64,000 bases of DNA, from contig NZ_JMPP01000029.1 of assembly GCF_000735435.1 (NCBI RefSeq), positions 53,648 through 117,647 on the forward strand. The letters are read 5' to 3'. The position numbers and the translations under genes are program-made. Below, piece after piece: positions 1-64,000 of this stretch; the first letter of the stretch is position 1; the number at the start of each line of letters is the position of its first letter. A model generated the notes under the pieces. It was not told where the DNA came from and made no database searches. It worked only from the letters and a program-made list of their open reading frames with translations. The DNA comes from Klebsiella planticola ATCC 33531 (lineage in GTDB: Bacteria; Pseudomonadota; Gammaproteobacteria; Enterobacterales; Enterobacteriaceae).

Positions 1-1149
1 CACCGGATAGGCGCTGAACCAGAGTTTATGCAGATCGCGCAGCAGTTCACCCTCGGCAAAGTGGCGAGCGGCGACATTAATCGAAATGTGAAAATGTTTA
101 TCGTGGGGGAATAGCGAAAGCTGGCGTGCGGTTTCTGCAATGACATAGCGGGTGAGGGGAACGATCAGGTTGTAGCCTTCGGCGATAGGAATGAACACCT
201 CCGGCGATATGTTTCCCCGGCGCGGATTGTTCCAGCGCAGTAAAATCTCGACGCCGGTACATTTTCCCGAATGCAGATCCTTCAACGGTTGGCACCACAG
301 CTTGAATTCGCGGGCGGCGATACCGAGGCTGATTTCCCGGGAAAAACTCATCCTGCCCGCGGTAGCCAGCCAGGCGATTCCGGTCATCAGTAAACTGAGG
401 ATCAACGCCAGCGGCAGTTCGCCCGGCAGTTCGTTGAGGGCGATAGCGGAAGCGCCGGGACCGCTGACGTTAATGGCAAACGGGAACAAGGTCGAATGTT
501 GACGGTATATCACCGACTCGCCGGGAAGCACCGAGTGATCAACTACTCCGCTCCCGCTGATAAAGTTCCGGGTGCCGACGCTCAGTCCAATACCGGTAAT
601 CAACGATGATTTTGCGTTGAGAATTAACTCTCCCAGCAGCTCAATATTGATGATGATCATCACGCCATCGGCGCTATTGAAAGCGGAGGGATACCATTGA
701 ATTAAGACTGGAGAGCCGACCAGCAGCGTGTTATCGGTTGAAAAAACCAGCAGCTCCCGCTGGCCTGGCAGGTCGGGTTGCAGCTGATGAATAGGGACGT
801 TGCGATCGCCAAAGATGCTGGAGCAGTAGAGAATATTCGATTTAACCAGGACGATTGAACGCACGGTTTGCAGCGAGGCCGCCAGTTTGCGCAGCGGCAG
901 ACGCACATCCTCACAGGGCTTCCCCACCAGCTGAAGCAACGAAAGGTGCTGTTCCGACAACGGGCGTAAAATTTTATCCATCGCCACCACCATTTTATTG
1001 GTGGTCATCTGGACGCGCTGCTGATTTAAACTACGCTGCGAAATAAATCGGATCGCCAGCGTGGTCGTCAACGTCAGGAGCGCAACAATCAAACAAATGA
1101 TAATCCGCTTACGACGGTATGCCGAAATGACCTTTTGTGCATTTTGCAT
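1..1149 (-). CDS. pdeD: CSS-motif/EAL cyclic-di-GMP phosphodiesterase, PdeD (YoaD) type, 3' end cut off
   Basis: The frame opens at an ATG at 1149 and stays open to base 1, giving 383 codons of a protein that continues past the left edge. An N-terminal membrane segment (about residues 17-35) is followed by a periplasmic region with a Tyr-Cys-Ser-Ser motif, the hallmark of CSS sensor domains whose cysteines respond to DsbA/DsbB redox state. A second membrane helix (about 240-260) leads into an EAL domain beginning with a GVEILLRW motif, the EAL-equivalent signature. The family hydrolyses cyclic di-GMP. The order pdeD-sdaA-nudL-pabB matches E. coli, which supports the name. The distal catalytic residues lie outside the window, so activity cannot be judged. 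Confidence 0.9.
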   Translation of the reverse strand, partial: MQNAQKVISAYRRKRIIICLIVALLTLTTTLAIRFISQRSLNQQRVQMTTNKMVVAMDKILRPLSEQHLSLLQLVGKPCEDVRLPLRKLAASLQTVRSIVLVKSNILYCSSIFGDRNVPIHQLQPDLPGQRELLVFSTDNTLLVGSPVLIQWYPSAFNSADGVMIIINIELLGELILNAKSSLITGIGLSVGTRNFISGSGVVDHSVLPGESVIYRQHSTLFPFAINVSGPGASAIALNELPGELPLALILSLLMTGIAWLATAGRMSFSREISLGIAAREFKLWCQPLKDLHSGKCTGVEILLRWNNPRRGNISPEVFIPIAEGYNLIVPLTRYVIAETARQLSLFPHDKHFHISINVAARHFAEGELLRDLHKLWFSAYPV

Positions 1150-1235
1150 GCGCGACACCCTGTCGACTCTCTGTGTGGAGTAGAATAACAACCGCCATTG
1201 AGCAAGTGTAGTGGGTGTAAATAAATAACAGCGGA

Positions 1236-1259
1236 AAATGCGCCCGTAAGGGCGCATTT
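1236..1259 (-). terminator. Terminator hairpin after sdaA
   Basis: A perfect 10-bp inverted repeat with a GTAA/TTAC loop (arms 1236-1245 and 1250-1259) lies just beyond the sdaA stop. Read on the minus strand it ends in a TTTT tract, as in an intrinsic terminator. It separates sdaA from pdeD. Confidence 0.8.
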
Positions 1260-1271
1260 GATGGGGAGAGT

Positions 1272-2636
1272 TTAGTCACACTGAACTTTGATAGCCAGAC
1301 CACCGCGAGAGGTTTCGCGATACTTGGCGTTCATGTCTTTACCGGTCTCATACATAGTCTCAATGACTTTATCGAGCGAGACGCGCGGTTCGCTGGTGCG
1401 GCGCATGGCCATACGCGCAGCGTTGATCGCCTTCACGGATGCAATGGCGTTACGTTCGATGCACGGAACCTGCACCTGGCCGGCAACCGGGTCGCAGGTG
1501 AGACCCAGGTTATGTTCCATCCCGATTTCTGCCGCGACGCAAACCTGTTCCGGGCTGGCGCCAAGCAGTTCGGCAAGACCGGCCGCCGCCATGGAGCAGG
1601 CCACGCCAACTTCACCCTGACAGCCGACTTCCGCGCCAGAAATGGAGGCGTTCATCTTGTACAGTGTGCCCACGGCGCCGGACGCCATAAAGTAGCGAAT
1701 ATAAATATCCGGGCTGACCGATTCGATAAAGTGATCGTAGTAGGCAAGTACCGCCGGTACGATTCCGCAGGCGCCGTTTGTCGGGGCCGTCACCACGCGT
1801 CCGCCGGCTGCGTTCTCTTCGTTCACGGCCAGGGCGAACATATTCACCCAGTCAACGACGTTCATCGGGTCGTTTGACAGCTTATCGCTGGCTACCAGCA
1901 GACGACGCAGCGCAGAGGCGCGACGAGGAACTCGCAGCGGGCCAGGCAGCACGCCTTCGGTATTCATCCCGCGATCGATACAGGCGCGCATGGTCTGCCA
2001 GACGTGAGCAAAATAGTCTTCAATCTCTTTTTTGCTGTGCAGCGCCAGCTCGTTTTGCATCACCATGCCGGAGAGCGACAGCCCGGTCTCCTTGCAATAG
2101 GCCAGCATCTCCTGCGCCGATTTGTACGGATAAGGCACGCTCAGTTCGTTCGCGCTCTCTTTACCGAAGTGCTCTTCATCGACGATAAAACCGCCGCCAA
2201 TAGAGTAGTACGTTTTGCTGTAGATCTCTTTGTCGCCCGCCCAGGCATGAATCGTCATGCCGTTCTCGTGCAGCGGCAGATTGTCGCTACGGAAACGCAT
2301 GCCGTCATCCGCCGGGAAGTCAACTTCATGCTGCCCTTGCGCCAACAGCAGGCGTCCGCGGGTTTCAACGTCGCGGATAAATGCCGGTATCGCGTCAATA
2401 TCGACCGTATCGGGCTGATTGCCCGCCAGTCCCATAATGATGGCGATATCCGTATGGTGGCCTTTGCCGGTTAATGAAAGTGAGCCGTAGACATCGACTG
2501 CCACACGGGTCACTTCATTAAGCAATCCCTTTTCGACCAGGTCATCGACGAACTGTTTACCGGCCTTCATCGGGCCTACAGTATGGGAAGATGAGGGACC
2601 AATCCCCACCTTGAACATGTCGAATATACTAATCAC
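1272..2636 (-). CDS. sdaA: L-serine dehydratase 1 (SdaA)
   Basis: A 454-residue iron-sulfur enzyme that deaminates L-serine to pyruvate and ammonia in the cytoplasm. The N-terminal [10 protein letters not shown] motif and the APTNGACG motif, with later cysteines that can ligate the [4Fe-4S] cluster, are those of the single-chain bacterial L-serine dehydratases. Length and start match E. coli SdaA. The start is a GTG (2636) preceded by CAGGAG; the internal ATG six codons on is less likely, because the MISxFDMFK amino terminus is conserved. A strong terminator follows. The 255-bp upstream gap contains a hairpin close to the ribosome-binding site. Confidence 0.96.
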
Positions 2637-2654
2637 GCTAATACTCCTGACAGG

Positions 2655-2674
2655 GTTACCGCAGCGGCGGTAAC
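2655..2674 (-). promoter_or_regulatory. Hairpin just upstream of the sdaA ribosome-binding site
   Basis: Two perfect 8-bp arms (GTTACCGC and GCGGTAAC) with a 4-base loop lie about 20-40 bases before the sdaA GTG. No T-tract follows in the reading direction, so it looks more like a leader structure or dyad operator than a terminator. The ligand or regulator is unknown. Confidence 0.4.
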
Positions 2675-2891
2675 GATGTGATAACTGCGCATAGTGTAAG
2701 AGGGAACCGCACCATCAGCTTAACTATTCACATGAATTAAACTAATGGGTAACGGTGAATTTACTAATGGTGAGAGCGCATTCTCATTTTGAGTATATAC
2801 CCGAAACAGACACCCGACGACGGCGATAGTGAGGGCGGTGAAGCGAGGGGCGCGGCCGGAATTTCAGCCGCGTCAGGCATGATGAAGAAAA

Positions 2892-3470
2892 CTAAGGTTT
2901 AGTCCCGATTTGCAGCGCCAGCTCACGAATAATACCGGCGGTCATTCCCCAGACAAAATAGTGCTGATACCACGACAGCCAGACGCGATGCGAGTTACCG
3001 CGGCGGTGAATGTCCAGCGGGTGATAGCGTCCCAAACGCAGCGCTTCAGCGAGCGGCATCTCGAACACCGCTGCGACCTCATCCTGGCTGGCGTGATAGT
3101 GGAGATTTGGCGGAATGATGCCGACCACCGGCGTGACCTGGAAGCCGGTCACGCTGTCTACCGGCGGCAGCACGCCGATAATCTCGACCGACTCGGGGGG
3201 AATGGCGACCTCTTCCTGGGCTTCGCGCAACGCGGCGGCAATCAGCGTGGCATCGGTGGCGTCCACTGCGCCGCCGGGGAAGGCAACCTGACCGGCGTGT
3301 TTACGTAGCCGCGGCGAGCGTTGGGTTAACAGCAATCCCGGCTGCGGACGACGAACGATAGGCACCAGCACCGCCGCCTGGCGCTGATTCAGCGCATTGC
3401 GCGAGGGCTGCGGGCGCAGTAATTGAAAACGCGAAAGAAAGTCGTCCAGCTCAAGGGCGCCATCCGCCAT
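2892..3470 (-). CDS. nudL: Nudix hydrolase NudL (YeaB), predicted CoA pyrophosphatase
   Basis: A 192-residue Nudix protein of the same length as E. coli NudL. The Nudix box is clear: a GGAVD start followed by REAQEEVAI, supplying the metal-binding glutamates. The preceding [25 protein letters not shown] stretch is the signature of the CoA-pyrophosphatase subgroup, which cleaves coenzyme A to phosphopantetheine and adenosine 3',5'-bisphosphate. The gene begins 3 bases after the pabB stop, so the two are probably co-transcribed, as in E. coli. The substrate is assigned from the family motif only. Confidence 0.93.
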
Positions 3471-3473
3471 GTT

Positions 3474-4829
3474 CTAGCTCTCCAGTTGTTGCAAAATACG
3501 ATTAACTTTATCAAACGTTTCCTGATATTCGGCCGCTTCTTCGCTGTCCGCCACGATGCCGCCGCCGGCGGAACAGTACAGCTGACCTTGCCAGGCCGTC
3601 AGCGTACGAATAGTAATACTGGTATCCATATTGCCACACAGGCTCAGATAGCCGATACTGCCGCACCACGCATTGCGGCGCTGCGGTTCGAGCTCATCGA
3701 TGATCTGCATCGCCCGCACTTTGGGCGCGCCGGTAATCGACCCGCCGGGGAAGGCCGCCCGCAGCAGGTCGCTGGCATGCAGATGGGCCGGCAGCCGGGC
3801 GGTAATGGTGCTTACCAGATGGTGCACCGCCGGGAACGGCTCAACCACAAACAGCTCCGGAACCCGTACGCTACCGGCTTCGGCAACCCGACCGATGTCA
3901 TTACGCATCAGATCGACAATCATCAAATTCTCCGCCCGATCTTTAGGCGAGCGGGCCAGCTTCTCCGCCTGACGGGCGTCCTGCTGCGGATCGGCCAGAC
4001 GCGGCAGCGTACCTTTAATCGGGCGGGTCTGAATCTCGCCCTGGCGAAGCTGGATGAAGCGTTCCGGCGAAAGGCTAAGTACGGCGCCATCCTGCAGACG
4101 AATAAAGGCGCTGAACGGCGCGCGATTGCCGCGGTTCAGCTGGCAAAATGCCTGCCACTCATCGCCGCAGTAGCTGGCCTGAAAGCGCTGAGCCAGATTG
4201 ACCTGGTAGCAGTCGCCGCTGTGCAGCCAGGCCTGAACCTGACGAAATTTTTCGCCGTACTGTTCGCGGCTCATATTGGAGCGCCAGGCGGACGTCAGCG
4301 CAAACGGGGTCGTTGGCGCGGCAGACTGCGCCTCCAGCCAATGCAGGCGGGCGTGCGGATCGCCATAGCTGAGCAACGATACTTCGCGGCGCTGGTGATC
4401 GACAATCAGCGCCCAGTCATAAATACCGACGGCCATATCCGGCAGCGCGATATCGGCGACGGCGTGCGCGGGCAGAGATTCAAAACGGCGTCCCAAATCG
4501 TAGCCGAATAACCCCAGCGCGCCGCCGAGGAACGGCAGATGGGGATGCGCTGGCGGCCTTAATCCGCACCGATCCAGCTGCGTCTGCAGCAGCGTCAGGG
4601 GATCGGCCGTTGAGCTGCTCTGCGTCTGACCGTCATCCACCACGGTTGTTTCGCCGCGGGTCAGCAGCGTCGTGAGCGGGTCGGCGACGATAATATCAAA
4701 ACGGTTATGCGGATGGTCAGCAAAACCAGAATGCAGCAGCATTGCCCACGGGGTCGTGCTTAAAGGAGTAAAGTAACGCTCGGCAGCATCCGGGTGCCAT
4801 GGCAGGGTAATAATAGCGGGGGACAACAT
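3474..4829 (-). CDS. pabB: Aminodeoxychorismate synthase component I (PabB)
   Basis: A 451-residue chorismate-binding enzyme. With PabA glutamine amidotransferase it converts chorismate to 4-amino-4-deoxychorismate in the p-aminobenzoate and folate pathway. The TRPIKGT motif carries the lysine used as nucleophile in PabB enzymes, and the C-terminal AGGGIVADS motif belongs to the shared chorismate-binding fold. Length is within two residues of E. coli PabB. It reads divergently from yoaH and runs into nudL with a 3-base gap. Confidence 0.95.
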   Translation of the reverse strand: MLSPAIITLPWHPDAAERYFTPLSTTPWAMLLHSGFADHPHNRFDIIVADPLTTLLTRGETTVVDDGQTQSSSTADPLTLLQTQLDRCGLRPPAHPHLPFLGGALGLFGYDLGRRFESLPAHAVADIALPDMAVGIYDWALIVDHQRREVSLLSYGDPHARLHWLEAQSAAPTTPFALTSAWRSNMSREQYGEKFRQVQAWLHSGDCYQVNLAQRFQASYCGDEWQAFCQLNRGNRAPFSAFIRLQDGAVLSLSPERFIQLRQGEIQTRPIKGTLPRLADPQQDARQAEKLARSPKDRAENLMIVDLMRNDIGRVAEAGSVRVPELFVVEPFPAVHHLVSTITARLPAHLHASDLLRAAFPGGSITGAPKVRAMQIIDELEPQRRNAWCGSIGYLSLCGNMDTSITIRTLTAWQGQLYCSAGGGIVADSEEAAEYQETFDKVNRILQQLES

Positions 4830-4917
4830 CTTCCTCGATCCTAATCGTCACCGTCCTCTGGAAAATCAGGCGGGCGGCATGAAATAATTACGCCACACAA
4901 TGTAGCAGGAGTGAGTC

Positions 4918-5097
4918 ATGTTTGCAGGTTTACCTTCGCTGAGCCACGAGCAGCAGCAAAAAGCGGTAGAACGTATTCAGGAGCTGATGGCTAACGGGAT
5001 GAGTAGCGGTGAAGCCATTGCGCTGGTGGCGAGTGAACTGCGCGCCACGCATACCGGCGACCGGATCGTAGCGCGCTTTGAAGATGAAGACGAGTAA
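4918..5097 (+). CDS. yoaH: Small UPF0181 protein YoaH
   Basis: A 59-residue protein. It begins MFAGLPSL and ends RFEDEDE, and is nearly identical to E. coli YoaH over its full length. Start ATG 4918 follows AGCAGGAGTG. No function is established for UPF0181; the protein is short, helical and acidic at the C-terminus. Its TAA (5095-5097) is separated by one base from the stop of the convergent heparinase-family gene, which marks the left boundary of the accessory lyase locus. Confidence 0.92.
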
Positions 5098-5098
5098 A

Positions 5099-7129
5099 TT
5101 ACTCCGTGTACTGAGGTGAGAGGCCGCTTTCCGCGAGCGGAAGGATTGCATCAGGCCGTTTCCCGGGCTCGTCGTACAACGTCACGTGCGTCACGCGTTC
5201 GCCGCGCCAGAAGGTAATTTGCGTACCGACTGGCGTATGATGCACGGTCACTTCCGTCAGCGGCGCGCGGTTTGCCAGATCCCACAGACACACAAAACGC
5301 GCCTGCGGCAGGTGATTGCGTATCACCAGATAGCTGAGATTGCGAATTGCCGGGTTATCGGGTGCCAGCCCTTGCCAGAGTTCACCATCACCGGACAGCC
5401 AGAGCGCAACGGTATCGCCACCGCGTGCAAAGTGGCGCGGTTGACAGCCGTTCAGCGGCGTCATGGTTGTTTCGGTCATTCGCCGCAGTGGCCCGCTGAG
5501 CGAAAAGGGCTGGGCCGTGCCGCTCTGATCCAGCGCCTGTGCCGCCAGATGCAGCGTCCAGTCGAGCTGCTGGCGATGCGGGTTCTCCACGGAGGATAGA
5601 TCGATCAGCACATCTTCAAGCCACAGCAGGCGACGGCGGAAGCGCACGTCTCGCCAGGCCGCAGCGTCCCACTCGACGCGGCTATGGCTGTTGAGCTTCG
5701 GCGGGGGTTTGCCCCAGTCAACCTCGCTATCCAGCCACAGAGAGTCGTCATCCATATGCCAGCCTAACACCTGCGGATTGGCCGGTGGCTGGTTGCTCTG
5801 ATTTACGCAAAGCGTATTGTGCGTGGCGCTGTTTTTGTAATAGTCGTAGTGCATTTTCGCGCCGTAGCCGGTGGTGCCCATATCCGTGAGTAGCCAGCTG
5901 TTACGATGCCAGAGCATCAGTCCCAGCCGGTCGTAATGGTCGTGTTCGCCCCCCCAGGGACTGTGTTTGATCAATAGCGCCTGCTGCGGCCGCCGCCATA
6001 ACGTCAGACCCGCGCCCGGCGCAAACAGCGACTGCTGCGGGATGAGCGCCAGGGGGGATTCCGGCAGAGACTGTTCGCGCCATAGCAGGGTTTCACGCTC
6101 ATCGGGCGCCGTTTCGGTAAACTGCAGGACCGCGGCGTACTGCGGGTCACGCCAGATAAACCAGGCAAACTCGTACAGATCCCGGTGATGGAGCTTCTCC
6201 TGCCCGGCGAGGCAGTCATTAAGCCGAGGGAAAGTGCCGTCCGGCAGCAGCAGCGACAGCGGGAACTTCAGCATCGCCTGATACCAGGGGCCGTCCAGCA
6301 GGCTCCAGCGGGTGCCGCGCGCCAGTTTCTCGAAGGCGAAAAAGCCCTGCAGCGCGTAATAGTGATAGTGAACGGAGCCTTCGAACCACAGCCCTTCCGC
6401 CAGCAGGCCGTGTTCCAACTGCCAGCGCAGGCCGTACGGCTGGTTAACGGCAAACTCCAGCAGCGTGTCATCTTCGAGGACGAAACCCAGTATGCCAAGC
6501 GCCGCGCTGATTTTGACTTCATGGTTGTGAATCTGTGGACTACGATGATCGCGCAAAAACGTTGCCGCACAGCGCAGCAGGTTTTCACTGATGTGTCGCT
6601 GTTCGCCGGGCGTCAGGCTGTCGCGAATAAAGTCATAACCCAGCGCCATCTCCAGAATGCAGTTGGCTTCGCACAGCGTCTGGGCGTTCATCTTTCCCGG
6701 TCCGTTGTTGGGAATATCGCCGTGAATCTCATAGCCGGGATAGACATCCGCGTAACCCATAAGCAGCGTGCGAACTCTATCGCGATACGCCGTTTCGCCG
6801 GTCAACTGCCATATCAGTCCGAGCTGCTGGCATGCGCTGGCGTTACGGCCGTTCATCTCGCGCCACCAGGCGCCGTCCCACGGTTCGCCGCAAAATATTT
6901 CGCCATCAACCGGGCAGGCATGCTGGTGGGGGGTACCCGCCCGCCACGTCAAGCGTACGCCGTGGTGCGGACAAAAGTAGTAGAGATTCCAGCTGGCGAT
7001 CCCTGACTGCGGAATGAGAACCGCTGCCTGAAGTACCGGCTGTGCATCCTTCACGAGCCGTTCAAGCAGTGCGTTATCAGCGGCTGCACGTCCGACAATG
7101 TTGGGCCAGAGCCCAGAAAATTGTTTCAT
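5099..7129 (-). CDS. Heparinase II/III-family polysaccharide lyase, cytoplasmic
   Basis: A 676-residue protein with an alpha/alpha-toroid N-terminal half and a beta-sheet heparinase II/III C-terminal half. No signal peptide is seen, so it should act on imported oligosaccharides in the cytoplasm. Residues that resemble the catalytic and metal sites of the family are His203 (in a Asn-His-Glu motif), Tyr255-Tyr258, His396, and a His398/Asp416/His437 set like the zinc ligands of heparinase II. The N-terminus has a CPHHG...CPVDG...CG cysteine/histidine cluster (residues 53-80) typical of PL15/PL17-like exolyases. It overlaps the next gene by one base (TAATG), so the pair is translationally coupled. 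The substrate cannot be read from sequence; alginate, glucuronan or another uronate polymer is plausible. Confidence 0.85.
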   Translation of the reverse strand: MKQFSGLWPNIVGRAAADNALLERLVKDAQPVLQAAVLIPQSGIASWNLYYFCPHHGVRLTWRAGTPHQHACPVDGEIFCGEPWDGAWWREMNGRNASACQQLGLIWQLTGETAYRDRVRTLLMGYADVYPGYEIHGDIPNNGPGKMNAQTLCEANCILEMALGYDFIRDSLTPGEQRHISENLLRCAATFLRDHRSPQIHNHEVKISAALGILGFVLEDDTLLEFAVNQPYGLRWQLEHGLLAEGLWFEGSVHYHYYALQGFFAFEKLARGTRWSLLDGPWYQAMLKFPLSLLLPDGTFPRLNDCLAGQEKLHHRDLYEFAWFIWRDPQYAAVLQFTETAPDERETLLWREQSLPESPLALIPQQSLFAPGAGLTLWRRPQQALLIKHSPWGGEHDHYDRLGLMLWHRNSWLLTDMGTTGYGAKMHYDYYKNSATHNTLCVNQSNQPPANPQVLGWHMDDDSLWLDSEVDWGKPPPKLNSHSRVEWDAAAWRDVRFRRRLLWLEDVLIDLSSVENPHRQQLDWTLHLAAQALDQSGTAQPFSLSGPLRRMTETTMTPLNGCQPRHFARGGDTVALWLSGDGELWQGLAPDNPAIRNLSYLVIRNHLPQARFVCLWDLANRAPLTEVTVHHTPVGTQITFWRGERVTHVTLYDEPGKRPDAILPLAESGLSPQYTE

Positions 7130-8367
7130 TAGCGGTTATCCCTGACCTCTGATGATGCGGAAAGCGGGGCGATGAGCGTAGTGATATCGTCGGGATATTT
7201 CGCTCGCAGCCACTGCGCTTTGTCACTGAACAGCGCATCTTCCGGCCAGGCGTGCGCGGCGGTGGCGATATTGCGCAGCGCTTTCTTGTCGTCCATTTTA
7301 TCGATGTCTTTCCAGGGCCACGGGGTATCGCTGTCAATAAAGCTGGCGATGTACTGATAGCCTTTGCGCAGGCTATGGCCATCAAGGGTGAAATTCCAGA
7401 TGTCGACGCCCGCTTTCTCGCCCAGTCGTCCGAGGCGGTTATAGGCTTCGAGGTTGAAATTGCTGTAGTGCCACGGACGCGTGCGCTCCAGTTCGGCCAT
7501 CTGGCGGCCTTCGATATCAAATTGACCCGCAATACGCCGCAGCTGGGTGATGTACAGGCGCTTTTTCGCCTCGTCGATTTTCCCGCTGAACAGGGCGAAG
7601 GCGGCGGCCTGCATATCGAAATAGCTGCCGTGATTGTTATGCCAGTTCTCTTCTTCAAAGCCGTTCTGGCTGGTGGTCATCCACTGGTAATAGTCGCCAA
7701 ACCACTGCTTTAATGCGCTAACGTCGTTTTCACTCAGGGCAGCTGAGGATTGCAGCAGGGCGATTGCGTCAACGACGTCAACCAGCGCCCGGCTATCAAT
7801 AATGCCGATACCGCGTCCGGTATTAATACCGGGAATGGCTTGCGCATGCTGCAGGTTGGGGGTCATACGCGTCTTTGGATCGAGGAACCAGGTCCTCAAC
7901 TGGGCCGCTGCCTTTTGCGCATAGCGATCGTCGTGGGAGAAGTACCACGCCAGCGCCAGCGTTGAAACGTCGTTACTCATCTTCACCAGCCGGTTTTTAT
8001 CGGTGGCATCGCTATTGGCATCCGGGTTGGTTTGCCCATCTTTACGAATATAAGGCAGTCCGTCTTTGGTATCAGGGTTCGGCCACCAGTAGGGAGGGAA
8101 ACTGTAATAGTCGTGCTTGTTGCCGCTGGCGGCGACCAGCGTTTTATCCATCACCGAGAACAGCGGATGCTTGAGCGCCAGATCGGCTTTTTTTAGCAGA
8201 GCCGCTTGTGCCTGCACAAATAGCGGATCTTTCGCGGCAATCTGCTGGCGGCTGAAGGCTAAATCCTTTCCGTCTAGCGTGTACGGCTCAGCGGCATACA
8301 AGGAGGCGCTAAGGCCGGAACAAAACAGCGCAATGCATAACAAACCTCGGCGAGGTATTGAGTTCAT
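7129..8367 (-). CDS. Periplasmic alginate-lyase-superfamily protein
   Basis: A 412-residue protein with a clear signal peptide (basic start, hydrophobic core about residues 8-22, cleavage likely after LYA, residue 25). It belongs to the PF05426-like alginate lyase fold (PL5/PL38 relatives). The HNNHG motif (Asn245, His246) and the ELERTRPWHY motif (Arg295, Tyr301) are spaced like the Asn-His-Arg-Tyr catalytic set of PL5 alginate lyase A1-III. It is homologous to the cytoplasmic protein at 13091-14236: both carry DYYS...YWWPNP, QAIPGI...GRG and NNHG motifs. It probably trims uronate polymer in the periplasm before uptake by the divergent ABC transporter. Start ATG 8367 follows GAAGG. Confidence 0.85.
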   Translation of the reverse strand: MNSIPRRGLLCIALFCSGLSASLYAAEPYTLDGKDLAFSRQQIAAKDPLFVQAQAALLKKADLALKHPLFSVMDKTLVAASGNKHDYYSFPPYWWPNPDTKDGLPYIRKDGQTNPDANSDATDKNRLVKMSNDVSTLALAWYFSHDDRYAQKAAAQLRTWFLDPKTRMTPNLQHAQAIPGINTGRGIGIIDSRALVDVVDAIALLQSSAALSENDVSALKQWFGDYYQWMTTSQNGFEEENWHNNHGSYFDMQAAAFALFSGKIDEAKKRLYITQLRRIAGQFDIEGRQMAELERTRPWHYSNFNLEAYNRLGRLGEKAGVDIWNFTLDGHSLRKGYQYIASFIDSDTPWPWKDIDKMDDKKALRNIATAAHAWPEDALFSDKAQWLRAKYPDDITTLIAPLSASSEVRDNR

Positions 8368-8517
8368 CGTGATAACCCTTCTACAAATATGAGAAAAGAT
8401 AACAGCAGAATTATACCTGACGCGTATTTAAATGACGCATGAAACAGGCAGTGTAATTAAAAACAATATATTTGAATGTTCGCTGGCGAGCAGTGTAAAA
8501 GACAAAGTGATTTTTTT

Positions 8518-8533
8518 TGTGATATCCATCAAG
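8518..8533. promoter_or_regulatory. Candidate CRP site 1 (lyase side)
   Basis: TGTGA-TATCCA-TCAAG fits the CRP pattern TGTGA-N6-TCACA with a perfect left half and three of five bases in the right half. It lies about 150 bp upstream of the periplasmic lyase start. Confidence 0.45.
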
Positions 8534-8666
8534 TTTATTGTTATGGATAAATAATGACGTTTTTAATGCTGGGTACATCACGGAATTTGGCTTTTTTCTA
8601 TATTTTTTGAATGTTTTAACAAATTTAATAAATTATTAAGGCGTTGATTTTTATTGTTATTTGTTT

Positions 8667-8690
8667 CTTGTCACTTTTCTTGTCACTTTT
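8667..8690. repeat. Perfect 12-bp tandem repeat
   Basis: CTTGTCACTTTT occurs twice in direct succession (8667-8678 and 8679-8690), ending three bases before the second CRP-like site. It could be a doubled half-site for a regulator or a recent slippage duplication. Confidence 0.7.
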
Positions 8691-8693
8691 TGG

Positions 8694-8709
8694 TGTGATC
8701 TGCCTCAAT
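8694..8709. promoter_or_regulatory. Candidate CRP site 2 (transporter side)
   Basis: TGTGA-TCTGCC-TCAAT matches the left CRP half-site perfectly and three of five bases of the right half. It lies about 190 bp upstream of the binding-protein start, next to the KdgR-like dyad. Confidence 0.5.
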
Positions 8710-8720
8710 TTTCTTGTTTT

Positions 8721-8735
8721 TGAAACGCAATTTCT
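8721..8735. promoter_or_regulatory. Candidate KdgR-type operator
   Basis: TGAAACGCAATTTCT has the GAAA-N5-TTTC core of the enterobacterial KdgR consensus (near TGAAACANTGTTTCA, recalled). KdgR represses pectin and hexuronate genes until 2-keto-3-deoxygluconate binds it, and that compound arises from unsaturated uronates released by lyases. The match is partial and untested. Confidence 0.35.
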
Positions 8736-8892
8736 TTTTTGCATGGTTGTATTGGGAAATACATTTCTATCTAATGAATGGAAATATTTCTTGCGTCAGC
8801 TGTATTAACGCCTGAGCGATATTCAAACTCCTTTTCATGTATTAATTGAGAATTTAATTACCTTTGTGCTCTACAATAAAGGATATGCCATC

Positions 8893-10182
8893 ATGTCTGC
8901 CAATAAATTACGCTCCTTATTACTTCTCACCGCGCTTGGGCTCGGCGTCAGCCAAAGCTATGCCGCGACTACCCTCAACGTCTGGATCCGCGCCAGCAAT
9001 GACTCGAAGAATATCTACAAACAAGAGGCGGAAAAGTTTGAAGAAAAAACCGGTATCAAAATTGAGTATTTCAACGCCACTACAGACTTTGAACAGCGGC
9101 TGGCGCGCGCCACTGCCGGCAACGCCTTACCCGATCTGATTTTTAACGATGCGGCCTCGCTGGGGCAGTTTATCCAGTTGGGTATTGCCGAAGAAATTGA
9201 CCCGCAAGCTATCGCCGGCGGCGACCAGCTATTCCAGACGGCATGGAAGAGTACTCGCTATATCGACGGTAAATACTATGGCGTACCGACCTCCGCGCAA
9301 ACTTTCGCCCTGTTTGTGCGCAAAGACTGGCGGGAAAAACTGGGGCTGCCGCAGCCCAGGAGCTGGGATGATATTCGGGCCCTGGCAAAAGCCTTCACCA
9401 CCCAGGATCCCGATGGCAACGGCAAAAATGATACCTACGGATTTATCGTTCCCGCCTCGACGACGCGCGGCTACGCCAGCTGGTTTATGAGCAGCTTTAT
9501 CTGGCAGGCGGGCGGCGATTTCGTTAAAGAAGAGAGCGGAAAATTCAGCGCCTCGCTTAATACGCCGGAAGTGGCTGAAGCGATGACCTTTATGCGCACC
9601 ATGATGTGCGAAAAAGTCACCCAGCCGGGCGCAATTAACGCCACCACCGCCGACGTTATCCCCTCCTTCCGCTCCGGGCAGAGCGGTATGTTCTTCAGCG
9701 GTCCGTACCATATTGCGCTGTTCGATAAAGACCCGGGTAAAGACAACTTTGAAGTGGTTCCGGTAGTGGGGCCGAAAGGCGAAGCCACTCTCGCTGAAGG
9801 TACCACGGTCTTTATGATGAAGAGCAGTCAACAAAAAGAGGCGGCGCGCCAGTTCATTGAATTCATGATCTCCCCGGAAGGCCAGGAGATCGGCATGGGT
9901 AAAGGCAGTCAGCATATTCCGGTGGTGCGTCTGCCGGTTAACAAGAACGTCGACGTTAAGGACGTTTATCAGGATGCGCGCTGGGAAACCTTCGCCCGGC
10001 TCTATAACGAGCAGGGACGCTACGTGCCGCAAATCCCCAACTGGACGCCGGTGCGTCAGGCGGCAGCCGAAGGCTTTAACCGCATTTTTGCCGACTGCAA
10101 CAGCGATATCGCCGCCGGGCTGAAGACTCTCGACGGCAAGGTTAACGCTGAGCTGAAAAAACAAAATGTGCTGGCTAACTGA
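8893..10182 (+). CDS. Oligosaccharide ABC transporter, periplasmic binding protein
   Basis: A 429-residue family-1 (MalE/UgpB-like) solute-binding protein. The ATG at 8893 is preferred over the in-frame GTG at 8866, because it sits about 10 bases after AAAGGA and opens directly into a signal peptide (cleavage after SYA, near residue 24). A DPDGNGKND loop around residues 175-185 resembles the calcium-binding loop of the alginate-binding proteins AlgQ1/AlgQ2 and other large-oligosaccharide receptors. It is first in a five-gene operon with two permeases, an ATPase and a cytoplasmic lyase-family protein. A uronate oligosaccharide ligand is inferred from that context. Confidence 0.88.
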   Translation: MSANKLRSLLLLTALGLGVSQSYAATTLNVWIRASNDSKNIYKQEAEKFEEKTGIKIEYFNATTDFEQRLARATAGNALPDLIFNDAASLGQFIQLGIAEEIDPQAIAGGDQLFQTAWKSTRYIDGKYYGVPTSAQTFALFVRKDWREKLGLPQPRSWDDIRALAKAFTTQDPDGNGKNDTYGFIVPASTTRGYASWFMSSFIWQAGGDFVKEESGKFSASLNTPEVAEAMTFMRTMMCEKVTQPGAINATTADVIPSFRSGQSGMFFSGPYHIALFDKDPGKDNFEVVPVVGPKGEATLAEGTTVFMMKSSQQKEAARQFIEFMISPEGQEIGMGKGSQHIPVVRLPVNKNVDVKDVYQDARWETFARLYNEQGRYVPQIPNWTPVRQAAAEGFNRIFADCNSDIAAGLKTLDGKVNAELKKQNVLAN

Positions 10183-10193
10183 GGACCTACGTT

Positions 10194-11135
10194 ATGACCC
10201 TGCATGAGACGAAATCCTCGCCGATAAAGCAGGCCGCTTCGCCTTACTCGACCGGATGGCTGAGTGCAAAGCGTAAGCGGGCGCTGATCCCGTGGCTGTT
10301 TTTAGCGCCTGCGCTAATTATTTTCAGCTGGTTTAAGTTTATCCCGATGGTTCAGGGTCTGGTGATGAGCTTTTACAAGGTCAACTTTAATCAGCCGAAC
10401 GAGTGGGTAGGGCTCGATAACTTCACCCGCGCTTTTTCCGACGTAGAACTGCACGCGGCGGTGGTAAACACCCTGCTGTACGTCGTGGTAACGATGTTTG
10501 CCGCGGCTATCCTGGCCTTCTTTCTCGCCATGCTGCTGGAAGGCCCGGCGCGCCATCTGCGTTTTATTCGCACCGCCATCTTTTTACCCGCGGTCACCAG
10601 CGCGGCAATCGTCGCCGAAATGTGGCGTATTTTATTCAACCCAACGCCCAACGGCGTGGTTAACCACATCCTGAGCTGGTTTGGCGTCGCCGACCAGGGC
10701 TTTCTTGCCAGTTCCGACCAGGCGCTGGGGGTCATCATGCTGCTGCACATCTGGAAGGCGGTGCCTTACAACATGGTGATTTTTATTGCCGGTCTGGCGG
10801 GGATCAGCCGCGATTTATACGATGCGGCGAACGTCGACGGCGCCAGCTGGTGGAACCGTCTGCGCTACGTCACACTGCCCGGCATGATTCCGGCGCTTTC
10901 GGTGGTGCTGATGCTCTCCTTTATTCGTGGTTTCCGCGTGTTTGCTGAGGTGTATGCCACCACCGGCGGGGGGCCGTCTAACGCCACGGAAATGGTCATG
11001 ACCCACATCTATAAATTGGGCTTTGAACAGTTTGACTATGGCTACGCTTCGGCGGTGTCGTTCCTGCTGTTCACCTTCACGGTTTTCTTAACCATTTGTC
11101 ATCTGACGCTGAAAAAACGTATCGCCCGTTACTAA
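10194..11135 (+). CDS. Sugar ABC transporter permease (MalF/UgpA type)
   Basis: A 313-residue inner-membrane protein with six predicted transmembrane helices after a basic cytoplasmic N-terminus of about 30 residues. The EAA-type loop (DAANVDGASWWNRLRYVTLP, about residues 208-227) contacts the ATPase. It starts 11 bases after the binding-protein gene and pairs with the next permease to form the membrane channel. Confidence 0.92.
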   Translation: MTLHETKSSPIKQAASPYSTGWLSAKRKRALIPWLFLAPALIIFSWFKFIPMVQGLVMSFYKVNFNQPNEWVGLDNFTRAFSDVELHAAVVNTLLYVVVTMFAAAILAFFLAMLLEGPARHLRFIRTAIFLPAVTSAAIVAEMWRILFNPTPNGVVNHILSWFGVADQGFLASSDQALGVIMLLHIWKAVPYNMVIFIAGLAGISRDLYDAANVDGASWWNRLRYVTLPGMIPALSVVLMLSFIRGFRVFAEVYATTGGGPSNATEMVMTHIYKLGFEQFDYGYASAVSFLLFTFTVFLTICHLTLKKRIARY

Positions 11136-11144
11136 GGAGCCGCG

Positions 11145-11984
11145 ATGTTAAGTAAACGTTGGGATACAGCAGGACGCTGGTGCATCTACGCGCTGCTGCT
11201 GATTGTCTTTGTCGGTCCGTTCTGGGGCATCGTCGCCACGGCATTCAGCGGTGCGCCGGTGAAACCGGGCGAGCTGCTGGCCTGGCCGAATCAGTTCTCG
11301 TTTGAAAACTTCATCTTTGCGTGGATGGATATTGGCGTCTGGCAGTATCTGCTGAACTCCATTCTGGTGGTGTTCTTTGGCACCGTTCTGCAGGTGTCGG
11401 TCAGCGCGCTGGCGGCGTATGCGCTGGCGCGTAAGAAGTTTCGCGGCGTGGCGCTGGTGAGCCTGGTGATTTTGTCCACCATGATGCTGCCGGAAGAGGT
11501 CATCGCGATTCCGCTGTACATGATTATTAACTGGCGGCTGCCGTTTATCGATGCCTCGCTCTACAACAGCTACCTCGGGATGATTTTGCCGGTCGTCGGC
11601 TGGGCGTTCTCCATCTTTGTCCTGACCGAATTTATGTCGGCGATACCGAAAGAGCTGGAGGAGGCGGCGCGTATTGATGGCGCTAACGAGTGGCAGATTT
11701 TCTTCCACGTCATTCTGCCGCTGGTGAAACCGGCGCTCGGCACGGTGGTGACCTTCGGCTTTATTATGATTTGGGACCAGTACCTGCTGCCGCTGATTGT
11801 GGTCAACCAGGACAGCCTGAATACCATTCCAGTGATCCTCGGCACGCTGCGTACCGATGAGAGCATCACGCCGAACATTTTTATCGCCATAACGCTGCTG
11901 GCGATGCTGCCCAGCATCATCGTCTACCTGGGTCTGCAAAAACATTTCAATCGCGGGATTATGTCCGGCGCGGTCAAAGGATAA
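11145..11984 (+). CDS. Sugar ABC transporter permease (MalG/UgpE type)
   Basis: A 279-residue inner-membrane protein with six predicted helices and an EAA loop (EEAARIDGANEWQIFFHVILP). Start ATG 11145 follows AAGGAGCCGCG, 9 bases after the first permease. It is the second half of the transmembrane pair of this importer. Confidence 0.92.
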   Translation: MLSKRWDTAGRWCIYALLLIVFVGPFWGIVATAFSGAPVKPGELLAWPNQFSFENFIFAWMDIGVWQYLLNSILVVFFGTVLQVSVSALAAYALARKKFRGVALVSLVILSTMMLPEEVIAIPLYMIINWRLPFIDASLYNSYLGMILPVVGWAFSIFVLTEFMSAIPKELEEAARIDGANEWQIFFHVILPLVKPALGTVVTFGFIMIWDQYLLPLIVVNQDSLNTIPVILGTLRTDESITPNIFIAITLLAMLPSIIVYLGLQKHFNRGIMSGAVKG

Positions 11985-11994
11985 GGAGTTACCG

Positions 11995-13089
11995 ATGGGA
12001 TCTGTTGTACTGAATAGCGTACGTAAATCGTATGGTGATGCGCAGGTGATTAAAGACGTGTCGTTGACTATCCCGGACGGCGAGTTCTGCGTCCTTGTGG
12101 GGCCCAGCGGCTGCGGCAAGTCTACGCTATTGCGCATGATCGCAGGCCTGGAGGAGATCTCCGGCGGGGAAGTGCACATCAACGAGCGTAACGTCACGGA
12201 AGTGGAGCCGAAGCTGCGCGACATTGCAATGGTGTTTCAGAGCTATGCGCTCTACCCGCAGATGACGGTGCGTGAAAATATGGGCTTTGCCCTGAAGATG
12301 GCTAAACTGCCGAAAGCGGATATCCAACAGAAGGTCAATGAAGCGGCGGCGCTATTGGGGCTGGAGCCGTTGCTGGAGCGCCTGCCAAAAGATCTCTCCG
12401 GCGGCCAGCGCCAGCGCGTGGCGATGGGGCGGGCGATCGTACGTAAGCCGCAGGTCTTCTTATTCGATGAACCGCTATCCAACCTGGATGCCAAGCTGCG
12501 TACCCAAGTGCGCGGCGAGATCCGCGAATTGCATCGTCGACTGAAAACGACCTCGGTATACGTCACCCACGATCAGATTGAAGCGATGACCATGGGACAG
12601 ATGATAGTCGTCCTGCGCGATGGGCGAATTGAACAGGCGGGTACCCCGCTGGAGCTGTACGACCAGCCGGCGAATCTGTTCGTTGCCGGATTTATCGGTT
12701 CGCCGGAGATTAACCAGCTTCCCGGCGAGGTCGTGCTGAACGGCAACGCGACCAGCCTGCGTCTTAAAGATGCCTCACTGCTGGCTTTGCCCGCGGGGTT
12801 ACGAGTGACCGACGGTCAGCAGGTGGTGTATGCCATTCGCCCTGAGCAGGTCAACGTGGTCCATGAAGCGCGCGACGATGCGCTGGCGGCGAAGGTCACG
12901 GCGGTGGAGAACACCGGTTCGGATATGCAGCTTTTCTGCGATACCGGCGGCGGGGCGTTTACATCGGTGTTCAAACAGCGTCTGGCGGTAAAAGAGGGGG
13001 ATAAGATCTGGCTACAGCCGAAGCTCTCGGGCGTGCACCTGTTCGATGCGCAAAGCGGTCAACGCATCGCGTGCCGGGAGGGCGTTTAA
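11995..13089 (+). CDS. Sugar ABC transporter ATPase (MalK/UgpC/MsmX type)
   Basis: A 364-residue ATPase with Walker A (GPSGCGKST, about residues 38-46), Q-loop (MVFQSYALYPQ), signature (LSGGQRQRVAMGRA), Walker B (VFLFDEP) and H-loop (VTHDQIEA). The last 120 residues form the regulatory OB-fold domain of carbohydrate-importer ATPases. It follows the second permease by 10 bases and powers this importer. Confidence 0.94.
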   Translation: MGSVVLNSVRKSYGDAQVIKDVSLTIPDGEFCVLVGPSGCGKSTLLRMIAGLEEISGGEVHINERNVTEVEPKLRDIAMVFQSYALYPQMTVRENMGFALKMAKLPKADIQQKVNEAAALLGLEPLLERLPKDLSGGQRQRVAMGRAIVRKPQVFLFDEPLSNLDAKLRTQVRGEIRELHRRLKTTSVYVTHDQIEAMTMGQMIVVLRDGRIEQAGTPLELYDQPANLFVAGFIGSPEINQLPGEVVLNGNATSLRLKDASLLALPAGLRVTDGQQVVYAIRPEQVNVVHEARDDALAAKVTAVENTGSDMQLFCDTGGGAFTSVFKQRLAVKEGDKIWLQPKLSGVHLFDAQSGQRIACREGV

Positions 13090-13090
13090 G

Positions 13091-14236
13091 GTGGCGATGA
13101 AGCTGTACACCCTTGATGAAACCTGCCTGGAAAACGCCCGTGCTGGCTTAAAACAGCCGTTCTCGCCATTGCAGCTGGCGCTGAGCAAGCTGGTGTCGGA
13201 GGCCGACATCCTGCGCCGCGAAGCGCCGGAAAGCGTGGTACACAAAAAACTGCGGCCGGCGAGCGGTGACGCGCACGATTACTACAGTCTGGGTACCTAC
13301 TGGTGGCCAAACCCACGGCGTCCCAACGGGCTACCCTACATTCGTCGCGACGGGCATATCAACCCGCAGTGTGAAAATAACGATACCGATACTTCGCGCA
13401 TTATCCGTATGTGCGAACGGTGTCTGACCCTGGGGCTGGCGTGGTACTTCACCGGCCAGCGCCAGTACGCACAGGCGGCGGCCGCGCAGATCCGCTGCTG
13501 GTTCCTCGATGCTGACACGCGAATGAATCCGCATCTCAACTATGGCCAGGCGATCCCGGGGATTGTTTCCGGCCGCGGTACCGGGTTGATTGACACCCGC
13601 TTAATGTGGATGGTGGTTGATACCATCGGCTTGATGAGTTCGGCGAACGTGCTGGATACCGACGATATTATCGGCCTGCACCAGTGGTTCCGCGATTTTA
13701 ACCACTGGATGTACTACAGCGAAATTGGCCACTCAGAGTACGTCTGGCACAACAACCACGGTACCTGGTACGACGCCCAGCGGACGGTGAACGCGCTTTT
13801 CTATGGCGATAAAGGGCTGGCGGCGCGGATCATCGAGCAGGGGATCACCCAGCGGATGGCGGCGCAGATTGACCAGGATGGCAAACAGACCATGGAGCTC
13901 GAACGTACCATCCCTTTCCACTACTCGCTGTTTAACCTGGAGGCGCATCTGCTGCTCAACCGCTACGCCGAACACGTTGAGTTTGACCGCTGGAACGCCA
14001 TCCGCGATGGGCGAGGAGTGAAGCAGGGGATTGATTATCTGGTGCCGTTTATCCGGGAACCGGATCTGTGGCCATACAGCGACCTGCAGGGGATTGTGTG
14101 GGATAGCGCGCTGCGGGTGCTGCTGCAGTCTGTGCGAGGGTATGCAAAACAAGCTGCCAGCTATCGTGAAGCGCTGAAATGCGTGCCGCAGGAGACGCTG
14201 CAGCTGAAGGAACAGCTAATGTGGTGCGCGGGTTGA
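13091..14236 (+). CDS. Cytoplasmic alginate-lyase-superfamily protein
   Basis: A 381-residue paralogue of the secreted lyase at 7129-8367, but with no signal peptide. Shared motifs are DYYS...YWWPNP (63-74), QAIPGI...GRG (153-163), HNNHG (Asn222, His223) and ELERTIPFHY (Arg272, Tyr278), so the putative Asn-His-Arg-Tyr set is intact. It would depolymerise imported oligosaccharides together with the heparinase-family enzyme. A GTG at 13091 lies 8 bases after GGGAGGG at the end of the ATPase gene; an ATG at 13097 with AAGGTGG is an alternative. Longer upstream starts would overlap the ATPase gene. Confidence 0.82.
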   Translation: MAMKLYTLDETCLENARAGLKQPFSPLQLALSKLVSEADILRREAPESVVHKKLRPASGDAHDYYSLGTYWWPNPRRPNGLPYIRRDGHINPQCENNDTDTSRIIRMCERCLTLGLAWYFTGQRQYAQAAAAQIRCWFLDADTRMNPHLNYGQAIPGIVSGRGTGLIDTRLMWMVVDTIGLMSSANVLDTDDIIGLHQWFRDFNHWMYYSEIGHSEYVWHNNHGTWYDAQRTVNALFYGDKGLAARIIEQGITQRMAAQIDQDGKQTMELERTIPFHYSLFNLEAHLLLNRYAEHVEFDRWNAIRDGRGVKQGIDYLVPFIREPDLWPYSDLQGIVWDSALRVLLQSVRGYAKQAASYREALKCVPQETLQLKEQLMWCAG

Positions 14237-14249
14237 GAGAAACGAACCG

Positions 14250-14282
14250 GCAAGCCGGATGGCGGGTGGCTATCCGGCTTGC
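14250..14282. repeat. REP-like hairpin between convergent genes
   Basis: Perfect 11-bp arms (14250-14260 and 14272-14282) enclose an 11-base loop. The core GCCGGATGGCG...TATCCGGC resembles a shortened enterobacterial REP element. No T-tract follows on either strand. It lies between the cytoplasmic lyase gene and yoaB and may protect both 3' ends. Confidence 0.6.
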
Positions 14283-14293
14283 TGAGTTGCCGC

Positions 14294-14638
14294 TTACACC
14301 GCGGCGATAATTTTAATTTCGACTTTGTATTCAGGCTTCATTAACGCGGCCTGAACGGTGCAGCGTACCGGGGCGTGACCGGCAACTACCCAGGCGTCCC
14401 AGGCTTTATTCATGGCGGCAAAATCGCTTTTGTCCGCCAGGAAAATGGTGGCATCAAGAATACGCGACTTGTTGCTGCCCTGTTTTTCCAGCACGGCGTC
14501 AATCTGCGCCAGGGTGTTCGCGGTTTGCTCAAAGGCATCCGCATCAAGGTTGGCCGGTACGCCGGTATAGTAGAGGGTCTGGTTGTGGATGACGACATCA
14601 GACCAGCGGGCTTCCGCATCGATACGCGTAATTGTCAT
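14294..14638 (-). CDS. yoaB: RidA/YjgF-family protein YoaB
   Basis: A 114-residue member of the YjgF/YER057c/UK114 family, close to E. coli YoaB from MTI to AAV. Relatives such as RidA deaminate reactive enamine and imine intermediates; the substrate of YoaB is not known. The 114-residue start (ATG 14638, after GAAGGAAAT) is chosen over a longer in-frame one because it matches the family length. The gene is divergent from yoaA, as in E. coli. Confidence 0.93.
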   Translation of the reverse strand: MTITRIDAEARWSDVVIHNQTLYYTGVPANLDADAFEQTANTLAQIDAVLEKQGSNKSRILDATIFLADKSDFAAMNKAWDAWVVAGHAPVRCTVQAALMKPEYKVEIKIIAAV

Positions 14639-14769
14639 TTTAATTTCCTTCGGTTTTATTCCATCAGACAGCGGCAAGACTGCCATAATGTTCTGCTCAC
14701 GTCACTACCCGGGCTGGTGAAACGACGCCCTCCCTGACATAATCACTGTCCAAATAACCAGGGGGCAAT

Positions 14770-16680
14770 GTGATCGACGATTTTGCAGCAGACGGCCAGC
14801 TGGCCAGCGCCATTCCGGGATTTAAACCGCGCGAACCGCAGCGCCAGATGGCGGTGGCGGTGACCCACGCCATAAAAGAGGCGCGGCCGCTGGTGGTTGA
14901 AGCCGGGACCGGTACCGGGAAGACATATGCCTATCTGGCGCCGGCGCTGCGGGCCAACAAAAAGGTGATCATCTCCACCGGTTCGAAAGCGCTGCAGGAT
15001 CAGCTCTACAGTCGCGACCTGCCAACGGTGGCAAAAGCGCTGAACTTCACCGGCAGGCTGGCGCTGTTGAAAGGGCGATCAAATTATCTGTGCCTTGAGC
15101 GTCTCGAGCAGCAGACTCTGGCCGGCGGCGATCTGCCGGTGCAAACCCTGAGCGACGTCATTTTGCTGCGATCGTGGTCTAATCAAACCATTGATGGTGA
15201 TATCAGCACCTGCGTCAGCGTCGCCGAAGACTCTCAGGCCTGGCCGCTGGTGACCAGCACCAACGATAACTGCCTCGGCAGCGACTGCCCGCTGTACAAA
15301 GATTGCTTCGTCGTCAAAGCGCGTAAAAAGGCGATGGATGCCGATGTGGTGGTGGTTAACCACCATCTTTTTCTTGCCGATATGGTGGTGAAGGAGAGCG
15401 GTTTCGCCGAGCTCATCCCCGAAGCGGAGGTGATGATCTTCGATGAAGCCCATCAGCTCCCGGATATCGCCAGCCAGTATTTTGGCCAGTCGCTCTCCAG
15501 CCGTCAGCTGCTGGATCTGGCGAAAGATATCACCATCGCCTACCGCACCGAGCTGAAAGATACCCAGCAGCTGCAAAAGTGCGCCGACCGGCTGGCCCAG
15601 AGCGCGCAGGATTTTCGCCTGCAGCTCGGCGAGCCCGGCTATCGCGGCAATTTGCGCGACCTGCTGGCGGACAGCAACATTCAGCGGGCGCTGCTGCTGC
15701 TCGATGATGCGCTGGAGCTGTGCTATGACGTCGCCAAACTGTCTCTGGGTCGTTCGGCGCTGCTGGATGCCGCCTTTGAACGCGCGACGATCTATCGTGC
15801 GCGGCTCAAGCGACTGAAAGAGATCAACCAGCCGGGCTTCAGCTACTGGTATGAATGCACTTCCCGCCACTTTACCCTGGCGCTGACGCCGTTGACCGTG
15901 GCTGAAAAATTTAAAGAGGTGATGGCGCAGAAACCGGGGAGCTGGATTTTTACCTCCGCGACGCTGTCGGTTAACGACGATCTTCGTCATTTCACCGCGC
16001 GGCTTGGCATCGAAGAGGCGGAATCGCTGCTGCTGCCCAGCCCGTTTGATTACGCGCATCAGACGCTGCTCTGCGTGCCGCGCAACCTGCCACTGCCGAA
16101 TCAGCCCGGTGCCGCGCGACATCTGGCCGCGATGCTCAAGCCGCTGATTGAAGCTAACGACGGCCGCTGCTTTATGCTGTGCACCTCGCACGCGATGATG
16201 CGCGATCTGGCGGAGCAGTTCCGCGCCACCATGACGCTACCGGTTTTGTTACAGGGTGAAACCAGTAAAGGGCAGCTGTTGCAGCAGTTTGTCAGCGCCG
16301 GCAACGCTTTGCTGGTGGCGACCAGCAGCTTTTGGGAAGGGGTGGATGTGCGCGGCGATGCGCTATCGCTGGTGATTATCGATAAGCTGCCGTTTACCTC
16401 ACCGGACGATCCGCTGCTGAAAGCGCGAATGGAAGACTGTCGCCTGCGCGGCGGCGATCCGTTTGACGAAGTCCAGCTGCCGGATGCGGTCATTACGCTG
16501 AAACAAGGGGTTGGACGTCTGATCCGTGATATCGACGATCGCGGGGTGCTGGTGATTTGCGACAACCGGCTGGTGATGCGCCCCTATGGCGCCGTCTTCC
16601 TCGCCAGTCTGCCGCCAGCGCCGCGAACCCGCGATATCCGCCGGGCGGTGCGTTTCCTCGCCGTGCCGCCGGCGAGGTAA
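14770..16680 (+). CDS. yoaA: DinG/XPD-type iron-sulfur helicase YoaA
   Basis: A 636-residue superfamily-2 DNA helicase. Walker A is AGTGTGKT (about residues 41-48) and the Walker B box is DEAH. Four cysteines between the helicase motifs (from CVSV to KDC) can bind a [4Fe-4S] cluster, as in XPD and DinG. E. coli YoaA works with the clamp-loader subunit HolC in tolerance of replication-blocking damage. The start is a GTG at 14770, after CCAGGGGGC. Confidence 0.95.
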   Translation: MIDDFAADGQLASAIPGFKPREPQRQMAVAVTHAIKEARPLVVEAGTGTGKTYAYLAPALRANKKVIISTGSKALQDQLYSRDLPTVAKALNFTGRLALLKGRSNYLCLERLEQQTLAGGDLPVQTLSDVILLRSWSNQTIDGDISTCVSVAEDSQAWPLVTSTNDNCLGSDCPLYKDCFVVKARKKAMDADVVVVNHHLFLADMVVKESGFAELIPEAEVMIFDEAHQLPDIASQYFGQSLSSRQLLDLAKDITIAYRTELKDTQQLQKCADRLAQSAQDFRLQLGEPGYRGNLRDLLADSNIQRALLLLDDALELCYDVAKLSLGRSALLDAAFERATIYRARLKRLKEINQPGFSYWYECTSRHFTLALTPLTVAEKFKEVMAQKPGSWIFTSATLSVNDDLRHFTARLGIEEAESLLLPSPFDYAHQTLLCVPRNLPLPNQPGAARHLAAMLKPLIEANDGRCFMLCTSHAMMRDLAEQFRATMTLPVLLQGETSKGQLLQQFVSAGNALLVATSSFWEGVDVRGDALSLVIIDKLPFTSPDDPLLKARMEDCRLRGGDPFDEVQLPDAVITLKQGVGRLIRDIDDRGVLVICDNRLVMRPYGAVFLASLPPAPRTRDIRRAVRFLAVPPAR

Positions 16681-16747
16681 TCTGTCGTAAAATGTGGTAA
16701 GCTGCGCGCCATTTTGTCAATCTGCTAGAGCGAGAGCGCGACAACTC

Positions 16748-17443
16748 ATGCGAATTTTGGCTATCGATACCGCCACGGAGGCCTGCTCCGCGGCGCTGTG
16801 GAATGATGGCACCCTTTGTGCTCATTTCGAAATTTGTCCCCGTGAACATACCCAACGTATTCTGCCGCTGGTGCAGGATGTCCTGAATGAAAGCCATGTC
16901 TCACTGACTGAGCTCGATGCCCTGGCCTTTGGCCGCGGGCCAGGCAGTTTTACCGGCGTACGTATTGGCATCGGCATTGCTCAGGGGCTGGCGCTGGGGG
17001 CGGAACTGCCGATGATTGGCGTATCGACCCTGGCTACCATGGCGCAGGGCGCATGGCGTAAAACCGGGGCCACCCGCGTTCTGGCGGCCATCGACGCCCG
17101 AATGGGCGAAGTGTACTGGGCTGAGTATCAGCGCGATGAGCAGGGCGTCTGGCACGGCGAAGAGAGCGAAGCGGTGCTGAAGCCTGACGCCGTTCGCGAA
17201 CGTCTGCAACAGCTGGACGGTAGCTGGGCAACGGTAGGGACCGGCTGGCAAGCCTGGCCCGATCTGGCGAAGGAGACTTCGCTGGTCTTAACCGACGGTG
17301 ATATGACGCTACCGGCGGCGGAAGATATGCTGCCGCTGGCCTGCTACCTGCTTGCCGCCGGGAAAACCGTTGCCGTAGACAAAGCCGAACCGGTTTATTT
17401 GCGTAACGACGTGGCGTGGAAGAAACTTCCTGGCCGTGGATGA
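16748..17443 (+). CDS. tsaB: tRNA t6A biosynthesis protein TsaB (YeaZ)
   Basis: A 231-residue ASKHA-fold protein of the same length as E. coli TsaB. It begins [17 protein letters not shown] and keeps the [12 protein letters not shown] motif. TsaB is the non-catalytic partner that binds TsaD and TsaE to make N6-threonylcarbamoyladenosine at position 37 of ANN-decoding tRNAs. ATG 16748 is used; an in-frame start 54 bases upstream would add residues the family lacks. Confidence 0.95.
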
Positions 17444-17481
17444 ATCTCAGTAAATATAAGACTGAGAGAAGGAGTCGCATC

Positions 17482-18063
17482 ATGGCGGGTCAAAACAAAG
17501 CAGTACGTTGGTTATTAGCGGGCGCCGTTGCCGTCGCGTTAAGTGGATGCGTGTCGGTGCCGGACGTGATTAAAGGTTCCAGCCCGACGCCACAGCAAGA
17601 TTTAGTCCGGGTCATGGCCGCGCCACAGCTCTACGTGGGTCAGGAAGCCCGTTTTGGCGGTAAAGTCGTCAACGTGCAGAATCAACAGGGTAAAACCCGT
17701 CTGGAAATCGCCACGGTTCCGCTGGACAGCGGTGCCCGGCCTGAGCTGAACGAAGCATCACGCGGGCGCATCTTCGCCGATGTGAACGGCTTCCTCGACC
17801 CGGTTGATTTCCGCGGCCAGCTGGTGACCGTCGTTGGCCCGATTACCGGCGTTGTTGACGGAAAAGTCGGCAGCACACCGTACAAATTTATGCTGATGAA
17901 TGCGACCGGCTATAAGCGCTGGAACGTGGTGCAGCAGGTGGTTATGCCGCCGCAGCCCATCGACCCGTGGATGATCGGTCCGCGTCCGTGGGCTTACGGT
18001 TATGGCGGCTGGGGCTGGTACAACCCGGGCCCTACGGAAGTCAGAAATGTTGTAACTGAATGA
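17482..18063 (+). CDS. yeaY: Slp-family outer-membrane lipoprotein YeaY
   Basis: A 193-residue lipoprotein with a hydrophobic leader ending in an LSGC lipobox, then a Slp domain starting [17 protein letters not shown]. The glycine/tryptophan-rich end ([12 protein letters not shown]) is typical of YeaY. E. coli YeaY is a sigma-E target of unknown function. Start ATG 17482 follows AGAAGGAGTCG, and a very strong terminator follows the gene. Confidence 0.93.
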
Positions 18064-18084
18064 TTTTGTAGTTTTTGTAAGCTA

Positions 18085-18121
18085 AAAGAAACAGCGGCTT
18101 GTCCGCTGTTTCTTTATTTTT
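18085..18121 (+). terminator. Strong intrinsic terminator after yeaY
   Basis: Perfect 13-bp arms (18085-18097 and 18103-18115) with a 5-base loop are followed by ATTTTT. It separates yeaY from fadD. Confidence 0.92.
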
Positions 18122-18181
18122 GGACCCATAAGAAAAATAAATAGTGACGCGCTTCGCAACCTGTAAAACGCCTAATTAATA

Positions 18182-18198
18182 AACTGGTACGCTGAGTT
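18182..18198. promoter_or_regulatory. FadR operator upstream of fadD
   Basis: AACTGGTACGCTGAGTT closely resembles the remembered E. coli fadD FadR site AGCTGGTATGATGAGTT and the consensus AACTGGTCNGACCNGTT. It lies about 75-90 bp before the GTG start, so FadR (27665-28384) should repress fadD until long-chain acyl-CoA is present. Confidence 0.8.
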
Positions 18199-18271
18199 AA
18201 TATAATGTTAACAGAATGTTTGTTGATCAGGGGCTGTGATGACGACGAATAACTATTTCAGAGGTGATGCA

Positions 18272-19957
18272 GTGAAAAAGGTTTGGCTAAACCGCTATCC
18301 CGCCGATGTTCCGGCGGAGATAAATCCTGACCGCTACCAATCCCTGGTTGAATTATTTGAACATGCCGCCACGCGCTACGCCGACCAACCGGCGTTTATC
18401 AACATGGGCGAGGTGATGACCTACCGTAAGCTGGAGGAGCGCAGCCGGGCGTTCGCCGCTTATCTCCAGCAGGGGCTGGGACTGCAAAAGGGCGATCGCG
18501 TCGCGCTGATGATGCCTAACCTGTTGCAATACCCCATCGCGCTCTTCGGTATTCTGCGCGCGGGGATGATTGTGGTGAACGTCAATCCGCTGTATACGCC
18601 GCGCGAGCTTGAGCATCAGCTGAATGACAGTGGAGCGGCGGCGATTGTGATCGTCTCCAACTTTGCCCATACCCTGGAGAAAGTGGTCGATAAAACGCAG
18701 GTGAAGCATGTGATCCTGACCCGGATGGGCGATCAGCTCTCAGCCGCGAAAGGCACCCTGGTGAATTTCGTGGTGAAGTACATCAAGCGTCTGGTGCCGA
18801 AGTATCACCTCCCCGATGCGATCTCTTTCCGCAGCGCGCTGCATGCCGGTTATCGTATGCAGTACGTTAAACCTGACATTGTCTGTGCAGATCTGGCTTT
18901 CCTGCAGTACACCGGTGGCACTACCGGCGTGGCGAAAGGGGCAATGCTCACCCACCGCAATATGCTGGCGAACCTCGAGCAGGTGAATGCGACCTACGGG
19001 CCGCTGCTGCATCGTGGGAAAGAGTTTGTCGTGACGGCGCTGCCGCTGTACCACATTTTTGCGCTGACCATGAACTGCCTGCTGTTCATTGAGCTCGGCG
19101 GCCAGAACCTGCTGATTACCAACCCGCGCGATATTCCGGGGCTGGTAAAAGAGCTGGCAAAATACCCGTTCACCGCGATGACCGGGGTCAATACGCTGTT
19201 CAACGCCTTGCTCAACAACAAAGAGTTTCAGCAGCTCGATTTCTCTTCTCTGCATCTTTCCGCCGGCGGCGGAATGCCGGTGCAGCAGGTGGTGGCCGAG
19301 CGCTGGGTTAAACTCACCGGCCAGTATCTGCTCGAGGGCTATGGCCTGACGGAGTGCGCGCCGCTGGTCAGCGTTAACCCCCATGATATTGACTACCACA
19401 GCGGCAGTATCGGGTTGCCGGTACCGTCGACCGAAGCGAAGCTGGTGGACGATGACGATAATGAAGTGCCGCCGGGTCAACCGGGGGAACTGTGCGTGAA
19501 AGGCCCGCAGGTGATGCTGGGCTACTGGCAGCGTCCCGATGCGACCGCGGAGATCATCAAAAACGGCTGGCTGCATACCGGCGATATTGCGGTGATGGAC
19601 GATGAAGGCTTTTTGCGCATCGTCGATCGCAAAAAAGATATGATTCTGGTCTCCGGGTTTAACGTCTATCCGAACGAAATCGAAGATGTGGTGATGCAGC
19701 ATTCGGGCGTTCAGGAGGTGGCTGCCGTCGGCGTACCGTCGGGCAGCAGCGGTGAAGCGGTAAAGATCTTCGTCGTGAAGAAAGACGCAGCGCTGACCGA
19801 AGATGCGCTGATCACCTTCTGCCGCCGCCATCTGACCGGATATAAAGTACCGAAACTGGTTGAATTCCGTGATGAACTGCCGAAATCCAATGTTGGAAAA
19901 ATTTTACGGCGAGAACTGCGTGACGAAGCCCGCGCTAAAGTAGACAATAAAGCCTAA
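18272..19957 (+). CDS. fadD: Long-chain fatty-acid-CoA ligase FadD
   Basis: A 561-residue AMP-forming acyl-CoA synthetase that activates long-chain fatty acids on the inner face of the cytoplasmic membrane for beta-oxidation. The ATP-binding motif [12 protein letters not shown] (about 213-224), GYGLTE, and the fatty-acyl-CoA signature from GWLHTGDIA to [11 protein letters not shown] are complete. The GTG at 18272, after AGAGGTGATGCA, gives the exact E. coli length and the [13 protein letters not shown] amino terminus. Upstream GTG/ATG codons at 18236 and 18239 would add 11-12 residues and remain possible. Confidence 0.96.
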
Positions 19958-19975
19958 GGTATAGAGAGTCGCCAG

Positions 19976-19999
19976 ACGCCGGCTAAGCCGGCGTTTTTT
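19976..19999 (+). terminator. Intrinsic terminator after fadD
   Basis: ACGCCGGC and GCCGGCGT arms with a TAA loop are followed by six T. The next gene, rnd, is close, so some read-through is possible. Confidence 0.88.
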
Positions 20000-20025
20000 A
20001 TGGGCGCAAGTTAAGAGAGCATGAT

Positions 20026-21153
20026 TTGAACTATCAGATGATCACCACCGACGATGGTCTTCGCGCCATCTGTGAAGCGGCAAACGCGGCACCCGCGATT
20101 GCGCTGGATACAGAATTTGTCCGCACCCGCACCTACTATCCGCAGCTGGGCCTGCTCCAGCTGTTTGACGGTGAACAGGTTTCGCTGATTGACCCGCTGG
20201 AGATAACCGACTGGGCGCCGATGCGTGAGCTGCTGCTGAACAAAGACGTCACCAAGTACCTGCACGCTGGCAGTGAAGATCTGGAAGTGTTCCTCAACAC
20301 CTTTAACCTGATGCCGGAGCCGTTGATTGATACCCAGATTCTGGCCGCTTTTTGCGGGCGCCCGATGTCCTGGGGATTTGCGTCAATGGTGGAAGAGTAT
20401 ACCGGCATTGCGCTGGATAAGAGCGAGTCGCGCACTGACTGGCTGGCTCGTCCGCTGACCCAGCGTCAGTGCGACTATGCGGCGGCGGATGTCTGGTATC
20501 TTCTGCCGATCGCGAGCAAGCTGATGGCGGAAACCGAGGCCGCTGGCTGGCTGGATGCCGCGCTGGACGAATGCCGTCTGATGCAGCAACGCCGTCAGGA
20601 AGTGCAGGACCCGGCGCAGGCGTGGCGTGATATCGGCAACGCCTGGCAGCTGCGCACCCGTCAACTGGGCTGCCTGCAGCTGCTGGCGGAGTGGCGTTTA
20701 CGTAAGGCGCGCGATCGCGATATGGCGGTCAATTTTGTGGTTCGTGAAGAGCATCTGTGGAACGTGGCGCGCTATATGCCGGGGAGCCTCGGGGAACTTG
20801 ATAGCCTCGGCCTGTCCGGCAGCGAAATTCGTTTTCACGGCAAAACGCTGATAAGTCTGGTGGCGAAAGCCCAGGAGCTGCCTGAAGAGGCGCTGCCGGA
20901 GCCGCTGCAAAACCTGATTGATATGCCGGGCTACCGCAAAGTCTTTAAAGAGATTAAAGCGCTGGTGCAGGAAGTGAGTACCGAGAAGGGGCTGAGCGCA
21001 GAGCTGCTGGCATCAAGACGACAGATTAACCAGCTGCTGAACTGGCACTGGCAGTTGAAAAGCGGAAACGGACGACCTGAGCTGATTTCCGGCTGGCGAA
21101 GCGACCTGATGGCCGATCGTCTGCAGGCGTTGTTAAGCGAATATCCGCGCTAA
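20026..21153 (+). CDS. rnd: Ribonuclease D
   Basis: A 375-residue 3'-5' exoribonuclease that trims tRNA precursors and other small stable RNAs. The DEDD-type exonuclease domain has DTEF (residues 22-25) with further acidic residues downstream, followed by two HRDC domains in the C-terminal half. The start is TTG at 20026, as in E. coli, giving MNYQMITTDD; an in-frame ATG at the fifth codon is less likely. It reads into a terminator shared with the convergent min operon. Confidence 0.95.
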   Translation: MNYQMITTDDGLRAICEAANAAPAIALDTEFVRTRTYYPQLGLLQLFDGEQVSLIDPLEITDWAPMRELLLNKDVTKYLHAGSEDLEVFLNTFNLMPEPLIDTQILAAFCGRPMSWGFASMVEEYTGIALDKSESRTDWLARPLTQRQCDYAAADVWYLLPIASKLMAETEAAGWLDAALDECRLMQQRRQEVQDPAQAWRDIGNAWQLRTRQLGCLQLLAEWRLRKARDRDMAVNFVVREEHLWNVARYMPGSLGELDSLGLSGSEIRFHGKTLISLVAKAQELPEEALPEPLQNLIDMPGYRKVFKEIKALVQEVSTEKGLSAELLASRRQINQLLNWHWQLKSGNGRPELISGWRSDLMADRLQALLSEYPR

Positions 21154-21160
21154 GCCGCAG

Positions 21161-21188
21161 CAAAAAGCCCGGACAGACTCTCCGGGCC
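21161..21188 (-). terminator. Terminator of the minCDE operon
   Basis: Read on the minus strand, GCCCGGA and TCCGGGC arms with a 7-base loop are followed by TTTTTG. It lies just before the convergent rnd stop. Confidence 0.82.
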
Positions 21189-21200
21189 ACTATGCCAACC

Positions 21201-21232
21201 AACCCGATAGCCCAAGGCTGTCGGGTTTATTT
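21201..21232 (+). terminator. Terminator of rnd
   Basis: AACCCGATAGCC and GGCTGTCGGGTT form a 12-bp stem with one T-G wobble and a 3-base loop, followed by TATTT. Confidence 0.8.
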
Positions 21233-21235
21233 GGC

Positions 21236-21505
21236 TCAGGGTTTCGACTCTTCCGTTTCTGGCAAAGTCACGTTCAACTCCAGAATCGAAATATCGCCAT
21301 CCCGTTGTTCCAGCTGAACGCTGACCATTTCCGGGTCGATCTGTACATACTTACAAATCACCTCCAGAATATCTTTGCGTAACTGCGGCAGATAATGCGG
21401 TTCAGCGTCGCCGCGACGACGCTCCGCGACGATGATTTGCAGGCGCTCTTTCGCAATGTTGGCCGTGTTCTTTTTCCGCGAGAGAAAAAAGTCGAGTAAT
21501 GCCAT
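21236..21505 (-). CDS. minE: Cell division topological specificity factor MinE
   Basis: An 89-residue protein with the [35 protein letters not shown] N-terminus: a membrane-targeting helix followed by the MinD-contact strand/helix. The C-terminal half is the dimerising topological-specificity domain. MinE stimulates the ATPase of MinD and drives pole-to-pole oscillation, which keeps MinC away from midcell. It is last in minC-minD-minE, 3 bases after minD. Confidence 0.97.
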
Positions 21506-21508
21506 AAT

Positions 21509-22321
21509 TTATCCTCCGAACAGGCGTTTGAGGAAACCTTTCTTCTCTTCTTCAATGAAGCGGAAAGGACGTTCTTCTCCGAGCAGACGTTCAACCGTAT
21601 CGGCATAGGCCTTACCTGCGTCTGACGCGTCATCCAGGATAACCGGCTCACCCTGGTTTGACGCCCGCAGCACGGACTGATCTTCCGGGATCACGCCTAC
21701 CAGATTGATACGCAAGATTTCCAGAACGTCTTCCATGCTCAGCATGTCGCCTTTGTTTACACGACCTGGGTTATAGCGCGTGAGCAGCAGGTGTTCTTTG
21801 ATCGGCTCATCGCCATTTTCCGCGCGGCGGGATTTGGAGGCGAGGATACCGAGGATACGGTCGGAGTCACGAACGGAGGAGACTTCCGGGTTGGTGGTGA
21901 TGATGGCTTCGTCGGCAAAATAGAGCGCCATCAGCGCACCGGTTTCAATGCCTGCAGGAGAGTCGCAGACCACAAAATCGAAGTTCATCTTTTTCAGTTC
22001 TTCGAGAACTTTATCTACACCTTCGCGGGTCAGCGCATCTTTATCACGCGTCTGGGAGGCGGGGAGGATATAGAGATTGTCGGTGCGTTTATCTTTGATT
22101 AACGCCTGATTCAGCGTGGCATCGCCCTGAATCACGTTGACGAAGTCATAAACTACCCGACGCTCGCAGCCCATAATCAGGTCGAGGTTACGCAGACCGA
22201 TATCAAAGTCGATAACGACAGTTTTCTTTCCCTTCTGGGCCAAACCGGTAGCGATGGCCGCGCTGGAGGTGGTCTTGCCAACGCCCCCTTTACCCGAAGT
22301 CACAACAATAATGCGTGCCAT
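21509..22321 (-). CDS. minD: Septum site-determining ATPase MinD
   Basis: A 270-residue ParA/MinD ATPase with a deviant Walker A motif (SGKGGVGKTT, about residues 9-18) and a C-terminal amphipathic membrane-targeting helix (EEKKGFLKRLFGG). It recruits MinC to the membrane and is released by MinE. It lies between minC (23-base gap) and minE (3-base gap). Confidence 0.98.
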   Translation of the reverse strand: MARIIVVTSGKGGVGKTTSSAAIATGLAQKGKKTVVIDFDIGLRNLDLIMGCERRVVYDFVNVIQGDATLNQALIKDKRTDNLYILPASQTRDKDALTREGVDKVLEELKKMNFDFVVCDSPAGIETGALMALYFADEAIITTNPEVSSVRDSDRILGILASKSRRAENGDEPIKEHLLLTRYNPGRVNKGDMLSMEDVLEILRINLVGVIPEDQSVLRASNQGEPVILDDASDAGKAYADTVERLLGEERPFRFIEEEKKGFLKRLFGG

Positions 22322-22344
22322 AGAAATTCCTTGTTAAAAAGGGA

Positions 22345-23043
22345 CTAACTCAACGGTTGAATAGTCAAAGCGGTATCACCCAGACGCAGGCGGGCCGCTT
22401 TGCCATAAAATTCGGCCGGGATATTATCACTCAGCCAGTATTCCCCTGCGATGGAAACCAGTTCCGCCGTGAGGTGTGAACAAAATATTTGCGCTTCTCT
22501 GTCGCCGCCTGCGCCCGCGAGTGCGCGTCCCCGCATCATGCCATAAACATGGATGTTACCATCGGCAATAAGTTCCGCACCGGCACTCACATGATTTGTA
22601 ACAATCAGATCACAGTTTGGTGCATAAATGCGCTGACCGGAACGTACCGGCAGATCAATTAAACGCGTTTTTGTGATCGGATTAACAACTGGCGGCGGCG
22701 CGACCGGCTCTGGCGTCGCCTGGCGGGGGATTTTCTCTTTCCCTTCCGTCAGTAAAGGAATCCCGGCGCGGTCGATTTCCGTTTTGAGCCGCGGGATTTT
22801 GCAACCACTCACGCCCATAATCCGTAAACCGGTGCTGACAATGGCTTCGTGCATAGGGCGCCAGTCAACGTCGTTTTCGACATTGCTGAGGTTCACAACG
22901 ACCGGAGCGTGACGTAAAAAAGCGGGAGCCTGGGCGATCTTGTCTTCTAACGCCTGACGAATAACCTCGGGATTTGCGTCGTGCAAATGAACGACAGATA
23001 AGGTGAAGCTACTGCCCTTAAGTTCGATTGGCGTATTTGACAT
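22345..23043 (-). CDS. minC: Septum site-determining inhibitor MinC
   Basis: A 232-residue FtsZ-assembly inhibitor. The N-terminal domain starts [20 protein letters not shown], a proline-rich linker runs to about residue 130, and the C-terminal beta-helical domain ([17 protein letters not shown] onward, with GRALAGA) binds MinD. ATG 23043 gives the E. coli N-terminus; an in-frame start at 23139 would add 32 residues unlike the family. It is divergent from ycgL. Confidence 0.96.
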
Positions 23044-23169
23044 CCTGGCCTTACTCAATTTGCTGTTTATCACCTGCCGAAGTGCGGTGATATTCCGAAG
23101 ACTAAAAGGCATGTTATAGTCACTCATATATTGAGGCAAGTGACCACGGGTCTAATTCCGAGTAAAACT

Positions 23170-23451
23170 ATGTTTTGTGTGATCTATCGAAGTACTAAAC
23201 GTGAGCAAACCTATTTATATGTCGAAAAAAGGGACGATTTCTCACGCGTTCCTGTCGAACTGATGGCAAGCTTCGGCACGCCGCAGATGACCATGCTGTT
23301 ACCGCTCGACGGACGGAAAAAGCTTGCCGGTGCCGATCTGGAAAAAGTCAAACAGTCCCTGATTGATCAGGGCTATTATCTCCAACTTCCTCCTCCGACT
23401 GAGAATCTACTTAAGAAACACCTGGCGGAACAGGGGAATAAATCTGATTAA
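23170..23451 (+). CDS. ycgL: YcgL-domain protein
   Basis: A 93-residue protein with the YcgL domain ([24 protein letters not shown] at the start, LPLDGRKKL mid-protein, [10 protein letters not shown] near the end). The function is unestablished. ATG 23170 is used since the conserved domain starts there; the upstream TTG and GTG starts would add 10-13 residues. It is divergent from minC and 17 bases before ycgM. Confidence 0.88.
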
Positions 23452-23468
23452 CCCACCGAGGGGAAATA

Positions 23469-24128
23469 ATGTACCAACATCATAACTGGCAGGGAGCATT
23501 ACTGGATTATCCGGTAAGTAAAGTCGTTTGCGTGGGCAGCAATTATGCAAACCACATTAAGGAAATGGGCAGTGCAATGCCGGAAGAACCGGTGCTGTTT
23601 ATTAAACCTGAGACGGCGCTATGCGATATCCGCCAGCCGTTGGTGCTCCCCGAGGGATTGGGTTCGGTGCATCACGAAGTTGAACTGGCGGTGCTGATTG
23701 GCAGCACGCTGCGCCAGGCGACGGAAGAGCACGTCCTGAAAGCGATTGCGGGCTACGGCGTAGCGCTGGATCTTACCCTGCGCGATCTGCAGGGTAAGAT
23801 GAAAAAGGCCGGCCAGCCGTGGGAAAAAGCCAAGGGCTTTGATAATTCTTGCCCGGTTTCCGGTTTTATTCCGGCGGCGGAATTTCATAGCGACCCGCAA
23901 AATACGCCGCTGAGCCTGAAAGTGAACGGCGACGTTCGTCAGCAGGGAACAACGGCCGATATGATCCATAAAATCGTCCCGCTGATTGCCTATATGTCGC
24001 GTTTCTTTACGCTCAAAGCCGGCGATATCATCCTGACCGGCACGCCAGAAGGCGTCGGGCCGCTGAGCAGCGGCGATGAGCTGGAAGTCGGCTTTAATGG
24101 TCTGACGCTCTCCACCCGCGTACTGTAA
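23469..24128 (+). CDS. ycgM: Fumarylacetoacetate hydrolase-family protein YcgM
   Basis: A 219-residue member of the FAH superfamily, the same length as E. coli YcgM. The metal-binding acidic motif (HHEVELAVLIG, about residues 67-77) and the C-terminal GDIILTGTPEGVGPL motif are intact. Relatives hydrolyse or decarboxylate 2-oxo acids such as acylpyruvates and oxaloacetate; the substrate here is not decided by sequence. It starts 17 bases after ycgL. Confidence 0.92.
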   Translation: MYQHHNWQGALLDYPVSKVVCVGSNYANHIKEMGSAMPEEPVLFIKPETALCDIRQPLVLPEGLGSVHHEVELAVLIGSTLRQATEEHVLKAIAGYGVALDLTLRDLQGKMKKAGQPWEKAKGFDNSCPVSGFIPAAEFHSDPQNTPLSLKVNGDVRQQGTTADMIHKIVPLIAYMSRFFTLKAGDIILTGTPEGVGPLSSGDELEVGFNGLTLSTRVL

Positions 24129-24133
24129 CGTCC

Positions 24134-24161
24134 TTTTGCCGCCTTTGCGGGCGGCAAAACT
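24134..24161 (+). terminator. Probable terminator after ycgM
   Basis: TTTTGCCGCC and GGCGGCAAAA form a 10-bp stem with a 6-base loop, but only a short T-tract follows. It may act on either strand. Confidence 0.55.
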
Positions 24162-24222
24162 TGCATCAGCGTGCCAGACTGGTTATAAGGTGCACCCTGA
24201 ATGGCAATGACGGATATCCCCT

Positions 24223-24669
24223 ATGAGCGAACAACTTTTCTGGCAGCAAAAAACACTTGATGAAATGACCGACGCGGAGTGGGAATCACTGTGCGACGGG
24301 TGCGGACAGTGCTGCCTGCATAAGCTGATGGATGAGGATACGGATGAGATCTATTTCACCAACGTCGCCTGTCGTCAGTTAAATATTAAAACCTGCCAGT
24401 GCCGGAACTATGAACGACGTTTCGAGTATGAGCCGGACTGCATCAAGCTGACCCGCGATAATCTGCCTACGTTCGAATGGCTACCACCGACCTGCGCCTA
24501 TCGCCTGCTGGCAGAAGGGAAGCCTCTGCCAAACTGGCACCCGCTGCTGAGCGGCTCGAAAGCGGCGATGCATGGCGAACGCATCTCCGTACGCCATATT
24601 GCGGTTAAAGAAGAGACGGTGCGCGACTGGCAGGACCATATTTTGAATAAGCCCGACTGGGCGCAGTGA
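24223..24669 (+). CDS. ycgN: UPF0260 cysteine-cluster protein YcgN
   Basis: A 148-residue protein with a CDGCGQCC motif (about residues 24-31) and further cysteines ([29 protein letters not shown]), a pattern suggesting metal or iron-sulfur binding. The UPF0260 family has no proven function. It matches E. coli YcgN and its place in ycgL-ycgM-ycgN. Confidence 0.9.
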
Positions 24670-24695
24670 AGCGTTGATGCTTGCTATCGTTTGCT

Positions 24696-24719
24696 AAAAC
24701 CCGCCGCGAGGCGGGTTTT
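24696..24719 (+). terminator. Intrinsic terminator after ycgN
   Basis: AAAACCCGCC and GGCGGGTTTT arms with a GCGA tetraloop; the T-rich arm itself ends in TTTT. It can serve both converging genes. Confidence 0.88.
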
Positions 24720-24746
24720 GTGTTTCACGGTATCTGAGCGGCTGGG

Positions 24747-25091
24747 TCAGGCTTTCTTAGCGTGAAACAGCCCGTTTTCGCCATGGCTCTCTTCTTCAAC
24801 CCAGAAATTGATATTGAACTGCGCGTCATCGCTCATCTCGATGCGATGCCAGTACTGCGGCGGACTGGTGGCAAACTGGCCGGCGTTAATCACCACTTTG
24901 ACTTCCGGCTCGCTTGCCTGTTCGTCAGCAAAGCCATAATAGGTGACGGTTCCTTCCATTACGCACAGCTGACCGAAAACGCCGGCGGCGGTATTGTGGT
25001 GGCTGAGCAGGGCGGCGGGGACGTTCTGTTTGGTGAAAAAAGGGGTGGAGCGTTTAACTTTCCAGTGAGCAGGAATACGCAGGTGAGACAT
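24747..25091 (-). CDS. YeaR/TehB-type DUF1971 cupin protein
   Basis: A 114-residue single-domain cupin of the DUF1971 family (PF09313), which also forms the N-terminus of some TehB tellurite-resistance proteins. Motifs include RSTPFFTKQNVPAALL, VMEGTVTYYGFAD and GQFATSPPQYWHRIE, with histidines that may bind metal. E. coli YeaR is a relative, and its operon responds to nitrate and nitric oxide through NarL and NsrR. An NsrR-type operator sits directly upstream, which supports a nitrosative-stress role. E. coli K-12 carries hlyE near this position, so this is a local difference. The molecular activity is unknown. Confidence 0.85.
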   Translation of the reverse strand: MSHLRIPAHWKVKRSTPFFTKQNVPAALLSHHNTAAGVFGQLCVMEGTVTYYGFADEQASEPEVKVVINAGQFATSPPQYWHRIEMSDDAQFNINFWVEEESHGENGLFHAKKA

Positions 25092-25117
25092 CGTCAGCTC
25101 CTTAGTGGACAGATAAA

Positions 25118-25140
25118 AAAATGTATTTAATATGCATCTT
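25118..25140 (-). promoter_or_regulatory. NsrR-type operator before the YeaR-like gene
   Basis: Two 11-base half-sites around one base (11-1-11): AAAATGTATTT (25118-25128) and, on the opposite strand, AAGATGCATAT (25130-25140). The consensus half-site recalled for NsrR is AAGATGCATTT, so the halves differ at two and one positions. It lies 27-49 bp upstream of the start codon. NsrR is a nitric-oxide-sensing iron-sulfur repressor. Confidence 0.7.
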
Positions 25141-25167
25141 TTGATCTGTCGTCGTCAATCGACAGGC

Positions 25168-25200
25168 AAAAAAAAACGCTCCTGAAGGAGCGTTTTTTTA
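25168..25200 (-). terminator. Terminator after dsbB
   Basis: AACGCTCC and GGAGCGTT arms with a 4-base loop, flanked by long A and T runs on both sides, so it can work in either direction. On the minus strand it follows dsbB. Confidence 0.9.
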
Positions 25201-25208
25201 CCACTAAC

Positions 25209-25739
25209 TTAGCGGCCGAAGAGATCGCGCTTTTTCGGTTTGAAAGGCTGAGCAATCAGCACCAGCAGCGCCACGATCAGATAGGCGGCGAAGATCCCTA
25301 CCAGCCACTGTGGCATCTCCAGCGTCAGAAATTCCCACTGACGAACGGAGCAGTCGCCGCTGGCGACGAACATCTGCGGGATCCATTTATCCAGCGGGAG
25401 CCACGTTGGAAAACGCGCGGCGAAATCACAGGTCTGAAACGGGGAAGGGTGCAGCTGAATCATAGTGTGTTCCCACGCCAGCTGCAGACCGCGCAGCGCG
25501 CTATACAGCCAGATGACCAGCGCCACATAGCGTAACGGCGTTTTTGGCGCGATAGCCCCGACAATACCGGCGCCCATAATGCCTAATAATGCACAACGTT
25601 CATAAATACACATCACACAGGGTTGCAGCAACATCACGTGCTGGAACCACAGCGCAACTAATTCAAGGATAAAAGCGGTTAACGCCATCAGGAGCCAGGC
25701 TCCGCGTCCCCTTGAGCACTGGTTTAAATATCGCAACAT
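25209..25739 (-). CDS. dsbB: Disulfide bond formation protein DsbB
   Basis: A 176-residue inner-membrane protein with four helices that re-oxidises periplasmic DsbA and passes electrons to quinone. The two essential cysteine pairs are present: C41-x-x-C44 in QPCVMC, and C104 and C130 in the second periplasmic loop. The length equals E. coli DsbB when the ATG at 25739 is used; an in-frame upstream start would add 8 residues. The pdeD product at the left edge is of a class whose CSS domain is controlled by DsbA/DsbB. Confidence 0.96.
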
Positions 25740-25834
25740 AGTCATTTCCCTGGAACATGCCAAATCATGGCAGTGTAAACGAAAACCGTACCGACGCCAG
25801 CAGCTTGTTGGAAAATATTACATAAAAGAAGTGC

Positions 25835-25863
25835 GGTTATCCGCCTGACGGAGGCGGATAACC
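25835..25863 (-). terminator. Probable terminator after nhaB
   Basis: GGTTATCCGCC and GGCGGATAACC arms (11 bp) with a 7-base loop. On the minus strand a TTCTTTT stretch follows a few bases later. Confidence 0.65.
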
Positions 25864-25873
25864 GGAGCTTAAT

Positions 25874-27424
25874 TTAAGGAAGTGACGGCGTGATGAGCCA
25901 GTGGTTATCGAGCATCCACTGGGTGACAGGCATCAATGCGAATTCAACGCACAGCAGCCCCACCAGGGTCATGACGATGGTGTAGGGCAGCGCCATCCAC
26001 ACCATACGACCATAGGAAAGGCGAATCAGCGGCGCCAGCGCGGAGGTCAGCAGGAAAAGAAACGCCGCCTGGCCGTTAGGGGTGGCGACGGAAGGCAGGT
26101 TGGTGCCGGTATTGATCGCCACCGCCAGCAGTTCAAACTGCGGCAGGCTGATAACGCCGTTCTGCAGCGCCGTTCGGGCTTCGTTGATATACACCGTGCC
26201 AACGAAGACGTTGTCGGAAATTGACGACAGTAACCCGTTAAACAGATAGAACAACGACAGCTGGGCGTGCGGTGATGCCTGGAGGACAAACTGAATCACC
26301 GGCGTAAACAGGTGCTGGTCGATGATCACCGCAACCACGGCGAAAAATACGGTCAGCAGGGCGGTGAACGGCAGCGCCTCGGTAAAGGCTTTGCCGATGG
26401 CATGCTCGTCGGTGACGCCGGAGAAAGTCGTCGCCAGAATAATCACCGATAAACCGATCAGCCCCACTTCAGCAAGGTGCATCGCCAGCGCGGTCACCAG
26501 CCAGATACCGATAATCCCCTGCGCAATCAGCCGCAGGCGATCCTGACGGCTGCGCTGCTGACGGCTGCGATCGTCGAACTCCTGTAACACCTTACGTACG
26601 ACTGGCGGCAACGGTTCACCGTAGCCGAACCGTTTGGTTTTCTCCAGCAGCAGGCAGGTCAGCAGGCCGCAGATCATCACCGGCAGCGTCACCGGAGCCA
26701 TCCGCAAAAAGAACTCGCCGAAGTGCCAGCCCGCCGCCTTGGCAATGATCAGGTTTTGCGGCTCGCCCACCATGGTCATTACGCCGCCGAGCGCCGTCCC
26801 GACGCCCGCATGCATCATCAGGCTGCGCAGAAAGCCGCGGAACTGTTCCAGCACGTCACGATAATGCTGGTCGATGTGGCTATCGTCGAGGATATCGTTA
26901 TCATCCGGGCGCGCGGAGGCGACGCGGTGATAGATGCCGTAGAAGCCAACGGCGACGCTGATCACTACCGCCACAACGGTCAGCGCATCGAGGAAGGCGG
27001 AGAGGAAGGCCGCTGCGAGACAAAAAGAGAGCGACAGCAGCATCTTACTGCGAATCCCCAGCAGCAGGCGGGTAAAGATAAACAGCAGCAGCTGCTTCAT
27101 AAAATAGATCCCCGCCACCATGAACATCAGCAGCAGGAGCACTTCCAGATTGCTGGCAATCTCTTCGCGGACATGTTCCGGGCTGGTCATGCCGATCATC
27201 ACCGCCTCAATCGCCAGCAGGCCTCCCGGCAGGAGCGGGTAACACTTGAGCGCCATGGCGAGGGTAAAGATAAATTCCACCACCAGCATCCAGCCGGCAA
27301 TAAACGGATTGAGGTGAAAAACCAGAGGGTTAACGATCAAAACAATGATGAGAGCGAGTTTATACCAGTCAGGGGACTGGCCAAGAAAATTGCGCCACAG
27401 GGCGCGGCCATAAGACATTTCCAC
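25874..27424 (-). CDS. nhaB: Na+/H+ antiporter NhaB
   Basis: A 516-residue multi-pass inner-membrane antiporter that exports sodium in exchange for protons. It aligns closely with E. coli NhaB through landmarks such as [49 protein letters not shown] and [19 protein letters not shown]. The GTG at 27424, six bases after AAGGAAG, aligns with the E. coli first residue; an ATG two codons on, or a longer start at 27445, is possible. It is divergent from fadR, as in E. coli. Confidence 0.95.
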
Positions 27425-27664
27425 GACAGACTTCCTTCCCGTCAAATTAATGACATAATTTTACGTGTAACTATTTACAAGATTACCAGTTGAGCAAAAC
27501 GGGAAGCAACTTACTTCGCCTCGCGTTCGCGCGATGGCAGGGGGTAACGAAAAGTTGAAAATGAAACGGCGATCCCCTTTTAATTACTTTCTGACGCTAT
27601 CTGCTCTATAGCGGCTCTGGTATGATGAGTGGAATTTGCAACGCTGTGTAATGGAAATCTAATT

Positions 27665-28384
27665 ATGGTCATTAAGGCGCAAAGCCCTGCGGGTTTCGCG
27701 GAAGAGTACATCATCGAGAGTATCTGGAATAATCGTTTTCCCCCAGGCACCATCCTCCCCGCCGAACGTGAACTTTCTGAACTCATTGGTGTGACCCGCA
27801 CCACCTTACGCGAAGTGTTGCAACGTCTGGCCCGTGATGGTTGGTTGACGATTCAGCACGGCAAGCCGACGAAGGTGAACAATTTCTGGGAAACGTCCGG
27901 GCTGAATATTCTCGAAACTCTGGCGCGTCTTGATCATGACAGCGTTCCGCAGCTGATCGATAACCTGCTGTCGGTACGTACCAATATCTCTACCATCTTC
28001 ATCCGCACCGCGTTCCGTCAGCATCCTGACAATGCGCTGGAAGTGCTTGCCAGCGCGCGGGAAGTCGAAGATCACGCCGACGCGTTCGCCGAGCTGGATT
28101 ACAACATCTTCCGCGGCCTGGCGTTCGCCTCTGGTAACCCGATTTACGGCCTGATCCTCAACGGAATGAAAGGGCTGTACACTCGCATCGGTCGTCACTA
28201 TTTTGCCAATCCGGAAGCGCGCAGCCTGGCGCTGGGCTTCTATCATCAGCTGGCGAAAGTGTGCGAAGAGGGGCTGCACGAGAAAGTTTACGAGATTGTC
28301 CGTCGTTACGGCCACGACAGCGGCGAGATCTGGCACCGGATGCAGAAAACCATGTCGGGTGATTTAGTCATCGGCATGCGTTAA
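27665..28384 (+). CDS. fadR: Fatty acid metabolism regulator FadR
   Basis: A 239-residue GntR-family regulator, nearly identical to E. coli FadR over the N-terminal winged-helix domain (residues 1-75, with the recognition helix [12 protein letters not shown]). The C-terminal acyl-CoA-binding domain is complete. FadR represses fad genes and activates fabA and fabB; long-chain acyl-CoA releases it from DNA. A FadR operator lies before fadD in this window. ATG 27665 gives the known length; the in-frame start 36 bases upstream is not supported. Confidence 0.97.
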
Positions 28385-28400
28385 AGGACACCGACGTTAT

Positions 28401-28433
28401 AAAAAATGCCCGGCAAGCTGTCGGGCATTTTTT
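28401..28433. terminator. Bidirectional terminator between fadR and ycgB
   Basis: AAAAAATGCCCG and CGGGCATTTTTT arms (12 bp) with a 9-base loop. The T-tract on one side and A-tract on the other fit termination of both converging genes. Confidence 0.92.
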
Positions 28434-28440
28434 CATCGTT

Positions 28441-29973
28441 TTACAGCGCGTTCTGGCGCGGCGGGCTACGCTCCAGCAGTTCGATACTGCCATCGGCATT
28501 TTGTTGTTCCAGCAGGATATCAAACCCCCACAGACGATGGACGTGCTTGAGCACTTCGCGACGCCCTTTATCCAGCGGGACGCGGTTGTGCGGCACATAA
28601 CGCAGCGTTAATGAGCGGTCGCCGCGCAGATCGACGCTCCATACCTGAATATTCGGCTCGAGGTTGCTGAGGTTGTACTGGGCGGACAGCTTCGAGCGGA
28701 TCTCCCGATACCCCTCCTCGTTATGGATAGCGGAGATCTCCAGGTAGTTATTATGATCGTCATCCAGCACCGTAAAGAAGCGGAAGTCGCGCATGACCTT
28801 CGGTGACAGGAACTGGCTGATAAAACTCTCGTCTTTGAAATCACGCATCGCGAAATGCAGCGTTTCCAGCCAGTCAGAGCCGGCGATATCCGGGAACCAG
28901 TAGCGGTCTTCTTCGGTCGGCGACTGGCAAATACGCTTAATGTCCTGGAACATGGCGAAGCCCAGAGCGTACGGGTTAATCCCGTTATACCACTGGCTGT
29001 TATAGGGCGGCTGGAATACCACGTTGGTGTGGCTGTGCAGAAACTCCAGCATAAAGCGCTCCGTCACTTTCCCTTCGTCATAAAGGTGATTGAGGATCGT
29101 GTAATGCCAGAAGGTGGCCCACCCTTCGTTCATCACCTGGGTCTGCTTCTGCGGATAAAAATACTGGCTGACCTTGCGCACGATACGCAGGATTTCGCGT
29201 TGCCACGGCTCCAGCAGCGGCGCGTTCTTCTCCATAAAGTACAGCAGGTTCTCCTGCGGCTCTGAAGGGTAGCGGCGGGCCGACTCAATGGTCTTCTCTT
29301 CTTCCCGCTTCGGCAGAGTGCGCCATAGCATATTCACCTGGCTTTGCAGATACTCTTCCCGGCTTTTCTGCCGCGCTTTTTCCTCCTGCAACGAGATTTT
29401 TTGCGGGCGTTTGTAGCGATCGACGCCGTAGTTCATCAGGGCATGACAGGAGTCGAGGAGCTTCTCCACCTCATCAACGCCGTAGCGCTCTTCGCAGTCG
29501 GTAATGTATTTGCGGGCGAAAATCAGATAATCAATGATCGAGCTGGCGTCGGTCCAGCTGCGGAACAGATAGTTGTTTTTGAAAAAAGAGTTGTGACCGT
29601 AGCAGGCATGGGCCATCACCAGCGCCTGCATGGTGATTGTGTTCTCCTCCATCAGGTAGGCGATGCAGGGATTGGAGTTAATCACAATCTCATAGGCCAG
29701 CCCCTGCTGACCGTGCTTATACGCCTGCTCGGTTTCGATAAACTTTTTACCGAACGACCAGTGCGGGTAGTTGATGGGCATGCCGACGCTGGAATAGGCA
29801 TCCATCATCTGCTCGGAAGTAATGACTTCGATCTGGTGCGGATAGGTGTCGAGACGGTATAGCTTCGCTACCCGGTCAACCTCGGCAAGGTAGGTTTCCA
29901 GCAGTTCAAAAGTCCAGTCGGGTCCATCGCTTAAACGAGTAGTGTCCCTGTTCATGGAATCAATCGTAGCCAT
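28441..29973 (-). CDS. ycgB: SpoVR-family protein YcgB
   Basis: A 510-residue SpoVR-family protein of the same length as E. coli YcgB. Conserved stretches include DWTFELLETYLAEVDRVAK near the start, HACYGHNSFFKNNYLF (about 147-162), NEGWATFWHY and QPPYNSQWYNGINPYALGF. In Bacillus, SpoVR is needed for the spore cortex; in enterobacteria ycgB is linked to stationary phase and RpoS with no known reaction. The many conserved histidines and glutamates suggest a metalloenzyme. It is divergent from dadA. Confidence 0.93.
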   Translation of the reverse strand: MATIDSMNRDTTRLSDGPDWTFELLETYLAEVDRVAKLYRLDTYPHQIEVITSEQMMDAYSSVGMPINYPHWSFGKKFIETEQAYKHGQQGLAYEIVINSNPCIAYLMEENTITMQALVMAHACYGHNSFFKNNYLFRSWTDASSIIDYLIFARKYITDCEERYGVDEVEKLLDSCHALMNYGVDRYKRPQKISLQEEKARQKSREEYLQSQVNMLWRTLPKREEEKTIESARRYPSEPQENLLYFMEKNAPLLEPWQREILRIVRKVSQYFYPQKQTQVMNEGWATFWHYTILNHLYDEGKVTERFMLEFLHSHTNVVFQPPYNSQWYNGINPYALGFAMFQDIKRICQSPTEEDRYWFPDIAGSDWLETLHFAMRDFKDESFISQFLSPKVMRDFRFFTVLDDDHNNYLEISAIHNEEGYREIRSKLSAQYNLSNLEPNIQVWSVDLRGDRSLTLRYVPHNRVPLDKGRREVLKHVHRLWGFDILLEQQNADGSIELLERSPPRQNAL

Positions 29974-30115
29974 TAGCGCGCCCTCGTTGTAGGTGGCTCT
30001 CTCTGTACGGAAAGCCTCTCATCAAGCATAGAACAGGGGATGACAAACTGCGCCTCCCGACAATTTCTTTTCTTCGCGATTTCGCAATCTTAAAGGCCTT
30101 ATTTACCCGAACCAT

Positions 30116-30130
30116 CAGAATATTATTCTG
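30116..30130. promoter_or_regulatory. Lrp-consensus palindrome before dadA
   Basis: CAGAATATTATTCTG fits the published Lrp consensus YAGHAWATTWTDCTR at all 15 positions. It lies 165-180 bp before dadA; E. coli dad is controlled by Lrp and alanine. Confidence 0.75.
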
Positions 30131-30191
30131 AGTAAAAATGAAGCGCAGCAGGAGATAGTAAATCTATAGGGTCAGTGCTGGTGCGGTTTGC

Positions 30192-30207
30192 TGTGAGTTA
30201 AGTCACC
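30192..30207. promoter_or_regulatory. CRP site before dadA
   Basis: TGTGA-GTTAAG-TCACC matches the CRP consensus at nine of ten core bases, about 90-100 bp before the dadA start. E. coli dad is catabolite-sensitive. Confidence 0.72.
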
Positions 30208-30267
30208 ATAAATAAAGCGTATGTTGAATAATATTTTCAACTGAGTTATCAATTTGTAATCAGATGA

Positions 30268-31593
<1,326 letters not shown>

Positions 31594-31602
31594 GGAGTCT
31601 TC

Positions 31603-32673
31603 ATGTCCCGTCCTGTATTGGCCAGCATTGATTTGTCGGCCTTGCGGCAGAATTTGCAGATTGTCCGGCGTGCGGCCCCCGCCTCGCGCCTGTGGGCGGT
31701 GGTGAAAGCCAACGCCTATGGTCACGGCCTGTCGCGCGTCTGGAGCGCGCTGAGCGGCGCTGATGGCTTCGCGATGCTCAACCTTGAAGAGGCGATCCTG
31801 CTCCGCGAGCACGGCTGGAAAGGGCCGATTCTGATGCTGGAGGGTTTCTTCCACGCCGATGAGCTGGCGCTGTTCGATAAGTACCGCCTGACCACCAGCG
31901 TGCACAGTAACTGGCAGATTAAGGCGCTTCAGCAGGCCAAACTCCACGCGCCGCTGGATATCTACGTCAAGGTTAACAGCGGGATGAATCGCCTCGGTTT
32001 TATGCCGGATCGCATTCATACCGTCTGGCAGCAGCTGCGGGCGCTGAACAACGTCAGCGAAATGACGCTGATGTCGCATTTTGCCGATGCGGAAAATCCG
32101 CAGGGCATTATTGAGCCGATGCGCCGTATCGAGCAGGCGGCGGAAGGGCTGGATTGCCGGCGTTCGCTGGCTAACTCCGCGGCGACGCTGTGGCATCCAG
32201 AAGCCCATTTCGACTGGGTGAGGCCGGGGATTGTGCTGTATGGCGCCTCGCCTTCCGGCCAATGGCAGGATATCGCCAATAGCGGCCTCAAGCCGGTGAT
32301 GACGCTGAGCAGCGAAATCATCGCCGTGCAGAACCTGAAGGCGGGAGAGGCGGTGGGCTACGGCGGCCTGTATCGGGCATCCGGCGAACAGCGCATTGGG
32401 ATTGTGGCCTGCGGTTACGCCGACGGCTATCCGCGCGTGGCACCGGACGGTACGCCGGTGCTGGTTGACGGCGTTCGGACCCGCACGGTGGGCCGGGTGT
32501 CGATGGATATGCTGGCGGTCGATTTAACGCCTTGCCCACAGGCCGGGATCGGTGCGCCGGTAGAGCTGTGGGGCAAAGAGATCAAAATTGACGATGTCGC
32601 CAGCGTCTGCGGCACCGTCGGCTATGAGCTGATGTGCGCGCTGGCGCCCCGCGTTCCGGTGGTGACCGGGTAA
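31603..32673 (+). CDS. dadX: Catabolic alanine racemase DadX
   Basis: A 356-residue PLP-dependent alanine racemase, the same length as E. coli DadX. The PLP lysine is in [10 protein letters not shown] (Lys35), and the catalytic tyrosine is in the GYGGLYRA region of the C-terminal half. It converts L-alanine to D-alanine, the substrate of DadA. ATG 31603 follows AAGGAGTCTTC. A hairpin terminator lies 36 bases past the stop, and the accessory block begins there. Confidence 0.96.
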
Positions 32674-32708
32674 CTTGCCTGGACGGCGCTATTCGCCGGT
32701 CTGATGAG

Positions 32709-32743
32709 CCAGAATTGCAGTCAGTGACTGGAATTCTGGTTTT
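32709..32743 (+). terminator. Intrinsic terminator after dadX
   Basis: Fourteen-base arms (32709-32722 and 32726-32739) with one mismatch and a 3-base loop are followed by TTTT. Confidence 0.82.
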
Positions 32744-33236
32744 CCGCTTGCGGTAGTCGGAAAAACCGGCCCGGTGGTAAACCGGGGAAACCCCCGCGTC
32801 AGCCGTATGTCGGCGGCGCCCGCCCGCTGCGCATCCTCGCCCTGTACGCCTCGTTCCGACCGCCGAAGGTCTGCCAGCAATACAGCGTGCCTGCCTGGCT
32901 TCTTGATTCGATTCCGTTGCCTGCTACGATCTGCTTAACGCAGGCTGCCATCGCCAGAGGCGTGGATGGCCCGAACGGGCGGATAACATGACGGACATCA
33001 AACCGAGAGATGCCTGTTCCACGGGATTGAGCCCTCAAACGTCCGGACGCATGGCAGACCGAGTTGGCGATATCCATCCCGACACTCCCGCTTGTGGCGC
33101 GGTCATTGACTGCCGTCTTCAGCGCAGGCAGTAAAAATCAGCAACCGACTACTTCTGGAAACAATGTCCAGCACCTGACTACAATGCCCCAGCGAGCCAA
33201 CGGTCGTCATGTACAGAACCCAACACGGACAGCGAG
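32744..33236. other. Unrecognised 0.5-kb stretch at the start of the dadX-cvrA insertion
   Basis: No gene family was recognised here. It holds a 92-codon minus-strand ORF (32799-33077) and a 48-codon plus-strand ORF (ATG 32988, stop 33134) that overlap, neither with a good ribosome-binding site. The amino-acid composition (many Arg, Gly, Ser, Cys) looks non-native. It could be a decayed mobile-element or phage-satellite remnant, but no direct evidence shows this. Confidence 0.4.
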
Positions 33237-33242
33237 ATGCCA

Positions 33243-34742
33243 ATGATGAGATTTACCCGCCCCCTGATTAAAGCTGGCTTAAAAGTGGCCTCGCTGGGGA
33301 AAAAAATAGCCATTGGCCTGCTTATCGTTATTACCGTTTTTATTGCCGGGCGTATTTACGAAACGCAGCGTGGGCCAGCACTACATCCGTGGCATACCTG
33401 GTCTGCTGATGAAATGTCGACAGCGGAGATTGACCGCTCGACCTTCGCGGGCTATCTGGCGCGAGAAGACGCGATTTTTCACGAGATGAAAATTCAGCTG
33501 ACCAATACGCTTCCTGACGATCAAAAAACGCCGCTTAATCGGTTTTATGCCCAAAGCCAGGTCTACCCGCAACAGTTTCAGCCTGACTGGAATCGCTCCT
33601 TTGTGCTGCTGCCGGAGGGGACACCGCGCGGCGCCGCGGTGTTACTTCATGGCTTGACGGACTCGCCGTACAGCGTGCGCTATCTGGCAAAGGCCTACCA
33701 GCAGCAGGGGTTCGTTGCCGTTGTGCCGAGGCTGCCGGGGCATGGTACTGCGCCGGGTTCGCTGACCGCCGTTGACTGGCAACAGTGGATGGCGACAACG
33801 CGACTGGCGGTACGCGAAGCGACCCGCCTGGCCGGGGCGAACGTCCCGCTGCATGTTATCGGCTATTCCAACGGCGGCGCGCTGGCGCTGAAATATGCGC
33901 TCGACGCGCTGGATGATAAGACCTTGTCTCAGCCGCAGCAGATAGTCCTGCTGTCGCCGATGATTGGGGTGACCGCTTTTGCCCGCTTTGCCGGGCTGAC
34001 GGGGTTACCGGCGGTGTTTCCTGCTTTTGCGCGGGCGGCATGGCTGAACGTGGTCCCCGAGTTTAATCCTTATAAATACAATTCCTTTCCGGTGAAGGCG
34101 GCCCGACAGTCGTGGCTGTTAACCCAGGCGCTGCAGGAGAAAATTGTCCAGGATTCCCGCAGCCAGCGGCTCGCAGCGCTTGCTCCGGTGCTGACTTTTC
34201 AGTCGGTGATGGACTCCACCGTCAGCACCAGGGCCGTGGTGGATTCGCTGTATCGTTATTTGCCGGAAAACGGCAGTGAACTGGTGATTTTTGATATCAA
34301 CCAGGCGGCGAATTTGCGCGCGCTGTTTCGACCCGCGGTCTACTCTGCGCTCAGCACGCTATTGCCGCCAGCGCCGCGGCGCTATCGCACGACGGTGATT
34401 ACCAATGCCTCGCCCACCACGTATGATACCGTCGCTCGTACCACGCCAGCAGGCGCGCAAGAGGAGCAGGTGACGCGGCTGAACATGGCGTGGCCGCAGG
34501 ATATGTATTCGCTCTCGCACGTCGCGGTGCCATTCCCGATGACCGACTCCCTGTACGGTCGCGAGCCGACGGAGAAGAACCTTTACGGCATTAGTATCGG
34601 CACCATTTCGCTACGCGGAGAGACCTCAACCCTCAGCGTAGGGCTGGATACGCTGATGCGCGTCACCTCCAACCCGTTCTTCCCATTTATGATGGAGCGT
34701 ATTCAGCAACATATTCGCGGCGCTGTCCCGCCTTCTCCCTGA
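33243..34742 (+). CDS. Membrane-anchored alpha/beta hydrolase
   Basis: A 499-residue protein with one N-terminal membrane anchor (about residues 22-36) and a large domain probably outside the cytoplasm. The hydrolase fold shows an HGLTDSPYS oxyanion segment (about 136-144), a GYSNGG nucleophile elbow (Ser209) and a PRLPGHGT motif typical of carboxylesterases and monoacylglycerol lipases. The family is not precisely recognised and the substrate is unknown. ATG 33243, with GCGAG upstream, is preferred to ATG 33237. It sits alone between the unrecognised stretch and pagP. A lipid ester substrate is a guess from its neighbour. Confidence 0.75.
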   Translation: MMRFTRPLIKAGLKVASLGKKIAIGLLIVITVFIAGRIYETQRGPALHPWHTWSADEMSTAEIDRSTFAGYLAREDAIFHEMKIQLTNTLPDDQKTPLNRFYAQSQVYPQQFQPDWNRSFVLLPEGTPRGAAVLLHGLTDSPYSVRYLAKAYQQQGFVAVVPRLPGHGTAPGSLTAVDWQQWMATTRLAVREATRLAGANVPLHVIGYSNGGALALKYALDALDDKTLSQPQQIVLLSPMIGVTAFARFAGLTGLPAVFPAFARAAWLNVVPEFNPYKYNSFPVKAARQSWLLTQALQEKIVQDSRSQRLAALAPVLTFQSVMDSTVSTRAVVDSLYRYLPENGSELVIFDINQAANLRALFRPAVYSALSTLLPPAPRRYRTTVITNASPTTYDTVARTTPAGAQEEQVTRLNMAWPQDMYSLSHVAVPFPMTDSLYGREPTEKNLYGISIGTISLRGETSTLSVGLDTLMRVTSNPFFPFMMERIQQHIRGAVPPSP

Positions 34743-34991
34743 ATCGGGATTATAATGCGAGGACATCCTTTGATTTCCCGACCGGCGCATACGCCAGATT
34801 CAATGAGCGTCGTGAGAATGTCCTGATTCAGAAATGGTAGGGTTTATCGCTCTGGGGGAGCGCCTTGCCGGCTACTATAGCCCTGTCATCAGGGACGCCT
34901 GTGACCAGCAAACTAGCGGCGGTGATATTGGCAAAGCGCGTTTATTATTCCCGGACTGAATCGTTACCGGTGATTTTTTAAGGAAAAACCT
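34743..34991. promoter_or_regulatory. Leader region of pagP
   Basis: A 249-bp gap. A 41-codon ORF (ATG 34834) has no ribosome-binding site and was not accepted. Only isolated GTTTA half-sites of the PhoP-box type are seen, so PhoP control cannot be claimed. Confidence 0.3.
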
Positions 34992-35567
34992 ATGCAACAT
35001 TGTCGGCTGATAGTGTGGGCAACCCTGATTATTTTCGCCACGGCGGTACAGGCTGAAGACCATGTTTACGGCGAACAGCGCATCAGCGGCTGGTGGAACT
35101 GGCTCAAAAACGATGTTTCGCAAACCTGGAATCAGCCGCAAAATTATGACCTCTATCTGCCGTTTCTTAGCTGGCACAACCGCTTAACCTACGATAAAGA
35201 GAAAACGGATAACTACAATGAGATGCCCTGGGGCGGCGGCTTCGGCGTCTCTCGCTATCACGATGATGGCGACTGGAGTTCGCTGTATGCCATGATGTTT
35301 AAGGATTCGCATAACAAATGGCAGCCTATCGTCGGCTACGGCTGGGAGAAGGGCTGGTATCTGGATAGCCGCCAGGATTTCCGCCTTGGTCTTGGCGTGA
35401 CCGCCGGGATCACCGCCCGTGATGATTTTGCTAATTATGTCCCCTTACCGATTATTCTCCCCTTATTTTCCGCGAGCTATCAGCGGCTTAGCGTACAGTT
35501 CACCTATATTCCCGGCACCTACAATAACGGCAATGTCCTGTTTGCCTGGCTCCGCTATGGTTTTTAA
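34992..35567 (+). CDS. pagP: Lipid A palmitoyltransferase PagP
   Basis: A 191-residue outer-membrane enzyme that moves palmitate from phospholipid to lipid A, raising resistance to cationic antimicrobial peptides. A signal peptide ends near VQA (residue 21). The catalytic residues known from E. coli PagP are all present: His62 in LSWHNRL, and Asp105 and Ser106 in FKDSHNKW. Landmarks [19 protein letters not shown] and [11 protein letters not shown] are almost identical to E. coli. ATG 34992 follows TTAAGGAAAAACC. Its location between dadX and cvrA differs from E. coli K-12. Confidence 0.95.
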
Positions 35568-35593
35568 ACCCGGGTCAGCTGGACGCCGGTGAT

Positions 35594-36559
35594 TTAAAGG
35601 GTGATCACTTTTTTAGTGATGGAGTGGGATAACGCCAGCATGGAAATCAATACCGAGACGATAAACGTCAGGGCAATCAGCATTAATTTTGTGGTCAGCG
35701 AACCGATTGGGATAAGGGTGCTCAGGAGATGAAAAATTGAGTAATGGAGAATATAAACCCCGGTCATCGTTTTGCTGATTGCCGCCAGAATACTCTCTTT
35801 AAACTCGCTGTTTTTGCGAAAACGCACGCCGTTGGCCGCAATGACCAGCGCGACCACCAGAATATAAATTTGCGAACCGGTGAGAATGAACGCATTTCTG
35901 TCGGCCTTGAACAGGGCGAAAAAGAAATGGCGCTCGTAAAACCAGGTGAAAAGATAAATAAAGGGGATAGCAAACATCGCGGCTTTGACGACGTTATCGC
36001 GATTAAGCCAGCGCACGACCAGCGGGTCGCTAAACAGCTGACCGGTTAAATAAAACAACAGCCAGGTCCACAGGCGATACTGCGGCGCCAGGGTCAGCGC
36101 ATGCACGTTGGGATAGAGGGCCGCCAGCAGGTCGTAACCATAGGAGAAAAGCAGTAATACAAACACCACGCCGAAGAAGAGCCTTCTTCGCTGGCTTAGC
36201 CACTCGATCAGCGGGTGGAAGGTATAAATCACAATAAAGGCGAAGACAAACCACGGCTGGATAAGATAGCCGCGCTGATAGGGCTCCCAGAGGTAGTAAA
36301 TCGTCATCCAGAAAAGAAAGACGATCACCACGCTTTTAATTTTCCCCATCTGCCAGCTCGCGCTATGCCGGGACTGAGCATCGAGATAACCGGCCACCAC
36401 AAAAAACAGCGGCGTGGCGATGGTTGAGATAAACGTCAGAAAGCCGAGGATCCAGTGATAATCGTAATCATACCGATCCCAGGTGTTATAGATGGTAAAG
36501 AAGGTGACCGCCGTCATGCATCCCAGCGTTTTAATAATATTTAACCCGGTGGTGTTCAT
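35594..36559 (-). CDS. Acyltransferase family 3 membrane protein
   Basis: A 321-residue protein with about ten predicted transmembrane helices. It resembles acyltransferase-3 enzymes such as WecH, which O-acetylate surface glycans: the N-terminal GLNIIKTLGCMTAVTFF and FVVAGYLDAQS stretches sit where the family has its conserved His/Arg region. The usual first-helix histidine is not obvious, so activity is uncertain. Its ATG overlaps the RND stop (ATGA, 36556-36559), so it is translationally coupled to an efflux pump. The acceptor is unknown. Confidence 0.72.
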   Translation of the reverse strand: MNTTGLNIIKTLGCMTAVTFFTIYNTWDRYDYDYHWILGFLTFISTIATPLFFVVAGYLDAQSRHSASWQMGKIKSVVIVFLFWMTIYYLWEPYQRGYLIQPWFVFAFIVIYTFHPLIEWLSQRRRLFFGVVFVLLLFSYGYDLLAALYPNVHALTLAPQYRLWTWLLFYLTGQLFSDPLVVRWLNRDNVVKAAMFAIPFIYLFTWFYERHFFFALFKADRNAFILTGSQIYILVVALVIAANGVRFRKNSEFKESILAAISKTMTGVYILHYSIFHLLSTLIPIGSLTTKLMLIALTFIVSVLISMLALSHSITKKVITL

Positions 36560-39500
36560 TGTGGTTGCCGCATATCCTTAGGGTGGAAACAGGCGTAAAT
36601 AACCGGAAGAACCAGGAGCGTCAGAAGGGTCGCAAAACCCAGCCCGAACATGATAACCACCGCCATACTCTGGAAGAAGACGTCCAGCAGCAGCGGCGCC
36701 AGCCCGAGCACGGTGGTGAAGGCCGTGAGCAGTATCGGGCGTAAGCGCGAGGTTGCCGCATAGATAATCGCCTCGTGCTGCGGTTTTTCCTGTTTTTGTT
36801 GTTCAATCTCTTCAACCAGCACGATACCGTTACGGATAAGCATTCCGCTCAGGCTCAGTAGACCGATAAGCGCCATAAAACCAAAAGGGATGCCGGTAAT
36901 TAAAAATCCCGGCGTCACGCCGATCAGCGCCAGCGGTACGGTCAGCCAGATGGCAATGGCATTCTTCAGCGAGCTGAACATCAACACGGTGATGACGAAC
37001 ATCACCAGATAGCCCAATGGCAGGGTGGTGAACAGCCCCTGCTGCGCTTCGCTGGAGTTCTCGGCATCGCCTCCCCACTCAATGCTGTAGCCGTGCGGCA
37101 GGCTGAGCGCGTCAATCTGCGGCTGGACCCGCGCCAGAATATCGCCTGGGGTTTGATTGCTCAGCGGGTCGGGGTCGGTCATCACCGTGAGCACGCGGCT
37201 GCGGTCGCGGCGCAGAATTAACGGGTCTTCCCATTCGAGGTTAAAGCCGCTGACGACGTTGCTTAGCGGAATGTACTGCTGACGGCTTTGGCTCCACACC
37301 AGCACGTTTTGCAGATGGTTAGCATCCTGACGTTCGGCGGCCGGCGGGCGCACCACCACCGGCAGCAGATCGGCGCCTTCGCGATACAGCCCGGCGCGGC
37401 TACCGCTGAAATTCATCTGCAGCGCACTGTCGATATCTTGCTTATCCACCCCCAGCTCGCGCCCCAGGGTAGGGGAATACTGCGGGCGGATCGTTTTACT
37501 GCGGTTTTGCCAGTCGTTACGCACGCTGCCGACGGCCGGATCTGCCGTGAGGATCGTGCTTACCTGGCTGGCTATCAGCCGCAATCTGTCGGGATCGGGG
37601 CCTTTAATCCGTACCTCGATTGCGCTGTCGCCGGACGGACCAAACATCACCCGCTTGCTGCTGGCGTTCACCTGCGGATAGTAACGCGCAATATAGGCAT
37701 CCACGTGACGAGTGAGGGCGTCAATGCTGCGCCGGTCGTCCATGCGAACCATGATCTGCGCATAGTTGCTGTACTGCCGCTGGCCGCTATAGGTGAGGAT
37801 AAAGCGCATGCTGCCCTGACCGACGGTGGCCACGGTGGTGACGACGCCGGGCTGGCCGTTAATCGCGGTTTCGATATCGCTGGCCATTTTTTCCGTGGCG
37901 GCAATGTCGGTGCCGTAGGGCAGCCACAGATCCACAAAGAAGATCGGCGTATTGGATGACGGGAAAAAGTTCTGCCGCACCGAGCCAAATCCCCAGACTG
38001 CGCCAGCCAGCAGCGCAGCCATCACCACGAGGGTGACGGTTTTTTGCCGCAACAGGGCGTTGAGGATCCGCTGGTAGCTGCGGTAGAAGCGCCCGCGGTA
38101 AGGATCGGTCTCAGCGGCCGGCGCCGGGGATGCCGCGCCTTTAAACAGCCACCATTTGATCAGCACCGGGGTAATGGTGAGCGCCGAGAACCAGCTGAGC
38201 ATCAGGGAGATTAACAGTACCTGGAACAGCGATTTACAATATTCCCCCGTCGAGTCCTGCGACAGGCCGATAGGTGCGAAGGCGAGGATCGCAATCACCG
38301 TTGCTCCCAGCAGGGGCAGGGCGGAACGGCGGATAACGTAGTTGATGGCGGTCAGCAGCGTTGACCCCTGCTGGCGGGCAATCAGCACCCCTTCGACAAT
38401 CACGATAGCATTATCGACCAGCATACTGAGGGCGATAATGAGCGCCCCCAGCGAAATCCGCTGTAGCTCAATACCCCACAGGTACATAATCAGCAGCGTG
38501 CCCAGCACGTTGAGGGCCAGCGAGAACGCAATAATAATACCGCTGCGCACGCCCATAAAGATCAGCAGCACGCCGACAACAATGGCCAGCGCCATTAAGA
38601 AATTAGTGATAAAGCCGTTAACCGAGTGGCCAACTTCAGCCGCCTGATCGTAGAACAGATCGAGGTGAATCCCGGCGGGTTTTTCCGCCGACATTTGCGC
38701 CAGTTTAGCCTCCAGCGCGTGGCCAACATCGATGACGTTGACGCCGGGAATAAACGAGACGCCCATCGTCACCGCCTGGCGGCCGTTGGCGTGGTAGATG
38801 CTGGACGGGGATTCGCTCAACCCGCGCGAGATCGTCGCAATATCCCGCAGCCGGGTCGCCGCTCCCGTGCCATGCGGGTTGATCGGCAGGTCGCCCAGTT
38901 CGTCGATATTGTCAAATTCCCCGGTGGGATGCAGGCGAATGGACTCGCTGCCGGATTTTATCTCCCCGGCGCTGGAAACGACGTTCAGGCGACTGAGAAG
39001 AGCGGAAAGCTGATTAAGGGTAATGCCGCGGGCCGCCATTTTAGGCAGCGAGATATCAATGTTAATTTGCTGAGGGATCGCGCCGCCGATGGCGACCTTG
39101 CCGACGCCGGGCACCAGCACCAGCTCCCGGCGCAGCTGCTCGGCATAGCGGACCAGCTCCGGATTGCTAAAACTGTCGCCGGAAATGGCAAAGAAGAAGC
39201 CAAACACGTCGCCGAAATCATCGTTGACGAAGGGGGAAACCACGCCTGGCGGGAAGAGGCGGGCCGCATCGCCCACCCTGCGCCGCAGCTCATCCCAGAT
39301 TTGCGGCAGCTCATTGGAGTGGTAATTCGAGGCGATGTTCACCGTAATCTGCGAGAGTCCGTTGGACGAAATAGAGCTGACGTTATCCAGATAGGGCAAC
39401 TGTTGCAGGGCATTTTCCAGCGGAAGGGTGACCTCTTCTTCGACCTGTTGCGCCGATGCGCCAGGATAGTGGGTAATGACCACCGCCGTTTTAATGGTAA

Positions 39501-39618
39501 AGGCCGGATCTTCCAGACGGCCGATATTGAGCAGGGCAAAAATACCGCCAATGCCCAGCAGCAGAATAGTTAACCAGACGCGAACGGGATTATTAATAAA
39601 CTGGCGAGAGATATCCAT
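36556..39618 (-). CDS. RND efflux transporter permease
   Basis: A 1020-residue AcrB-like proton/drug antiporter with two repeated halves, each with one helix, a large periplasmic loop and then five or six helices. In TM4 the proton-relay motif is VDNAIV, with Asp402 kept but AcrB Asp408 replaced by Asn403. In TM10 the AcrB Lys940 position appears as Arg929 (LIRNGIVLVE). Such changes occur in other HAE1-type pumps, TriC-like from memory, so it should be functional. It overlaps the upstream adaptor stop by one base (TAATG). No outer-membrane channel gene is nearby; TolC is presumably used. Confidence 0.92.
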   Translation of the reverse strand: MDISRQFINNPVRVWLTILLLGIGGIFALLNIGRLEDPAFTIKTAVVITHYPGASAQQVEEEVTLPLENALQQLPYLDNVSSISSNGLSQITVNIASNYHSNELPQIWDELRRRVGDAARLFPPGVVSPFVNDDFGDVFGFFFAISGDSFSNPELVRYAEQLRRELVLVPGVGKVAIGGAIPQQINIDISLPKMAARGITLNQLSALLSRLNVVSSAGEIKSGSESIRLHPTGEFDNIDELGDLPINPHGTGAATRLRDIATISRGLSESPSSIYHANGRQAVTMGVSFIPGVNVIDVGHALEAKLAQMSAEKPAGIHLDLFYDQAAEVGHSVNGFITNFLMALAIVVGVLLIFMGVRSGIIIAFSLALNVLGTLLIMYLWGIELQRISLGALIIALSMLVDNAIVIVEGVLIARQQGSTLLTAINYVIRRSALPLLGATVIAILAFAPIGLSQDSTGEYCKSLFQVLLISLMLSWFSALTITPVLIKWWLFKGAASPAPAAETDPYRGRFYRSYQRILNALLRQKTVTLVVMAALLAGAVWGFGSVRQNFFPSSNTPIFFVDLWLPYGTDIAATEKMASDIETAINGQPGVVTTVATVGQGSMRFILTYSGQRQYSNYAQIMVRMDDRRSIDALTRHVDAYIARYYPQVNASSKRVMFGPSGDSAIEVRIKGPDPDRLRLIASQVSTILTADPAVGSVRNDWQNRSKTIRPQYSPTLGRELGVDKQDIDSALQMNFSGSRAGLYREGADLLPVVVRPPAAERQDANHLQNVLVWSQSRQQYIPLSNVVSGFNLEWEDPLILRRDRSRVLTVMTDPDPLSNQTPGDILARVQPQIDALSLPHGYSIEWGGDAENSSEAQQGLFTTLPLGYLVMFVITVLMFSSLKNAIAIWLTVPLALIGVTPGFLITGIPFGFMALIGLLSLSGMLIRNGIVLVEEIEQQKQEKPQHEAIIYAATSRLRPILLTAFTTVLGLAPLLLDVFFQSMAVVIMFGLGFATLLTLLVLPVIYACFHPKDMRQPQ

Positions 39619-40703
39619 TACAGGCCTCGTTCACGCGTCCAGATTCGAACCGGCTGTTGGGCATGCAGTTCGCTTACGCCAGCCGCCACAACGCGCTCGC
39701 CGGCGCTGAGCCCGTCGGTAATGACCACACCCTGGGTGGTTACCTGCCCGACACTCACTTTGCGATCTTCAAGATGCAGCTGTTCTCCATCGCCTTTAAT
39801 TACCCACACGTGCGGCTCATTGCGCGGATGATTATCGGGATTGAACACCGCCTCAACCGGCACCACCAGCGCCTCATGACCCGCGTTGGCGGGCAGATTT
39901 GCCAGATTCACCGTCACGGTTCCGCTGACGCCGCCCACCGCAGGGAAATCAGCCGGACGCGGCATGGTCAAAATCACCTGCCACGTCAGGGTATGATTGT
40001 CGCTGCTGCCGGAATGCTCTTTGTACTGGGCGGTGAACTGGCGCTCCGGCAGGGCGTTGATTTTCACTATCGGGCGGTACTGGGCGTTGCGAATATCAAA
40101 GGCGCTAAACAGGTTTTCCGGAATACTGAAGACCACATCAAGGAGATCGCTACGCGTCAGGGTCACAATGGTCTGGCCGGCGGCGACCACCTGGTGATTG
40201 CGGACCGGCACGCTGGCCGCTACCCCGCTAAACGGCGCGTTTAGCGTCATCTGGTCGAGCTCTTCGCGGGCAATTTTCAGCGCGGCATTTGCCGAGTCGC
40301 GGCTGGCGCGCTGGATGTCCATTTCAGCTTTCGAAATAGCCTGGCGGCCGGCCAGGGTCTGGAAGCGATCGAACTGCCGCTGCGCGAGCGTGGCGGCAGT
40401 TTGTCGTTCATTGAAGCGCTGTTGGGCTTCCCGCGCGTTCAGGCGGGCGAGGACCTGTCCTTGCGTAATGTTCGCCCCCTGGCGAACGTCGAGCGATTCA
40501 ACCTGGCCACCGCGTTTAAAAGACAGATCCGTAGAGTCCCCGGATTCGATGCGCGCAGGAAAAATACGTTGCTGTGAATCACCGACGGCGGTTACCTCCA
40601 CCGCTTTAACCATCCGCGGTAGTGGCGTGACCTGGGGTGCTTTCTGATCGCAAGCTGTTGTTATTAAAATAACAACAGGAATGAGAGAAAAATAACGCTT
40701 CAC
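39618..40703 (-). CDS. RND efflux periplasmic adaptor (membrane fusion lipoprotein)
   Basis: A 361-residue membrane-fusion protein. A short leader ends in a possible lipobox (ITTAC, Cys18), so it is probably lipid-anchored in the inner membrane. A biotinyl-lipoyl-like domain with the helical hairpin at about residues 85-150 and beta-barrel domains follow (GVSGTVTVNL, VWVIKGDGEQ). It links the RND pump to an outer-membrane channel. It follows the 36-residue ORF by 56 bases and is coupled to the RND gene. Confidence 0.9.
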   Translation of the reverse strand: MKRYFSLIPVVILITTACDQKAPQVTPLPRMVKAVEVTAVGDSQQRIFPARIESGDSTDLSFKRGGQVESLDVRQGANITQGQVLARLNAREAQQRFNERQTAATLAQRQFDRFQTLAGRQAISKAEMDIQRASRDSANAALKIAREELDQMTLNAPFSGVAASVPVRNHQVVAAGQTIVTLTRSDLLDVVFSIPENLFSAFDIRNAQYRPIVKINALPERQFTAQYKEHSGSSDNHTLTWQVILTMPRPADFPAVGGVSGTVTVNLANLPANAGHEALVVPVEAVFNPDNHPRNEPHVWVIKGDGEQLHLEDRKVSVGQVTTQGVVITDGLSAGERVVAAGVSELHAQQPVRIWTRERGL

Positions 40704-40759
40704 TGTATTCCCCTCAGTGTGAATAGATTTATTTTACATGTTTGTTACAAGCGCCATGA

Positions 40760-40870
40760 TTATTCAGCCAACGCGGAGACAACGACATAAGTGAATAAAC
40801 CTGTCGCCGTACAGGCAATGATTGCCAGGGCGATAAACAGGCTCAGACGAACCAGACTATAGCCAAACAT
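40760..40870 (-). CDS. 36-residue single-helix membrane peptide upstream of the efflux operon
   Basis: A very short ORF with the best ribosome-binding site in the area (AAAGGAGG, four bases before ATG 40870). The product begins MFGYSLVRLSLFIALAII and ends SALAE: one strongly hydrophobic helix of about 25 residues with a positively charged N-terminal side, suggesting an inner-membrane peptide. It lies 56 bases before the adaptor gene on the same strand, so all four genes could share one transcript. AcrZ, a small helix that binds AcrB, is a functional precedent, but no sequence similarity to AcrZ is seen. Confidence 0.6.
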   Translation of the reverse strand: MFGYSLVRLSLFIALAIIACTATGLFTYVVVSALAE

Positions 40871-41235
40871 CGCGCCTCCTTTAGTACTGGATATATAGTA
40901 AGTAAATTCTCACATGACTAATTATGGGGTGATTTTTGGAAGTACTATAGCTCCTGATTATGAGCATAGTCGTAGAAAAGCGGAAATGTTAAAAAGAGTA
41001 AAAATTGTCCTTATGTCGAAGTTTTAGCGCTGTTTCCAGCCGATTTGTCTGAGGTGGGCGGGCTCTGTGATATTTTTCAATATAATAACCGGTGGCTTAA
41101 TCATGTTAACCGTCCTGTGCTACGTTTAATTATACCGACTTTTGTGCCAGCTTTTGTTTCTGAGATTATTTCCTCAATACGACACGTCAGGCGTTAATCG
41201 CCAACTATTCTATTGGTAATAAAAGGATTGTCTCT
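40871..41235. promoter_or_regulatory. Divergent control region between efflux operon and usp gene
   Basis: A 365-bp AT-rich gap with no further ORF accepted. A partial CRP-like dyad TGTGA-TATTTT-TCAAT (41066-41081) lies about 155 bp before the usp start. No other known operator was recognised. Confidence 0.4.
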
Positions 41236-41667
41236 ATGTATAAAAATATCCTGGTCCCGGTTGATGTCTTTGAAATTGGTCTCGCCGACAAAGCGTTATC
41301 CCATGCTCAGTTTCTTGCGCAAAGCGCTTCCGGGAAAATTCATTTAGTGCACGTAAACCCTCTGTTTTCCCCAGCGCTAACGCGCGGATTTATTTCCGAT
41401 GCACGAAAAATGGAAGACTATCTGGTTAAAAACTCAGAGGAAAAACTGGCTGAGCTGGCCAAAAAGTCCACCTTGCCGGAAAGTGACATCCATATTCATG
41501 TCCGCAGCGGCAATATTCGTGATGAAGTGATCAAACTGGCCGACGAACTGCAGGCGGATGTGGTGATTATTGGCTCGCGTAACCCCAATATTCAGACCCA
41601 CTTGCTGGGTTCCGAGGCGGCAAGCATCGTGCGTTATGCCCACGTTCCGGTTTTCGTTGTGCGTTAG
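41236..41667 (+). CDS. Universal stress protein, UspF/UspG type
   Basis: A 143-residue single-domain universal stress protein, beginning MYKNILVPVDVFE. The nucleotide-binding region GSRNPNIQTHLLGSEAASIVRYAHVPVFVVR resembles the G-2X-G-9X-G-(S/T) signature of ATP-binding UspF-like proteins. It is followed after 50 bases by a cation P-type ATPase on the same strand, probably in one operon. It may modulate survival under stress or the ATPase itself; that link is inferred from position. Confidence 0.88.
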   Translation: MYKNILVPVDVFEIGLADKALSHAQFLAQSASGKIHLVHVNPLFSPALTRGFISDARKMEDYLVKNSEEKLAELAKKSTLPESDIHIHVRSGNIRDEVIKLADELQADVVIIGSRNPNIQTHLLGSEAASIVRYAHVPVFVVR

Positions 41668-41717
41668 GGGCGGCCTGATGCTGTTCTGATTTCCGTTACA
41701 GGAGTGAGGAGATAACT

Positions 41718-44405
41718 ATGAGTACAGACAAACCGGCTGGCCCGTTCTACAAGCTCTCCGTCGATGAAACCCTGACCAGCACCAACAGTTCCTCCGAAGG
41801 TATTAGCAGCGCAGAAGCGGCCTCGCGACTCCAGCAGTACGGTGAGAATGCGCTACCCCAAAAGCCGGGCAAACCCGCCTGGCTCCGCTTCCTCGCCCAT
41901 TTCAACGATGTCCTGATCTACGTCCTGCTGGCAGCCGCGCTGCTGACTGCGGTCATGGGGCACTGGGTTGATACCCTGGTGATCCTCGGCGTCGCGGTGA
42001 TCAATGCCCTGATTGGCCATATCCAGGAAAGTAATGCGGAAAAATCGCTGCAGAGCATTCGTAATATGCTTTCCAGCGAAGCGGTGGTGATCCGTCAGGG
42101 GAACCATGAAACGGTGGCGACCACCGCGCTGGTGCCGGGTGATATTGTGGTGATCCGGGCAGGGGACCGAATCCCTGCCGACCTGCGGGTTATTGAAGCC
42201 CACAATCTGCGTGTGGAAGAGGCGATTCTCACCGGTGAGTCGACGGTCGTGGAAAAAAACACCGAGGCGCTGAGCGGCGAGCTTCCCCTCGGCGATCGCA
42301 CGAACCTGTTGTTTTCGGGGACCACGGTCAGTTCCGGCGGCGGGAAAGGTCTGGTGGTGGCGACCGGCGGGGATACCGAACTGGGCCATATCAACCAGAT
42401 GATGGCGGATATTGAAAAGCACCGTACGCCGCTGCTGGTACAGATGGATAAGCTCGGCAAAGCCATCTTTATTATCATCCTGGTGATGATGGCCGCGCTG
42501 TTCGTCTTCAGCCTGCTGTTTCGCGATATGCCGGTTTCAGAGCTGATGCTCTCGCTGATTAGCCTTGCGGTGGCGTCGGTGCCGGAAGGTTTGCCGGCGA
42601 TCATCTCGATCATTCTCTCTTTGGGCGTGCAGACCATGGCGCGGCAGAAGGCGATTATCCGCAAGCTGCCGACCGTTGAGACCCTCGGGGCGATGACGGT
42701 GATCTGCTCGGATAAAACCGGAACGCTGACCATGAACGAGATGACGGTAAAAGCCGTCATTACGGCGGATACCGTCTATCGGGTAGAAGGCGATAGCTAT
42801 GAACCGATCGGGAATATTCACCCGGTAGATGGCGCTGGGCCGGTTGTGGTGGCCCCCGGTACGCTGCTTGAGCGCTATTTGAGGACCATTGATTTATGTA
42901 ATGACAGCCAGCTTATCAAGGATGAAAGCGGGTTATGGAAAATTACCGGCGGTCCAACGGAAGGGGCGCTGAAAGTGCTGGCGGCGAAAGTCGCGCTGCC
43001 GACTGTGGCCACCGAATTGCGCAGCAAAATCCCTTTCGATTCGCAATATAAATATATGTCGACGCTCTATCGGATCGGTAATGAAGAGATGATCTTAATC
43101 ACCGGCGCCCCGGATGTGCTGTTCCGGCTTTGTCAGCAGCAGCAGACGGAGGATGGCCTGCAGCCGCTGAATCAGCCCTACTGGGAAGCGAAAATCGAAG
43201 AGTACGCGCGGGAAGGGTTGCGAATGGTCGCGGCGGCGTGGAAACCGGCGGCCAGCGGGCAAAGCGAGCTGACCCATCAGGATCTGCAGCAGGGGGTTAT
43301 CCTCCTCGGCATTGCCGGGATGATGGACCCGCCGCGTCCGGAAGCGATTACGGCGATTGGCGACTGCCTGCAGGCGGGCATTCGGGTGAAAATGATCACT
43401 GGCGATCACCCGCAAACCGCGATGAGTATCGGCAAAATGCTTGGCATTGGCAATGCCGGCAATGCCATCACCGGGCGTGAGCTGGAGGTGATGGACGACC
43501 AGCAGCTCAGCGAAGCGGCGCAGAAATTTGACATTTTCGCCCGTACCAGCCCGGAAGATAAATTCCGTCTGGTGCAGGCGTTGCAGAGTAAAAAAGAGGT
43601 GGTGGGGATGACCGGCGACGGGGTGAACGATGCTCCGGCGCTGAAGCAGGCTGATGTCGGGATCGCCATGGGCATCAAGGGAACCGAGGTGACCAAAGAG
43701 GCGGCCGATATGGTGCTGACGGATGATAACTTCGCCACCATCGCCAGCGCGGTCAGAGAAGGGCGGCGGGTGTACGATAACCTGAAGAAAACCATCCTTT
43801 TCATTATGCCGACCAACCTGGCGCAGGGGTTATTAATCATTATTGCGCTGCTGGCGGGGAACTTAATTCCTTTGACCCCGGTGCTGATCTTATGGATGAA
43901 CATGGCGACCTCCGCCACGCTGTCGTTCGGCCTGGCGTTTGAGGCTGGCGAGAAGAACATTATGGCGCGACCGCCGCGCGATCCTAAACTGCATGTTATG
44001 GATGGTTTCGCTATCTGGCGGGTGATTTTTGTGGGTTCGATGATAGCCGTGAGCGCCTTTGTTCTGGAAGCCTGGCTCCAGCCACGCGGCTATTCGCCGG
44101 AGTTTATTCGTACCGTCCTGCTGCAAACGCTGGTGACCGCCCAGTGGTTTTATATGCTCAACTGCCGCGTCGCCGACGGCTTTTCTCTGAGTAAAGGATT
44201 ACTGGCAAACAGAGGCATCTGGATCGTCAGCGCCGTCCTGCTGGCGCTGCAGCTGCTGATCATCTACGCGCCGTTTATGCAAATGCTGTTTGGTACCACC
44301 GCGCTGCCGTTCCGCTATTGGGTGATCACTTTTGTCATCGGATTTGTGATGTTCCTGATTGTCGAGGTCGAAAAACCGTTAACCCGGAAATGGCGCACCG
44401 CCTGA
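41718..44405 (+). CDS. P-type cation-transporting ATPase (P2, Ca2+/SERCA-like)
   Basis: An 895-residue P2-type ATPase. The actuator motif is LTGES (171-175), the phosphorylated aspartate is Asp332 in SDKTGT, and the hinge is TGDGVNDAPAL. The M4 ion-binding motif is PEGLPA (289-294), as in Ca2+- and Na+/K+-type pumps, rather than the PEMLPM-like motif of MgtA. Ten predicted helices include the C-terminal set. Transport of calcium or another cation is inferred; sequence alone does not decide the ion. It lies 50 bases after the usp gene. Confidence 0.9.
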   Translation: MSTDKPAGPFYKLSVDETLTSTNSSSEGISSAEAASRLQQYGENALPQKPGKPAWLRFLAHFNDVLIYVLLAAALLTAVMGHWVDTLVILGVAVINALIGHIQESNAEKSLQSIRNMLSSEAVVIRQGNHETVATTALVPGDIVVIRAGDRIPADLRVIEAHNLRVEEAILTGESTVVEKNTEALSGELPLGDRTNLLFSGTTVSSGGGKGLVVATGGDTELGHINQMMADIEKHRTPLLVQMDKLGKAIFIIILVMMAALFVFSLLFRDMPVSELMLSLISLAVASVPEGLPAIISIILSLGVQTMARQKAIIRKLPTVETLGAMTVICSDKTGTLTMNEMTVKAVITADTVYRVEGDSYEPIGNIHPVDGAGPVVVAPGTLLERYLRTIDLCNDSQLIKDESGLWKITGGPTEGALKVLAAKVALPTVATELRSKIPFDSQYKYMSTLYRIGNEEMILITGAPDVLFRLCQQQQTEDGLQPLNQPYWEAKIEEYAREGLRMVAAAWKPAASGQSELTHQDLQQGVILLGIAGMMDPPRPEAITAIGDCLQAGIRVKMITGDHPQTAMSIGKMLGIGNAGNAITGRELEVMDDQQLSEAAQKFDIFARTSPEDKFRLVQALQSKKEVVGMTGDGVNDAPALKQADVGIAMGIKGTEVTKEAADMVLTDDNFATIASAVREGRRVYDNLKKTILFIMPTNLAQGLLIIIALLAGNLIPLTPVLILWMNMATSATLSFGLAFEAGEKNIMARPPRDPKLHVMDGFAIWRVIFVGSMIAVSAFVLEAWLQPRGYSPEFIRTVLLQTLVTAQWFYMLNCRVADGFSLSKGLLANRGIWIVSAVLLALQLLIIYAPFMQMLFGTTALPFRYWVITFVIGFVMFLIVEVEKPLTRKWRTA

Positions 44406-44675
44406 TACATGAGGCTGTCGCATCGGACAAGGGCAGGCCCGCTTATGTTCAGCAGGCGTATTGTGTTAACCGTGGGGGAAATGGCGCTTCAGGCCGCATG
44501 AGCCGGCGTGGGATTAGCCATTCTTTTTGAGCAGGTCTGTCGGGCCTCTGTTGCCGGTGGGCGGCGGGTAAAAATTCCGCTGGAATTTGAACCCGCCCCT
44601 TTGCCGCTTTCAGTACTCTCTGCCGATCGCCCATTTTTGCCAGCCTAAAGCAGGGGGGGCACAGGACGCTGGCAT
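44406..44675. other. Intergenic stretch between convergent ATPase and dehydratase genes
   Basis: A 270-bp gap. Short ORFs on both strands lack ribosome-binding sites and look random. No clear terminator was found. Confidence 0.4.
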
Positions 44676-45644
44676 TTAATTAATCCCGGCATTTTTTGCC
44701 CAGACATTCATCTCCCGCTGGCTAATATTCCCCCCGCATACGATGAGCCCAATGACCGCATCTTTGGGAAGTTTGGGGATAACCGCATGGGCCGCAGGAA
44801 TGAGCGTCCCGCTGGCGGGTTCCACCCATTGTCTGGCTTGCTCAGCAAAAGTGATCATCCCTGAGACGGCGTCGTTATCTGACACGATGACTATCTCTTC
44901 AAGGTAGCGCTGAGCGTGTTTCAGCATCAACGGATCAATCACCGGGACACCCAGCGTTGACACGGCGGAGGTGATATCGACATTTACAGGCTTGCCCGCT
45001 TTTAATGCCTGATACATTGAACTGGCGCCCACCGTTTCCACTCCCCAGATGCGGATGTGCGGGTTGTGGGATTTAAGCACCGTCCCCACGCCAGCCAGCA
45101 TGGCACCGCCACCGACCGCAACAAACACGTCGGTTAAAGAAGGGCAATCCGCAATCAGTTCGAGCGCCAGAGTGCCATATCCTTCCGCGACACGGGTGTC
45201 GCGACAGTCATCAATGAGATGATATCCCTGTTGTGAAAGGTTTCTGGCCCGTTCAAAAGCGGCATCGACATTTTCTTCAATCATGACCGTGGCGCCGGAA
45301 TGACGTATTTTTTCAACGGATGAGGCCGGAGCATTTTCCGGCATGATGACGGTGACGTCGATATTGAGCGCTTTGGCAGCCTCTGCCACTGCGATACCAA
45401 AGTTACCGCCACTGACGGCAGCGAAGCGGTAATCTTTCCGCTCGCCGCTAAAAGCGGAAAGCAGGTTCAGCACTCCCCTGGCTTTAAATGAACCCCCGGT
45501 CTGCAAATTCTCCAGTTTAAGAAAAACCGCTCTTCCCAGCATATCCGATAATCCCGGAGACAAAACCGTGGGGGTTCGTACGACTGTATCTCTAACCCTT
45601 TCGGCTGCGGCGACAATGGAAGACACAGTCATGTAAGTCGTCAT
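44676..45644 (-). CDS. PLP-dependent threonine/serine dehydratase-like protein
   Basis: A 322-residue fold-type II PLP enzyme. The Schiff-base lysine is in GGSFKARG (about Lys54), and the phosphate-binding glycine loop is VAVGGGAMLAG (about 172-182). The asparagine loop reads SGGNFG instead of the common SxGNHxQ, so the catalytic substrate may differ from threonine. There is no C-terminal ACT regulatory domain, as in catabolic dehydratases and serine/threonine racemase relatives. ATG 45644 follows AGGAGATAG. It is the last gene before cvrA, with no linked transporter or regulator. Confidence 0.78.
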   Translation of the reverse strand: MTTYMTVSSIVAAAERVRDTVVRTPTVLSPGLSDMLGRAVFLKLENLQTGGSFKARGVLNLLSAFSGERKDYRFAAVSGGNFGIAVAEAAKALNIDVTVIMPENAPASSVEKIRHSGATVMIEENVDAAFERARNLSQQGYHLIDDCRDTRVAEGYGTLALELIADCPSLTDVFVAVGGGAMLAGVGTVLKSHNPHIRIWGVETVGASSMYQALKAGKPVNVDITSAVSTLGVPVIDPLMLKHAQRYLEEIVIVSDNDAVSGMITFAEQARQWVEPASGTLIPAAHAVIPKLPKDAVIGLIVCGGNISQREMNVWAKNAGIN

Positions 45645-45809
45645 CGGTCTATCTCCTGTGAAAGCTCTCGGGTAAAAGAGGTGAGGAAACAGGGGGCGTT
45701 TCCCTGCGTCATCGCGGCCCTCAGGGCCGCCGATGCGCGTTTGTTGAGATGATTCTGGGGTCTGTATGCGTCGGTGCCATTCACCGAAGCGAGAGTAGCA
45801 AGAGGCGGA

Positions 45810-47543
45810 TCACTCCGCCTCGTCTTCCGCCACGCGTACCCCGACCTTCAGCACGTGGTCTTCCTCTTTCTCCGCCACCGTCCACAGCATTCCGGCGAAC
45901 TCCACCTGGTCACCGACAACCGGCGCGGCACCGAGCAGGTCCTGAATCACGTCCCCCAGCGACTGCTGGCGTTCGCGAAACTCCTCTCCGCCGTCAAGGC
46001 CGTAAATTTGCGCCACATCGGCGAATTTTGCGCTGGCGTCGAGAATAAAGTCGCCGAAGAAGCGCTGGTCGAGCGCCACCGGCGGCGACTGGCTGAACAT
46101 TTTACCCAGCGCCGGCAGGTCGTGCTCGCGGCCGATCACGCAGAGAATATCGCCTTCGAGCAGGCGGGTGCTGCCGGTCGGGTGCAGCAGAACATTGTCG
46201 CGGAACAGGGCGGCAATGCGGGTTTCCGGCGGCATGTGCAGATCGCGCAGCGCCGCGCCGACGCACCATTTATCGGCGCTCAGCTGGTAAACAAACTGCT
46301 CCCAGGGGTTTTCTGGGTGAATATCCAGCCCGACGCGGGAGATGGGCCAGCCCACCGGCGGAACCACCACTTTGGCTTTTTTCGCCGCCCAGGAGAGGGA
46401 CGTTCCCTGCAGCAGCAGCGAGACCAGCACCACGAAGAAGGCGACGTTAAAGAACAAGCGGGCGTTGTCAAGGCCCGCCATCATCGGGAAGACGGCGAGA
46501 ATAATCGGCACCGCGCCGCGCAGGCCAACCCAGCTGATAAACACCCGCTCGCGCAGGTTAAAACCGCGAAATGGCAGCAGGCCGGCAAAGACCGACAGCG
46601 GGCGGGCGACGAAAATCATCCACATTGACAGCAGTAGCGCCGGGATGGCGATAGGCCACAGATCCGACGGCGTGAGCAGCAGACCGAGCACAAGGAACAT
46701 GGCGATTTGCGCCAGCCACGCCAGCCCGTCAAAGTTCTGCAGGATCCCGTGGCGGTTGCGAATCGGCCGGTTGCCGAGCAGGAAGCCGCACAGATACACC
46801 GCCAGAATACCGCTGCCGTCCAGCGACGTGGTGACGGCAAAAATCATAATCCCGCCGCTCAGCGCCAGCAGCGGATAGAGTCCCGCAGGGAGCACGATGC
46901 GGTTAATCATCTGCAACAGCAGATAACCGCCGCCGAGACCAATCGCAATACCGAGGCCGAACTGCTGCACGATATGCACGGCAAACATCCAGCTCAGGCC
47001 GGTTTCATGCTGCTGAATCATCTCGATAAGGGTAATGGTCAGGAATACCGCCATCGGATCATTGCTACCGGATTCAATCTCCAGCGTGGAGCCCACGCGT
47101 TCGTTCAGCCCTTTACCGCCGAGCAACGAGAAGACCGCCGCGGCGTCGGTGGAGCCGACAATCGCGCCGATCAGCATCCCCTCGATAAGATCGAGATGGA
47201 ACAGCCACGCGGCCATCATCCCGGTCAGACAGGAGGTGATCAGCACGCCAACGGTCGCCAGTGAGAGGGCGGGCCAGAGCGCGACGCGAAACGAGCTCGC
47301 CTGGGTGCGCATGCCGCCATCAAGCAGGATCACCGCCAGCGCCAGGTTACTCACCATGTAGGCGAAAGGGTAGTTGTCAAAAGGGATGCCGCCGATACCA
47401 TCGACGCCGGCCAGCATACCGATGGCAAGGAAAATAACCAGAATCGGGATGCCAAGGCGTGAGGAAAAGGAACTCAATAAAATGCTACAGGTTACTAATA
47501 CAGAACCCAGAATAAACAGACTAATGACCGCACCGGCGTCCAA
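45810..47543 (-). CDS. cvrA: K+/H+ antiporter CvrA (NhaP2)
   Basis: A 577-residue CPA1-family antiporter with about twelve helices (residues 1-400). The ion-binding region has [12 protein letters not shown] and [12 protein letters not shown], followed by a cytoplasmic TrkA-C-like domain and an acidic end. It matches E. coli CvrA (YcgO), which protects cell volume at low osmolarity and effluxes K+. In E. coli it directly follows dadX; here 13 kb of other genes intervene. Confidence 0.93.
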
Positions 47544-47635
47544 AGTTGACGTACTCCTTACTGGCGTGAAGGTTTTATGAAAGTGACATCATTTTAACAA
47601 TCTGCAGAGTATCCGAAAATGTGTAACGGAAGTTT

Positions 47636-48550
47636 TTATTCTGTCAGTACCGGATGCCCGCTGAGCGTTAAGGTGGTGGTGGCCGCGTTGTTCACCAGCA
47701 GCGCATTCGCGCCGAGGGGCAGAGTCACGGTCTGCTGCTCGTGGCCGAAGTCCAACCCGCTGATGAGCGGAACAGCGAGCTGTGCGCGAAGATAATCACG
47801 GACCTGCGGTAAATCATAGCCCGCGTCGTAATCGTTAGGTCGGGCGCCGGTAAAGCTGCCGAGGACGATGGCGCGCTGATTTGCGAGGATACCACTATTG
47901 AGCAGCTGCAGCAGCATCCGTTCGACGCGGAACGGATGCTCGTTAATATCTTCCAGCACCAGAATGCCGTTGGCGATTTGCGGCAGCCACGGCGTGCCAA
48001 TCAGCGAGGTTATCATCGCCAGATTGCCGCCCCACAGAGTTCCCTGGGTCCGGCAATCCGGGCCTTCGCCCTGCCACTCGAGGGTAAATTCCGGGTTGCG
48101 CAGCGCCTGCCAGAAGTGGTGTTCGGTAAACGGGTCCATGGTTTCGGCGCCAAAGTTACCGGCCAGCATCGGACCACTGAAGGTGATTATGCTACCCTTT
48201 GCCAGCAGGCCCATCTGAATCGCTGTAAAATCGCTGTGTCCGCAAATGATTAGCGGGTTCTGCCGCTGGCGCGCAGCGAGGGCCTGCCAGTCGATGTGCG
48301 GCAGCAGGCGGCTGGCGCCGTAGCCGCCGCGTACCGCCATCACGATGCGATTAGCGCCGTCGAGGGTCGCCAGTTGGTTAATGTCGTTCAGGCGCTCATG
48401 CTCAGTTCCGGCAAACCGCTGCTGGCGGCGAGGGATGACCTCCTGGTGCAGGACCTGATGCCCGGCTTCCTGCAGACGTTGAACGCCGCGGTATGCTGCC
48501 TCCTGGTTGAGGCAGTAACCTGAGGGGGCGACCAGATAAAACTGAGACAT
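47636..48550 (-). CDS. ldcA: Murein tetrapeptide L,D-carboxypeptidase LdcA
   Basis: A 304-residue S66-family peptidase that removes the terminal D-alanine from cytoplasmic murein tetrapeptides during peptidoglycan recycling. The nucleophile serine is in the RGGYGASRLL region (about Ser113), with Glu and His in the C-terminal half (LVLEDINEHPFRVERML and DFGHEQQ). It has the E. coli length and is divergent from emtA. Confidence 0.95.
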   Translation of the reverse strand: MSQFYLVAPSGYCLNQEAAYRGVQRLQEAGHQVLHQEVIPRRQQRFAGTEHERLNDINQLATLDGANRIVMAVRGGYGASRLLPHIDWQALAARQRQNPLIICGHSDFTAIQMGLLAKGSIITFSGPMLAGNFGAETMDPFTEHHFWQALRNPEFTLEWQGEGPDCRTQGTLWGGNLAMITSLIGTPWLPQIANGILVLEDINEHPFRVERMLLQLLNSGILANQRAIVLGSFTGARPNDYDAGYDLPQVRDYLRAQLAVPLISGLDFGHEQQTVTLPLGANALLVNNAATTTLTLSGHPVLTE

Positions 48551-48645
48551 GACAATTCCTTGCTAAGAATGAAAGGGTTATCATGCCGCCTGGAGCGATT
48601 ATTGTCATCTCCAGGCGGCAAACTTCAGCCAATAAGGATAGATGT

Positions 48646-49257
48646 GTGAAATTGAGATGGTGTGTTTTTATCGTTGTATTGTTGGCCGGTTGTAGCTCAA
48701 AACAGGATTACCGTAACCCGCCGTGGAACGCTGAAGTTCCGGTTAAGCGGGCGATGCAGTGGATGCCGATCAGTGAAAAAGCCGGCGCGGCGTGGGGCGT
48801 TGACCCGCAGCTGGTGACGGCGATTATCGCCATTGAATCCGGTGGCAACCCGACGGTTATCAGCAAATCCGGAGCAGTAGGCCTGATGCAGCTGAAGCCT
48901 TCCACTTCCGGGCGCGATGTCTACCGGCGCATGGGCTGGCGCGGCGAGCCGTCGGTCAGCGAGCTGAAAAACCCCGAACGTAATATCTCGATGGGCGCAG
49001 CCTATCTGAGTATCCTTGAGAATGGCCCGCTTGCCGGGATTAAAGATCCGCAGGTGATGCGCTATGCGGTGGTGGTCTCCTACGCCAATGGCGCCGGGGC
49101 GCTCCTGCGTACCTTCTCCTCGAATCGTCAGGATGCGATTGACGAGATTAACGATTTGGATGCCGATGAGTTCTTTGAGCACGTGGTGAAAAAACATCCG
49201 GCTCCGCAGGCTCCGCGCTATATCTGGAAGCTGCAGCAGGCGCTGGACGCCATGTAG
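48646..49257 (+). CDS. emtA: Membrane-bound endo-type lytic transglycosylase EmtA (MltE)
   Basis: A 203-residue outer-membrane lipoprotein with leader and lipobox LLAGC (Cys16). It has a family-1 lytic transglycosylase fold: catalytic Glu in [11 protein letters not shown] (Glu64 in E. coli numbering), then [18 protein letters not shown] and [13 protein letters not shown]. It cleaves glycan strands internally. The GTG at 48646 after AAGGAT gives the E. coli length; the longer in-frame start would overlap the ldcA leader. Confidence 0.95.
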
Positions 49258-49264
49258 CCGCCTG

Positions 49265-49326
49265 CGCTCGCGCTGCGCTTCACGGGGCGACACGTCGGGT
49301 GTCATCCGTAGAGCACAGCGCGAGCG
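49265..49326. terminator. Long inverted repeat between emtA and the receptor gene
   Basis: Perfect 11-bp arms (49265-49275 and 49316-49326) enclose a 40-base loop that contains a smaller ACAC...GTGT dyad. GAATGTTTTTC follows on the plus strand. It probably terminates the two converging genes. Confidence 0.6.
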
Positions 49327-49346
49327 GAATGTTTTTCAGACAATCC

Positions 49347-51467
49347 TTAGAAGTCGTAGCCGACGGTGGCGGTCACGCTGCGTTCGGCTCCCCAGTAGCA
49401 GTTGCCGGTCCCGTAGCAGCCGGAGAGATACTCCCGGTCGCTGAGGTTATTGGCGTTAACCTGCACAAAAGCCCCTTTCAACGACGGCGACCAGACGCCG
49501 AGATCGGCGCGCACCATCGCATCCAGTAAGGTCACCGACGGCAGGCGCTCGGTATTAGCGTCATCCGCCCACTGTTTCCCAATATAGCGTACGCCAGCCC
49601 CGGCGCTGATCCCCGCCGGGAACTGATAGCGCGCCCAGAAAGAGGCCATCTGATCCGGCGTCAGCTGCGGCGTATTGTCGCTCGTCCCATCTTTGGTGTC
49701 CTGGAAGCGCAGGCGGTTCCAGGTGTAGGAGGCGAGGGTGCTCAGCTCAGGCGTAATCTGGTTGCGCATCTCCAGCTCCACGCCCTGAGAGTGAACTTTT
49801 CCTGCTGGAATAAAGGTCGCGGTGGCGATGTTTGGATCGCGCGTCGCCACATCTTTTTGCGTTAAATCGTAGACCGCGATGCTGTACATATCGGCGGAGC
49901 CCGGCGGCTGGAACTTCAGCCCCGCTTCCAGCTGTTCTGCCGTGGTGGGTTTCAGCAGGGTACCGTCGGCGCCCGGCAGCATCGCAGGGGTAATCGCCTG
50001 GCTATAGCTCAGATACGGCGAGAGGCCGTTTTCCAGGGCATACAGCAGCGATGCCCGGCCGCTGATATGGTCATCGGAGCGGCGGCTGGAGGTGCCGAAG
50101 GTATCGCTGACCTGCTGCGAAACAATACGGTCGTAACGCCCGGACACATCCAGATGCCAGCGCGCCCAGACCATTTCGTCCTGCAGATAGATCCCGGTCT
50201 GGTAATAGCGGCGGTTGTTGTTATCGCTGTAGGTCACGGTATGTCCGGTCTGCGCGCTATAGCCGCTGAACGGATCGAGAGGCGACGCGCTGCCGGCGCC
50301 GGTCCACAGATCGTTGCGGAAACGGTGATATTCTCCACCGAGAATCAGCGTATGGGCCAGTTCGCCGGTGGTGAAATCGGCGCGCAGGCGGTTATCGGTT
50401 GACCAGGCATCCAGCGAACCGCGCGAGCCGCTGTAGCCGCGCGCCAGACTATCGCTGTCATCAATCCAGCCGACCTGATACACCTGATCCAGCGATACGT
50501 TGGTGTGGGTATAGCTTCCGGCGGAGTAGGCCGACCAGACGTCATTGAACTGGTGAGTGAACTCGTAGCTGTAGATCTGCTCGCGGCGCTGATACCCGTC
50601 TGACGGATCGCCTTCGTTGGTGCTGGTGGAGAGCTTACGCCCGTTGTGGGCATAGCGGGTGCCTTCCAGCGGCAGCGAACCGTGATAGCCGCCTGACGGA
50701 TCTTTTTGCAGGTAGGCGCGCAGCAGCAGCGAGGTGTCAGTATCCGGTTGCCAGAGCAGGGAAGGCGAAATAGCGTAGCGTTCTTCGCGGGTGTTATCGT
50801 ACTGAGTATCGCTGGTGCGCGTCATGCCGATAATCCGGTAAGCCCATTGATCGTTGAGGGCATCGGTATAATCGAAGGCGGCCCCTTTGGTATTCTGCGT
50901 CCCGCCGCTGAGGCGGAAATGGCCTTCCGAGGTAAACTGCGGACGTTTGGAGGTCAGATTCACCACCCCGCCCGGCACGCTCTGACCGTACAGCGCCGAA
51001 GAGGGGCCGCGGATGACGTCAACCCGTTCAACAAACCACGGATCGATTTGCAGGACGTTGTGGCTACCGCCGTCGCTCATCAGGCGCATGCCGTCGAGAA
51101 ACAGGTTATCAACATCACCGCCGTGGTAGCCGCGTAGCGATACCGTATCAAAGCGGGTTGCGCCGCCGCCGAAGCTGGAGTAAACCCCCGGAGTGTATTC
51201 CAGCGCCTGGCTGATGGTATTGGCTCCCTGATCATCCATCTGTTGACGGGTGATGACGGAGACCGATTGCGCGGTGGTAATCAACGGCTGATCGGTTTTG
51301 GTCGCGCCGGCCGAGGTTTTGGCGCTATAGCCCTGCGTTGGCGAGATGGCAGAGTCGATGGGTTGCGCGGTGACGATAACCGTCTCTTCCGCCAGGCTGG
51401 CAAACGGGAAGACGGTGGCCAGCGCGTACAGCAGCGCCGGGCGTTTGAAGATGACGCGAGCGGTCAT
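49347..51467 (-). CDS. TonB-dependent siderophore receptor, FoxA/FhuA-like
   Basis: A 706-residue outer-membrane receptor: signal peptide (residues 1-26), TonB box region (EETVIVTAQ), plug domain (QSVSVITRQQMDDQGANTISQALEYTPGV to RGPSSALYGQSVPGGVVNL) and 22-strand barrel ending in phenylalanine. It resembles ferrioxamine receptor FoxA of Klebsiella/Yersinia type, e.g. the C-terminal CYGTGNCYWG cysteine pair; FhuA-type hydroxamate specificity is likely but not proven. ATG 51467 after CAGGAT gives the signal peptide; the longer in-frame start at 51614 would bury it. A Fur-like box lies upstream. Confidence 0.88.
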   Translation of the reverse strand: MTARVIFKRPALLYALATVFPFASLAEETVIVTAQPIDSAISPTQGYSAKTSAGATKTDQPLITTAQSVSVITRQQMDDQGANTISQALEYTPGVYSSFGGGATRFDTVSLRGYHGGDVDNLFLDGMRLMSDGGSHNVLQIDPWFVERVDVIRGPSSALYGQSVPGGVVNLTSKRPQFTSEGHFRLSGGTQNTKGAAFDYTDALNDQWAYRIIGMTRTSDTQYDNTREERYAISPSLLWQPDTDTSLLLRAYLQKDPSGGYHGSLPLEGTRYAHNGRKLSTSTNEGDPSDGYQRREQIYSYEFTHQFNDVWSAYSAGSYTHTNVSLDQVYQVGWIDDSDSLARGYSGSRGSLDAWSTDNRLRADFTTGELAHTLILGGEYHRFRNDLWTGAGSASPLDPFSGYSAQTGHTVTYSDNNNRRYYQTGIYLQDEMVWARWHLDVSGRYDRIVSQQVSDTFGTSSRRSDDHISGRASLLYALENGLSPYLSYSQAITPAMLPGADGTLLKPTTAEQLEAGLKFQPPGSADMYSIAVYDLTQKDVATRDPNIATATFIPAGKVHSQGVELEMRNQITPELSTLASYTWNRLRFQDTKDGTSDNTPQLTPDQMASFWARYQFPAGISAGAGVRYIGKQWADDANTERLPSVTLLDAMVRADLGVWSPSLKGAFVQVNANNLSDREYLSGCYGTGNCYWGAERSVTATVGYDF

Positions 51468-51550
51468 GACATAATCCTGAGTTGACGTAGCCTGGTACTC
51501 CTGTACGCCACCACGCATAAAAAACGAAAGTGTCATCTTTCGTAAAAAAG

Positions 51551-51569
51551 TAATGCGAATTATTATCGT
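51551..51569 (-). promoter_or_regulatory. Fur-like box before the receptor gene
   Basis: TAATGCGAATTATTATCGT matches the right half of the 19-bp Fur consensus (ATTATC) well and the left half weakly. It lies about 85-100 bp before the receptor start. Iron repression is expected for a siderophore receptor. Confidence 0.55.
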
Positions 51570-51721
51570 TTGCTTTCTCGCGATCAAGCGCGTTTTTGTC
51601 GCGCTCGCTGGCAAAGACCGCGATAAATATCAGGATGTTGCTGCGTAAGGGGCGCGTCATGCGCCCGAAGGGGGAGAGAGGGAAACCCGCTACCTACTAA
51701 TTCAGGTGGGGGATAACGCGT

Positions 51722-52513
51722 TCAGCGACGGCAATTCCAGCCGATCAGCGCCCAGTCCCGGGCCTCAACCTGAATTGTCTCCGGGTTTTGCTGCGGATAC
51801 CAGCGGGCGAGACGTTCCCGCTCGGCCGGGCTGAGTGCGCCGAACGCCGCCACGACGTTGCGCTCAAACAGCGGATAGCTGCTGTTATCCTGAGTGTCGC
51901 CATAAATAAAGTCGACGCTGGCATTAATCCCCATTTGATACAACACGTTCACGGCATACATATAGTTCGGCAGCGCCGCGCCGTCTCGTCCCAGCACGCG
52001 CAGGATCGTCGGCGAGGCAAACCCCGGGTTAACCAGATGGGTGGTGTAGACCCGCAGCCGCGCCTGACGATCGAGCTTCGTCATCGCATCGCGCAAATCG
52101 GCCACCAGGGTGGAACGGGAGGCGATGGCGATATCGCAGCGCGGTAGCCCCTCCCAGCTCTCTTCCCACGCCCGCTGGCGCCAGACCGCGTGGCGAACGC
52201 CTTGCGCCGTAGCCCGACGGGCGGCGACCTCCAGCATCCCCTGACTGTAATCGACGCCGCAGATCTCTTTGAGCTGGCTGGCCAGCGCCAGCGAGACGGT
52301 ACCCGGCCCACAGCCCATATCAAACAGGCTGCTGGCGCCGTGCAAATCGATTTTTGCCAGCAGCTGCTGCAGATAGCTGTCGATGACCGGGGCGTCGACG
52401 ATGGCGATGTTTTCCGCCCGGGCATCCCAGTGGGCGGGCGGTTTCTCTTTCCGTCCTGCCAGAGCGAGCTGTTGTTGGTAGAGGCGGGCAAAATCGATAT
52501 CGTCAATCAACAT
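51722..52513 (-). CDS. Class I SAM-dependent methyltransferase
   Basis: A 263-residue Rossmann-fold methyltransferase. Motif I is SSLFDMGCGPGTVSLAL (about 61-77) with an acidic residue at the end of strand 2 (CGVDYSQGM). The N-terminus carries an extra helical segment (about 1-60). The substrate is unknown. It lies 254 bases upstream of the siderophore receptor on the same strand, with a weak GC hairpin (51650-51666) between, so co-transcription is uncertain. A role linked to iron or siderophore is a guess from position. Confidence 0.8.
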   Translation of the reverse strand: MLIDDIDFARLYQQQLALAGRKEKPPAHWDARAENIAIVDAPVIDSYLQQLLAKIDLHGASSLFDMGCGPGTVSLALASQLKEICGVDYSQGMLEVAARRATAQGVRHAVWRQRAWEESWEGLPRCDIAIASRSTLVADLRDAMTKLDRQARLRVYTTHLVNPGFASPTILRVLGRDGAALPNYMYAVNVLYQMGINASVDFIYGDTQDNSSYPLFERNVVAAFGALSPAERERLARWYPQQNPETIQVEARDWALIGWNCRR

Positions 52514-52579
52514 AAGAGTCTTCCATCAAGGCGGGTGACCTGAAAACAGCAGACTAACGCGATTGCGAGCCGCGCGGGA

Positions 52580-52610
52580 GAAAAAAACGCGGCGGTGAGC
52601 CCGCCGCGTA
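52580..52610 (-). terminator. Intrinsic terminator after treA
   Basis: CGCGGCGG and CCGCCGCG arms with a short loop. On the minus strand they are followed by seven T. Confidence 0.9.
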
Positions 52611-52616
52611 CGAGGT

Positions 52617-54362
52617 TTACGGCGCCGGTTTTTTATCCGGTTCGGCGAGCGCATCGTTGGCGGCCGGCTGGGTGCTGACGGCCGCAGCGGATTTTTCCAC
52701 ATTCCCGACCGGGCGCGAAGCCGGCAGTGAATCGCACGGTTTCTCTTTCGGGCAGACCAGATCCAGCATTTTCAGCGTCACGCCGTTGGTCCAGCCGAAA
52801 CCATCCTGCAGCGGATATTCACCGCCGCCACCGCCGGTGCCCGTCGAGCTGACATCATACTTTTCGACCAGCTTTTGTTGACTGTCGTAGGTATGCTGGA
52901 CATTGCTGAGGAAGCGCCAGCTCACCTCCATCGCAATTTTCTGCTGGTCGTAGTTTTGTAGCCCCTGGGCGGCAACCCACTGCAGCGGCGCCCAGCCGTT
53001 CGGTGCATCCCACTGCTGACCGCTGTTCACGGTGGTCGTGGTTAAGCCACCGGGTTTCAGCAGCTGCGATTCTGCCGCCGCAGCGACCTTCGCCGCTCGT
53101 TCGCGGGAAGCGGCGTTTACGTACAGCGGGAACAGGGCCGCGGCGGTGAGCTGATTACGGACCTTATGGGTCTTGAGGTCATAATCGGCGTACCAGCCCG
53201 CTTTATCGTTCCACAGATATTTCTCCAGCGCCTTCTGGCGGTCGTTGGCCAGGGCATCGTACTGCGCCGCTTTGGCGCTGTCGCCGGCGGCCTTGCTGGC
53301 ACGCGAGAGGGTCTTCTCCATGTGGAACATCAGCGCGTTGAGATCGACCGGCACGATGCTGGTGGTGCGGATGGTCCCCAGTTTTTTCGGGTCATCCATC
53401 CAGCGCGAGCTGAAATCCCAGCCCGAGGCGGCGGCAGAACGCAGGTCGCGATAGATCTCGGTCGCCGGGCGATTCGGGTTGTTTTTCGCGGTGGTGACAT
53501 CATCGAGCCACGATTCCGGACGCGGGGTATCGTTATCATCCCAGTAGCGGTTCAGCAGCGCGCCATCCTCCATTCGCACCACCCGCTGGTTGGCTTTTCC
53601 CGGCTCCAGCGCATCGGCGCCTTTCATCCAGTACTGGTACTCTTTTTCCATCTGCGGCAGCCAGGTTTTCAGCACCCTATCGCCATCATGGGTCGCGAGG
53701 AGCTCCACCATAAACGAGAAAAACGGCGGCTGTGAGCGGCTCAGATAGTAGCTACGATTACCATTGGGAATGTGGCCCCAGGCATCGATCTCCGCCGCGA
53801 AGTTGGTCACCATATCCTCAACTTTATCCCAGTGCCCGCTCTCGGCCAGGCCCAACATGGTGAAGTAGCTATCCCAGTAATACACTTCCCGGAAGCGGCC
53901 GCCGGGAACCACGTAGGGTTTGGGCAGCGGCAGCAAAGAGTCCCACTTTTCGACCTCAACGGTGCTGCGGGTCAGCACTGGCCACAGGCCGTCGATATGC
54001 TGACGCAGCGTCTGGCCCTTCGGCGGAACGTACCGATCATTGTCTTTCGGCAGGGTGAAATTCAGCTCGACGAAATGACGCAGGTCGAAGCTGGTCTGGT
54101 TTTTTTGCATGCGATAGTCGGCCAGGATCATCAGCGGATCGCTATTGGGGATCGCATCGGCAAAGGTTTTCTGGTCGGGGAAGAGTCGGGCATTTTGCAC
54201 ATCATTAAACAGCGGGCCGAGCATCACATCCGGGGATGGCGGCACGGGTTTGGTTTCCACGGCCTGGGCGGCCAGCGTCGATAAAGCGAAGATCGCGCCC
54301 CCGAGCGCCAGAGATAAAGCGTAAGGCAACGTTGCGGGACGACGTGAAACCGATCTCGTCAT
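52617..54362 (-). CDS. treA: Periplasmic trehalase TreA
   Basis: A 581-residue GH37 trehalase that splits trehalose into two glucose molecules in the periplasm, useful under high osmolarity. The signal peptide ends near AAQA (residue 34). Both GH37 signatures are complete: [15 protein letters not shown] (about 152-166) and [13 protein letters not shown] (about 455). Acidic residues in the usual catalytic places are in DFSSRW and [18 protein letters not shown] proline/alanine-rich tail follows the domain. Confidence 0.95.
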
Positions 54363-54585
54363 GGGGAATTCTCCTTATCATTTCAGACGGTCTTGCCACT
54401 GCATTTGACCATCAGAAAACCTTAGACGAATATCTGCTATCCGGGGTGTTGCAGGTAACATTTTGCGTGAAAACAGACAATTTACCTGCCTGTCCTGGCA
54501 GACAAACAATAAGCAGAGCCGTGGAAATCGCCATGTCATCGCGGTGTGCTGTTATCGGTCGATCAAAGTCTGAGGAGAACTGCGG

Positions 54586-55479
54586 GTGAATCGACGTCAT
54601 TTTCTGCTGTTAAGCGCGGCATCGCTGTGGGCGGCGGCACGTGCCGGGGCCAGCGATCGCCGGGATGAGGTGCTCAGCTTATGGCCTGCCGAACCGCCGG
54701 GGGGCGGCGGGCCATCCGGGGCACCGCGGCTCTCTGCGCGCGGCGCGCTCACTCATATTGTCCGGCCGCAGTTGGCGGTGTGGCGCCCGGCGCAACCCCG
54801 TGGTCATGGCGTACTGATTGCCGCCGGGGGCGGCTACCGGCGCATCGAAATGGCGAAAGAGGCCTGGCCTGCCGCGCGCTGGCTGACGGCACGCGGCTAT
54901 ACCGCCTACGTCCTGAGCTACCGGCTTCCCGGCGAAGGGTGGGGCGCCGGCGCGCTGGCGCCGTTGCAGGACGCCCAGCGGGCGCTGCGGTTGATTCGCG
55001 CGCGGGAAGAACAGGTCAGCCTGCTGGGGTTTTCCGCCGGCGGGCATTTGCTGGGTATGGCGGCCTGCCGGGCCGATTTTGCCGCTTATTCGCCGCAGGA
55101 TGCTCTCGATGACCATCCGGCTCGTGCCGATAAAGCCGCGCTGATTTATCCGATTATTTCGCTGATGTCGCCCTATAGCCATACCGCGACGCACCGGATG
55201 CTGGCGGGCGCCCATGCCTCGGAAGCGGTTGACCGCGCCTGGTCGGTGCAGACCTACGTCAATTCACAGACACCGCCCTGTTTTCTGGCCCAGGCGGAGG
55301 ATGATTCGGTGTCCGATCCGCATAACACCCTGATCATGGCCGCCGCCTGCCGACAGCATCAGGTGCCGGTCAGCCTCTATCGCTATGCCCGCGGTGGACA
55401 CGGTTTTGCCATGGGGCGTCCCGGTACGCCGACCGTCGAATGGCCGGAGCATTACGCGCGCTGGCTGAACGGGCGCTAA
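54586..55479 (+). CDS. Exported alpha/beta hydrolase (esterase/BD-FAE type)
   Basis: A 297-residue hydrolase with a signal-like start MNRRHFLLLSAASLW that resembles a twin-arginine (RRxFL) leader; export by Tat is possible. The nucleophile is Ser150 in GFSAGGHLLG, the acid is probably in AEDDSVSDP, and the histidine in GGHGFAMG, typical of xylan- or feruloyl-esterase-like enzymes. GTG 54586 follows TGAGGAGAACTG. It lies 200 bases before the Anbu operon, but the sigma-54 promoter in between suggests a separate unit. The substrate is unknown. Confidence 0.78.
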   Translation: MNRRHFLLLSAASLWAAARAGASDRRDEVLSLWPAEPPGGGGPSGAPRLSARGALTHIVRPQLAVWRPAQPRGHGVLIAAGGGYRRIEMAKEAWPAARWLTARGYTAYVLSYRLPGEGWGAGALAPLQDAQRALRLIRAREEQVSLLGFSAGGHLLGMAACRADFAAYSPQDALDDHPARADKAALIYPIISLMSPYSHTATHRMLAGAHASEAVDRAWSVQTYVNSQTPPCFLAQAEDDSVSDPHNTLIMAAACRQHQVPVSLYRYARGGHGFAMGRPGTPTVEWPEHYARWLNGR

Positions 55480-55505
55480 CCCTGATGGCGCAGGCGCGCG
55501 ATATT

Positions 55506-55522
55506 TGCTTCATGATGGTGCA
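55506..55522. promoter_or_regulatory. Candidate NtrC enhancer site
   Basis: TGCTTCATGATGGTGCA agrees with the glnA-type NtrC site TGCACTAAAATGGTGCA at 12 of 17 positions, with a perfect right half. It lies about 120-140 bp upstream of the expected start of the sigma-54 promoter, a usual enhancer distance. Further TTGCAC half-sites occur at 55560 and 55590. Confidence 0.6.
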
Positions 55523-55617
55523 AAACCGGCGTGGCATCGGCTATCGGGGTGATTGTTTTTTGCACAATAAAGCGGCGCATTGCGGGGAATTGCACTGGTC
55601 TCACGCCCTCTGCTACC

Positions 55618-55634
55618 TGGCATAATAAATGCTT
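55618..55634 (+). promoter_or_regulatory. Sigma-54 (RpoN) promoter of the Anbu operon
   Basis: TGGCATAATAAATGCTT keeps the invariant GG (55619-55620) and GC (55631-55632) separated by exactly ten bases, and TGGCA of the -24 element. Transcription would begin near 55643, giving a leader of about 40 bases with GGAGGA before ATG 55684. Confidence 0.72.
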
Positions 55635-55683
55635 ATCTCTTTGCGGGGTTACCCCAACGTGAGTATAACCGGAGGAGACGGCC

Positions 55684-57123
55684 ATGATAAAAATAACGCT
55701 TCCTGACGGGCATTATTATGATGAGATGCTTACCGCGCAGGGACAGCAGCGTCACCACTATAACGCCTGGTGGCAATGGTTTCACAACACCGATCAATTC
55801 TCTATCCGGCAAAAGAAAGAGCAGGCGGAGCTGCTTTTTCACCGCATCGGCATCACGTTTAATGTGTATGGGGAAGATGAAGGTACCGAGCGTTTGATTC
55901 CATTCGATAGCGTCCCGCGCATCATTCCCGGCGGAGAGTGGAAAAAGATCGATCGCGGTATTCGTCAGCGGGTCAAAGCGCTGAACGCCTTTTTGTACGA
56001 TATCTACCACGAGCAAAATATCCTGCGCGCGGGCCTCATTCCGGCGGAGCAGGTACTGGCCAATGAACAATATCAGCCCTGCATGCAGGGCATCAATCTG
56101 CCCAATAATACCTATGCCCACATTACCGGCGTCGATATGGTGCGCAACAGCGACGGCCAGTATTACGTGCTGGAGGATAACCTGCGTACCCCTTCAGGGG
56201 TCTCGTATATGCTGGAAAACCGCAAAATGATGATGCGTCTCTATCCGGAGATGTTTGAAAATCACCATATTGCGCCGGTCGAGCGCTATCCGGGATACCT
56301 GCTGCAAACCCTGCGTGAAAGTTCCCCGGTGGACGATCCCTGCGTGGTGGTGATGACGCCCGGGCGTTTTAACAGCGCCTATTTCGAACACAGCTTCCTC
56401 GCCCAGCAGATGGGGGTTGAGCTGGTGGAAAGCGCCGATCTGTTTATTAAATCGGGCGCGGTCTATATGCGCACCACCGAAGGGCCGCGGCGGGTGGATG
56501 TGATTTACCGGCGTGTTGATGACGCCTATCTCGACCCGCTGGCATTTCGCGCCGACTCGATGCTCGGCGTGCCCGGCCTGCTGTCGGTGTATCGCGCAGG
56601 CGGCGTGGTGCTGGCTAATGCGATTGGTACCGGTGTGGCGGACGATAAGTCGATCTACCCCTTCGTCCCGGAGATGATCCGCTTCTATCTTGGCGAGCAG
56701 CCGATACTGAACAATATTCCCACCTGGCAGTGTCGCAAGCCGGAGGATTTGCAGTACGTGCTGGGGAATCTCGAGAGGATGGTGGTCAAAGAAGTTCATG
56801 GCGCCGGGGGATACGGCATGCTGGTGGGGCCGCGTTCAACCAAAGAAGAGCGGGAGATGTTTCGCCAGCGTCTGTTGGCCAATCCGGCTAACTATATCGG
56901 ACAGGAGACTCTGGCGTTGTCCACCTGTCCGACCTTCGTGGAGGGAGGGCTGTCGCCGAGGCATATCGATTTGCGTCCCTTTGTCCTCTCCGGCCAGGAG
57001 ATTCGTCTGGTGCCGGGCGGTCTGACGCGGGTGGCGCTCACCGAAGGCTCGCTGGTGGTGAACTCATCGCAGGGCGGGGGCACCAAAGATACCTGGGTGA
57101 TGGAGGATGGTGAATCATGCTGA
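55684..57123 (+). CDS. Circularly permuted ATP-grasp protein (Anbu operon, gene 1)
   Basis: A 479-residue member of the circularly permuted ATP-grasp family (formerly DUF404/DUF407), predicted to ligate amino or carboxyl groups with ATP as in peptide or amide bond formation. Visible motifs are VLEDNLRTPSGVSYMLENR (about 162-180, acidic metal ligands), VVKEVHGAGGYGMLVGP (about 370-386, glycine loop) and HIDLRPFVLSG. This family travels with alpha-E, transglutaminase and Anbu genes in many bacteria. The product and substrate are unknown. ATG 55684 follows GGAGGAGACGGCC, and its end overlaps gene 2 by 7 bases. Confidence 0.9.
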   Translation: MIKITLPDGHYYDEMLTAQGQQRHHYNAWWQWFHNTDQFSIRQKKEQAELLFHRIGITFNVYGEDEGTERLIPFDSVPRIIPGGEWKKIDRGIRQRVKALNAFLYDIYHEQNILRAGLIPAEQVLANEQYQPCMQGINLPNNTYAHITGVDMVRNSDGQYYVLEDNLRTPSGVSYMLENRKMMMRLYPEMFENHHIAPVERYPGYLLQTLRESSPVDDPCVVVMTPGRFNSAYFEHSFLAQQMGVELVESADLFIKSGAVYMRTTEGPRRVDVIYRRVDDAYLDPLAFRADSMLGVPGLLSVYRAGGVVLANAIGTGVADDKSIYPFVPEMIRFYLGEQPILNNIPTWQCRKPEDLQYVLGNLERMVVKEVHGAGGYGMLVGPRSTKEEREMFRQRLLANPANYIGQETLALSTCPTFVEGGLSPRHIDLRPFVLSGQEIRLVPGGLTRVALTEGSLVVNSSQGGGTKDTWVMEDGESC

Positions 57124-58046
57124 GTCGGACTGCGAGTGAACTTTTCTGGATGGCGCGCTACCTGGAGCGCGCGGAAAGCTATGCCCGGGTGCTTGATGTG
57201 ACGTGGAAACTGTCGATGATCCCGCGTCACAGCCAGCAGTCGCGGGATCTGGCTCTGCCGCTGAATTTGTCCTTAACCCATGAACTGTTTCAGGCGCGAC
57301 ATGCGCGCTTCACCATGAGCAATTTGCTTAATTTCTTCGCGCTCGACGGCAACAACCCCTGCAGTATTTACAGCTGCGTGGAGATGGCCTGGAACAACGC
57401 GCATGCGGTTCGCGGCAGCCTGTCCGCCGAGGTGTGGGAGTGCATCAACGCTACACGTATTGAACTGCGCCAGCTCCGCCAGCGGGGGATTAGCGAACTG
57501 GGCACCGATGGTTTTTTCGACTGGGTGAAGGAGCGGGTGCACCTGTTTCGCGGCGCGGTGCTGGGTACGCTGCTGCGCAATGACGCGCTGAGCTTTATCG
57601 GTATCGGCACCTTGATTGAACGGGCCTACGCCACCACGCAACTGCTGCTGATCAAGGATCAGCAGCTGAGCAGCGATCCGGATTCGGTACGCGAATACTA
57701 CCGGCTGGACACCCTGCTTAACGCGGTCAGCGCCCGGGAAGCCTACAACAGTATCTTTCGCCAGCCGGTCACCCGGGAGACGGTGATGGAGCTGCTGATT
57801 TTGCGCAACGACGTACCGCGATCCCTGCGGGCCTGTATCTCCGATCTGATTGGTCAGCTGGAGCATATCGCAAACGACCGTTCACACCTGCCGCTGCGCC
57901 TGGCGCATCAGCTGAATGTCGATCTGCGCTTCAGCACCCGCGACGATCTGGCGGGCGCCGATTTACAAAGTTACCTCAACGGACTGCTGGCGCGTATTAA
58001 TGCTCTGTCCGACAGCATCAGACAAACTTATCTGGAGGCGCTATGA
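57117..58046 (+). CDS. Alpha-E domain protein (Anbu operon, gene 2)
   Basis: A 309-residue all-helical alpha-E protein (DUF403), beginning MLSRTASELFWMARYLERAE, the family hallmark with conserved Glu and Arg. It is expected to be a partner or scaffold of the ATP-grasp enzyme, because the two are almost always adjacent or fused; no reaction is established. It overlaps gene 1 by 7 bases and gene 3 by 4 (ATGA), so the three are tightly coupled. Confidence 0.9.
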   Translation: MLSRTASELFWMARYLERAESYARVLDVTWKLSMIPRHSQQSRDLALPLNLSLTHELFQARHARFTMSNLLNFFALDGNNPCSIYSCVEMAWNNAHAVRGSLSAEVWECINATRIELRQLRQRGISELGTDGFFDWVKERVHLFRGAVLGTLLRNDALSFIGIGTLIERAYATTQLLLIKDQQLSSDPDSVREYYRLDTLLNAVSAREAYNSIFRQPVTRETVMELLILRNDVPRSLRACISDLIGQLEHIANDRSHLPLRLAHQLNVDLRFSTRDDLAGADLQSYLNGLLARINALSDSIRQTYLEAL

Positions 58047-58858
58047 AACTGGTCATCGATCACCTGACCCGCTACGGCTACGATGAAGAAGTGAAGTTTT
58101 CGACCCAGTACCTGCGCCTGACGCCGCGCAGCACCGGACGGCAAACCATTACCTCCTGGACCCTGACCTTGCCGGAGGGCGCGGCGGTGACGACCACCGA
58201 CGCATGGGGAAATGTCCTGCATGTATTAACGCTCGACAATCCCCACAAAGAGATTGCCATCCGCGCCAGCGGGATCGTGGATATTGCCGAGGACAGCGAA
58301 CAGAGCGATGTGGCGGAAGAGGAGCTGCTCTCTCCGCTGGTCTATTTACGCTGTACGCCGCTGACCCGCGCCGACGACAGGATTCGCGAATTTGCCCAGC
58401 GCCTGTATCGCCGCGATGAGCCGGAGGAGAGTCTGAATCAACTGATGGCGGACCTGCTGCTGAGAATGCCATACTCACCGGGAGCCACGCAGGTGCAGGA
58501 CTCTGCCGCAGACGCCTTTGCCAGGGCAAAAGGCGTCTGCCAGGATCATACCCACGTCTTCCTCGCCTGCTGTCGCGCGCTGGAGATCCCGGCGCGCTAC
58601 GTCAGCGGCTACGTTTACAGCGATAATGCCCAGCATGTCGCAATGCACGCATGGGCAGAGGTGTGGGTGAACGGACGCTGGCAATCTTTTGATATCACCA
58701 ATAATACCCGTCACCTCAACCAGCATCTGCGGCTGGCGACCGGGCTGGACTATCTGGATGCCTGTCCGGTGCGCGGCACCCGGCTGGGCGGCGGCGGGGA
58801 AATAATGTTAACCAACGCTGAAGTGCGCGAGCATTCGCAACAGGCGCAGCAGCAATAA
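58043..58858 (+). CDS. Transglutaminase-like cysteine peptidase (Anbu operon, gene 3)
   Basis: A 271-residue transglutaminase-core protein with an N-terminal beta domain (MKLVIDHLTRYGYDEEV to about residue 90). The Cys-His-Asp triad is visible: Cys in AKGVCQDHTHVFL, His in VAMHAWAEVWV, Asp in WQSFDITNN. No signal peptide is seen. Such proteins may hydrolyse or transfer peptide bonds, and in this operon could process the product of the ATP-grasp enzyme; that role is inferred. Confidence 0.9.
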   Translation: MKLVIDHLTRYGYDEEVKFSTQYLRLTPRSTGRQTITSWTLTLPEGAAVTTTDAWGNVLHVLTLDNPHKEIAIRASGIVDIAEDSEQSDVAEEELLSPLVYLRCTPLTRADDRIREFAQRLYRRDEPEESLNQLMADLLLRMPYSPGATQVQDSAADAFARAKGVCQDHTHVFLACCRALEIPARYVSGYVYSDNAQHVAMHAWAEVWVNGRWQSFDITNNTRHLNQHLRLATGLDYLDACPVRGTRLGGGGEIMLTNAEVREHSQQAQQQ

Positions 58859-58876
58859 AGGCAGGAACAAAGAACG

Positions 58877-59617
58877 ATGACCTACTGTGTGGCCATGTGT
58901 TTAGCGGATGGACTGGTATTTGCCTCCGACTCCCGCACTAATGCGGGAGTGGATCATATCGCGACCTTTAAAAAACTCCATGTGTTTGCCGAGGACGGCG
59001 AACGGGTCCTGGTGCTGCAGTCCGCAGGCAACCTGGCCACCACCCAGAGCGTCATAAGCCTGCTGAGTACGCGGATTGCGACTCAGCAGGAGCCTAATCT
59101 GCTGCAGGTGAGCTCGCTGTATGACGCGGCGATGCTGATTGGCAAAACGCTGCAGGAGGTGATTCAGCGCGATAGCAGCAATCAGCAGCACTGCGGCAAT
59201 ACCAACTTCAACTGCAACCTGCTGCTGGGCGGGCAGATTGCCGGAGAAACGCATCGCCTTTTCCATATCTATCCGGAAGGCAATTTTATTGAAGCCTCGC
59301 GCGATACCCCGTACTTCCAGATTGGCGAGAGCAAATACGGCAAACCGATCATCGATCGGGTGTTAAGCCGGGAGACACCGCTGGAACAGGCGATGTGCTG
59401 CGCGCTTATCTCGATTGATTCCACGCTGCGCAGCAATCTCTCCGTTGGCCTGCCGCTGGATACGCTGCTGTACCGCAGCGGGAGCCTGAGCAGCGCCGGC
59501 CAGCATCGCATCACCGAAAGCGATCCGTACTTCAACACCATCCGCAAGGCGTGGTCGGAAGGATTGCAAAACACGTTCCAGACCTTGCCGCCCTATGCGC
59601 CGGGCGGCGATCGCTAA
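58877..59617 (+). CDS. Anbu-type proteasome-like peptidase (Anbu operon, gene 4)
   Basis: A 246-residue Ntn-hydrolase of the Anbu (ancestral beta subunit) group. After removal of Met1 the N-terminal nucleophile would be Thr2; Asp18 and Lys33 sit where proteasome subunits have their Asp17/Lys33 pair. Conserved stretches include FASDSRTNAGVDHIATFKKL and QIGESKYGKPI. Published Anbu structures form open rings or spirals, and the cellular substrate is not known. It follows gene 3 by 18 bases. Its TAA overlaps the stop of the convergent AraC-type gene. Confidence 0.92.
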   Translation: MTYCVAMCLADGLVFASDSRTNAGVDHIATFKKLHVFAEDGERVLVLQSAGNLATTQSVISLLSTRIATQQEPNLLQVSSLYDAAMLIGKTLQEVIQRDSSNQQHCGNTNFNCNLLLGGQIAGETHRLFHIYPEGNFIEASRDTPYFQIGESKYGKPIIDRVLSRETPLEQAMCCALISIDSTLRSNLSVGLPLDTLLYRSGSLSSAGQHRITESDPYFNTIRKAWSEGLQNTFQTLPPYAPGGDR

Positions 59618-60393
59618 GGCGCGGTCTGCGGTGAGAAATAGCGTCCCGGCGTCATGCCGGTCATGGTGCGGAAAAAGTAGATAAAGGCGCTGTCGCTGGC
59701 GAAATCCAGCGCCTGCGCGGTATCGGTAATGCGCTCCCCAGTGGCCAGCAGCTCCACCGCCTTCATCAGGCGCCACTGCTGCCGCCACTGCTGATAAGTC
59801 ATCCCGGTATCGCGACGGAAAATCCGGCTGATGGTCTTTTCGCTGGCTCCGCAGCGGACCGCCAGCTGCTGCAGCGGCGGCGGCAGGGCGTCGCCGGCGA
59901 GCAGCGCCAGACGCTTATCCTGAGGCAGGGCGAGCATCATCGGCTCCTGCGCCGCGCTGCACATTTCCGCCTCGCAAAGCGCGGCGAGGTGCCAGCCGAT
60001 ACCGTTCTGCCAGTCACTATCCCACGGGCTGGCGGCGATTCGCTCCAGCAGTTCGCGCAGCAGCGGGCCGACGTTGAGGATCGCCGGATGGCGCGGGAGG
60101 GCAGGATAGTGGGTCGGATGAAACCAGACCGAGCGATAGTCGACGATGCTTTTCATCTCCGCACGGTGGTCCATGCCGGCCGGTATCCAGGCCGCCCGGG
60201 TGGGCGGCAGCAGGCACAGCAGCGCGCCGTTGTTGAGGGTCAGTCGTATGCAGCCCTGACGGGTAAAAAGCAGCTGTCCCATCCGGTGCAGGTGGCTGCC
60301 GGAATCATGCTGACCCAGCGCCGAGCACACGCCAATCACTCTGTTATGCAGATCCTCCGGATTAAATAGCGCATTCGCCTCGAGCCAGGCCAT
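59614..60393 (-). CDS. AraC-family transcriptional regulator
   Basis: A 259-residue regulator with an N-terminal cupin-like effector domain (about residues 1-130, with HLHRMGQLLF and PPTRAAWIPAGMDH) and a C-terminal double helix-turn-helix (about 160-255, with DTAQALDFASDSAFIYFFRTMTGMTPGRY). It resembles the NimR/YdeO-type subgroup. It is divergent from an MFS transporter by 95 bases and is likely to control it and itself; the effector is unknown. Confidence 0.88.
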   Translation of the reverse strand: MAWLEANALFNPEDLHNRVIGVCSALGQHDSGSHLHRMGQLLFTRQGCIRLTLNNGALLCLLPPTRAAWIPAGMDHRAEMKSIVDYRSVWFHPTHYPALPRHPAILNVGPLLRELLERIAASPWDSDWQNGIGWHLAALCEAEMCSAAQEPMMLALPQDKRLALLAGDALPPPLQQLAVRCGASEKTISRIFRRDTGMTYQQWRQQWRLMKAVELLATGERITDTAQALDFASDSAFIYFFRTMTGMTPGRYFSPQTAP

Positions 60394-60488
60394 GATGTCT
60401 GATTTCCGATATAAAAAGTCATTATGTTTATAATGTACGATTCACCGCCCGCCTACAATAGCGCCTCTTAATTGTATCGGAGGTGATG

Positions 60489-61643
60489 ATGTTCGGGCGT
60501 TCGGCCATGGTGCTGGTTACCGCATTATTGATGTTTCCGCAGATCGTGGAGACGATTTACAGTCCGGCGCTGACCGATATCAGCCGCTATTTTTCCGTCA
60601 GCGCGGTAGAGGCGACGCAGACCCTGTCGGTTTACTTTATCGGCTTCGCCATCGGTGTGCTGTACTGGGGACGATTCAGCGACCGCTATGGCCGGCGTCC
60701 GGCGCTGTTGGCGGGCCTCGCGGCCTATGCCCTGGGCTGCGTGCTGGCGCTGGCGGCGCGTGATTTCACGTTACTGCTGGTCGCCCGGATGCTGTCGGCG
60801 TTCGGTGCGGCAACGGGATCGGTGGTGAGCCAGACTATCCTTCGCGACCGTTTTAACGGCCGCCAGCTTGCCGCTCTTTTTTCAGTGATGGGCCTCGTGC
60901 TGGCGGTCAGCCCGGCGGCAGGCGTCTACCTCGGCGGAGCAATCGTTGCCGGCTGGGGAATGCACGGTGTGTTGACGGCCCTCGCGCTGCTGGCCGCGGT
61001 ATTGCTGCTACTGTGCTGCTGGCTACTGCCGGAGACTCGCCCGTCGCAGCATGTTCACACCGCGTTTTTACCGCTCTTACGCCGGATGGCGACGGATAAG
61101 CCGCTGGCGCTGGCGGTCCTGCTGGTGGCGGCCTTCAACGTCAGTCTGTTCAGCTATTACAGCCTGGCGCCGTTCATCTTCGCGCAGCTGCGTCAGGGGA
61201 GCGTGATTTTTGGCTACAGCGGCATCGCGTTGGCCGTCGGATCGTTGGCCGGGGCGCTGTTCAATCGCTGGCTGCTGCGCAAAGCCGTCGCGGAAGCGGG
61301 AATATTGCTGCTCGCCTGTCTGATACAGCTGATGAGCAGCGTAGCGGTGTTTTGCCTGCCGGATACGCTGCTGTTCCTGCTGCCGATGATCGGCATCACC
61401 TTTGCCTACGCCATGGCGATCCCGCTGCTGCTCGGCACGGCGCTGGGCGCATACGGCCACTGTCGGGGAACCGCCGGGGCTATCTTCGGCCTGGCCTATT
61501 ATGTGCTGATTGGCCTGGGACTGGCGGCAGTGGGATGGGGGCAATCGCTGGGAGGGGCGCTGATCGTGTGCGCCAGCGTCAGCTGCATCGCCGGGCTATG
61601 CTACGGCCGCTGTTTGCGCACCGCGCGGGCGGAGGCGACCTGA
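60489..61643 (+). CDS. MFS transporter, Bcr/CflA (DHA1) type
   Basis: A 384-residue twelve-helix major facilitator. Motif A between helices 2 and 3 is GRFSDRYGRRPALL, and a proline/glycine-rich helix 5 (VSPAAGVYLGG) fits drug/proton antiporters. The ATG at 60489, five bases after GGAGG, is preferred to the GTG/ATG codons just before it. The paired AraC-type regulator suggests inducible export of a toxic compound; the substrate cannot be inferred. Confidence 0.85.
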   Translation: MFGRSAMVLVTALLMFPQIVETIYSPALTDISRYFSVSAVEATQTLSVYFIGFAIGVLYWGRFSDRYGRRPALLAGLAAYALGCVLALAARDFTLLLVARMLSAFGAATGSVVSQTILRDRFNGRQLAALFSVMGLVLAVSPAAGVYLGGAIVAGWGMHGVLTALALLAAVLLLLCCWLLPETRPSQHVHTAFLPLLRRMATDKPLALAVLLVAAFNVSLFSYYSLAPFIFAQLRQGSVIFGYSGIALAVGSLAGALFNRWLLRKAVAEAGILLLACLIQLMSSVAVFCLPDTLLFLLPMIGITFAYAMAIPLLLGTALGAYGHCRGTAGAIFGLAYYVLIGLGLAAVGWGQSLGGALIVCASVSCIAGLCYGRCLRTARAEAT

Positions 61644-61657
61644 CCCGCCCGCGAGGC

Positions 61658-62743
61658 TCAGCGCGTGGAAGCCAGCCGTTCGCCGCTGGCGGCGTCGAAA
61701 AGATGGATTTTCTCGCGCCGTACCGCCAGCGATAAGGGCTGACGGATAGTCGCTTCGAGACGCCCGGCGACCTGGACATGGATGGGGAAGCCCTGCCAGT
61801 CGAGATGCAGCAGCGTGGACTCGCCGGTGACCTCGACAATATTGACGACCCCCGGCAGTCCTTCGGCGGCAGGCTGAATATCCTGCGGACGCAGACCGAC
61901 AATCACCGGCGCCTGACCCTGCTGTGCCGCCGCCGGATACCAGCGTTCAGGCAGGGCCAGCCACAGTTCGCCGCACTGCACGCCGGGCTGGCCATCGCGC
62001 TGCTGAATCTGCCCCTCCAGCAGATTCATCGGCGGGGAGCCGATAAAGCGCGCCACGAAGGTGTTGCAGGGGCGATCGTAAATCTCCAGCGGCGCCCCCT
62101 GCTGCACGATCACGCCATCGCGCATCACCACGATCTGGTCGGCAAGCGTCATGGCTTCAACCTGATCGTGGGTGACGTAAATCATGGTGGTGTTGAAGCG
62201 CTGGTGCAGGGATTTGATCTCGGCCCGCAGCTCCATGCGCAGCTGGGCATCGAGGTTGGAGAGCGGCTCATCGAACAGAAAAACCTGCGGATTACGCACC
62301 ATCGCCCGGCCCATAGCCACGCGCTGACGCTGGCCGCCGGAGAGCGCTCGCGGATAGCGGCCGAGCAGTTTATCGATACCCAGCATACTGGCGATGTGCT
62401 GAACCTTGTTTTTCTGTGTCGCCTTGTCGACTTTTTTGACCTGCATATGAAAGGCGAGGTTTTCCGCCACCGTCAGATGGGGGTAGAGCGCGTAGCTCTG
62501 AAAAACCATGGCGACATCGCGGTCCGCGGGATCGAGATCGTTGATCGGGCGGTTGTTCATCAATATCGTTCCAGCGGACAGGCTTTCCAGCCCGGCCAGC
62601 AGGCGCAGCAGCGTTGACTTTCCGCAGCCGGATGGCCCTACCAGCACCGTAAAGCTGCCGTCCGGAATGGTCAAGTCCAGCGGATGCAGCACCGTCTGTT
62701 TACCGTACTGTTTGGCGACGTTTAGCAGTTCAACGCTGGCCAT
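61658..62743 (-). CDS. Carbohydrate ABC transporter ATPase (UgpC/MalK type)
   Basis: A 361-residue ATPase with Walker A GPSGCGKST (about 38-46), signature LSGGQRQRVAMGRA, Walker B FLFDEP and H-loop VTHDQVEA. The OB-fold regulatory domain occupies the C-terminal third. The start follows GAGGAGG and overlaps the upstream kinase gene by 14 bases. It is distinct from the ATPase of the lyase locus (11995-13089). Confidence 0.93.
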   Translation of the reverse strand: MASVELLNVAKQYGKQTVLHPLDLTIPDGSFTVLVGPSGCGKSTLLRLLAGLESLSAGTILMNNRPINDLDPADRDVAMVFQSYALYPHLTVAENLAFHMQVKKVDKATQKNKVQHIASMLGIDKLLGRYPRALSGGQRQRVAMGRAMVRNPQVFLFDEPLSNLDAQLRMELRAEIKSLHQRFNTTMIYVTHDQVEAMTLADQIVVMRDGVIVQQGAPLEIYDRPCNTFVARFIGSPPMNLLEGQIQQRDGQPGVQCGELWLALPERWYPAAAQQGQAPVIVGLRPQDIQPAAEGLPGVVNIVEVTGESTLLHLDWQGFPIHVQVAGRLEATIRQPLSLAVRREKIHLFDAASGERLASTR

Positions 62744-63692
62744 AGTCGACCTCCTCGATATGGTGTTGCAAGGTTCGCCAGTCGGGATAGCGACGTGGGG
62801 ATGAACCGATCGCGTAAGCGGCCACGGCGTTGCCCCAACGTAACGCCTGTGAGGCCGACTGGCCGTTTAACAAACCGGCAAGAAACCCGGCATTAAAACT
62901 GTCTCCGGCGCCGATGGTGTCGATGACCTCGACCGGTTTCACCGGCGCGTGATGCCCCTGTTCCGCCGTCCACCACCAGGCGCCATCGGCGCCGCATTTG
63001 ACAATGCAGCCGCCCCGGCCGCTGAGACGCGCCGCGAGGGTGCGGGCCGCCGTCGGCAGAGGGGCCTGGTTCGCCAGGCCAAGCGTTTCGACTTCATTAA
63101 GCAGCAGCCAGTCGCAATCGCCGAGCCAGCGGTGGGTCGCCTCACGCAGCGCGCTGTCCCAGTTGTGCGGCGGCCAGCCGGTATCAACCGCCACCTGAAA
63201 ACCGCGGTCGCGCAGGGTCGTCAGCAGCCGTGGATAGTCCGGCAACAGCGCGGTGCATAAGAAGGTGCCGCAGAGCAGCAGAATATCGCCGGGCGTCGCC
63301 CTGGCCGGGAGCTGAGTCAGGATGTCGTCGGCGGACAGGCGAGTGATATGTCCATAGTTGCTGAGAAACGAACGCTCTTTGTCGGGATGCGTCACCGCCA
63401 CCGTCAGCGAGGTCTCGCAGGGATACTGCGGCCAGCGTTCGGCGCTGCCGGGGAACTGTGCCGCCAGCCAGGCGGTAAAGGCGTCGTCGCCCTGGCAGCC
63501 GACGGTGCAGTGGGGGAGCTGCATGGCTGCGGCCGCCAGCGCGCAGTTACCCGCTGAACCGCCGGGGCGCAGCGCGCTGTGTTCCAGCATCACCTCGGTG
63601 CCGGGAGTCGGCCACTGTGCGAGGGTTCCCATAATTAAATCAATATTGTAATTACCTGCGATATAGAGCACAGGCGCGGTGAGCGTTTGCAT
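62730..63692 (-). CDS. PfkB/ribokinase-family sugar kinase
   Basis: A 320-residue PfkB kinase. The N-terminal signature region is GGSAGNCALAAAAMQ (about 43-57) and the catalytic DTIGAGDSFNAGFLAGLL motif (about 254-271) includes the base Asp. It would phosphorylate the sugar or nucleoside brought in by the flanking transporter; the substrate is unknown. It lies between the permease gene (2-base gap) and the ATPase gene (14-base overlap). Confidence 0.9.
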   Translation of the reverse strand: MQTLTAPVLYIAGNYNIDLIMGTLAQWPTPGTEVMLEHSALRPGGSAGNCALAAAAMQLPHCTVGCQGDDAFTAWLAAQFPGSAERWPQYPCETSLTVAVTHPDKERSFLSNYGHITRLSADDILTQLPARATPGDILLLCGTFLCTALLPDYPRLLTTLRDRGFQVAVDTGWPPHNWDSALREATHRWLGDCDWLLLNEVETLGLANQAPLPTAARTLAARLSGRGGCIVKCGADGAWWWTAEQGHHAPVKPVEVIDTIGAGDSFNAGFLAGLLNGQSASQALRWGNAVAAYAIGSSPRRYPDWRTLQHHIEEVDYGQR

Positions 63693-63694
63693 AG

Positions 63695-64000
63695 TTATCC
63701 TTTACTTCCACCGTGAGTGAGACCGCTGACCAACGTTTTTTGCAGCCAGATGGCGATAAACAGCGGCGGGACCGAGGCGAGGATGCCGACCGCTGCCACC
63801 AGTCCATCGTCGGTGGCGCGCCCGGCGGTGAATCCGGCAATGGTGACCGGCAGCGTCTGGGCGGCAATGTTGCTGGTAAACAGTAGCGCATAGAAAAACT
63901 CGTCCCAGGCCAGCAGCCAGCCGAACAGCGCCGACGCCCCCAGCATGGGTTTTGCCAGTGGAAGGGTGATGCGCAGTAGCACCTGCCAGACCCGCAGACC
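63695..64000 (-). CDS. Sugar ABC transporter permease, 5' end cut off
   Basis: The last 101 residues of a MalG-type permease whose start lies beyond the right edge. The EAA-loop tail (LRVWQVLLRITLPLAKP) and the two last membrane helices are visible. It forms one operon with the kinase and ATPase genes. Confidence 0.82.
   Translation of the reverse strand, partial: GLRVWQVLLRITLPLAKPMLGASALFGWLLAWDEFFYALLFTSNIAAQTLPVTIAGFTAGRATDDGLVAAVGILASVPPLFIAIWLQKTLVSGLTHGGSKG

Follow-up and report, generated by a model that had tools for sequence, protein, structure and literature searches.

The operon of the proteasome homologue Anbu in the 64-kb window (the whole stretch of DNA analysed, from a Raoultella-like bacterium) is preceded by a -24/-12 element and an NtrC-type dyad that very probably place it in the NtrC/sigma-54 nitrogen-starvation regulon. 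Judged from sequence comparison, a sigma-54 promoter in the leader is strongly supported, a role for NtrC as activator of that promoter is well supported, and nitrogen starvation is likely to switch the operon on. The first-pass annotation had placed Anbu in the nitrogen-starvation response and offered this as new; we infer that the placement is sound, but its newness was overstated, as work on Pseudomonas putida PP_2685-PP_2688 and a survey of COG3484 precede it. Publications on P. putida already report induction by nitrogen limitation, an assignment to NtrC and a promoter that responds; what is new is the predicted enterobacterial promoter and its conservation across Enterobacterales.

Pfam matches gave the order ATP-grasp, Alpha-E, transglutaminase, Anbu that defines an Anbu operon (Table 1). 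The ATP-grasp protein shares 100% identity with its Raoultella ornithinolytica counterpart (L031). Residues listed for Yersinia bercovieri Anbu, Thr1, Asp17 and Lys32(33), were all found in the window Anbu as Thr1, Asp17 and Lys32, numbered after Met removal (PMC6376114). The Anbu proteins of Y. bercovieri and P. aeruginosa are likewise proteasome homologues from a four-gene operon; the sections of the two papers drawn on here cite just the P. putida nitrogen result and describe no enterobacterial promoter (PMC5666114, PMC6376114), and the Y. bercovieri protein is reported there as having no peptidase or amidase activity found (PMC6376114).

Table 1. Features of the Anbu-operon leader and adjoining genes, in window positions.
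Feature	Position	Strand	Basis or remark
Alpha/beta hydrolase gene	54586-55479		ORF list; adjoins leader upstream
Leader, intergenic, 204 bp	55480..55683	+	ORF list and sequence; alpha/beta hydrolase gene before, operon after
Putative NtrC-type dyad TGCTTCATGATGGTGCA, 12/14 fixed positions	55506..55522		Centre about -130
TTGCAC half-site, possible weak NtrC site	55560..55565	+	TTTTTTGCACA block in 5/6 rows of alignment A1; TTTTTTGTACA in Pluralibacter
TTGCAC half-site, possible weak NtrC site	55590..55595	+	Kept in 5/6 rows of A1
-24/-12 element, sigma-54 type, TGGCATAATAAATGCTT	55618..55634	+	Exact consensus match; kept in 39/39 distinct close leaders
Predicted transcript start	55644 (first-pass annotation: 55643)	+	C of GC set as -12; from motif
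Likely ribosome-binding site GGAGGAG	55671..55677	+	Sequence
Circularly permuted type 2 ATP-grasp protein, 479 aa	55684..57123	+	PF14403 E 2.6e-166, PF04174
Alpha-E protein, 309 aa	57117..58046	+	PF04168 E 8.5e-79
Transglutaminase-like protein, 271 aa	58043..58858	+	PF01841 E 1.1e-22, PF08379
Anbu proteasome homologue, 246 aa	58877..59617	+	PF00227 E 9.2e-08

The GG-N10-GC element claimed beforehand is present as TGGCATAATAAATGCTT, with GG at 55619-55620 and GC at 55631-55632 ten bases apart, and 49 bases lie between its end and the ATG (50 had been given). The sigma-54 consensus is taken as TGGCAY...TGCW, with GG and GC 10 apart. TGGCATAATAAATGCTT is the sole exact match to TGGCAYN6TGCWT in the window. 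A loose match to this pattern is meaningless, since those with at most two mismatches, of which the window holds 45 vs 66.9 by shuffling, are rarer than chance would give. Across the whole genome of 5,668,028 bases, exact matches to the stricter TGGCAYRN5TGCWT number 11, TGGCATAATAAATGCTT among them. One of the 11 precedes the P-II gene taken as glnK, and three precede genes that are, presumably, hycA-like, fdhF-like and gltI-like; further ones stand ahead of an aldehyde dehydrogenase, a transporter-like frame and an RpiR-like regulator. Another falls inside a long frame, and for the remaining two no frame of at least 80 aa starts within about 300 bp.

A sigma-54-type sequence is also present at the 42 closest related loci examined. 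The wider comparison covered 182 leaders (at least 80 named-relative loci, 20 family genomes, 79 class genomes and 3 plasmid-collection records), the ATP-grasp gene being found in 20/149 family and 79/274 class genomes, our own included in both. An element was scored when at least 10/12 positions matched, at most 300 bp upstream of the gene or 30 bp into it. All 39 distinct leaders of an ATP-grasp gene at least 75% identical to that of the window carry it (shuffled, 2.2; reverse strand, 1), as do 41/46 at 60-75% identity with Anbu (shuffled, 3.5; reverse, 3) and 17/17 at 60-75% with Anbu unseen in the stretch (shuffled, 1.2; reverse, 0), at least 4.3 kb having been read from the ATP-grasp start at 16 of these 17 loci. 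Below 60% identity most leaders are without the element, which occurs in 27/72 lacking Anbu (shuffled, 3.8; reverse, 7) and, by an earlier 8-point rule, in 2/5 with Anbu. Among the 60-75% Anbu operons it is missing in Kushneria, Phytohalomonas, Keguizhuia, G404 and Burkholderia cenocepacia L164, and no GG-N10-GC was found in the Sinorhizobium meliloti pSymB leader (L153). Because the leaders share descent, these counts are not independent.

A first, stricter rule, in which GC at -12 was required, gave 26/46 in the 60-75% Anbu operons. Nineteen of the 20 failures were inspected (all but G404), and most share the element with GA for GC; the 12-point score asks for G alone at -12, was set after the failures had been viewed, and recovers 15/20. 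The 39/39 result is unchanged under both rules, and it is this result that argues for a sigma-54 promoter. As an observation in its own right, the form with TTGA for TTGC at -12 (TGGCAYRYTTCTTGATA type) is a conserved sigma-54-like element before the operon in L097, L101, L108 and others, mostly Oxalobacteraceae-type loci.

Six of the leaders were aligned (A1), and blocks are kept at the dyad, TTTTTTGCACA and CCTGGCATAATWAATGCTTATCTCT, with divergent DNA around them; the Pluralibacter row has CATACTTAATG, one position off CCTGGCATAATWAATGCTTATCTCT. A chance motif match in a freely diverging leader could appeal to how common loose matches are in the window, but with this footprint and with 39/39 against 2.2 expected, conservation goes beyond chance and that explanation is hardly credible. 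The 39/39 conservation also weighs against a sigma-70 type promoter or read-through driving the operon, with the sigma-54 match inert or minor, as does the sigma-70 scan, which found no such site on the + strand of the leader (55480..55683). IHF sites in the leader reach 2-mismatch matches at best.

The NtrC site, put at 12/17 in the first-pass annotation, corresponds to 12/14 on the fixed positions of TGCACCANNNTGGTGCA; its left half is poor, and it sits 112 bp upstream of the sigma-54 element. The two TTGCAC half-sites reported between dyad and element are there too. An NtrC dyad is expected some 80-150 bp upstream of the transcript start, a distance with which the centre at about -130 agrees, the dyad being weaker than the perfect one at glnA. 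In the other five rows of A1, dyads of 11-13/14 occupy the same place, so that in 6/6 rows the distance from dyad to element is 112 or 113 bp. At 12/14 or better, dyads were found in 22/39 leaders at 75% identity or more, 11/46 at 60-75% with Anbu and 7/17 at 60-75% without it, with 0.1 expected each; in 17/39 close leaders the dyad is weaker or absent. Helical phasing of the dyads had a best period of 10.85, reached by 0/500 random sets, and was given no weight because the leaders are related.

Calibration in the host genome points the same way. The dyad search returned 46 sites with at most two mismatches (reversed control pattern, 31) and the sigma-54-like search 174 (control, 129), and pairing the 46 dyads with 100 listed of the 174 sites yielded 7 promoters in which a dyad precedes an element by 20-250 bp, where 0.19 were expected. 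Two pairs fell outside this rule: in one, near a gltI-like gene, the layout is reversed, and in the other the distance is 307 bp. The seven are glnA, glnK, argT, nac, a purine/cytosine-type permease (a Transp_cyt_pur match), an RpiR-like regulator whose matches lie under curated cut-offs, and the Anbu operon; glnA, the P-II gene taken as glnK, argT and nac are NCBIfam equivalogs over cut-off. At these four promoters, as in the Anbu leader, the dyad stands 88-202 bp ahead of the -24/-12 element; glnA differs in that two dyads are listed there, including a perfect one, where the Anbu leader has a single 12/14 dyad and half-sites. The genome has a single rpoN (TIGR02395, 536.7 bits, over cut-off) and one ntrC gene over cut-off (TIGR01818, 812.8 bits); a GOGAT family search returned nothing useful. 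NtrC is put forward as activator on the strength of the dyads in 22/39 close leaders, the layout shared with glnA, glnK, argT and nac, and the presence of rpoN and ntrC. Since the ntrC model matches 46 places in the genome, eleven at E 8.4e-46 or better, other activators probably exist, and the 17 close leaders without a 12/14 dyad would suit a sigma-54 promoter driven by an enhancer-binding protein other than NtrC. Such a protein is nonetheless improbable here, given the constant dyad position in A1 and the way in which the genome's dyad-element pairs fall on glnA, glnK, argT and nac.

Published work bears on regulon membership in both directions. Anbu is described as up in nitrogen-limited P. 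putida, a result attributed to Hervas 2008 (PMC5666114, PMC6376114). In Table 2 of PMC7801951, PP_2686-2688 of the wild type rose 11.04 to 14.66-fold under nitrogen limitation and are assigned to NtrB/NtrC, with PP_2685 at just 1.12-fold; in the rpoN mutant PP_2686-2688 were still up 14.16, 16.02 and 19.61-fold, and urtA-D likewise 6.89 to 16.71-fold (PMC7801951). The persisting induction and the value for PP_2685 both count against membership of the regulon, as do the 17 close leaders without a 12/14 dyad, the poor left half of the window's own dyad and the operons that lack the element. In another data set PP2685, PP2686 and PP2687 were up 11.1, 6.6 and 7.1 in the first comparison (PMC3325844), and in a promoter study the PP_2688 promoter gave a 3.7-fold response, the PP_2685 and glnK promoter fragments being nitrogen-agnostic (PMC8050072). 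The operon of P. putida KT2440 shares with that of the window an ATP-grasp protein, a transglutaminase and a beta subunit resembling that of the 20S proteasome, and PP_2686-2688 are induced by nitrogen limitation; it differs in belonging to another order of bacteria, in the nitrogen-agnostic promoter fragment ahead of PP_2685, and in induction that survives loss of rpoN. That last point favours a sigma-70 promoter or read-through, as does the report that Anbu expression is constitutive, moderate and constant over several conditions (PMC5666114); set against 39/39 conserved elements, this alternative is still very improbable for the window.

B. cenocepacia I35_5080-83 are among the common sigma-54 and NtrC targets and share with the window the DUF404/407 (ATP-grasp), DUF403 (Alpha-E) and transglutaminase genes (PMC5491218); they differ in that Anbu is not named in that account, and the Anbu operon of the B. 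cenocepacia record L164 is without the element. A 2025 survey placed the COG3484 proteasome-type protease in a sigma-54-associated cluster enriched in the alpha, beta and gamma classes (PMC12316311), and ATP-grasp, Alpha-E and transglutaminase domains were linked to urea-metabolism domains in marine metagenomes (PMC3597751). The main text of a study of nitrogen-starved Klebsiella oxytoca does not name the operon proteins (PMC8381380), operon terms were not found in studies of A. baumannii NtrC, P. stutzeri NtrC and nitrogen-starved P. phymatum, and for cyanobacteria a literature search returned nothing that directly concerns nitrogen control of the operon. Among the open-licence PMC matches listed, none describes this promoter in Raoultella or Klebsiella.

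Under NtrC/sigma-54 control, phosphorylated NtrC would occupy the dyad when nitrogen is short, with help from the half-sites (55560 and 55590); across a DNA loop it would then open the sigma-54 RNA polymerase complex at the -24/-12 element, giving a transcript from near 55644 through ATP-grasp, Alpha-E, transglutaminase and Anbu. By the usual inference, ATP-grasp and Alpha-E would carry out a peptide-type ligation, the transglutaminase-like protein a transfer, and Anbu a cleavage, a scheme that would be compatible with nitrogen salvage or with a peptide modification specific to starvation. In tractable enteric bacteria, a conserved promoter of the nitrogen type suggests a growth condition for the search for Anbu's substrate.

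Across the phylum, the element may follow ATP-grasp more closely than Anbu. Anbu occurs in 145/398 Pseudomonadota genomes (our own included), and 60 of its loci were sampled, 42 with ATP-grasp on the same strand at most 4.6 kb upstream and 18 without. The element precedes 20/42 of the four-gene operons (1.8 expected; reverse strand, 1) and is lacking in 22/42; it was found in 2/18 leaders of the remaining Anbu genes (0.5 expected; reverse strand, 2) and in 4/84 control windows inside operons (4.6 expected). ATP-grasp was present in 18 of 19 genomes searched (the 18 non-operon ones and G372), with an element ahead of it in 10/18 (1.1 expected), 7 of the 10 coming from the single family code f110. 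Among the 18 loci, five proved to be linked after all: in G511 and G687 the two genes are divergent neighbours, in G590 they converge with about 2 kb between them, and in G445 and G532 they share a strand, ATP-grasp lying just past the stretch first taken; in G757 the two genes are about 13 kb apart. In G511 the element lies inside the adjacent Anbu gene, and in G648 and G609 it overlaps an assigned ATP-grasp start that is possibly misassigned. With the genes more than 200 kb apart or on separate contigs (12 genomes, assigned by eye), the element stands at ATP-grasp in 7/12, all of them f110, and at Anbu in 1/11, a count that leaves out the G372 leader.

This pattern, based mostly on one family, is a sign that the sigma-54 promoter tracks ATP-grasp/Alpha-E and not Anbu. 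The split of 10/18 vs 2/18, together with the 17/17 Anbu-less leaders, is the ground for a further, tentative reading, which we regard as possible but rather unlikely: nitrogen control would belong to the ATP-grasp/Alpha-E module, whose genes keep the promoter where Anbu is missing from the operon or lies elsewhere in the genome, the starvation activity would be a peptide-type ligation (modification or a storage peptide), and Anbu would be an optional hydrolase for trimming or recycling. If true, Anbu would not be a starvation protease. The cross-genome pattern in any case points to the ATP-grasp/Alpha-E pair as a possible regulated core. In L361 (G687) and L360 (G511), the divergent Anbu and ATP-grasp genes share a short intergenic stretch.

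The operon seems absent from complete E. coli genomes at near-match sensitivity, the leader and ATP-grasp gene having no near match among 5,426 of them. On the conjugative K. pneumoniae plasmid pKp_SB612_1 (L152, NZ_CP084831.1) the neighbourhood resembles that of the window: a TonB-type receptor, trehalase, hydrolase and the four Anbu-operon genes with their promoter are followed by ugpC and sugar-transport genes, and the AraC-type and MFS genes of the window are absent. Two records filed as plasmids, CP125156.1 and NZ_AP026896.1, are chromosome-sized (5.37 and 4.94 Mb). Within the leader itself, ATAATAAATGCTTAT at 55622-55636 forms ATA-N9-TAT over the sigma-54 core and, on the minus strand, is one mismatch from a NAC consensus. 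The ATA-N9-TAT frame is kept in 6/6 rows of A1, with a different register in leaders L035-L052, and NAC might dampen the Anbu-operon promoter.
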